In this document: positions 1-32,410 of the stretch, piece by piece
How the letters are laid out: every line of letters begins with the position of its first letter
How positions within the stretch are numbered: the stretch's first letter is position 1
Source of the DNA: Candidatus Ventrimonas merdavium
Lineage (GTDB): Bacteria; Bacillota; Clostridia; Lachnospirales; Lachnospiraceae
Direction of reading: 5' to 3'
DNA: 32,410 bases
Assembly (NCBI GenBank): GCA_018715565.1
Contig: DVLJ01000201.1
Span: 1 to 32,410 of the forward strand
The notes under the pieces: generated by a model
Database searches by the model: none
The model's input: the letters and a program-made list of their open reading frames with translations, nothing else
Told to the model about the DNA's origin: nothing
Position numbers and translations under genes: made by a program

Positions 1-211
1 TTCCTTTCTAGTCTGCCTGGAAAACGGGCTGAAGGAAACCCTCTTTGGGCTCAGACCAGAATATCAAAACGACGCGGTTGCCAACGTGGTGCTGACCTAC
101 GGCGTCTACGGCGGTTTCTACGCGCTCCAGAGGCGCTGCCTTTTTGACGATCAGGCCATCATTGATACGGTGATCTCCCTCAACAATAAGATCGCGGAGC
201 TGTTGGAATGA
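1..211 (+). CDS. C-terminal fragment of a protein, possibly a TetR/AcrR-family regulator (5' truncated)
   Basis: Open frame from base 2 to TGA 209-211: SFLVCLENGLKETLFGLRPEYQNDAVANVVLTYGVYGGFYALQRRCLFDDQAIIDTVISLNNKIAELLE*; resembles TetR C-terminal helices, but no HTH is visible. Confidence 0.5.
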   Translation, partial: SFLVCLENGLKETLFGLRPEYQNDAVANVVLTYGVYGGFYALQRRCLFDDQAIIDTVISLNNKIAELLE

Positions 212-282
212 CCGGGAAACGGCCCCCTTTCACGGCTTTTTCCAAATTTCCCAAATTTTTTTAATTTTTTTTCATTTTCCTC

Positions 283-311
283 TTGCTTTTTTTGAAACTT
301 AATGCTAGAAT
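283..311 (+). promoter_or_regulatory. Sigma-A-like promoter for the tRNA pair
   Basis: TTGCTT (283-288), 17 nt, TAGAAT (306-311), just upstream of the tRNA at 326. Confidence 0.6.
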
Positions 312-325
312 AAGGGAGTTCGCTT

Positions 326-399
326 CGAGGCGTGGCTCAGCTTGGTAGAGCGCTGCGTTCGGGACGCAGAGGTCGCAAGTTCGAATCTTGTCGCCTCGA
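326..399 (+). tRNA. tRNA-Pro(CGG)
   Basis: Acceptor CGAGGCG/CGCCTCG; anticodon stem CTGCG/CGCAG with loop TTCGGGA (anticodon CGG); T-loop GTTCGAATC; no encoded CCA. Confidence 0.93.
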
Positions 400-403
400 T
401 TCT

Positions 404-475
404 GGCCTCATGGTCAAGCGGTCAAGACGACGCCCTCTCACGGCGTAAACCCGGGTTCGATTCCCGGTGAGGTCA
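404..475 (+). tRNA. tRNA-Glu(CTC)
   Basis: Acceptor GGCCTCA/TGAGGTC; loop CTCTCAC (anticodon CTC) with stem ACGCC/GGCGT; T-arm CCGGGTTCGATTCCCGG; no encoded CCA. Confidence 0.93.
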
Positions 476-484
476 TAGCAAAAG

Positions 485-509
485 GCCAGGAATGATTTCC
501 TGGCTTTTT
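485..509 (+). terminator. Intrinsic terminator of the tRNA transcript
   Basis: GCCAGGAA (485-492), TGAT loop, TTCCTGGC (497-504), then T-run. Confidence 0.85.
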
Positions 510-533
510 ACTTGGAAAAATTGCATACCATCA

Positions 534-580
534 TAAAAGAGCTGTGAACAGCAGGAACATCCTGTGCACAGCTCTTTTTT
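534..580. terminator. Likely terminator hairpin, oriented mainly for the minus-strand esterase
   Basis: AAAAGAGCTGTG...CACAGCTCTTTTTT inverted repeat downstream of the minus-strand CDS ending at 600. Confidence 0.65.
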
Positions 581-599
581 CTATGCTGCCGTTCTGTCT

Positions 600-1481
600 T
601 CACCGCGCCGGAAAGCTGCGCTCCAGCCAGTTTCCCGCCAGTTCCATCCAGCTCTGGCACCCAGGCTCCACATAACGTGCCTGACCGCCGGAGGTCTCCT
701 CCGTCGCCAGGGACAGGCCGTGGCAGCCTGTGGGATAAATGTGCAGCTCCAGACTGATCTCATGCTCCGCCATGGCGGAAGCCAGCAGAAGGCTATTTTC
801 CACCGGCACAGACTGATCAGAGAAGGTATGCCAGAGAAACGTCCTGGGCATATGAGGACCGACCTGCTTTTCCAGGGAAATCAGTTCCCGCATGTCCTTT
901 TCGTTCTTCCGCTCTCCCAGAAGCTGTTCGATGGAGCCCTCGTGACAATAAGCCCCCGCAGTGACCACCGGATAGCAAAGGATCAGCCCGTCGGGACGGA
1001 TCTGCTCCGGCTGAAGTCCCAAAGGCTTCCACGCAAATTCCCTGGGCCAAAGCGTCCCCAAACAGCCGGCCAGATGGCCTCCGGCGGAAAATCCGGAAAC
1101 GATCACCTGCTCCGGATCGATCCCCCAGGCCTCGCTCTGACTGCGGATCCGGGCCGTCAGGGCCGCCAGTTCCCAAAGCGCCCGGGGAAATCGTGCCGGC
1201 GCCAGGCTGTAGCGCAGCACAAAGGCCTGACAGCCTCTTGCCAAATACTGCATGGCTACGGCCTCCCCTTCCCGGCTGGACAGATGCTCATACCCGCCTC
1301 CGGGACAAAGGATCACCGCCTTTCTCCCGCGGACCTGGGATGGATTCCCGTCGTTCTCCCGTTCGTTCTCCTGTTCTTCCGCCGGTTCCAGCAGATAGCC
1401 GGTAAATTCTGCCGGCGGGACAAAGGCCCCGTCCTGCCGGCAGGCTTCCGGCAGAAGAATGGTTTCAGAAAATACCTTCAT
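600..1481 (-). CDS. Alpha/beta hydrolase, BD-FAE/acetyl-esterase-like
   Basis: 293 aa; KAVILCPGGGYEHLSSREGE oxyanion-type motif, GFSAGG nucleophile elbow, C-terminal HGLS histidine. Confidence 0.85.
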   Translation of the reverse strand: MKVFSETILLPEACRQDGAFVPPAEFTGYLLEPAEEQENERENDGNPSQVRGRKAVILCPGGGYEHLSSREGEAVAMQYLARGCQAFVLRYSLAPARFPRALWELAALTARIRSQSEAWGIDPEQVIVSGFSAGGHLAGCLGTLWPREFAWKPLGLQPEQIRPDGLILCYPVVTAGAYCHEGSIEQLLGERKNEKDMRELISLEKQVGPHMPRTFLWHTFSDQSVPVENSLLLASAMAEHEISLELHIYPTGCHGLSLATEETSGGQARYVEPGCQSWMELAGNWLERSFPAR

Positions 1482-1499
1482 GGCTCTCTGCCTTTCCTG

Positions 1500-2945
1500 T
1501 TACTGATTTTCCTCCAGGATCTCCGTGATCCCGTCGTACAGCATCTGCGCCGCATCCTCCGGGCTTAACTCCCGGGCGCTCAGGCGTCCGAACACCTTAT
1601 AGTATAAGCCGTCGGGATTGGCCTTCAGCTCACTATTGTCAAACTGGGGATCCTGGGTGAATTTGCTGTAATCCAGCACCTTGGCATTGGCCTCCATGGT
1701 CAGCGCGTCGCCGAGTCCTTTTTCCTTTAAGCATTCTACTGCAGCCGCAGAACAGGGAACTCCCCGTTCTGTAGAGCAGATTTCCACACCTTCCGGCTCA
1801 TTTAACAGGAAATTCACCAGCATCGCCGCTTCCTTGGGATGCTCCGTATTGCCCTTGATCGCCATACTCATGGAAGTTTTGGTAAATCCGCCCTGGTGCT
1901 CACCAAAGGAAAGAAACTCTCCGATCACGAATTCCTGTCCCGGCTGATTCACACTGCCTTCCATGGCGTCCTTCATCTTGGTCACCGCCGAATCCCATTC
2001 CATCAGACCTGCATATTTTCCATCGATCCATTTGGAATTCTTATCCAGGGAATCTGCCATATCGCCGTTGATGGCAGCCACCGTCGGCAGCACATGGGCG
2101 TCCTCTAACTGACTGACGAACGCCAGTCCTTCCGCGATCTCCTCCGGCGTGTAATTCAGAACGCCGTCAGTCACCCAGTCCTTCCCGTACTTGGATTCCA
2201 GGTAATACACCAGAAAGATCATCCGGTCATACTCCATCAAAGCCATGGGATAATATTCCTCGTCATACGCCCGGAACGCCGCTCCCGCCGCCAGCAAAGA
2301 TTCCTCATCAGTGGGGATCGGACAGCCAATGGTGTCAAAGGTGGTCTTATTCCAGTAGAACAGCCGTCCGGTCAGGGAAATGGGAATGGCCATCAGCTTT
2401 CCGTCCACCTCATTCTGCTTCATCTGCTCTTCCGGGAACTGGCTCAGATCAATGATATCTCCATACTGATACAGATCTAGATAAGAGGTACCGCCCTGGC
2501 TGTAGTCCGTCACCCAGTTGGAACCGATCTGCATCACGTCCGCGCACTCACCGGTCAGGATGTTCAACGACTGCTTTTCCTCCCAGCCAGTCCAGGCGCC
2601 GTACTCGTTCTCCACAGTGATCCAGGGATATTTCTCCATAAAGGCCTGCACTGCCTTCTCTGTGGCTTCATGTCTGGAGTCACCTCCCCACCAGGAAAAC
2701 CGGATGGTCACCGGCTCCTGATCCGCGCCTGCGTTCTCACCAGACGCCTCTTGGCTTACCGCTGCCTCCGGGCCGCCTTGTTCCGATGCCACCTGTCCTG
2801 CTCCGTCCTGTCCTGCAGCGGATGGTTCCGCTGATGCCGCAGTATTCGCTGACGCCGCCTGATCTGTGCCTGTCTGGCATCCGGTCAACGCCATCCCCAT
2901 GGCCGCTGCCAGCAGCAGCGCTGCCTGCCTTTTCCCTTTTTTCAT
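1500..2945 (-). CDS. ABC transporter sugar-binding lipoprotein (family 1 extracellular solute-binding protein)
   Basis: Lipobox LTGC after MKKGKRQAALLLAAAMGMA; SWWGGDSRHEATEKAVQAFMEKYPWITVENEYG typical of sugar SBPs. Start placed at 2945 because CAGGAGGGCAAG-ATG gives a good SD and the signal peptide begins there (ORF track starts at 2987). Confidence 0.88.
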   Translation of the reverse strand: MKKGKRQAALLLAAAMGMALTGCQTGTDQAASANTAASAEPSAAGQDGAGQVASEQGGPEAAVSQEASGENAGADQEPVTIRFSWWGGDSRHEATEKAVQAFMEKYPWITVENEYGAWTGWEEKQSLNILTGECADVMQIGSNWVTDYSQGGTSYLDLYQYGDIIDLSQFPEEQMKQNEVDGKLMAIPISLTGRLFYWNKTTFDTIGCPIPTDEESLLAAGAAFRAYDEEYYPMALMEYDRMIFLVYYLESKYGKDWVTDGVLNYTPEEIAEGLAFVSQLEDAHVLPTVAAINGDMADSLDKNSKWIDGKYAGLMEWDSAVTKMKDAMEGSVNQPGQEFVIGEFLSFGEHQGGFTKTSMSMAIKGNTEHPKEAAMLVNFLLNEPEGVEICSTERGVPCSAAAVECLKEKGLGDALTMEANAKVLDYSKFTQDPQFDNSELKANPDGLYYKVFGRLSARELSPEDAAQMLYDGITEILEENQ

Positions 2946-2985
2946 CTTGCCCTCCTGATAATCCTGCATCTTGGTCATCGTTTCC

Positions 2986-2997
2986 ATAAGCGCTTAT
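2986..2997. promoter_or_regulatory. Probable LacI-family operator
   Basis: Perfect 12-bp palindrome ATAAGCGCTTAT with central CG, between the SBP gene and a divergent lacI-type gene. Confidence 0.65.
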
Positions 2998-3193
2998 CTG
3001 CTTCCTATCTTACCAGATATTTCAAAAAAATATATCCAAATAGCCGCCAAACTTTGCCCTTTAGATTATCAGCATTTCTCGAATTTTGTTTCACTTTTTT
3101 CACTTTTCTTATTCTACTTGTCCAAATACGTGACAAAAATCTGCCGTCATGATATGATACCGTCAAAGCAATGGGATTAGGGGGAGATTTTCA

Positions 3194-4192
3194 ATGGCGG
3201 CAACCATAAAAGATATTGCGCAGAAAGCGGGAGTATCCAATGCGATGGTATCCCGGGCCTTATCCGGCCGGGGCCCCGTTGCTCCGGCTAAAAAAGAGCG
3301 GATTCTCCGCATCGCCCGGGAAATGGGCTACGTACCTCCCCGCATGGCCATCGCCGTCAGTCCGTCCGGCATCCGGACCATCGGACTGTGCGTTTCGTCC
3401 ATCAGCCGCAGTTCCTCCCCTTATGTCCTCCATCAGATCCTGGTGGGCGTTTACGACGTACTCCCGCCCTGCTGCCGCCTCCTGATCCAAAACCTGGACC
3501 GCCTAAAGCCGGAGGCCGTGTGCTCCAGCCCCTGCGACGGCTATCTGATTCTCTCTCAGCAGGAACGGGACCTGGACTTTTTTCAGCTGGCTATAAAAAA
3601 ACGGATTCCCATGGTTGCCATCTCTCACCGGCTTCCCCTGGACGTCCCCTGCGTCACCACCGATGAGGCCGGAGGCATTGCCAAAGCGATGGAACTGCTG
3701 TTGGACTACGGACACCGGCGCATCGGCATCATCGAGGGTCCTCAGGGGGAGGAGACTACCCTGATCCGCCATGCCGGCTGGTGGACGGCCGCCAAGACCC
3801 GCGGTCTTTCCCCCCGCCAGCTCCCGGTGGAGTCCGGCAATTACCGCTACCGCTCCGGGAAATCTGCCGCCCTGCGCCTGCTCCAGAAGCACCGGGAGCT
3901 GACCGCTCTGCTCTGCTTCAACGACGAAATGGCCCTGGGGGCTCTGGATGCCGCCCGGGAACTGGGACTGGCGGTCCCAGACCAGCTTTCCCTCACCGGC
4001 TATGACAACTGGGACTTTGCCGGCCACTCGGACGCTTATCTGACCACCGTGGAACGCAATACTGTCCAGCTGGGGGCAGAGGGGACCCACCTTTTGATGG
4101 AATATATGGAAACGGGGATTCGGCCCCGGGATCTCTGCTTAGAGAACCGACTGGTGGTGCGGAGGAGCGCCGGGCCGGTTAGAAGGAGCTAG
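3194..4192 (+). CDS. LacI-family transcriptional regulator
   Basis: MAATIKDIAQKAGVSNAMVSRALSGRGPVAPAKKERILRIAREMGY HTH/hinge; periplasmic-binding-like core with IGIIEGP and LTGYDNWDFAG. Confidence 0.95.
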   Translation: MAATIKDIAQKAGVSNAMVSRALSGRGPVAPAKKERILRIAREMGYVPPRMAIAVSPSGIRTIGLCVSSISRSSSPYVLHQILVGVYDVLPPCCRLLIQNLDRLKPEAVCSSPCDGYLILSQQERDLDFFQLAIKKRIPMVAISHRLPLDVPCVTTDEAGGIAKAMELLLDYGHRRIGIIEGPQGEETTLIRHAGWWTAAKTRGLSPRQLPVESGNYRYRSGKSAALRLLQKHRELTALLCFNDEMALGALDAARELGLAVPDQLSLTGYDNWDFAGHSDAYLTTVERNTVQLGAEGTHLLMEYMETGIRPRDLCLENRLVVRRSAGPVRRS

Positions 4193-4205
4193 GAAGCCTG
4201 CCGTT

Positions 4206-5372
4206 CTAAGCCTGCTGCACTAAGTTCCCCGACTCCAGGAACCACCCCTCAAACCGTCGGAGCAGCCGTTCCATCGGCCCTCCCTTCCCGTCTCCCAGCA
4301 GCCACCCGGCCGCAAGAACAGCCCCCGCTGCCAGAAAATCCCCAAAGGGAATCCCTCCCAAAATAGACAGGGTTTCCTCCAGTCCCAGAAGGATCAGCGC
4401 CCAGGCCAGAAGGAACTGAGCCATATACAGGCTCAGAGCAGCCTTTCCCGCAGCAGCGAAGGGCTTTAAGAGTCCCGCCGCCTTTCCCCGGTCCAGCCAT
4501 AAGAACGCCCCTAACAGGATCAGCGAAAGCCCGGTCCCAGACAGCAGTTCAAACAGAGAACCACCCTGAGGAGCGTCCACAAAGAGCATGTTCCACATGA
4601 TCGGCTGGGTGTTCCGGGGCCAGACTGCGTAAAGGTCCGGTTCCGGGACACCGGCCGCCATCGCCTGCACCATCCAGTTTTCTATCTGTTCCCGGAGTCC
4701 GGGCAGCACAGAGCGGGAAAACCAGGTGATCGGGATCAGGATCGCTGTTCCAGCTGCCGCAAGCCTTGCCGGCAGCCGGCGGTCCCGCAGATCCATCTGT
4801 CCGATCGCCATTCCCAGTACGAATACCGGAGCCCAGGCAAGGGCGGATAAGGGGCCTCCTGCCATGTCCTCCAACAGCGCCGCCCCGGAAAGCAGGCTCA
4901 GCCCCATAACCATCAGCGGCGGGCTAAGCAAAAACAGCAATCCGGAAGCTGCCAGCAGCTGCCTTCTGGATCGGCCATGCAGCGGCATGGCAAGGAGAAA
5001 CAGCATGGCGTAGGCAGGCAGGACCACCCCAAACGGGCCATTCAGCAGGATCAGCACATATCCCGCCAGGTCGATGAGCAACGACCGCGCCAGGATCCGC
5101 GTCCGCAGCGTTTCCGGCGCCATCCCTTTCCGCCTGGCTCCCTGTTCCATCAGAGCATAGGAGATCCCTGAGCAGAGCATGAACAGGATCATGGTATTTC
5201 CTGACACCAGCCCTCCGTTTCTCTCATTTAAAGCAAAATGCTGGATGTACATGCCGGCCACCGCCAGCCCTCTGACTCCATCCAGCGCCATCAGTCTCCT
5301 GTCTTCTCGCTTTTCGGGGATCCGTGCGCTCCCTTCAGATACATCTTTCATATTCCATGATTCCTTTCCCAT
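4206..5372 (-). CDS. Multi-pass membrane protein, DUF418/DUF1624/acyltransferase-like
   Basis: RRLMALDGVRGLAVAGMYIQHFALN plus about 10 hydrophobic segments. Start 5372 (MGKESWNMKDV) chosen for the GGAGGAACAGACCA-ATG SD; ORF track extends to 5519. Confidence 0.65.
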   Translation of the reverse strand: MGKESWNMKDVSEGSARIPEKREDRRLMALDGVRGLAVAGMYIQHFALNERNGGLVSGNTMILFMLCSGISYALMEQGARRKGMAPETLRTRILARSLLIDLAGYVLILLNGPFGVVLPAYAMLFLLAMPLHGRSRRQLLAASGLLFLLSPPLMVMGLSLLSGAALLEDMAGGPLSALAWAPVFVLGMAIGQMDLRDRRLPARLAAAGTAILIPITWFSRSVLPGLREQIENWMVQAMAAGVPEPDLYAVWPRNTQPIMWNMLFVDAPQGGSLFELLSGTGLSLILLGAFLWLDRGKAAGLLKPFAAAGKAALSLYMAQFLLAWALILLGLEETLSILGGIPFGDFLAAGAVLAAGWLLGDGKGGPMERLLRRFEGWFLESGNLVQQA

Positions 5373-5630
5373 TGGTCTGTTCCTCCAAAAGCTCCTTGCA
5401 AAAAAGGTTTCTTGCAAAAAGGCCATGTCTGACCTGACTTTCTTTGGAGGCAGCCACAGGATATCATAGTTTTTCGTCTTTTTGGGGAATCTGTCCCGGA
5501 AAGGCCGTCTCTGTCCCAAATTCTCCGTTTATCACCTATTTCCGGACAGATTTCCTCTGTTCAGGACAGGGGCTATCCACAAAAAATAAAATCTGTTAAA
5601 ATGTAAACCGTAAAAACCAGACAGAAAGAT

Positions 5631-6398
5631 GTGAATTGTATGCTGAACCTGATCCTCTGCGACGACGATCCCTTTACCCTCCGCCTTGTGACTGCTCTTG
5701 TGGAAGCCGCGATCCAAAAAAGCGGAGTCCAGGCGCGGATATCCTGCATCGCTTCCTCTGGCAGCGAGCTGCTGGCATTTTTAGGCCGTTCCTCCGGCCC
5801 GTTTCTCTATTTTCTGGATTTTGATCTTGGAAAAGAGGAACTGAACGGGATCGACCTGGTAAAACAGATCTATCAGAAAGACGCGGCTGCTAAGATCGTA
5901 TTTGTGACCAGCCACACGGAAAAGGGGATGGATATTTTGAAAAGCGGGATCCAGGCCTTTGGTCTGATCGAGAAAACGCCGGATCAGAAAGCCATGATCT
6001 CCGAATATAGCCGTTACTTGAACATGGCCGCCGGTCAGGGCGGCGAGGCCGTTCCTGCCCAAGAGGCCGTGCTGCGGCTTCCTCTTGGCATAGATGAGAC
6101 GGCGGAGCTTCCGGTTTCCCAGATCCTGTATGTGGATTCGGTCAAATCTATTCCCCATGCCATCTGCTATCACACCTTTGATGGCTCTCAGATCACGGTC
6201 CGGGATACCATCGAGCATGCCCTGGAGCTGCTGGGAGACGGCTTTATCCGCTGCCACCGCTCAGTGGTCGTCAGCAAGCAGCATATCCTTTCCCTGAAAA
6301 ACGGTCTTTTAAAGCTGTCCAACGGGGAATCTGTCACCTATGCCCTGGGGAAACGGCGGGAGATCCTGGCGGCATGCAGCGCAAAGGAGGGAAGATGA
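5631..6398 (+). CDS. LytTR-family response regulator (AgrA-like)
   Basis: Receiver LILCDDDPFTLRL...FLDFDLGKEELNGIDLV...IVFVTSHTEKGMD, LytTR domain ILYVDSVKSIPHAICYH...FIRCHRSVVVSKQHI. Start could be GTG 5631 or ATG 5640. Confidence 0.92.
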   Translation: MNCMLNLILCDDDPFTLRLVTALVEAAIQKSGVQARISCIASSGSELLAFLGRSSGPFLYFLDFDLGKEELNGIDLVKQIYQKDAAAKIVFVTSHTEKGMDILKSGIQAFGLIEKTPDQKAMISEYSRYLNMAAGQGGEAVPAQEAVLRLPLGIDETAELPVSQILYVDSVKSIPHAICYHTFDGSQITVRDTIEHALELLGDGFIRCHRSVVVSKQHILSLKNGLLKLSNGESVTYALGKRREILAACSAKEGR

Positions 6399-6402
6399 AA
6401 CG

Positions 6403-7944
6403 ATGATTGACATTTTTGGAGGCGGCCCCTATCTGCCGCAGATATCAGAGCTGTTTCTGCAATCGCTGAAAGAATTCGGACGATACTTTTTCCACTTTGC
6501 GGCGTTTGCCGCTGCGGTGTTCTTCTTGAAAAGCCGGCTTAGGGGTTTCTGGGAAATGGCGCTGGCGCTCCTGCTCTCTCTTTTGCAGATCGCCTGGGTC
6601 TGGACCGCCAGCATTCCCTCCGAATGGTTTCTCTCTCTTTGCCTTGCCGCCCTGCTCACCGCCCAGGTCCGGATCCTGGATCTGCTGCCGCTGCGGCCGC
6701 TGGACTACGGCTTCCTGTTTGCCGCCCTGCTGTTCCCTGCCCGGCTGTTTAACAGCACCAGCGCGGTCATGGGGCATCTCTGGATCTTCTGGATCGTATT
6801 CTGCGCCCTTTATACCGCTGCCTGGCTGGGACTTGGCACACTCCGGGGGAATCAGTTCCACTGTTATTTCCTGTTTGTACTCCTGTCCTTTTCGATGTAC
6901 AGCTGGACCCTGATCTTCCTGTTCCTGGCTCCCGCAGCACGCAGCTGGCTTTCCAGCCCTCTTTTGGGATACCTGGTCCCTGCCGCAGTGACGGGGGGAG
7001 GTTTCCTGTCCGCCGCGTGGCTGATCCGGGTCAAGGCGGCCAGACAGCTGGAGAAGTTAAACCGTCTGGGCGCCTCCTGCCGCCCCATTGAGAAGGGATT
7101 TTTCTTTCTCTCCGGCCTCCTTCTTTTCACCTTTACCCTGATGTATCTTCCCGCCACCCTGGCCCGGATGCAGAACGCGTTTGTCTCCCTGCTGATCCCG
7201 CTGATGTGCCTGACCTTTTTAGGCGCTCAGTGTCCCTTTCTCCTGCTGCTGCTCCGGTTCGTCTATTACCGGGACAGCGCCACATTCCACGAGTGGGAGA
7301 AAGAGGGGCTTGCGTCCTACTATGAGGATTGGGACCGGAATCTATCCGCCATGCAGGAAATGCGGCACGATATCAAAAATATCTTCTTCACAATGGGATC
7401 GTTTGTTGACCGAAGTGATGATCAGGAAATGAAAGATTTTTTCTGGCAGAAGATCTACCCGTATTCTGTCCGGACGATAGAAACCAGCGCCCTGCTCTCC
7501 CAGCTGTATCAGATCCCCGGGGAGGCTCTGCGGGCCTTTTTCCATCTCAAGCTCTCCCAGGCGCTGCAGCAGGAGCTTTCCCTGCATTTTGAAGTAGCCC
7601 TGGACCCGGAAACCTTTCAGACCGGGATCGATATCATCGACCTGACCCGGATCTTAGGCATCCTGATGGACAACGCCATCGAGGAAGCCGAGAAGCTTCC
7701 CCATGGAACGCTGGAGGTAAAAATCGCCGGAAACGAAACCGGCTGCTCTTATGTGATAAAAAATCCCGTAACCGAAGAAACCCGGCATCAGGGCGTCCGT
7801 CCCGGGCAGTCCTCCAAGGGAGCGGGCCGCGGGAACGGACTGAGGATCGTCCAGGGGCTGCTGGAACGGTATCCCAACGCCGTGCTGAATGCTTCTATGC
7901 AGAGGGATGTGTATATCCAAAGCCTGAATATTACCTTTTCCTAG
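6403..7944 (+). CDS. GHKL-domain sensor histidine kinase (AgrC-like)
   Basis: Multiple N-terminal TM segments; MRHDIKNIFFTMGSFV H-box; ILGILMDNAIEEAEK N-box; SSKGAGRGNGLRIVQGLLE G-box. SD AAGGAGG before ATG 6403. Confidence 0.9.
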   Translation: MIDIFGGGPYLPQISELFLQSLKEFGRYFFHFAAFAAAVFFLKSRLRGFWEMALALLLSLLQIAWVWTASIPSEWFLSLCLAALLTAQVRILDLLPLRPLDYGFLFAALLFPARLFNSTSAVMGHLWIFWIVFCALYTAAWLGLGTLRGNQFHCYFLFVLLSFSMYSWTLIFLFLAPAARSWLSSPLLGYLVPAAVTGGGFLSAAWLIRVKAARQLEKLNRLGASCRPIEKGFFFLSGLLLFTFTLMYLPATLARMQNAFVSLLIPLMCLTFLGAQCPFLLLLLRFVYYRDSATFHEWEKEGLASYYEDWDRNLSAMQEMRHDIKNIFFTMGSFVDRSDDQEMKDFFWQKIYPYSVRTIETSALLSQLYQIPGEALRAFFHLKLSQALQQELSLHFEVALDPETFQTGIDIIDLTRILGILMDNAIEEAEKLPHGTLEVKIAGNETGCSYVIKNPVTEETRHQGVRPGQSSKGAGRGNGLRIVQGLLERYPNAVLNASMQRDVYIQSLNITFS

Positions 7945-7968
7945 AACGTGCACCCGCCCGGGCGCACC

Positions 7969-8010
7969 AAAAAACGGAGCTGCCCGCTGACCCCTCAGCG
8001 CAGCAACTCC
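7969..8010 (-). terminator. Intrinsic terminator for the 8024-10984 minus-strand cassette
   Basis: Minus strand GGAGTTGCTGCGCTGA-GGGG-TCAGCGGGCAGCTCC-G-TTTTTT. Confidence 0.75.
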
Positions 8011-8023
8011 CAGCTTCTGTCTT

Positions 8024-8728
8024 TTAGGAAGATGACTTCGGCGTCATCTTAATGATCCCCGTCTTATACAATACGTAACCGCACAGAACGCTCAGTGCCA
8101 TACATCCGATCACGACATACCCCTGTTTTCCGGAAAGGGGATAGAATTGGTTGACGATCAGTACTGCCAGGATCGGAACGATCAGCGTCAGGGTCTTATT
8201 CTTGGCCCGGTACTCGCCGCAGTTGTCATTCACATAGTTCCACAGCAGTCCGCCGAACAGAGCCGGCAGCAGATAGTTGGTAGCAGTCTGTACCGTAGGG
8301 CTCATCAGGACTGGCCGCAGCGGCACGAGAAGGATCACGCCGATCACAATGATAACGGTGGTAACGGCAGAGGAAACTGCCACGCCGATGGCGGCTACCG
8401 TATCCCCTTCGTCGGTTCCCTGAGCTGCGTCTACCAGAGACTGGGCGTTGACTACTACAGGGATCTTTAACTGTGTTACATTTCCGGTCAGGAATGTAAT
8501 ATAAGAGGCAGAACCAAGGATCGGGGTGTATCCGAACACCTCCGAAACATTGGTCGGGATATATACTGCCAGAAGTCCGGCGCCTACGGCAACCAGTTCT
8601 CCGATGCCTGACGGCCATACGTCATAAACTGCGCTGACTACCGCCGGGATCCCCAGCATAAATACGATACCGATGATCACTCCGATCCGCCCAAGGCGGT
8701 GTATGCTTTTCTCGTAATTTTCGTTCAT
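8024..8728 (-). CDS. Integral membrane protein, probable partner of the DUF5058-like transporter protein
   Basis: 234 aa, many hydrophobic segments (IGVIIGIVFMLGIPAVVSAVYD...); SD GGAGGATAGT-ATG; directly downstream of the DUF5058-like gene. Confidence 0.7.
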   Translation of the reverse strand: MNENYEKSIHRLGRIGVIIGIVFMLGIPAVVSAVYDVWPSGIGELVAVGAGLLAVYIPTNVSEVFGYTPILGSASYITFLTGNVTQLKIPVVVNAQSLVDAAQGTDEGDTVAAIGVAVSSAVTTVIIVIGVILLVPLRPVLMSPTVQTATNYLLPALFGGLLWNYVNDNCGEYRAKNKTLTLIVPILAVLIVNQFYPLSGKQGYVVIGCMALSVLCGYVLYKTGIIKMTPKSSS

Positions 8729-8749
8729 ACTATCCTCCAGAAATTTGAA

Positions 8750-9469
8750 CTATCCCAGCACCTGCACCCAAAAGAGGGAGGAGGCCATACCAAGGATCAA
8801 TGTGACAGACATGATAAAACTGCGATACCATTTCAGCCCCGTAGCCCGGACAAACTGTCTCTGCAGGAACGAGAGCAGGCAGGCTGTTGCGGCCACAGCC
8901 AGGTGGACCGGCCCTTTGATCATCTGCATCGGCAGCAATGCCTCGATGATGGCCATGGACATGACCCCGGTCAGAAGCGCGCCCAGCGCTCCGTTCTTAT
9001 TTCTGGCGTTGGCTACGCTTGTCTGGATCTTCTTGCCGAACAGCAGAACGCCGATCATACCGCCCATGATACCGATACTCATCACGAACATCAGCGTACC
9101 GATGATTGAAGTGTCGCCCGCTGCGTTCAAAGCCGCGATGGACTCATATCCGGCCCCTGTTGCCGCCATGTCGGCGGCTGTGACTTCATAAGCCACAGCG
9201 CCCACAACCGACAGGCGGAACCAGGACCAGGGAACTCCGATCACCGTAGCGAGGCTGAACAGCCCCACCACGATCGACACAGAAGGAACAATGCTGTAGA
9301 TAGCGGAGGAGACGATCACCGACTTCAGCTTCTCTTCCGTCAATCCGATCTCCAATCCATGTTTGTATGCTTTCCGGAATGTCAGTCCGCAGAAGATTAA
9401 AATATAGACGATTCCTGCCCCCACCAGGCCATAAAGCAGCGGACTGTTCATAATTTCATTAAATGTCAT
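8750..9469 (-). CDS. DUF5058-like multi-pass membrane protein
   Basis: MTFNEIMNSPLLYGLVGAGIVYILIFCGLTFRKAYKHGLEIGL... resembles my recollection of DUF5058; SD TAGGAGGAAGGT-ATG. Confidence 0.65.
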   Translation of the reverse strand: MTFNEIMNSPLLYGLVGAGIVYILIFCGLTFRKAYKHGLEIGLTEEKLKSVIVSSAIYSIVPSVSIVVGLFSLATVIGVPWSWFRLSVVGAVAYEVTAADMAATGAGYESIAALNAAGDTSIIGTLMFVMSIGIMGGMIGVLLFGKKIQTSVANARNKNGALGALLTGVMSMAIIEALLPMQMIKGPVHLAVAATACLLSFLQRQFVRATGLKWYRSFIMSVTLILGMASSLFWVQVLG

Positions 9470-9550
9470 ACCTTCCTCCTAAATCCCCATATTCCCCATG
9501 GTTCTTATGTAGTGGTCTGATACCGGCTTTTCAGCCCTGGTATCCTGTGA

Positions 9551-10984
9551 TTACATTCCCTCTCCCGGTTTTGCCCCTTCGGGAAGCGGGGATAAGTATT
9601 CGCCTTTGGTCTCATCCAGCAGCTCCTGCTTCGCTTTTTCGGTCACGGACGGATCCTCGTATACCATGGTGCAGGCTCTTGCGATGCCTCTTGCTACTGC
9701 CTGGCTGGCCTTATCGCCGATAGAAGTGCCTACGATGGCGGTAAAGGGCCAGGTATGCGTGGTGATCCCCGGTACGCCGATGGCAACCCGGTACTGACCG
9801 GTGGGGATATTGTAGCTGACGTCGCCCACATCGGTGGAACCGGTGGACATGGTCTCCCGGTCCTTCTCACAGAACGGCAGGACTGTGGTATTCATCGGAC
9901 GGGCGGCAAATTCCTCTTTGGAGATGCCGTTCACTCTGGAACCAGCCTCCAGCGCTTTCTCTCTGTCCTCGTCAGACATTGCGGCCAGGAACTCTCTTGC
10001 GATGGCAAACTCTGCTTCGCCGAAGTCCGGTCCGCCCTGCTCCACGAACGCATCGGATAAAAGCTGAGATGCGGTGGGGTTGGGGATGTAATCGCTCATA
10101 CCGCCCAGAACCTTGATATCCACCTCGGTCTCCGTCATCATCGCCGCGCCCCGGGCAACCTTCTTTACCCGCTCCAGGATATCCTGGCAGATCTTCAGAC
10201 GCGGGCTGCGTACGAAGTACAGGAGGGAAGCTGTTTCCTGTACAACGTTGGGAGCGTCGCCGCCGCAGTCTAAGTAAGCATAGTGCATACGGGCAGTGGA
10301 AATAACGTGCTCGCGCAGATAGTTGACACCGACGTTCATCAGCTCGCAGGCGTCCAGAGCGCTTCTGCCGTCCTCCGGCGCTCTGCCGGCATGAGCGGCC
10401 TTGCCCTTGAAGTCAAATCTTACTTTGTAGTAAGCGGCGCTTCTGGTAAAGCAGCGGGTGGTGTCCATGGGATGCCAGCTGAAGCAGATATCCAGTCCGT
10501 CGAAGCAGTGCTCTCTTACCATAAAGCATTTGCCGAAGCCGGTCTCCTCTGCGGGGCATCCGAAGATCTTAATGGTACCCTGCTTGCCGGTCTCCTGTAA
10601 ATACTCTTTTACGATCAGGGCGGCTCCTACGGCGCCGGATCCCAGGGCACAGTGCCCGCAGCCATGGCCGTATTTCTGTCCCTCGATGGGACGGCGGTCG
10701 GTCTTGCCGGCCTCCTGGCTTAAGTTGGGCAGGGCGTCATACTCTGCCAGAATGCCGATCACGGGAGAACCGCTTCCATAGGTTCCTACAAATGCCGTCT
10801 CAATCCCGGCGATCCCGGTCTCTACCTCAAAGCCCTCGGCTCTTAACACGTCGGTCAGCTTCTTCGCGCTTTTGAATTCCTGATAACCGTATTCCGCGTA
10901 ACCCCATAACGACTGGTTCATATCTGCAATGATGGCGGACTTGTCCTCCGCGATCTGATGGATCCGTTCCTTTGTGCTGCTCAT
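9551..10984 (-). CDS. M20-family amidohydrolase, AbgB-like (p-aminobenzoyl-glutamate hydrolase subunit B type)
   Basis: GILAEYDALPNLSQEAG, GHGCGHCALGSGAVGAAL, GCPAEETGFGK metal-site motifs. Start 10984 (MSSTKERIHQ) preceded by GGAGGGAACGATT. Confidence 0.88.
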   Translation of the reverse strand: MSSTKERIHQIAEDKSAIIADMNQSLWGYAEYGYQEFKSAKKLTDVLRAEGFEVETGIAGIETAFVGTYGSGSPVIGILAEYDALPNLSQEAGKTDRRPIEGQKYGHGCGHCALGSGAVGAALIVKEYLQETGKQGTIKIFGCPAEETGFGKCFMVREHCFDGLDICFSWHPMDTTRCFTRSAAYYKVRFDFKGKAAHAGRAPEDGRSALDACELMNVGVNYLREHVISTARMHYAYLDCGGDAPNVVQETASLLYFVRSPRLKICQDILERVKKVARGAAMMTETEVDIKVLGGMSDYIPNPTASQLLSDAFVEQGGPDFGEAEFAIAREFLAAMSDEDREKALEAGSRVNGISKEEFAARPMNTTVLPFCEKDRETMSTGSTDVGDVSYNIPTGQYRVAIGVPGITTHTWPFTAIVGTSIGDKASQAVARGIARACTMVYEDPSVTEKAKQELLDETKGEYLSPLPEGAKPGEGM

Positions 10985-11029
10985 AATCGTTCCCTCCATA
11001 CTATAAAAAATGTGATTGAAAGTTTCGTG

Positions 11030-11043
11030 AAATACCGGTATTT
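11030..11043. promoter_or_regulatory. Perfect 14-bp palindrome in the M20 leader
   Basis: AAATACCGGTATTT, 46-59 nt upstream of the M20 start. Confidence 0.45.
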
Positions 11044-11071
11044 TTTGTTCAATGTGATTTGTGTTTTTTTC

Positions 11072-11121
11072 AAATCCATTGTTTATATTGTAAGGATACA
11101 TGGATTTTCAACAAAAATCCA
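11072..11121. promoter_or_regulatory. Candidate LysR-type regulator binding region
   Basis: AAATCCAT (11072-11079), ATGGATTTT (11100-11108) and AAAATCC (11114-11120), making nested inverted repeats in the divergent intergenic region. Confidence 0.5.
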
Positions 11122-11191
11122 ATGCAAAAGCTTTACTTTATCATAACTTTTTGTTATTCTCAAAACAGAACGAAGCTGCAGGGGGAAAACC

Positions 11192-12178
11192 ATGAATATC
11201 AACAAGTTTAAATATGTGACCGCTATCGCCAAATACCAGAATATGACCCGGGCTGCGGAGTCTCTGTACATGTCCCAGCCGGCCCTGACCAAGTCTCTGA
11301 CCCAGCTGGAGCGGGAACTGGGAGTGCGCCTGTTTGACCGGGACTACACTCCGATCCGCCTTACCTATGCGGGAGAGCTGTTCCTGGATGAAGCGGAAAA
11401 GATCCTGAACCTGTATGAGCATCTGATGGATGAGATGAACCGGATTGCCACTTCCCAGAAAAGCCGCCTGCGGCTGGGTATCACCAGCGACCGGGGCACC
11501 GTATGGCTTCCCTATCTGATCCCCGCCTTCAGCCGCCATTTCCCCAACATCGACCTGCAGACGATCGAAGGCACCCATCCGGATGTGGAGAATCTGCTCT
11601 TGGACGGCAAAGTAGACTTGGGCTTTACCACCCTCCCCGTTTCCTCCAGCCAGATCGCCTTTGATGTAGTGGCAGACGATCCGATCGTGATCGCCTGCTC
11701 CCGGGAACATCCCTTTGCCCGTAACTTTGATCTCTCCCGCAACACCCTGACCACCCCCTATCTGATCTCTCCCAAGGATCTGGAAGGCCAGAAGTTCCTT
11801 GCCCTGAATAAAGGAACACAGCTGCGGCGGCTTTCTGAATTCATGTTTGAGCGAAACGGCCTATACTACCGGTTTATCCGGGAATTCCGGCGTCATGAGA
11901 CTGCCATGCGGGTAGCAGCCGAGGGAGTTGGCTTGATCGTGACTCCGTCACAGACAGCCGTGCGGCTGGGGATCTCCGACCGGTTCGCCTATTTTTCCAT
12001 AGAGCGTCCGGTCCTCAGCCGAAAGATCATCTTTGCCTATCCGGCCAGTACCGGGATCGGCATCCATGGACGGTACTTAACGGAGCTGGTAAAGACCTTA
12101 GGGCGTGAGCATGGACTGCTGCCGGAAGCGGTGGAGCCGATCGAGGCCATTCCCGCCGGCAGGGGACGCTTGTATTAA
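11192..12178 (+). CDS. LysR-family transcriptional regulator
   Basis: MNINKFKYVTAIAKYQNMTRAAESLYMSQPALTKSLTQLERELGVRLFDR winged HTH; LysR substrate-binding domain. Confidence 0.95.
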   Translation: MNINKFKYVTAIAKYQNMTRAAESLYMSQPALTKSLTQLERELGVRLFDRDYTPIRLTYAGELFLDEAEKILNLYEHLMDEMNRIATSQKSRLRLGITSDRGTVWLPYLIPAFSRHFPNIDLQTIEGTHPDVENLLLDGKVDLGFTTLPVSSSQIAFDVVADDPIVIACSREHPFARNFDLSRNTLTTPYLISPKDLEGQKFLALNKGTQLRRLSEFMFERNGLYYRFIREFRRHETAMRVAAEGVGLIVTPSQTAVRLGISDRFAYFSIERPVLSRKIIFAYPASTGIGIHGRYLTELVKTLGREHGLLPEAVEPIEAIPAGRGRLY

Positions 12179-12239
12179 GCATTGATTTTTCCGAAGGAAT
12201 CCTCTAAGATAGAAAGAAATACACAGGGAGGTGTGCACG

Positions 12240-12695
12240 ATGGATGAGCAAGAGATGCGGATCATGACCCGGCACCTGCTGGATATCTACCGGTGTCTGG
12301 ATACGATCCGGGAAGCCCAGTTTTCTAAATTCGGCCTGACCCGGGGACAGCATGCGTTCCTGACTAGGATCGCGGAGAATCCGGGGATCAATCAGGAAAA
12401 GCTGTCGTTCCTCTTAAAAGTGGACCGTTCCTCCACCACCAAGGCGCTGAAAAAGCTGATCGATAAAGGGCTGGTGGTCAAGGCCCATTCGGAGCACAAC
12501 AAGAAGGACTGGGTCCTGTCCGCCACCCCGAAAGGGCTGGAGCTGAACCGGAGGATGGACGATCTGGTCAACAGCACCAACGCCGAGCTGTACAAGGGCA
12601 TCAACGCCCGGGACGCCCAGAAGCTGGCAAAGCTCCTCAGCCTGATGGATGCCAATCTGATCCCATTATACCAAGAAGCCAGGAATCCCGGTTAG
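12240..12695 (+). CDS. MarR-family transcriptional regulator
   Basis: MDEQEMRIMTRHLLDIYRCLD...LTRGQHAFLTRIAENPGINQEKLSFLLKVDRSSTTKALKKLIDKGLV; SD GGGAGGTGTGCACG-ATG at 12240. Confidence 0.93.
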   Translation: MDEQEMRIMTRHLLDIYRCLDTIREAQFSKFGLTRGQHAFLTRIAENPGINQEKLSFLLKVDRSSTTKALKKLIDKGLVVKAHSEHNKKDWVLSATPKGLELNRRMDDLVNSTNAELYKGINARDAQKLAKLLSLMDANLIPLYQEARNPG

Positions 12696-12709
12696 GATGC
12701 CTGGCTTCT
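12674..12709. terminator. Bidirectional terminator hairpin at convergent gene ends
   Basis: AGAAGCCAGG (12674-12683) and CCTGGCTTCT (12700-12709); stop codons of both convergent genes lie in the loop. Confidence 0.65.
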
Positions 12710-13579
12710 CTCATGTTTCTTCCCGCACAGCGCGCAGGCTGTGGGTGTGGCGGCGCAGCCGCCCATGGCCGTTTCCCGCAGCTCCTGAGGCAGCCGTTTT
12801 CCAACGGCGTACATGGCCTCCAGCATCTCGTCAAAGGGGATTGGCTGCTTTACTCCGCTGAGGCTGATCTCTGCCGCGATCAAGGCGTTGGCCGCTCCGG
12901 CGGCGTTCCGCATCTGACAGGGGCACTCCACCAGACCCCCGATCGGGTCGCACACCAGTCCCAGCATATTCATCAGAACAATGGAGGCCGCGTTCAGCGA
13001 CTGCTCCGGCGTTCCGCCCAGCAGCTCTGTCACCGCCGACGCCGCCATGGCCGAGGCGGTTCCTACCTCTGCCTGACAGCCTCCCACGGCCCCGGCCACC
13101 GTTGCGTTCCGCATGGCCAGATAGCCCACGGCAGAGGCATGGAACAGGGCCCGGATCACTTCCTCATCCTCCAGCCCCATGGTATCCTTCAGCGCCAGCA
13201 AAACGCCTGGGACCACGCCGGAGGATCCGGCGGTAGGGGAGGCTACCACTAACCCCATCGTCGCGTTGCCTTCCAGAACGGCCATGGCGTAGGTGATGGC
13301 CCTGGTCACCGTCTCCCCGCAGAATGTTTTCCCCTTCAGCCGGCTGGCCGTCAAGAGGGCAGCCTCCCCGCCGATCAGCCCTCCCATGGACCGGGTCGGG
13401 TTTTGGATGGGGTCGTGGGCAGAATGCTGCATGATCTCCCATGCCTTTCCCATCTGCCCAAGGACCTCCTCCCTGGTTTTCTCCTGGAGCGTACACTCCC
13501 GCCGGATCATGATCTCTGAAATGAGACATTTCTCTTCCCTGCACAGCAGGAGCAGTTCCTGCGCGTTTCTGAAATTCAT
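12692..13579 (-). CDS. sdaAA: L-serine ammonia-lyase, iron-sulfur-dependent, alpha subunit
   Basis: SMGGLIGGEA, VASPTAGSSGVVPG, NATVAGAVGGCQAEVGTASAMAA, LGLVCDPIGGLVECPCQMRNAAGAANA. Confidence 0.96.
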   Translation of the reverse strand: MNFRNAQELLLLCREEKCLISEIMIRRECTLQEKTREEVLGQMGKAWEIMQHSAHDPIQNPTRSMGGLIGGEAALLTASRLKGKTFCGETVTRAITYAMAVLEGNATMGLVVASPTAGSSGVVPGVLLALKDTMGLEDEEVIRALFHASAVGYLAMRNATVAGAVGGCQAEVGTASAMAASAVTELLGGTPEQSLNAASIVLMNMLGLVCDPIGGLVECPCQMRNAAGAANALIAAEISLSGVKQPIPFDEMLEAMYAVGKRLPQELRETAMGGCAATPTACALCGKKHERSQAS

Positions 13580-13588
13580 GGCTTCCTC

Positions 13589-14257
13589 CTATACCTGTAT
13601 CAGCATCACGTCGTCCACAAAACGGTTCTGTAAGATCCGGTCGGCGATATCCGGTGTCAGGGTCTCGTCCGACTCCACGATACTGTAGGCCGTCAGCCCC
13701 TTCTCCTCCCGATACAGCTTCAAAAACGCGATATTGATGTCGTTTTCTCCAAGGCATCCTGTGATATGAGCGATCACTCCCGGCTTATCCTGCTGCCGCA
13801 CGATCATGGTGCTGTACTCTCCGGAGAAATCCACCGGCACTCCATTGATCCGGACGATCCGCATCTTTCCGCCGCCGATGGATTCTCCCCGCACGCAGAG
13901 CCGCTTTCCTTCGGCGGTTTTCAGCCGGATATCCACGGTATTGGGATAGATCTCCGTCTCCTCCGTATTGACCCGGAAACGGATGGCAACGCCTTGCTGC
14001 TCCGCAATGGAGAAAGCGTCCCGGATCCGCGGGTCGTCCGTCTGGAAGCCCAGAATCCCGCCTACCAGAGCCCGGTCCGTTCCATGTCCCCGATAGGTTT
14101 TGGCAAAGGATCCGTACAGGGTAAATTCTGCTTCCGTCAGGGTGCCGTTTATCATTTTTCTGGCAAGCAGGGCGATGGCGCACGCCCCGGCCGTATGGGA
14201 GCTGGAAGGGCCGATCATATTGGGCCCCAGCACATCAAATACACTGATCGTAGACAT
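13589..14257 (-). CDS. sdaAB: L-serine ammonia-lyase, iron-sulfur-dependent, beta subunit
   Basis: SVFDVLGPNMIGPSSSHTAGA, YGSFAKTYRGHGTDRALVGGILGF, C-terminal ACT domain. Confidence 0.96.
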   Translation of the reverse strand: MSTISVFDVLGPNMIGPSSSHTAGACAIALLARKMINGTLTEAEFTLYGSFAKTYRGHGTDRALVGGILGFQTDDPRIRDAFSIAEQQGVAIRFRVNTEETEIYPNTVDIRLKTAEGKRLCVRGESIGGGKMRIVRINGVPVDFSGEYSTMIVRQQDKPGVIAHITGCLGENDINIAFLKLYREEKGLTAYSIVESDETLTPDIADRILQNRFVDDVMLIQV

Positions 14258-14262
14258 TTGGT

Positions 14263-14291
14263 TTGACTGCCCTTTCTTGCTGTTATATAAT
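14263..14291 (+). promoter_or_regulatory. Sigma-A promoter for the LysR gene
   Basis: TTGACT (14263-14268), 17 nt, TATAAT (14286-14291). Confidence 0.75.
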
Positions 14292-14344
14292 CATCATAAG
14301 TTACATTGTTGTTTTCCGAGAAATCCACACAAAGGAGGAACCCC

Positions 14345-15262
14345 ATGGAACTGCGGCAGATCCAAACCTTCCTTACCCTGGCCCAGACACAGAGCTTTTC
14401 CGGAGCCGCCAGGCTCTTAGGCTACTCCCAATCCGCCGTGACCGTTCAGATCCGGCAGCTGGAAACGGAGCTGGGCATCCGGCTGTTCGACCGGATGGGA
14501 AAGGGGGTATCCCTGACGCCTAAGGGGGCCCAGTTCTCTGAATATGCGGCCAATATCATGCGGGAGATCAACCGCTCCAAGGCTATCTGCACCGACGACG
14601 GCGAGCTTCACAATCCGCTCCACATCGGCGTCCTGGAATCTCTCTGCTGCTACAAGCTTCCTCCGATCCTGCGGGATTTCCGGCAGAACCATCCCAGAGT
14701 CCCGCTGCGGATCACCACTGCGTCCCCCAGAGAGCTGATCGCCATGATGGAGGCCAATCAGCTGGATCTGATCTACATCCTGGACCGACCCCGGCACAAC
14801 CCGGAGTGGAATAAGGTCCTGGAGGTGGAAGAATCCATCGTGTTCGTGGCTCCCGCCGGCTACCTTCCGGTCCGGAAGGAGGTATTCTGCCTGGAAGAAC
14901 TGATGGGGTATCCCTTCTACCTGACGGAGCAGAATGAGAATTACCGGAAGGAGCTGGACGACTTCCTGGAATCTAAGGGGATGTCCATCACCCCGTTCCT
15001 GGAAGCCAGCAGCACGGAATTTATCATGCGCGTCCTCCGGGAGAACGGCGGGATCTCCTACCTGCCTTATTTTGCCGTGGAGAAGGCGGTGGCGGAGGGA
15101 AGCCTTTCCCTGCTTCCCGTCTCTGATTTCAAACGGGTGCTGTACCGCCAGATCTTCTACCATAAGCATAAGTGGGAATCCCCGGAGATGGAGCATTTCA
15201 TCCAGTTAGCCCTCCAGGAGGATCCGCCGGGAACCGCCCCGGCTCCCGATGCTTCCCTGTAA
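14345..15262 (+). CDS. LysR-family transcriptional regulator
   Basis: MELRQIQTFLTLAQTQSFSGAARLLGYSQSAVTVQIRQLETELGIRLFDRMGK; SD AAAGGAGGAACCCC-ATG at 14345. Confidence 0.95.
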   Translation: MELRQIQTFLTLAQTQSFSGAARLLGYSQSAVTVQIRQLETELGIRLFDRMGKGVSLTPKGAQFSEYAANIMREINRSKAICTDDGELHNPLHIGVLESLCCYKLPPILRDFRQNHPRVPLRITTASPRELIAMMEANQLDLIYILDRPRHNPEWNKVLEVEESIVFVAPAGYLPVRKEVFCLEELMGYPFYLTEQNENYRKELDDFLESKGMSITPFLEASSTEFIMRVLRENGGISYLPYFAVEKAVAEGSLSLLPVSDFKRVLYRQIFYHKHKWESPEMEHFIQLALQEDPPGTAPAPDASL

Positions 15263-15267
15263 ACGGA

Positions 15268-15732
15268 TCAGGCAAAGATGGGGAACACGATCCTGGAGAT
15301 CCAAAGGGATACGAAAGCCAGTCCCCACTGGATCATGATGATCCATTTCTGACGCACTGCGCTGGTGCCGCACACGCTGATGATCCGCACCCACTGGGTG
15401 ATGGTCCCTCCGATCAAGAACATGGTGGGGAACAGGATCGTCGCCTGAAGCGGCGTCAGCAGCCCGTCTGCCACGAAGGTCGCCGCAGTGGCGCAGCCCC
15501 CGGCCTTACTGAAGAATACGGTCGCCAGACATACGATGGAGATGGGCGGCAGCCCGAAGATCCCCATGACCGGCGAGAAGATATTGGAAAGGATATCCAT
15601 CAGCCCGGTGGTCTCCAGAATATAGATAAAGGTGTAAGCCATGACGATGCTGGGCATCATGCTCTTTACAAAAATCCCCCAGCCCTTCCGTACGCCGTCC
15701 TGAAACGCGGTAAATACATTTCTCTTTTCCAT
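15268..15732 (-). CDS. YjiG-like nucleoside-recognition (Gate)-domain membrane protein
   Basis: VRKGWGIFVKSMMPSIVMAYTFIYILETTGLMDILSNIFSPVMGIFGLPPISIVCLATVFFSKAGG. Confidence 0.8.
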   Translation of the reverse strand: MEKRNVFTAFQDGVRKGWGIFVKSMMPSIVMAYTFIYILETTGLMDILSNIFSPVMGIFGLPPISIVCLATVFFSKAGGCATAATFVADGLLTPLQATILFPTMFLIGGTITQWVRIISVCGTSAVRQKWIIMIQWGLAFVSLWISRIVFPIFA

Positions 15733-15747
15733 GTGTATCTCCTTTCC

Positions 15748-16431
15748 TTAGCTCGCCGGCTGCGCCGCGGCCCGGTCATTCTTTGCTCCGTCCTTTTTCC
15801 GCCAGAAAGCGATAAAGGCTCGCATGATGTTTGCTTCCACAAATTTTAAAATAAACAGATACACAAACGGTACGCCAGAGCCTACGATCATGTACTCAAA
15901 CAGAGGGCTTGCTCCGCCGAAGTAATTGGCGATGATGCCTGCCGATGAATACTGGAACGTGGTGAAGATGTCCCGCTCATCCTCCGTAAGCTGTCCGGAA
16001 TCATAAAGCTCTCTCGTCATCGCTGCTCCTGCGTCTGAGCTGCTTAAGCTGCCTACCAGGGCCAGAGAGGCCTCTCCGGGAACGCCCATCAGCGGCTTCA
16101 TGATCGGGGTCAGGAGCTTTCCCGCTACCTTTAACGCTCCGTAGTTCTCAAACACTTCGATGAGTCCCATGGCGGCCATGACCGTGGGGGCCAGGGTCAG
16201 CGCGAACATAAAGCCGTCCCGGGCGCTTCCCCCGCCATTCCCGCGGAATGATACGCCGTCCGCGATCTCTCCAAATGTTCCCAACAGATTCGTAAAATCC
16301 ACTACCTTTAAGGGGCCTTCGGCGTTGGTAAATGCGCCGGAAAAAACCAGGACCGCCAGAACCAGCATGACCACGCCTGCGACGGTGATCTGTCTGCCCT
16401 TTTCCTCTTTGCCATTTTCTTTGCTACCCAT
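15748..16431 (-). CDS. YjiH-like nucleoside-recognition (Gate)-domain membrane protein
   Basis: MVLAVLVFSGAF...ALTLAPTVMAAMGLIEVFENYGALKVAGKLLTPIMKPLMGVPGEASLALVGSLSSSDAGAAMTRELYD; SD AAAAGGAGGAGAAAC-ATG. Confidence 0.82.
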   Translation of the reverse strand: MGSKENGKEEKGRQITVAGVVMLVLAVLVFSGAFTNAEGPLKVVDFTNLLGTFGEIADGVSFRGNGGGSARDGFMFALTLAPTVMAAMGLIEVFENYGALKVAGKLLTPIMKPLMGVPGEASLALVGSLSSSDAGAAMTRELYDSGQLTEDERDIFTTFQYSSAGIIANYFGGASPLFEYMIVGSGVPFVYLFILKFVEANIMRAFIAFWRKKDGAKNDRAAAQPAS

Positions 16432-16446
16432 GTTTCTCCTCCTTTT

Positions 16447-16497
16447 ATTTTATTGAAGCTTCAACAAAATCATAGGTCCATTTTGTTGAAAAGTCAA
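16447..16497 (-). promoter_or_regulatory. Promoter of yjiH-yjiG with overlapping operator array
   Basis: Minus strand TTGACT (16492-16497), 17 nt, TATGAT (16469-16474); three 11-mers ATTTTATTGAA (16447), TTCAACAAAAT (16460), ATTTTGTTGAA (16480) in alternating orientation. Confidence 0.75.
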
Positions 16498-16565
16498 TAA
16501 TATCCCAGCATTTTCCCTATGACCGTTTTTCATACCCCTTATCAAAAATTTTCATTGCCTGCCGG

Positions 16566-18110
16566 TCACTTGACCTCCCGCACCACGTCCATGATGGTGC
16601 CGTCCCGGCTCTCAATGATCCCCACGATCCGCTCTCCGAACTGGACCGGCTTCGGGGTCCCTACGATGCTGTAGGCGATATCCCGCAGCTCCTCAATCGT
16701 CTTTAACGGAACGCAGTCCGCCTTCTGGAGCGCCTCTAAAAGCTCTGGCCGGGCCGGGTTCACCGCCACGCCGTAATCCGTCACTACCACGTCGATGCTC
16801 TCTCCCGGCGTGGTCACCGTGGTCACATCGGTACAGATGGCCGGGATCCGTCCCTGGAGAAGGGGGCAGATCACGATGGTGCATTTTGCTCCCTGGGCCG
16901 CGTCCGGATGGCCGCCCTGAGCGCCAGTGATGACGCCGTTGGAGCCGACCACCACGTTGCAGTTAAAATGCACGTCCACCTCCAGGGCTGCCAGCACTAC
17001 ATAGTCCAGCTTGTTGACGAAGGCTCCCTTGTTGAACGGGTTGGCATAGGCGCCCGCGCTGATCCGGTGGTGGTTGGGCCGTTTTACGGAATTAACCGCA
17101 AACAGGTCAAAATCCTGGGTGTCCAGCAGTTTTCCTACCAGGCCCTTATCCAGCATATCCACCATCCCTTTGCTCATGCCTCCTACGGCAAACCCCATCT
17201 TGATCCCCCGCTCCTCCATGATCTTGGCCAGGGAAGCTGCGGAGGCAATGGACGCGCCGCCTACTCCGGTCTGATAGGAAAAGCCGTCCTTAAAGTAAGG
17301 CGTATTGATCACCACCTGGGTGCAGTAATCCGCCATCATCAGCTTTCTGGTATCTGTGGTAGGCTTTGCCGCTCCCGTGGCGATCTTCTCCGGGATGCCG
17401 ATGGCATCTACCACGCACACGTAATCCACCCGAGTCATGGCAATATCTGCCGGGAAATTGGGGAAGGGCACCAGACAGTCGGTCACCGCCACCACCTTGT
17501 TGGCGTGCTGTCCGTCTACAAAGGAGTAGGACAAAACGCCGCAGTCACTTTTTCCGCCGATCCCCTTGCAGTTGCCGTAATCATCGCAGGTAGAGGCGCC
17601 GATAAAGGAAATATCGATGACTGTCTCGCCGGTGTGGATAGCCCGGACCCGCCCGCCGTGAGAGCGCATGATCGCCAGCCCCTTTAATTTGCCGTGGGAA
17701 ATGGCCTCGCCGATCTTTCCCCGCACGCCGGAGGATTCGATCCCCGTGATGGTCCCGTCCTCGATGTATTCCAGCAGCGGATCATGGGCCTTTCCCAGGG
17801 AGCTGGCGCAGATCGTCACGTTCTTAAAGCCCATGTCGTGGACTTCCTTCATCACCATGTTGACCACCAGATCTCCCTCCCGGAAATGATGGTGGAAGCC
17901 CAGGGTCATCCCGTCATGTGCCCCGCACTTGATCAGAGCCTCGCGGATGGAGGACACCAGCTTGCTGGTGTTCCGGTCCATGACCGGCTTTACGATCGGC
18001 CCCTGTTTCCGGTATTCTACCCCTTCTTTATAGCAATTTCCCTGGAACGGCTCCTTCCCCGTCAGCCGGAGGATCTCGTCCGGGATCTCCCGTCCTACTG
18101 CATTTCTCAT
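16566..18110 (-). CDS. citF: Citrate lyase-type alpha subunit (CoA transferase)
   Basis: 514 aa; CitF-like N-terminus and C-terminus (GERIVGIIESRDGTIMDVVREVK); follows citD and citE. Confidence 0.93.
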   Translation of the reverse strand: MRNAVGREIPDEILRLTGKEPFQGNCYKEGVEYRKQGPIVKPVMDRNTSKLVSSIREALIKCGAHDGMTLGFHHHFREGDLVVNMVMKEVHDMGFKNVTICASSLGKAHDPLLEYIEDGTITGIESSGVRGKIGEAISHGKLKGLAIMRSHGGRVRAIHTGETVIDISFIGASTCDDYGNCKGIGGKSDCGVLSYSFVDGQHANKVVAVTDCLVPFPNFPADIAMTRVDYVCVVDAIGIPEKIATGAAKPTTDTRKLMMADYCTQVVINTPYFKDGFSYQTGVGGASIASAASLAKIMEERGIKMGFAVGGMSKGMVDMLDKGLVGKLLDTQDFDLFAVNSVKRPNHHRISAGAYANPFNKGAFVNKLDYVVLAALEVDVHFNCNVVVGSNGVITGAQGGHPDAAQGAKCTIVICPLLQGRIPAICTDVTTVTTPGESIDVVVTDYGVAVNPARPELLEALQKADCVPLKTIEELRDIAYSIVGTPKPVQFGERIVGIIESRDGTIMDVVREVK

Positions 18111-18111
18111 A

Positions 18112-19014
18112 CTAACACTCCTCCTTTAACACGCCTGCGGCCTTTGCCAGGGCAAGCGTCCGCTTCGCCCCGTCGTAAAAGGCGATATCGATCATTTTTC
18201 CATCTACCGTAAATACCCCGATGCCCAGCTTCTTCTTCTCGTCGATCTCCCGCACCACCTTCTGGGCAAAGATGATCTCCTTTTCCGTGGGCGTGTAAAT
18301 CTTATGGACCGGGGCGATCTGCCGGGGATTGATGACGGATTTGCCGTCAAATCCCATCATGTGGATCATCTCCACCTCTCTGCGGAAGCCTTCCATATCG
18401 TTAAGGTCCGTGTATACGGTATCAAAGCACTGGACGCCTGCCGCTCTCGCCGCGATGATCATCAGCTGTCGGGCTCCCATCAGCTCTACCCCGGTCCCGG
18501 TGATCCGCGTCTGAAGATCCTTCGTATAGTCGCCGCCGGAAAGGGCGATGCCGAATAACCGGTCAGAGGCGCTGCAGATGCTCAGGGCGTTTAACACCCC
18601 TTTCGCCGACTCCAGCGCTGCCATGATCAGCACGCTCCCCGGCTCCCGTCCAAATTCCTGCTCCGCCTGCTCCACCGCCGCTTCTACTTTCTTCACGTCC
18701 CCGGCAGTCTCCGTCTTAGGGATCCGGATCCCGTCCGCTCCGCCGGCTACGGCGCAGCGGACATCCTCCTCCCACAGGTCTGTGTCCAGCCCGTTGATCC
18801 GGACGATGCACTCGATCCCCCGGTAGTTGATCTCCTGCAGCGCGTGGTACAGGGAGAACCGGGCGGCGTCCTTTTCTTTCTCCGCCACCGCGTCCTCCAG
18901 ATCCAGCATGATGCTGTCCGGCTGATAGATATAAGGATCCTTGATCAGACCCGGCTTCTGTGCATTTAAAAACATCATGGTCCTTCTGAGACGTTTTTTG
19001 TTTGGATTGCTCAC
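18112..19014 (-). CDS. citE: Citrate lyase-type beta subunit
   Basis: RRTMMFLNAQKPGLIKDPYIYQPDSIMLDLEDAVAEKEKDAARF, GIRIPKTETAGDV, GFDGKSVINPRQIAPVH. GTG start at 19014 overlaps the citD stop (GTGA). Confidence 0.94.
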   Translation of the reverse strand: MSNPNKKRLRRTMMFLNAQKPGLIKDPYIYQPDSIMLDLEDAVAEKEKDAARFSLYHALQEINYRGIECIVRINGLDTDLWEEDVRCAVAGGADGIRIPKTETAGDVKKVEAAVEQAEQEFGREPGSVLIMAALESAKGVLNALSICSASDRLFGIALSGGDYTKDLQTRITGTGVELMGARQLMIIAARAAGVQCFDTVYTDLNDMEGFRREVEMIHMMGFDGKSVINPRQIAPVHKIYTPTEKEIIFAQKVVREIDEKKKLGIGVFTVDGKMIDIAFYDGAKRTLALAKAAGVLKEEC

Positions 19015-19310
19015 CGTATCGCACCTCCCCACGGCAGATGATCCTTCTGCCCTATGCTTCTGTATACCGCGCATTCCACACGGGCTTTTACCGTACAGTC
19101 CAGCGCTCCCTTGTCCACGACCCGGATGCGCACATCCTCTACCTCCAGCCGTTTTAAGGTCTCCAGGATGACGTTCTGGATCTGTTCCCCGAACTGGTTC
19201 ATCACTGCGCTTTCCAGATCCAGCTCTACCTGTCCGCAGCCCGGTTCCACCGTTACCATACAGTCGCTGGATTCCAGCGTTCCTGCCATCGCATTCCGCT
19301 CAATTTTCAT
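19011..19310 (-). CDS. citD: Citrate lyase-type acyl carrier protein (gamma subunit)
   Basis: MKIERNAMAGTLESSDCMVTVEPG...VVDKGALDCTVKARVECAVYRS; conserved prosthetic-group Ser context (GTLESSD). Confidence 0.94.
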   Translation of the reverse strand: MKIERNAMAGTLESSDCMVTVEPGCGQVELDLESAVMNQFGEQIQNVILETLKRLEVEDVRIRVVDKGALDCTVKARVECAVYRSIGQKDHLPWGGAIR

Positions 19311-19441
19311 GACCGCCCCACCTTTCCTGCATTTCACTCGTTACGTTCTTTTCCTGTTTTCTTACTCTTGTATTCTGATTCTTGTTTTCTTCTTCCTGTG
19401 CCTTCTCATTCCCCGTTCCCCTCCGGTTGTCTCCTGCTTCA

Positions 19442-20599
19442 TCACCGCTGACAGGCTACTCGGACCACGCCGTCCATAAGCAGGTTTGCCGTTCGGAAGC
19501 CAAACGTATCCCGGATCCTTGGCAGCCCGTCTGCTTGCTCATAGTCCACGCCGCATTCCAGAACGCCTCCCGGGTGGCCGATGCGGATCCGCTGGGCATC
19601 CATCCCATCCCGGCACACCTGGCTGACCAGACTTCCCGGGATCACCGCTGCCGCCGCCGTACACATCGCCCCGGTCATGGCGTAGGTGGGATGAGCCTTC
19701 TGCATGGACATCATCCTGGCTGCCAGATCCACGTCCTCTTTCCTCACAAGCGTCCCGTCCGACGCCTGGTAATCCTGGGGAGACGACACGATCGTCATCT
19801 TCGGGATCCCGGGAGTCTCCCAGGCCGACGCAGTGTGATCGGCGATCAGGCCCAGCCTTACCGCCGCAAGCCCCCGGACCGTCTCCAGCAGCCGGGACCG
19901 TTCCGGATCGCCGTTTATCTCCTCCGGCAGCTCCCGCCCGGTCATCCCCAGATCCTCCGCCTTCACAAAGACCAATGGATTGGCTGCGTCCACAATGGAG
20001 ACCTGTATCGGTCCATACCCGGGGACCTCCAGCATGTCGATCGCCTGTCCGGTGGGGAGCAGTCCCCGCCCCAGGGTCCCCGCCGGATCTAAGAACCGCA
20101 AGCGGACAGGAGCCGCCGTTCCCGGCACCCCGGCTATGGAAAAGTCCCCTTCATACCGGACTGCCCCGCCTTCGGTCTGCACGTCCTCGGCAATGAGCTT
20201 GTCCGTATTGGTGTTGTAGATCCTGACCGTGGTGATTCCTTCCCCTGCCGGCACCAGCCCCCGCTCAATGGCGAAAGGACCTACCCCGGAGGAAATATTC
20301 CCGCAGTTGCCTTTATAGCTGACGATCGGCTTGTCCACCGACACCTGAGCGAAGGTATAGTCCACATCCGCGTCCGCCCGGGAGGACGGGCGGATGATCG
20401 CCACCTTGCTGGTCACCGACTGGGAGCCGCCCAGACCGTCGATCTGCTTCCGGTCCGGGCTTCCCATCATCCGCAGCAGGATGGGATCCCAGGCGCTCCG
20501 GTCCTCCGGCAGATCCTTCTCCAAAAGATACACGCCCTTGCTGGTCCCGCCCCGCATGGTCATTGCCGGGATGCGCAGGATCCTGCCCCTAGTTTCCAT
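19442..20599 (-). CDS. PrpF/YbhH-family (2-methylaconitate/4-oxalomesaconate-type) isomerase
   Basis: [63 protein letters not shown]. Confidence 0.9.
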
Positions 20600-22856
20600 T
20601 TCTGCTCCGGTTGTAATTGATCAGGGAGCCGCACCGGATGATCTCCTTCTCCTCCTCTGTCAAAGGCTCGATGGCCAGAGACAGCTTCCGGACATTCTCT
20701 CCCAGAATGTATGCTTCGATCTCTTTTCCATCCGTATCCAGGGCGCTCCGGATATTCGGCACAAACAGATAATCGTCCTCTGCAAAGTCCGCCTCTCCCC
20801 TGCACACAAACGGCACCATTCCCCAGTTGATCAGGTTGGACCGGTAGCGCTTGGTGGCGTATTCCGAAGCGATGTTGGCGCCGCCCAAAAGCACTCTCTG
20901 ACAGGAGGCCGCCTGCTCTCTTGCGGAACCGTCTCCGGGCTTTACGGCGTAGATCACGCTGGAAAGGTCCACCGCATCTTCCTCCAGAGTCTCCCAGCCG
21001 GGGATGGCGCGGATCTGCTCCAGGGCTTCCCGCACCTCGCTGGGACACGCCCCTGCCTTCCACTCTCCTTCCATCTGCTTCACTGCCTTGGCTCTGCCTA
21101 CATACTCCGGCACTCTGCGGCTTAAGGTGAATTCCGCCAGTCCCAGGGGATTGGAGCGGAAGGAACCGGTCTCTCCCGACGGGATCAGCTCGTCCGTGGT
21201 AGTCACCGGATCCGTAATGTAGGCGCACACCTTCATCAGCAGATGCTCCGGCAGACTGGGAAGCTCCGGCCAGTCCTTGATGTTCGGACCGCAGACCAGC
21301 TTCTCAGAGGGATCGCCTTTTCCAAAGCCCTGATAGATCCGCTGCCGGTAGGCCTCCGGATCATAGGCATACTCCGGACAGGTGAATTCATAGCCCAGCT
21401 CGTCCGCCGCTGTGATCCGCCCGCCGTTGACCGCCGTAGCGGCAATGGATCTGGCGTCCATCAAAGCCACGCTGGCCAGCTGGCCGCTGCCCGGCTTGGA
21501 GCCTTCCCGGTTGGGGAAATTCCGGGTGGTATGGCGGATCGCCAGCTGTCCGTTGGCCGGAGTGTCTCCGGCTCCGAAGCAGGGACCGCAGATGGCCGTG
21601 CGGATCACGGTTCCCGAAGCGATCAGTGTTTCCGCTGCTCCCTTCCGCACCAGATCCATCATGACCGCCTGGGAACCGGGATAAACGCTCAGATGGAACC
21701 CGTCCGCTCCCGTTCCGCGGCCCTTCAGAAGATAAGCGGCCTCCATCAGGTTGGAATAGGTCCCGCCCGCACATCCGGCGATGGTACCCTGATCTGCGTA
21801 CAAGGCTCCGTCATGGACCTTCTCCCACAGGTTCAGAGGAAGCTCCGGATGCTTGATCAGCTTTTTGGCGTCCTCCTCTACCTCATGGAGGATGTCGTCT
21901 AAGTTCGCGTTCAGCTCCCGGATCTCATAGCCGTTGGACGGGTGGAACGGCAGAGCGATCATGCTGTGCACCGTGGACAGATCCAGATAAATGCAGCCGT
22001 CATAATAGGCTGTCTCTTCCGGATCCAGCTGCCGGAATTCCTGTCCTCTGCCATGGGCCGCAAGGTAGGCTTTGGTGTCCTCGTCGGTCCGCCAGATAGA
22101 AGATAAACAGGTGGTCTCTGTGGTCATCACGTCGATGCCGTTGCGGTAATCTGTGCTCATAGAGGAAACGCCCGGTCCTACAAACTCCATCACCTTGTTC
22201 TTCACATACCCGTTCCGGAACACTGCCGACACAATGGCAATGGCGATATCCTGGGGTCCTACGCCGGGTCTCGGCTTGCCGTCCAGATACACGGCTACTA
22301 CCTCCGGGTAATCGATATCCCAAGTCTGGCAAAGGATTTGCTTCACCAGCTCTCCGCCGCCTTCCCCTACGGCCATGGTGCCCAGCGCCCCGTAGCGGGT
22401 GTGAGAATCGGAGCCCAGGATCATTTTGCCGCCCCCGGCCATGGTCTCCCGCATGTACTGGTGGATCACCCCGATATGGGGAGGAACGTAGACCCCGCCG
22501 TACTTTTTCGCCGCGGTCAGTCCGAATACATGGTCGTCCTCATTGATGGTGCCGCCCACGGCGCACAAGCTGTTGTGGCAGCAGGTGAGCACATAAGGGA
22601 GGGGGAAACGGTCCATTCCCGACGCCCGGGCGGTCTGTACGATCCCCACATAGGTCAGATCGTGGCTGGTGATCGCGTCAAACCGGATCTTCAGATGCTT
22701 TGGATCGCCGCTGGTATTATGCTCCTGCAGGATGCGGCTGGCGATCGTGCCCGCCCGGCTCTTCTCCTTCTTCTCCAGCAGCTCTCTTCCTGCTTCCTTT
22801 TCCGGAACAATCTCGGTGCCATTTAAAAGAAATACCCCTGAATCATATAGTTTCAT
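20589..22856 (-). CDS. Aconitase-superfamily hydratase, YbhJ-like
   Basis: [81 protein letters not shown] (Fe-S and active-site motifs); C-terminal [13 protein letters not shown]. Start 22856 (MKLYDSGVF) chosen over ORF-track 23003. Confidence 0.9.
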
Positions 22857-22941
22857 CACGGCTCCCGTCCTTTCTTTTTGTAAATAAATGAGCTTTGGTA
22901 GACTGGCCAGATCTATCTTTAGTTCTATTTTAGCTGGGTCT

Positions 22942-22951
22942 CGGACGTCCG
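22942..22951. promoter_or_regulatory. 10-bp palindrome in the ybhJ-like upstream region
   Basis: CGGACGTCCG, next to AT-rich TATTATA on the minus strand (possible -10). Confidence 0.35.
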
Positions 22952-23113
22952 TATAATACATATATGGTATTTTTTCATTCCATTTGGCTATTCTTATGTT
23001 CAATTTAACTGATTCTCACATATTGTTTTTGGCTGTTTTTCACAAATCCCTTTGAGACGATTTCCCCGTCACCGCTTTAGCTTGCCGTCGACATGTCTTC
23101 TGGAACAATATGT

Positions 23114-23165
23114 AAAAAGGATGCAGCCCGGTCATCGAAATCCTCGACCGGACTGCATCCTTTTC
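23114..23165. terminator. Bidirectional terminator
   Basis: AAAAGGATGCAG-CC-CGGTC...GACCG-GA-CTGCATCCTTTT. Confidence 0.8.
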
Positions 23166-23194
23166 TTTTTTTCTGATCCGTTTTTCTGTTCGTC

Positions 23195-24109
23195 TTATTT
23201 TAAACTGTTCACATACGCCGCCGCATTGATCGCCGCCACGGCCCCGTCGGACACGGCGGTAGCCGCCTGCCGCACCTGCTTCACGCAGATATCCCCTGCC
23301 GCGTATACGCCGGGAATGGCGGTGGCCTGCTTTTCGTCGGTCACCAGGTAACCGTCCTTCTGCTCCAGCTGAGGGTACAGCTCTGTGTTGGGGCAGGATC
23401 CGGCGTAGATGAAAATCCCGCAGCCGGGAGCCTGGATCACGGTCTGCTCTCCGGTGTGCTCGTCAGTCACTACCAGCTCGTCCGCCTGGCCGTTCCCCCG
23501 CACCTGGGTCAGCCGGGAGTGGAGCATCAGCCGGATGTTCTCCGTTTTCTCCACCCTCTTGTAGAATTCCGGGATTGTCCCCAGCCGGTCCTCAAAATGG
23601 ATGATGGTCAGAGTCTTGGCAAACTGGGACAGATACAGGGCTTCCTTCACCGCCCCGTCGGCTCCGCCGACCACGAAGATATCCTTGTCCGCATACCGTT
23701 TGCCGTCCCGGGCTGCGTTCAGGCCGGTGCCCCGGCCGGCAAACTCCGCCTCTCCCGGGATCCCCAGCTTCCGGGGAGTGGTCCCGGCCGCGATGATCAC
23801 CGCCTTAGCCTCATAGGTGTGCTCCCCCGTTGTCACCGTCTTTACCGGGCCGGAAAGCTGGACGCCCGTCACCTGCTCCAGAACGATCTTGGCTCCCGCG
23901 GACTCAGCCTGCTCCCGCAGCCGGGCGGCAAAGGTAGCACCGGTCTCCTCTTTCACGATCCCGGCATAATGGGTCACCGTGGACACGCCTCCGATCAGAC
24001 CGCCTACCGCCTTCTGCTCCAGCACCAGGGTCTTCAATCCCCGGCTGACGGCGTACACTGCGCTGCTGATACCGGCAGGGCCGGCTCCGATGATACAGAT
24101 GTCATACAT
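23195..24109 (-). CDS. Thioredoxin-reductase-like FAD/NAD(P)-dependent oxidoreductase
   Basis: YDICIIGAGPAGISSAVYAVSRGLKTLVLE; FVVGGADGAVKEALYLS; GVYAAGDICVKQVRQAATAVSDGAVAA. The usual CxxC redox pair is not visible at the canonical position (GTGLNAARDGKRYADKDIFVVGG). Confidence 0.88.
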   Translation of the reverse strand: MYDICIIGAGPAGISSAVYAVSRGLKTLVLEQKAVGGLIGGVSTVTHYAGIVKEETGATFAARLREQAESAGAKIVLEQVTGVQLSGPVKTVTTGEHTYEAKAVIIAAGTTPRKLGIPGEAEFAGRGTGLNAARDGKRYADKDIFVVGGADGAVKEALYLSQFAKTLTIIHFEDRLGTIPEFYKRVEKTENIRLMLHSRLTQVRGNGQADELVVTDEHTGEQTVIQAPGCGIFIYAGSCPNTELYPQLEQKDGYLVTDEKQATAIPGVYAAGDICVKQVRQAATAVSDGAVAAINAAAYVNSLK

Positions 24110-24168
24110 GATCTTCTTCCTCCTTGTTTGGTCTTATATGGATAAATGGTTATAAAAACTTATCTTGA

Positions 24169-25200
24169 CTACAGGATCCCCAGCAGGTTCTGCATCCCCA
24201 GGCTCACCGCCGCAATGGCTGCCCAGCAGCACAGTCCCATGAAGATCGCCTTCCCGCCGGTGCGGATCATCTTTACCAGATCTGTGTTCAGCCCGATGGC
24301 CGCCATAGCCATGATGATAAAGAACTTAGACAGCTCTTTCAGCGGAGCGAAGGCCGACGCCTCGATCCCTGCCGCCACCGCCGCCGTGGTGATCACAGAA
24401 GCCAGCAGGAAAAACAGGATGAAGAACGGGAACACCTTCTTGAGCTGGAAGTTCCCCTGACCGGAGCCAGCCGCTTCCTTTTTCGTTTTGGCCGTTCTCC
24501 ACAGGGCCAGGACCAAAGTGATCGGGATGATGGCCAGGGTTCTGGTCAGCTTGACGATCGTGGCCGTGTCCAGGGTATTGGCTCCCGGGTGCATCCCATC
24601 CCAGGCTGTGGCCGCAGCAGTCACGGAAGATGTATCATTCACCGCCGTTCCCGCGAACAGGCCGAATCCGGCATTCGATAAGCCCAGGACGCTTCCCAGA
24701 GTGGGGAAGATCAGGGCGGCGATCACGTTGAACAGAAAGATCACGGAGATGGCCTGAGCGATCTCCTCATCGTCCGCATCGATCACCGGCGCCGTAGCCG
24801 CGATGGCGGAGCCGCCGCAGATAGAGGAGCCGACTCCCACCAGGGTGGAAATGTTGGCCGGCATCTTCATCAGCCGGTACAGTCCGTAGGACACCACCAG
24901 GGAGGTGGTGATCGTAGACAGGATGATCGGCAGGGAGGCCGCCCCTACCCGGGCGATCTCCGATAGGTTCATGCCAAAGCCCAGCAAGATGACTGCATAC
25001 TGCAGGATCTTTTTTGATGTATACTGGATCCCCGCCTTCGTGCGGTCCTTCTCCCTCCAGATCATGGTGAGCACCATGCCGCACAGGATCGCGAATACCG
25101 GTCCTCCGATGATGGGAAATTGTTTTCCCAGAAGCCAGCAGGGCAGGGCGATCGCCAGACATAACAGTACGCCCGGTCCTAATGTTTTCAGCTTTTCCAT
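24169..25200 (-). CDS. YeiH-family putative sulfate/anion exporter (PF03601-type)
   Basis: [44 protein letters not shown]...[39 protein letters not shown]. Start 25200 chosen for GGAGGAACCT-ATG. Confidence 0.88.
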
Positions 25201-25329
25201 AGGTTCCTCCATTCCGTTTTCATTGTCCGTTTTAATTACCAGTTTTTTCATTTTCAGGGAATAGTATACATGAGCTAAACGATCATGTAAAATTATGTAT
25301 TTTTATGTTATAATAAATTTACATTATGG

Positions 25330-25397
25330 TTTTTGAAGCTTTCCGGTTTTTAAAATCTTCCGATTTTTGAAGTTCTCAGATTTTGAAGATAACAGGA
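25330..25397 (+). repeat. Four imperfect 17-bp tandem repeats in the LysR leader
   Basis: TTTTTGAAGCTTTCCGG | TTTTTAAAATCTTCCGA | TTTTTGAAGTTCTCAGA | TTTTGAAGATAACAGGA, exact 17-nt period. Confidence 0.75.
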
Positions 25398-25422
25398 TCT
25401 ACCCAAAGGAGGAACAAATCAC

Positions 25423-26415
25423 ATGTTGGATTTTCGCGTCGAGACCTTCCTGACGGTCTGCCAGACCATGAACTTTACCGAGGCTGCCCGGCTGCTGCAC
25501 ATCACCCAGCCCGCCGTATCCCAGCATATCCACGGGCTGGAAAAGCAGTTTGACGCGGTATTTTTCCAATACGAAGGGAAACGGCTGTCTTTAACAGCCG
25601 CCGGCCAGCTGTTCTACCGGACGGCCCTGGCAATGCGCCACGATGTGGACCATCTAAAGCAGCAGCTCAGCCAGGTGGACGCAGCCCCGGTACTAAACTT
25701 CGGCGCCACCCTGACGGTGGGCGAATACATCATGCCGCCCATGCTCCTGCGGCTTTTAAAGACCCGCCCGGAGGTACGGCTCCGCATGCTGGTGGAGAAC
25801 ACGGATGTGCTCCTGAAGCTGCTGAACCAGGGAGAGATCGACTTCGCCATTGTGGAGGGGTATTTCCCCCGGCAGACCTATGAGGGCCTGCCCTTCCGCA
25901 CAGAACGGTTCCTTCCTGTGTGTGCTCCCGGCGCGTTCCCGGCTGTTCCCACCGTCCCAGCTGTTTCCAGCGCCCTCACTATCCCTGCCGCTGTCCCCGC
26001 CGTCCCTGCTGCCCCTGCCAATGCTCCTGCCGTTCCTGCCGTCCCAGTCGTCCCAGCCAGTGCCCCCCTGCCTCTGGAAGCCCTCCTTTCCTGCCGCCTG
26101 CTGGTCCGGGAAGCCGGTTCCGGCACCCGGGAGATCCTGGAACGGTCCCTGCGGGAGCACAACCTGGCTCTGTCGGATTTCCCCAAGCTGACAGAGCTGG
26201 GCAATCTCAATGTCATCAAGACACTGGTCATGGCAGGCCTGGGGATCTCCTTCTGCTACGAATCTGTGGTCCGGGAGGAGCTGGCGGACGGACGGCTTCA
26301 GGAGATCCCGGTAGAAGGATTTCCCGTGACCCACGATTTCACGTTCCTGTGGCAGAAGGACAGCGTATTCTCAGAGTATTACCGGAGCGTGTTTGAGGCG
26401 CTCTGTCCAGGCTGA
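25423..26415 (+). CDS. LysR-family regulator (YeiE/CysB-like) with a Pro/Ala/Val-rich insertion
   Basis: MLDFRVETFLTVCQTMNFTEAARLLHITQPAVSQHIHGLEKQF; LLVREAGSGTREILERSL; divergent from yeiH-like gene. Confidence 0.93.
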   Translation: MLDFRVETFLTVCQTMNFTEAARLLHITQPAVSQHIHGLEKQFDAVFFQYEGKRLSLTAAGQLFYRTALAMRHDVDHLKQQLSQVDAAPVLNFGATLTVGEYIMPPMLLRLLKTRPEVRLRMLVENTDVLLKLLNQGEIDFAIVEGYFPRQTYEGLPFRTERFLPVCAPGAFPAVPTVPAVSSALTIPAAVPAVPAAPANAPAVPAVPVVPASAPLPLEALLSCRLLVREAGSGTREILERSLREHNLALSDFPKLTELGNLNVIKTLVMAGLGISFCYESVVREELADGRLQEIPVEGFPVTHDFTFLWQKDSVFSEYYRSVFEALCPG

Positions 26416-26655
26416 AGAGGCAGCTGCGCCGCTCCCCGTCCTTTGCCAGGCAGAGACCAACCGGGAGCTCTGCCGAGAACCTCATTTGTCGAAAAAGAAT
26501 GGTTGCTTCGCCCGGGAAAACTTTATATAATACAAGTATAGACACGAAGGATCTCCCACGGAAATGAAGCACAAAGGCTGAACATACGGACCGGATCCTT
26601 TCCTTGTTTATCATCTGCTTACGAAGGATAAAACACATGGAAAGGAGGAGGCCAT

Positions 26656-27642
26656 ATGGATAACAATGTGTCAAGTACGCCTTATGATGACGTGTTCCGG
26701 ACGTTGCTCACGGACTGCACGCATCTGATCATTCCCGTTATCAATGAAGTGTTTGGCGAACACTATTCCGGCGACGAACCGATCGGGCGGGAACAGAATG
26801 AGCACTTTTTCACCAAGCCAGATGGATCTCAGGAGGAACGGATCTCCGATTCCTGCCTCCGGATCCTGCAGAAGCGGTACCACATCGAATGTCAGAGCAG
26901 GCCGGATCAGACCATGGTCGTAAGGATGTTTGCCTACGACGTTCAGATCGCGCTTGCGGAGCATCAGCTGGAGGACCAGGTCCTGACCGTGGATTTTCCA
27001 GAGTCCGCAGTGCTGTATCTGCGTCATAACAGCCGGACGCCGGATGAACTGCTCATCCGGATCGTGACCAGGGGAGGGGAAGTCTCTTATGGGATCCCGG
27101 TCATCAAAGTGCAGACCTATCCCTTAGAGGAGATTTTTAAAAAGCGGCTGCTGTTTCTGCTTCCATTTTATATTTTCCGATATGAGAAGCAGTTTGCCGA
27201 GATGAAACAGAACCAGGAAAAGAGAGACCTGCTGAACCGGGACTACATCCAGATCCAGACATGGCTGACAGAACTGGAGGAGGCAGGAACTCTCGATAGT
27301 TATACAAAAGCAGCGATCATTGCGATGATCCGAAAAGTTGTTGAACATATCGCAAGGAAATATCCCACGGTGCAGGAAGGAGTGAATGCGGTTATGGGCG
27401 GAAAGGTACTGGATTATGAAGCGAAGCGGATCAAGCAGAGTGGGATTGAGGAAGGCCGGCTGGAGGGCCGCAAAGAAGGCCGCAAAGAGGGTCGGCTGGA
27501 GGGCCGGGAAGAAGGCCAGATAAGCGCACTTGCCTTATCCGTGAAAAATCTCATGGAAAATCTTTCCATGACGGCGGATGACGCCATGAAAGCCATGGGG
27601 ATATCCGAGTCCCTATGGCCAAAATTAAAAACCATGCTCTAA
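26656..27642 (+). CDS. Rpn/PD-(D/E)XK nuclease-family transposase-like protein
   Basis: YDDVFRTLLTDCTHLIIPVINEVFGEHYSGDEPI...YHIECQSRPDQTMVVRMFAYDVQIAL (Rpn-type core); C-terminal EGRLEGRKEGRKEGRLEGREEGQ; SD AAAGGAGGAGGCCAT-ATG. Confidence 0.88.
   Translation: MDNNVSSTPYDDVFRTLLTDCTHLIIPVINEVFGEHYSGDEPIGREQNEHFFTKPDGSQEERISDSCLRILQKRYHIECQSRPDQTMVVRMFAYDVQIALAEHQLEDQVLTVDFPESAVLYLRHNSRTPDELLIRIVTRGGEVSYGIPVIKVQTYPLEEIFKKRLLFLLPFYIFRYEKQFAEMKQNQEKRDLLNRDYIQIQTWLTELEEAGTLDSYTKAAIIAMIRKVVEHIARKYPTVQEGVNAVMGGKVLDYEAKRIKQSGIEEGRLEGRKEGRKEGRLEGREEGQISALALSVKNLMENLSMTADDAMKAMGISESLWPKLKTML
27447..27518 (+). repeat. Short 12-bp-class coding tandem repeat
   Basis: Encodes repeated (E)GR(L/K)E units near the Rpn C-terminus. 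Confidence 0.75.
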
Positions 27643-27716
27643 AGCGATATCAGGAACTGGCGAAAGCCCGATCCCCTTGCTTGATGCTGGGAAGAAAGGA
27701 AGAAAGAAATCCAAAA

Positions 27717-27778
27717 GAAGATCCTGCAGACCTTCCAAGTTCTAAGGAACTCTGATCCTGCAGGATCTTCTCTTTGAT
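27717..27778. terminator. Terminator-like hairpin between convergent genes
   Basis: 13-bp perfect arms GAAGATCCTGCAG (27717-27729) and CTGCAGGATCTTC (27758-27770), followed by T-rich sequence. Confidence 0.7.
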
Positions 27779-27824
27779 TTTATAGGCTCAGGAAAGGAAT
27801 GATAGCAAGGATAGCACACTGTCG

Positions 27825-28067
27825 TCAGCCGATGCCCCTTTTTCTCTTATATCTATCAAGGATCCCCATGATCACGCCAAGCAGGAGCTTGATGCCCCCG
27901 CTAAGCAGCTGATGCCTCCCCAATGCGCTTATGCCCGCTTCCAGATCCGTCCCCACATACTGCTGGAACAAGTCTGTCCAGATCGTGAAAAAATGATAGA
28001 TATCCAGGGCTCCCCACACCAGGAACGCGATCCCCAGAGCCAAAAGCAGAGAAAAACGTCTGCCCAT
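27825..28067 (-). CDS. Small membrane protein of unknown function
   Basis: 80 aa MGRRFSLLLALGIAFLVWGALDIYHFF...LLSGGIKLLLGVIMGILDRYKRKRGIG; SD GGGAGGTGGCTGC-ATG at 28067. Confidence 0.6.
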   Translation of the reverse strand: MGRRFSLLLALGIAFLVWGALDIYHFFTIWTDLFQQYVGTDLEAGISALGRHQLLSGGIKLLLGVIMGILDRYKRKRGIG

Positions 28068-28094
28068 GCAGCCACCTCCCAAGATAAACAGGGC

Positions 28095-28505
28095 TCAGCT
28101 CAGCAGCTCCTTCAGATCTCTGACAAATTGTTCCTGTTCCTTTTTCAGATAAGTCCTCTCGAACACGCTCTTACCCACCGGCCTTGTGGTCAGCTGCTTC
28201 GCCTCTGCATCTGCGGTCAGCCGGAGCTCCGTCCCGTCCGCCTTAGACGCCAGCGTAAACATCCAGCGTCCCTTCACATGGCTGTTCTCCAGATCCAGCT
28301 CCAGACGCTTCCCGGGCTCCGCTGCAGTGACCATAAACGCGGTCACATAACCGTCCTTGGTATGTTCCGTAAACTGCTTTTCCCCGTTCCGCTCAATCTG
28401 CTCTACATCGCTCCGCCATACAGGATAGCTCTCCACTGCAGACAGGGTTTCCCAGACCTTCTGGATCTCGCATGGGATGATCGCGCTGATCGTTGATGTG
28501 GTCAT
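28095..28505 (-). CDS. SRPBCC-family (polyketide cyclase/START-like) protein
   Basis: STISAIIPCEIQKVWETLSAVESYPVWRSDVEQIE...MFTLASKADGTELRLTADAEAK. Confidence 0.8.
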   Translation of the reverse strand: MTTSTISAIIPCEIQKVWETLSAVESYPVWRSDVEQIERNGEKQFTEHTKDGYVTAFMVTAAEPGKRLELDLENSHVKGRWMFTLASKADGTELRLTADAEAKQLTTRPVGKSVFERTYLKKEQEQFVRDLKELLS

Positions 28506-28672
28506 ATTTCATTCCTCCTCTCCGATGGAAGTCCCGGCTGACCGCCGGACCAGACTCCGACGCTGTTATGCGCCGGTAAAATCCCGCTTAAGTTTCTGGT
28601 TCTATGATACCACATCCTGCCAGCTCAGATGTTACTTATCTCTTACATTTTCTTGAAAATCTATTTGGCCGC

Positions 28673-29578
28673 TCAGCCTATGGATCCTCTCCCGCCGGCC
28701 AGCACCGCCTCCTTCAGCTTCCTGGCCGCCGCGCTTAAAGGGCGCTGCCGGTCGTACACCAGGCAGACCTGCCGCTCCGGGATGGGCTCCTTCACCTGGA
28801 TCCGGACGATCGACCTTTGCCGAAGGGCCTCCTCTGCCATCGGCTCTGGCAGGAAGGCCAGCCCCAGCTCCGCCCGGACAAGGGGCAGGATCTGATCCGT
28901 GGTGGCCGCTTCCGTATCCGGCTCCAGCTCCAGCCCATGAGAGAGAAATACCTGCCGGTAGAACTGGTAGGTCATCGTCTCCTTCCCCAGGCAGATGAAT
29001 GGGTACTCCAGCAGCTCCGCCAGAGACAGCTGCTGGCTGCCCAGGGCCGTAAACGTCTTTCCTCCCACCAGGATCTCCCGAAAAGGCCGGAGCCGCACCT
29101 CCTGAAACGGCGGCTGCACGTCCGCCGGGGTGGTCACCACCGCCAGATCCACCTCCCCGTTCTTCAGGGACCGGAGCGCCTGGGGCGTGGAATGGTTGCT
29201 GATCTTCAGCCGGATCCCCGGATGCTCCATGTGGAACGCTCTCAGCTGGTCCAGAAGGTAGATGTTCAGGGCCGTTTCCGTAGCCCCGATGGAAATACTG
29301 CCGTGCTCCAGCCCGGTCCGGTCCGTCAGCTCCTCCTCCGCCGCCAGCAGCTGGGCCATGGCGGCGGACACCCGGATATACAGCCGTTCTCCCTCCGGCG
29401 TCAGGCGCACGCCCCGGTTGGTGCGGATGAACAGGGTACAGCCCACCTCCTGTTCCAGGAGGTTCATGGCCCGGGTGATGTTGGGCTGGCTGTTCCCCAG
29501 GGCGCGGGCCGCCTTGGTAAAATTGCCGTATTTCGCCACATAATAAAAGATCCGGTAATACTCAAAATTCACATCCAT
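28673..29578 (-). CDS. LysR-family transcriptional regulator
   Basis: MDVNFEYYRIFYYVAKYGNFTKAARALGNSQPNITRAMNLLEQEVGCTLFIRTNRGVRLT; SD AGGAGAACCAGC-ATG. An in-frame upstream start at 29626 is possible. Confidence 0.93.
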   Translation of the reverse strand: MDVNFEYYRIFYYVAKYGNFTKAARALGNSQPNITRAMNLLEQEVGCTLFIRTNRGVRLTPEGERLYIRVSAAMAQLLAAEEELTDRTGLEHGSISIGATETALNIYLLDQLRAFHMEHPGIRLKISNHSTPQALRSLKNGEVDLAVVTTPADVQPPFQEVRLRPFREILVGGKTFTALGSQQLSLAELLEYPFICLGKETMTYQFYRQVFLSHGLELEPDTEAATTDQILPLVRAELGLAFLPEPMAEEALRQRSIVRIQVKEPIPERQVCLVYDRQRPLSAAARKLKEAVLAGGRGSIG

Positions 29579-29603
29579 GCTGGTTCTCCTGCATGCGGGT
29601 TTT

Positions 29604-29642
29604 CCTCCATACGAGCTAACCTCCATACGAGCTAACCTCCAT
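29604..29642. repeat. 16-bp tandem repeat, about 2.4 copies
   Basis: CCTCCATACGAGCTAA x2 (29604-29619, 29620-29635) plus CCTCCAT (29636-29642). Confidence 0.9.
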
Positions 29643-29711
29643 GCGTTTTTCCCCCACTTCCGCCGCACCCAACCATATCAATTCCTGATATCCAATATAA
29701 CAATAATAGCT

Positions 29712-29740
29712 TTTACATATTTCTATTCTCCCAGTATAAT
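29712..29740 (+). promoter_or_regulatory. Sigma-A promoter for purA-pyrB
   Basis: TTTACA (29712-29717), 17 nt, TATAAT (29735-29740). Confidence 0.75.
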
Positions 29741-29781
29741 GGATTCCGGCAAAAAACACAAGGGAAAGGAGTGCACAGCGT

Positions 29782-29841
29782 ATGAGAATGGTCCAGAGAT
29801 CTAGAAACTCTCTGCAAAGAGAGGAGGGGTTCCTATGCTGA
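29782..29841 (+). CDS. Candidate 19-aa upstream ORF overlapping the purA start
   Basis: [38 protein letters not shown]; its TGA lies just inside the purA start (ATGCTGA). Confidence 0.35.
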   Translation: MRMVQRSRNSLQREEGFLC

Positions 29842-31136
29842 CGGCAGTGACCGGGATCAACTGGGGCGATGAGGGAAAGGGCCGTGTAGTGGACCTTCTG
29901 GCCGAAAAGGCAGATGTAGTGGTGCGCTATCAGGGCGGCAGCAACGCCGGCCATACGGTGGTGACAGACCAGGGCACGTTTGTCCTGAACCTGCTGCCCT
30001 CCGGCATCCTCCATCCAAACGTAGTCTGCGTCCTGGGCGACGGCATGGTGGTAGATCTAGAGCACCTTTCCAAAGAGATTGACGGGATCCGGAAGAAAGG
30101 GATCTCCGTCACGCCGGACAATCTGAAGCTGTCCGCCAGGGCCACCATCTCCATGCCCTGGCACCGGATCCAGGACGAGCTAGAGGAAGACCGGCTCTCC
30201 CAGAGCGGGGCTGCCTTCGGATCCACCCGCCGGGGGATCGCCTATGCCTACAGCGATAAATTCCGGAAAAAAACTCTGCGGCTGGGTGACCTGCTCCACC
30301 TGGAGGAACCGGCAGTGCAGAGCCGCCTACGGACCATGCTGGAGTCGAAGAACCTGGAGCTGTCCGGCTGTTACCATCAGGAGCCCATGTCCTTCCCAGC
30401 CCTGCTGGACTGGTGCCGGGCTCAGGCAGCACAATTTTCTGCCTACATATCCTGCACCGGCGCCTATCTGGAAAATGCCCTTTCCGCCGGGAAACGGGTG
30501 CTCCTGGAGGCTCAGCTGGGGGCTATGCGGGACATCGACTACGGCATTTTCCCGTATACCTCCAGTTCCTCCACCATTGCCGCCTACGGGCCCATCGGCG
30601 CCGGGATCCCTGGCCGGGCCCTGGATCATACGGCCGGAGTCCTGAAGGCCTACTCCACCTGCGTCGGGGCAGGCCCCTTTGTGGCAGAACGGGCCATGCC
30701 GGAAGCTTGGATGGAGCAGCTCCGCAGGCTCGGCGGAGAATACGGCGCGGCCACAGGACGGCCCCGGCGGGTAGGTCCCTTCGACGCCGTAGCCAGCCGG
30801 TACGGCCTCCAATGCCAGCACGCAGACCGTCTGGCCCTGACCAAGCTGGACGTGCTGAGCTCCATGAAGGAGATCCCGGTGATCACCGCCTACCGGCAGA
30901 ACGGGAATGAGACAGACCAGTTCGATCCGTTCTCTGATCTGGACGCCTGCACGCCGGTCATCCGGATGCTCCCCGGATGGGATCAGGATATCTCCCGCTG
31001 CCGCAGCTGGGAAGATCTGCCAAGGGAAGCCAGGGACTACGTAAACGTCCTGGAAGAGCTGTTGGGGCAAACGATCCCGTTTATTTCCGTAGGTGCGGAG
31101 CGGGGCGCTTACATCACGAAGGGAGAATGGTTATGA
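29835..31136 (+). CDS. purA: Adenylosuccinate synthetase
   Basis: [105 protein letters not shown]. Confidence 0.94.
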
Positions 31137-32194
31137 GACATCTGATCGAACCTGCAGATTTTACAGATGAGGAGATCCTCTCGGTCCTGGATCTGGCAGA
31201 CCGGATCCAGGCGGATCCGGCGGCCTATTCCCAGGCTGCGGCGGGGAAGCTGCTGGCTACCCTGTTCTATGAGCCCAGCACCAGGACCCGGCTTTCCTTT
31301 GAATCCGCCATGCTGAGGCTGGGGGGAAAGACCCTGGGCTTTTCCAGCGCAGCACAGTCCAGCGCCTCAAAGGGCGAGACCGTGGCAGATACCGCCCGGG
31401 TCGTCAGCTGCTACGCGGATATCATCGCCATGCGCCACCCAAAAGAGGGAGCACCGCTCCGGGCGTCCATGTTCGCCAGCGTACCGGTCATCAATGCGGG
31501 AGACGGCGGCCACAGCCACCCCACCCAGACCCTGATCGATCTGCTCACCATCCGCCAGCGCAAAGGGCGGCTGGACCACCTGACCGTAGGCTTCTGCGGG
31601 GATTTAAAATTCGGCCGGACCGTCCATTCCCTGGCCGGAAGCCTGGCGCGGTGGCCCGGGAACCGGTTCTACTTCATTTCCCCGGAGGAGCTGCGCATCC
31701 CCGATTATCTGGAGGAGGAGACCCTGCGTCCGGGAAAGATCCCCTATAAAGAAGTGTCCAGCCTGGAGGAAACCCTGCCGAAGCTGGATGTGCTGTATAT
31801 GACCCGAGTCCAGAAGGAACGGTTCTTCAATGAGGAGGATTATCTCCGCCTGAAAGGGATCTACACCCTGGACGCCAAAAAGCTGCAGCTTGCCAAGCCG
31901 GATATGCCGGTCCTCCATCCCCTGCCCCGGGTCGACGAGATCTCCCGGGACACGGACTCCGATCCCCGCGCCGCCTATTTTGACCAGGTCCAGAACGGCG
32001 TGTATATCCGCATGGCCCTGATCATGGCCCTGCTGGACATCCCCGATCCCATTACCGGAAAGGAGGTGCTGTCATGTACCAATCCCCGCTGTATCACCAG
32101 CGTCGAGACGGACTGTGGGCAGCTGTTCTGGCTGTCCCCGTCAGGAAAATACCGCTGCGCTTACTGCAGCCAGGAGCCTGCCAGTAAGCAATAA
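31133..32194 (+). CDS. pyrB: Aspartate carbamoyltransferase with C-terminal PyrI-like zinc domain
   Basis: [60 protein letters not shown]-terminal [12 protein letters not shown]...[11 protein letters not shown] 31133 overlaps the purA TGA (ATGA). Confidence 0.94.
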
Positions 32195-32220
32195 AAAGCA
32201 GGGCAGGAAACGATCTGCCA

Positions 32221-32264
32221 AAAAAAGGAAGCGTCCCCCCTCGCGGGCAATACGCTTCCTTTTC
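32221..32264. terminator. Bidirectional intrinsic terminator after pyrB
   Basis: AAAAAGGAAGCGT...ACGCTTCCTTTT. Confidence 0.82.
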
Positions 32265-32311
32265 ATTCTATCTCAGACAGCGCTCTGCTGCACGCTTAAG
32301 CTGCTGCCATA

Positions 32312-32410
32312 TCAATCATCATAACGGTCGTCATCATCGTCATCATCATCGTCGTCATAACGATCATCCCGGTCGTCGTCATCGTCATCATCATCGCGAT
32401 CGTCCCGGTC
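32312..32410 (-). CDS. C-terminal tail of an Asp-rich protein (5' end beyond the window)
   Basis: Minus-strand open frame to TGA (32312-32314): DRDDRDDDDDDDDRDDRYDDDDDDDDDDRYDD*. Confidence 0.6.
   Translation of the reverse strand, partial: DRDDRDDDDDDDDRDDRYDDDDDDDDDDRYDD

What the first reader, a model, noticed from the sequence alone, without database searches (positions are those of the whole stretch)
15268..22856. Predicted trans-aconitate (or related unsaturated acid) fermentation operon: ybhJ-like hydratase, prpF-like isomerase, citDEF, yjiHG
Seen: same-strand, tightly packed genes for an aconitase-superfamily hydratase, a PrpF-family isomerase overlapping it by 11 bp, then citD, citE, citF, then a YjiH/YjiG membrane pair. 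Known: AcnD/PrpF act together in the 2-methylcitrate route, PrpF proteins isomerise cis/trans aconitates, E. coli carries ybhH (PrpF-like) and ybhJ near each other with unclear function, and citrate lyase cleaves citrate to acetate and oxaloacetate. Inference: trans-aconitate -> cis-aconitate (PrpF) -> citrate (YbhJ) -> acetate + oxaloacetate (CitDEF), with YjiHG or another protein as transporter. An equally open variant is mesaconate/citraconate -> citramalate -> acetate + pyruvate, since clostridial citramalate lyase is a CitDEF homologue. I know of no description of this exact set as a pathway.
Basis: partly seen in the sequence, partly recalled or inferred. Interest (0 to 1): 0.8.

Follow-up and report, generated by a model that had tools for sequence, protein, structure and literature searches.

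The report
Dedicated trans-aconitate fermentation operon, gut bacterium
Five packed genes in a gut Lachnospiraceae bacterium look like a one-operon kit for turning the plant acid trans-aconitate into citrate and then splitting it to acetate and oxaloacetate; the pathway is known biochemically in Acidaminococcus, but I found no description of this compact operon or of its isomerase gene in such fermenters.

Summary
A YbhJ-type aconitase-superfamily protein, a PrpF-family isomerase (11-bp overlap), and CitD, CitE and CitF lie tightly on the minus strand. The linkage is conserved. Among 80 genomes carrying the PrpF orthologue, 38 have YbhJ within 2 kb, 69 have a MatC/CitMHS-type carrier close by, and 14 have the whole PrpF-YbhJ-CitDEF set. 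Several unrelated YbhJ lineages show it. One of the 80 is Acidaminococcus fermentans, the classic trans-aconitate fermenter, with PrpF-MatC-YbhJ. The same genome carries a second YbhJ beside citrate synthase and an isocitrate-dehydrogenase-like gene, marking the family as aconitase. It also has CitC, CitX-CitG and oxaloacetate decarboxylase elsewhere. Best reading: trans-aconitate to cis-aconitate to citrate to acetate plus oxaloacetate (confidence 0.76; substrate not shown by experiment). First, YjiHG is probably not part of it: a promoter-like site over an inverted repeat lies in the gap, it is absent from all 80 relatives, and elsewhere it sits with dipeptidases. Second, the route is published for A. 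fermentans, and a PrpF-superfamily aconitate isomerase (TarA) is published too. What seems undescribed is the single operon. Importer and regulator remain unassigned.

The parts
20589..22856 (-). YbhJ-type hydratase (aconitase superfamily, 755 aa); proposed cis-aconitate + H2O to citrate
   Evidence: PRK11413 1263 bits; Fe-S cysteines Cys362, Cys423, Cys426 and DSHT, HQ, RNF..R, GS.RE motifs aligned with aconitase 1aco/AcnA; in a 20-row fully supported clade of YbhJ proteins beside PrpF
19442..20599 (-). PrpF-family isomerase (385 aa); proposed aconitate isomerase, trans- to cis-aconitate
   Evidence: PF04303 448 bits; catalytic Lys (TSK) and Cys (GNCGN) conserved with SoPrpF K73/C107; 65-78% identical to orthologues next to MatC carriers and YbhJ, incl. 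A. fermentans 68%
19011..19310 (-). CitD, citrate lyase acyl carrier protein (conserved AGTLESSD motif)
   Evidence: TIGR01608 113.5 bits over cut-off 63.5
18112..19014 (-). CitE, citrate lyase beta subunit; GTG start overlapping the CitD stop (GTGA)
   Evidence: TIGR01588 362.5 bits, below cut-off 443.4 as is the genome's other CitE at 340.8; overlap read
16566..18110 (-). CitF, citrate lyase alpha subunit (acyl-ACP transferase)
   Evidence: TIGR01584 641 bits over cut-off 501; 92-94% identical to CitF of other PrpF-linked clusters L028, L033, L037
23115..23164 (-). hairpin plus T-run (terminator-like) ending the upstream TrxR-like unit, separating it from the operon
   Evidence: 19-nt inverted repeat, 95% complementary, 12-nt loop; sequence
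16447..16503 (.). inverted repeat overlapping a sigma-70-like promoter (TTGACT-17-TATGAT, 16497-16469) between CitF and YjiH; suggests YjiHG has its own transcript
   Evidence: consensus match only
15748..16431 (-). YjiH (Gate domain membrane protein); probably NOT part of the pathway
   Evidence: absent near PrpF in 80 of 80 related loci; 2 of 295 genomes of the order
15268..15732 (-). YjiG (Gate domain membrane protein); probably NOT part of the pathway
   Evidence: PRK10519 129.6 bits over cut-off 111; next to iadA in E. coli and M20 peptidase-like genes in L144

Best explanation
A five-gene operon (ybhJ-prpF-citD-citE-citF) dedicated to anaerobic trans-aconitate fermentation. The PrpF-family enzyme isomerises trans-aconitate to cis-aconitate. 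The YbhJ-type Fe-S aconitase hydrates it to citrate. The CitDEF complex splits citrate to acetate and oxaloacetate. Activation factors (CitC, CitX-CitG) and an oxaloacetate decarboxylase are supplied from other contigs. The carrier that brings trans-aconitate in is not encoded in the operon and is unassigned: relatives have a MatC-type carrier exactly between prpF and citD, which this operon lacks. Shown by sequence: the families, active-site residues, operon layout, conserved linkage and presence of accessory genes. Inferred: substrate, direction, transporter and regulation.
For: (1) Linkage. Of 80 PrpF-orthologue loci, 38 have YbhJ within 2 kb, 69 a MatC/CitMHS carrier within 8 kb and 14 the full PrpF-YbhJ-CitDEF set. 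Gene order YbhJ-PrpF-MatC-CitDEF followed by CitX/G and CitC in L022 and L028 matches the window, without MatC. (2) Separate YbhJ lineages carry the association: the window clade, Oribacterium, Acidaminococcus, Lacrimispora and others. (3) A. fermentans L087 has divergent LysR, PrpF (68% identical), MatC, YbhJ. That species grows on trans-aconitate via citrate and oxaloacetate, and its genome paper lists a MatC protein and adjacent aconitase-domain protein (Acfer_0630, 0631) for the route (PMC3035267). (4) YbhJ as aconitase: the paralogue on contig C92 (about 65% identical) is followed directly by citrate synthase and an isocitrate-dehydrogenase-like gene, and YbhJ occurs in 186 of 200 Lachnospiraceae. 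(5) PrpF-superfamily TarA and TbrA are experimentally aconitate isomerases, and SoPrpF interconverts cis- and trans-aconitate. (6) CitC, CitX-CitG (L013) and OadB (C211) are in the genome. (7) Some relatives carry a tricarboxylate receptor gene TctC in the cluster.
Against: No biochemical or expression data. The MatC-type carrier of relatives is missing from the operon and no homologue was found in the genome. The window PrpF is nearly equally distant from Mii (47%), SoPrpF (45%) and GalD (43%), so residues alone do not fix the substrate, and no TarA sequence was at hand. The genome already has another CitDEF beside a CitMHS carrier (L014), so CitDEF here might have a different substrate. CitE is below the curated cut-off, though so is the other CitE in this genome. 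The linked loci were selected by PrpF similarity and many are close relatives.
Confidence: 0.76

Rival explanations
1. C5 route: the isomerase turns itaconate or mesaconate into citraconate, the hydratase makes citramalate, and CitDEF acts as citramalate lyase giving acetate and pyruvate, by analogy with Mii plus the aconitase-type dimethylmalate dehydratase of nicotinate fermenters (that analogy from memory).
For: The closest solved relative of the PrpF is 3-methylitaconate isomerase 3g7k. Citramalate lyase is a CitDEF homologue (established knowledge). The genome has a separate CitDEF beside a CitMHS carrier that could serve citrate.
Against: YbhJ is about 65% identical to a paralogue beside citrate synthase and shares its active-site residues. 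Neighbouring carriers in relatives are MatC/CitMHS and TctC types. A. fermentans with PrpF-MatC-YbhJ is a trans-aconitate fermenter. Only weak partial enolase-superfamily matches, no full-length methylaspartate ammonia-lyase, were found in the genome.
Confidence: 0.1
2. Citrate or cis-aconitate housekeeping: the operon simply supplies a second aconitase and citrate lyase for citrate turnover, with PrpF clearing trans-aconitate that forms by side reaction and inhibits aconitase.
For: trans-Aconitate inhibits aconitase (PMC13188880 and its references). YbhJ-CitDEF without adjacent PrpF occurs in L102, L107 and L111.
Against: In most relatives PrpF sits next to a dedicated carrier (69 of 80), pointing to uptake, and many loci are PrpF-carrier alone. 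The genome already has a CS-linked aconitase and a second CitDEF.
Confidence: 0.08
3. 2-Methylcitrate (propionate) or 4-oxalomesaconate route, as for textbook PrpF/AcnD or GalD.
For: PrpF family membership.
Against: The PrpF scores below both curated equivalog cut-offs (354 vs 440.6 for PrpF, 360 vs 440 for oxalomesaconate tautomerase). No methylcitrate synthase/lyase or gallate genes were recognised in the window.
Confidence: 0.03
4. YjiHG is the trans-aconitate carrier of this operon, having replaced MatC (an add-on to the best explanation, not exclusive of it).
For: Same strand, directly downstream; no MatC homologue found in this genome.
Against: Promoter-like site over an inverted repeat in the gap; no linkage in 80 relatives; YjiHG lies with isoaspartyl dipeptidase in E. 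coli and with M20-peptidase-like genes in L144; the genome has seven other places over the PF03600 carrier cut-off.
Confidence: 0.12

Closest known systems
trans-Aconitate fermentation of Acidaminococcus fermentans (Hartel and Buckel 1996, as cited in PMC3035267)
   Same: Same predicted route (trans-aconitate to citrate to oxaloacetate); same PrpF-carrier-YbhJ gene unit in A. fermentans L087.
   Different: In L087 no CitDEF gene was found in the PrpF cluster, and the genome paper puts citrate lyase at other locus tags (Acfer_0408-0410); here CitDEF follows PrpF directly and the carrier is missing. That paper's gene list for the route does not include the isomerase.
tarRAB trans-aconitate assimilation system of Bacillus velezensis (PMC11495376)
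   Same: PrpF-superfamily aconitate isomerase; LysR regulator in relatives; isomerase-carrier pairing in relatives.
   Different: TarB is an MFS carrier and the product enters the aerobic TCA cycle; no dedicated aconitase or citrate lyase in the operon.
E. coli ybhD/ybhHIJ
   Same: LysR divergent from PrpF-like ybhH, a tricarboxylate-type carrier ybhI and ybhJ hydratase.
   Different: YbhH passes the oxalomesaconate-tautomerase model (515 bits, cut-off 440) and is 41% identical to the window PrpF; no citrate lyase; function unknown.
Mii methylitaconate isomerase with dimethylmalate dehydratase (nicotinate fermentation; partly from memory)
   Same: PrpF-family isomerase acting ahead of an aconitase-family hydratase and a C-C lyase.
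   Different: The lyase is of another family and the substrates are dimethyl dicarboxylates; 47% identity of the isomerases.
AcnD/PrpF of the 2-methylcitrate cycle
   Same: Aconitase-superfamily protein plus PrpF encoded together.
   Different: AcnD is another aconitase subfamily (64.5 bits vs cut-off 1420); propionate route.

Membership tests
YbhJ/PRK11413 hydratases (aconitase superfamily) | score above curated cut-off | tested here: met
   1263 vs 641 bits
YbhJ/PRK11413 hydratases (aconitase superfamily) | three Fe-S ligand cysteines and catalytic Ser-x-Arg, DSH motifs | tested here: met
   Cys362, Cys423, Cys426, S644-A645-R646, D150-S151-H152 invariant
YbhJ/PRK11413 hydratases (aconitase superfamily) | aconitate hydratase activity | not testable with these tools
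   supported only by the CS/ICDH context of the paralogue
PrpF family (PF04303) | Pfam gathering score and catalytic Lys/Cys | tested here: met
   448 bits vs 27; TSK and GNCGN conserved
2-methylaconitate isomerase PrpF (TIGR02334) | equivalog cut-off 440.55 | tested here: not met
   354.3 bits
4-oxalomesaconate tautomerase (NF033377) | equivalog cut-off 440 | tested here: not met
   359.7 bits
TarA-type aconitate isomerase | sequence clade with TarA | not tested
Citrate lyase CitDEF | CitD and CitF cut-offs | tested here: met
   113.5 vs 63.5; 641 vs 501
Citrate lyase CitDEF | CitE cut-off (TIGR01588, 443.4) | tested here: not met
   362.5 bits; the genome's other CitE scores 340.8 and E. coli CitE 452, so the model is tight for this taxon
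Citrate lyase CitDEF | activation factors CitC, CitX, CitG in genome | tested here: met
   contig C163, all over their cut-offs
Complete trans-aconitate catabolic unit | cognate carrier in or near the operon | tested here: not met
   no MatC homologue found in window or genome; YjiHG linkage not conserved

The most novel reading that the evidence does not exclude
The operon is a fermentative route for an unsaturated C5 acid such as itaconate (isomerised to citraconate, hydrated to citramalate, cleaved to acetate and pyruvate), a second itaconate-consuming pathway in gut anaerobes unrelated to the CoA-dependent Rip route.
Probability: 0.1. Interest if true: 0.75.

Novelty: new variant of a known kind. 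Interest (0 to 1): 0.5.

Why it matters
trans-Aconitate is a major acid of grasses, and its ruminal reduction product tricarballylate is toxic to the host (PMC5830445 citing Cook et al. 1994; abundance in grasses from PMC11495376 and general knowledge). The gene set names likely genes for a phenotype known since the 1990s, including the isomerase that the A. fermentans genome paper did not list. It predicts which gut Lachnospiraceae, Oscillospiraceae and Synergistaceae can use this acid. It also gives the widespread 'hydratase' YbhJ a probable role as aconitase (186 of 200 Lachnospiraceae genomes carry it) and suggests a hypothesis for the uncharacterised E. coli ybhHIJ genes.

Tried and rejected
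AlphaFold of YbhJ from 11 sequences gave pLDDT 48.8 and was not used for a fold search. Solved-structure alignments did not cover the region of aconitase's substrate-binding Arg580, so the suggested match to the [12 protein letters not shown].(F/Y)R motif stays a lead from memory. A viral-contig scan for YjiH found nothing. A plasmid search for PrpF was made in the hope of finding a Bacillus TbrA; none was among the listed hits. The original papers on A. fermentans are not held. The TrxR/YeiH genes upstream were rejected as part of the operon because of the terminator-like hairpin. CitE and CitF trees are small and partly open, so they only show that the window copies group with other PrpF-linked ones.
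Full report
WHAT IS THERE. The window is contig C73 of a 3.09-Mb, 97% complete genome; its nearest named relatives are Lachnospiraceae. On the minus strand it holds a YbhJ-type hydratase, a PrpF-family protein, CitD, CitE and CitF in a row. YbhJ and PrpF overlap by 11 bp, CitD and CitE by a GTGA, and CitF starts one base after CitE. A hairpin with a T-run at 23115-23164 closes the upstream TrxR-like gene, so the operon starts with YbhJ. The 134-bp gap after CitF contains the best promoter-like match of the region, overlapping an inverted repeat, so YjiHG may well be a separate transcription unit.

CONSERVATION. A scan of GTDB genomes with the PrpF protein gave 80 loci at 66-78% identity. YbhJ lies within 2 kb in 38 of them, a carrier with MatC_N and CitMHS domains within 8 kb in 69, and the complete PrpF-YbhJ-CitDEF set occurs in 14. 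Clostridium clostridioforme L022 and Clostridiales 1_7_47_FAA L028 show LysR divergent from YbhJ-PrpF-MatC-CitD-CitE-CitF followed by CitX/G and CitC, the window order plus the carrier. YjiH and YjiG were found in none of the 80. In a random sample of 200 family genomes only 3 had this PrpF, whereas 186 had YbhJ. A simple placement estimate is about 0.4% per locus; relatedness and selection by PrpF make an exact probability meaningless, but the association is beyond chance because it recurs on separate branches of the YbhJ tree.

WHAT YbhJ DOES. Cysteine ligands and core catalytic motifs of aconitase are present. The genome's second YbhJ, on C92, lies directly before citrate synthase (597.7 bits, cut-off 426) and an isocitrate-dehydrogenase-like gene. 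Several other Lachnospiraceae YbhJ genes lie beside citrate synthase or ICDH. The simplest reading is that the family is aconitase. The window copy shares these residues and belongs to a 20-row clade with full support, 19 rows of which are PrpF-linked on the same strand and the last (L030) PrpF-adjacent on the opposite strand.

WHAT PrpF DOES. It keeps the lysine and cysteine shown to matter in Shewanella PrpF, is below the curated cut-offs for both 2-methylaconitate isomerase and oxalomesaconate tautomerase, and is 65-78% identical to the orthologues that sit with MatC carriers. The A. fermentans orthologue behaves the same on the models. PrpF-superfamily TarA and TbrA are proven aconitate isomerases (PMC11495376), and that paper already predicted gut species, an Acidaminococcus among them, to use trans-aconitate.

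LINK TO A PHENOTYPE. Acidaminococcus fermentans uses trans-aconitate as sole energy source, via citrate, oxaloacetate and pyruvate (PMC3035267 citing Hartel and Buckel 1996). Its genome (L087) carries LysR, PrpF, MatC, YbhJ. The genome paper lists a MatC protein and the neighbouring aconitase-domain protein for the route but no isomerase. That L087 corresponds to Acfer_0630-0631 is my inference from gene order; the strain differs.

SUPPORTING GENES. CitC and fused CitX-CitG are on C163 and score over their cut-offs; oxaloacetate decarboxylase beta is on C211. A second CitDEF stands beside a CitMHS-type carrier on C167, so the window CitDEF looks like the dedicated copy. No MatC homologue was found in the genome (the tool warns that an empty answer without a positive control proves little). 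Seven places pass the PF03600 carrier cut-off and four the TctC cut-off, so the importer cannot be named.

YjiHG. Rare in the order (2 of 295 genomes). In E. coli it is in a row with isoaspartyl dipeptidase and in L144 with two M20-peptidase-like genes and a divergent LysR. It is best left out of the pathway.

KNOWN OR NEW. The chemistry and the enzyme families are known. In the open literature I found no paper joining aconitate isomerase with citrate lyase in one anaerobic operon (searches; subscription papers are mostly missing). I file it as a new variant of a known kind. About 49 of the 80 loci carry rabbit or ruminant tags in their titles (read by eye), which fits a plant acid but also reflects where sequencing was done.

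LIMITS. Substrate, direction, carrier and regulator are inferred. The C5-acid alternative is kept at 0.10 because the PrpF residues do not discriminate.

Noticed in passing
L008:10775-15458: In this genome a YbhJ-type protein is followed directly by citrate synthase and an isocitrate-dehydrogenase-like gene; YbhJ is near-universal in Lachnospiraceae (186 of 200), suggesting it is the aconitase of the family although NCBIfam calls it only 'hydratase'.
   Followed up: partly
L097:3623-9765: E. coli ybhD/ybhH/ybhI/ybhJ has the same layout (LysR, PrpF-like, tricarboxylate-type carrier, hydratase) as Acidaminococcus L087, though YbhH belongs to a different PrpF subfamily.
   Followed up: partly
window 16447-16503: A 24-nt, 83% complementary inverted repeat overlaps a promoter-like site upstream of yjiH; operator-like.
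   Followed up: partly
window 23195-26415: A TrxR-like FAD protein and a YeiH-family carrier form a unit divergent from a LysR gene whose substrate-binding domain is interrupted by a Pro/Ala/Val-rich stretch of about 50 residues.
   Followed up: no
window 8024-11101: M20-family peptidase with a DUF5058 membrane protein and a second membrane protein without Pfam match.
   Followed up: no
L018, L026, L039, L052 near PrpF: Some rabbit-gut relatives carry a tricarboxylate-receptor gene (TctC) next to PrpF and the MatC carrier; TctA/TctB partners were not looked for.
   Followed up: no
L102, L107, L111: YbhJ adjacent to CitDEF without adjacent PrpF in three Lachnospiraceae loci; in G114 a PrpF-MatC pair lies on the same contig about 17 kb away.
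   Followed up: partly
window 32315-32410: Degenerate tandem repeat (periods 9, 24, 36) at the contig end.
   Followed up: no
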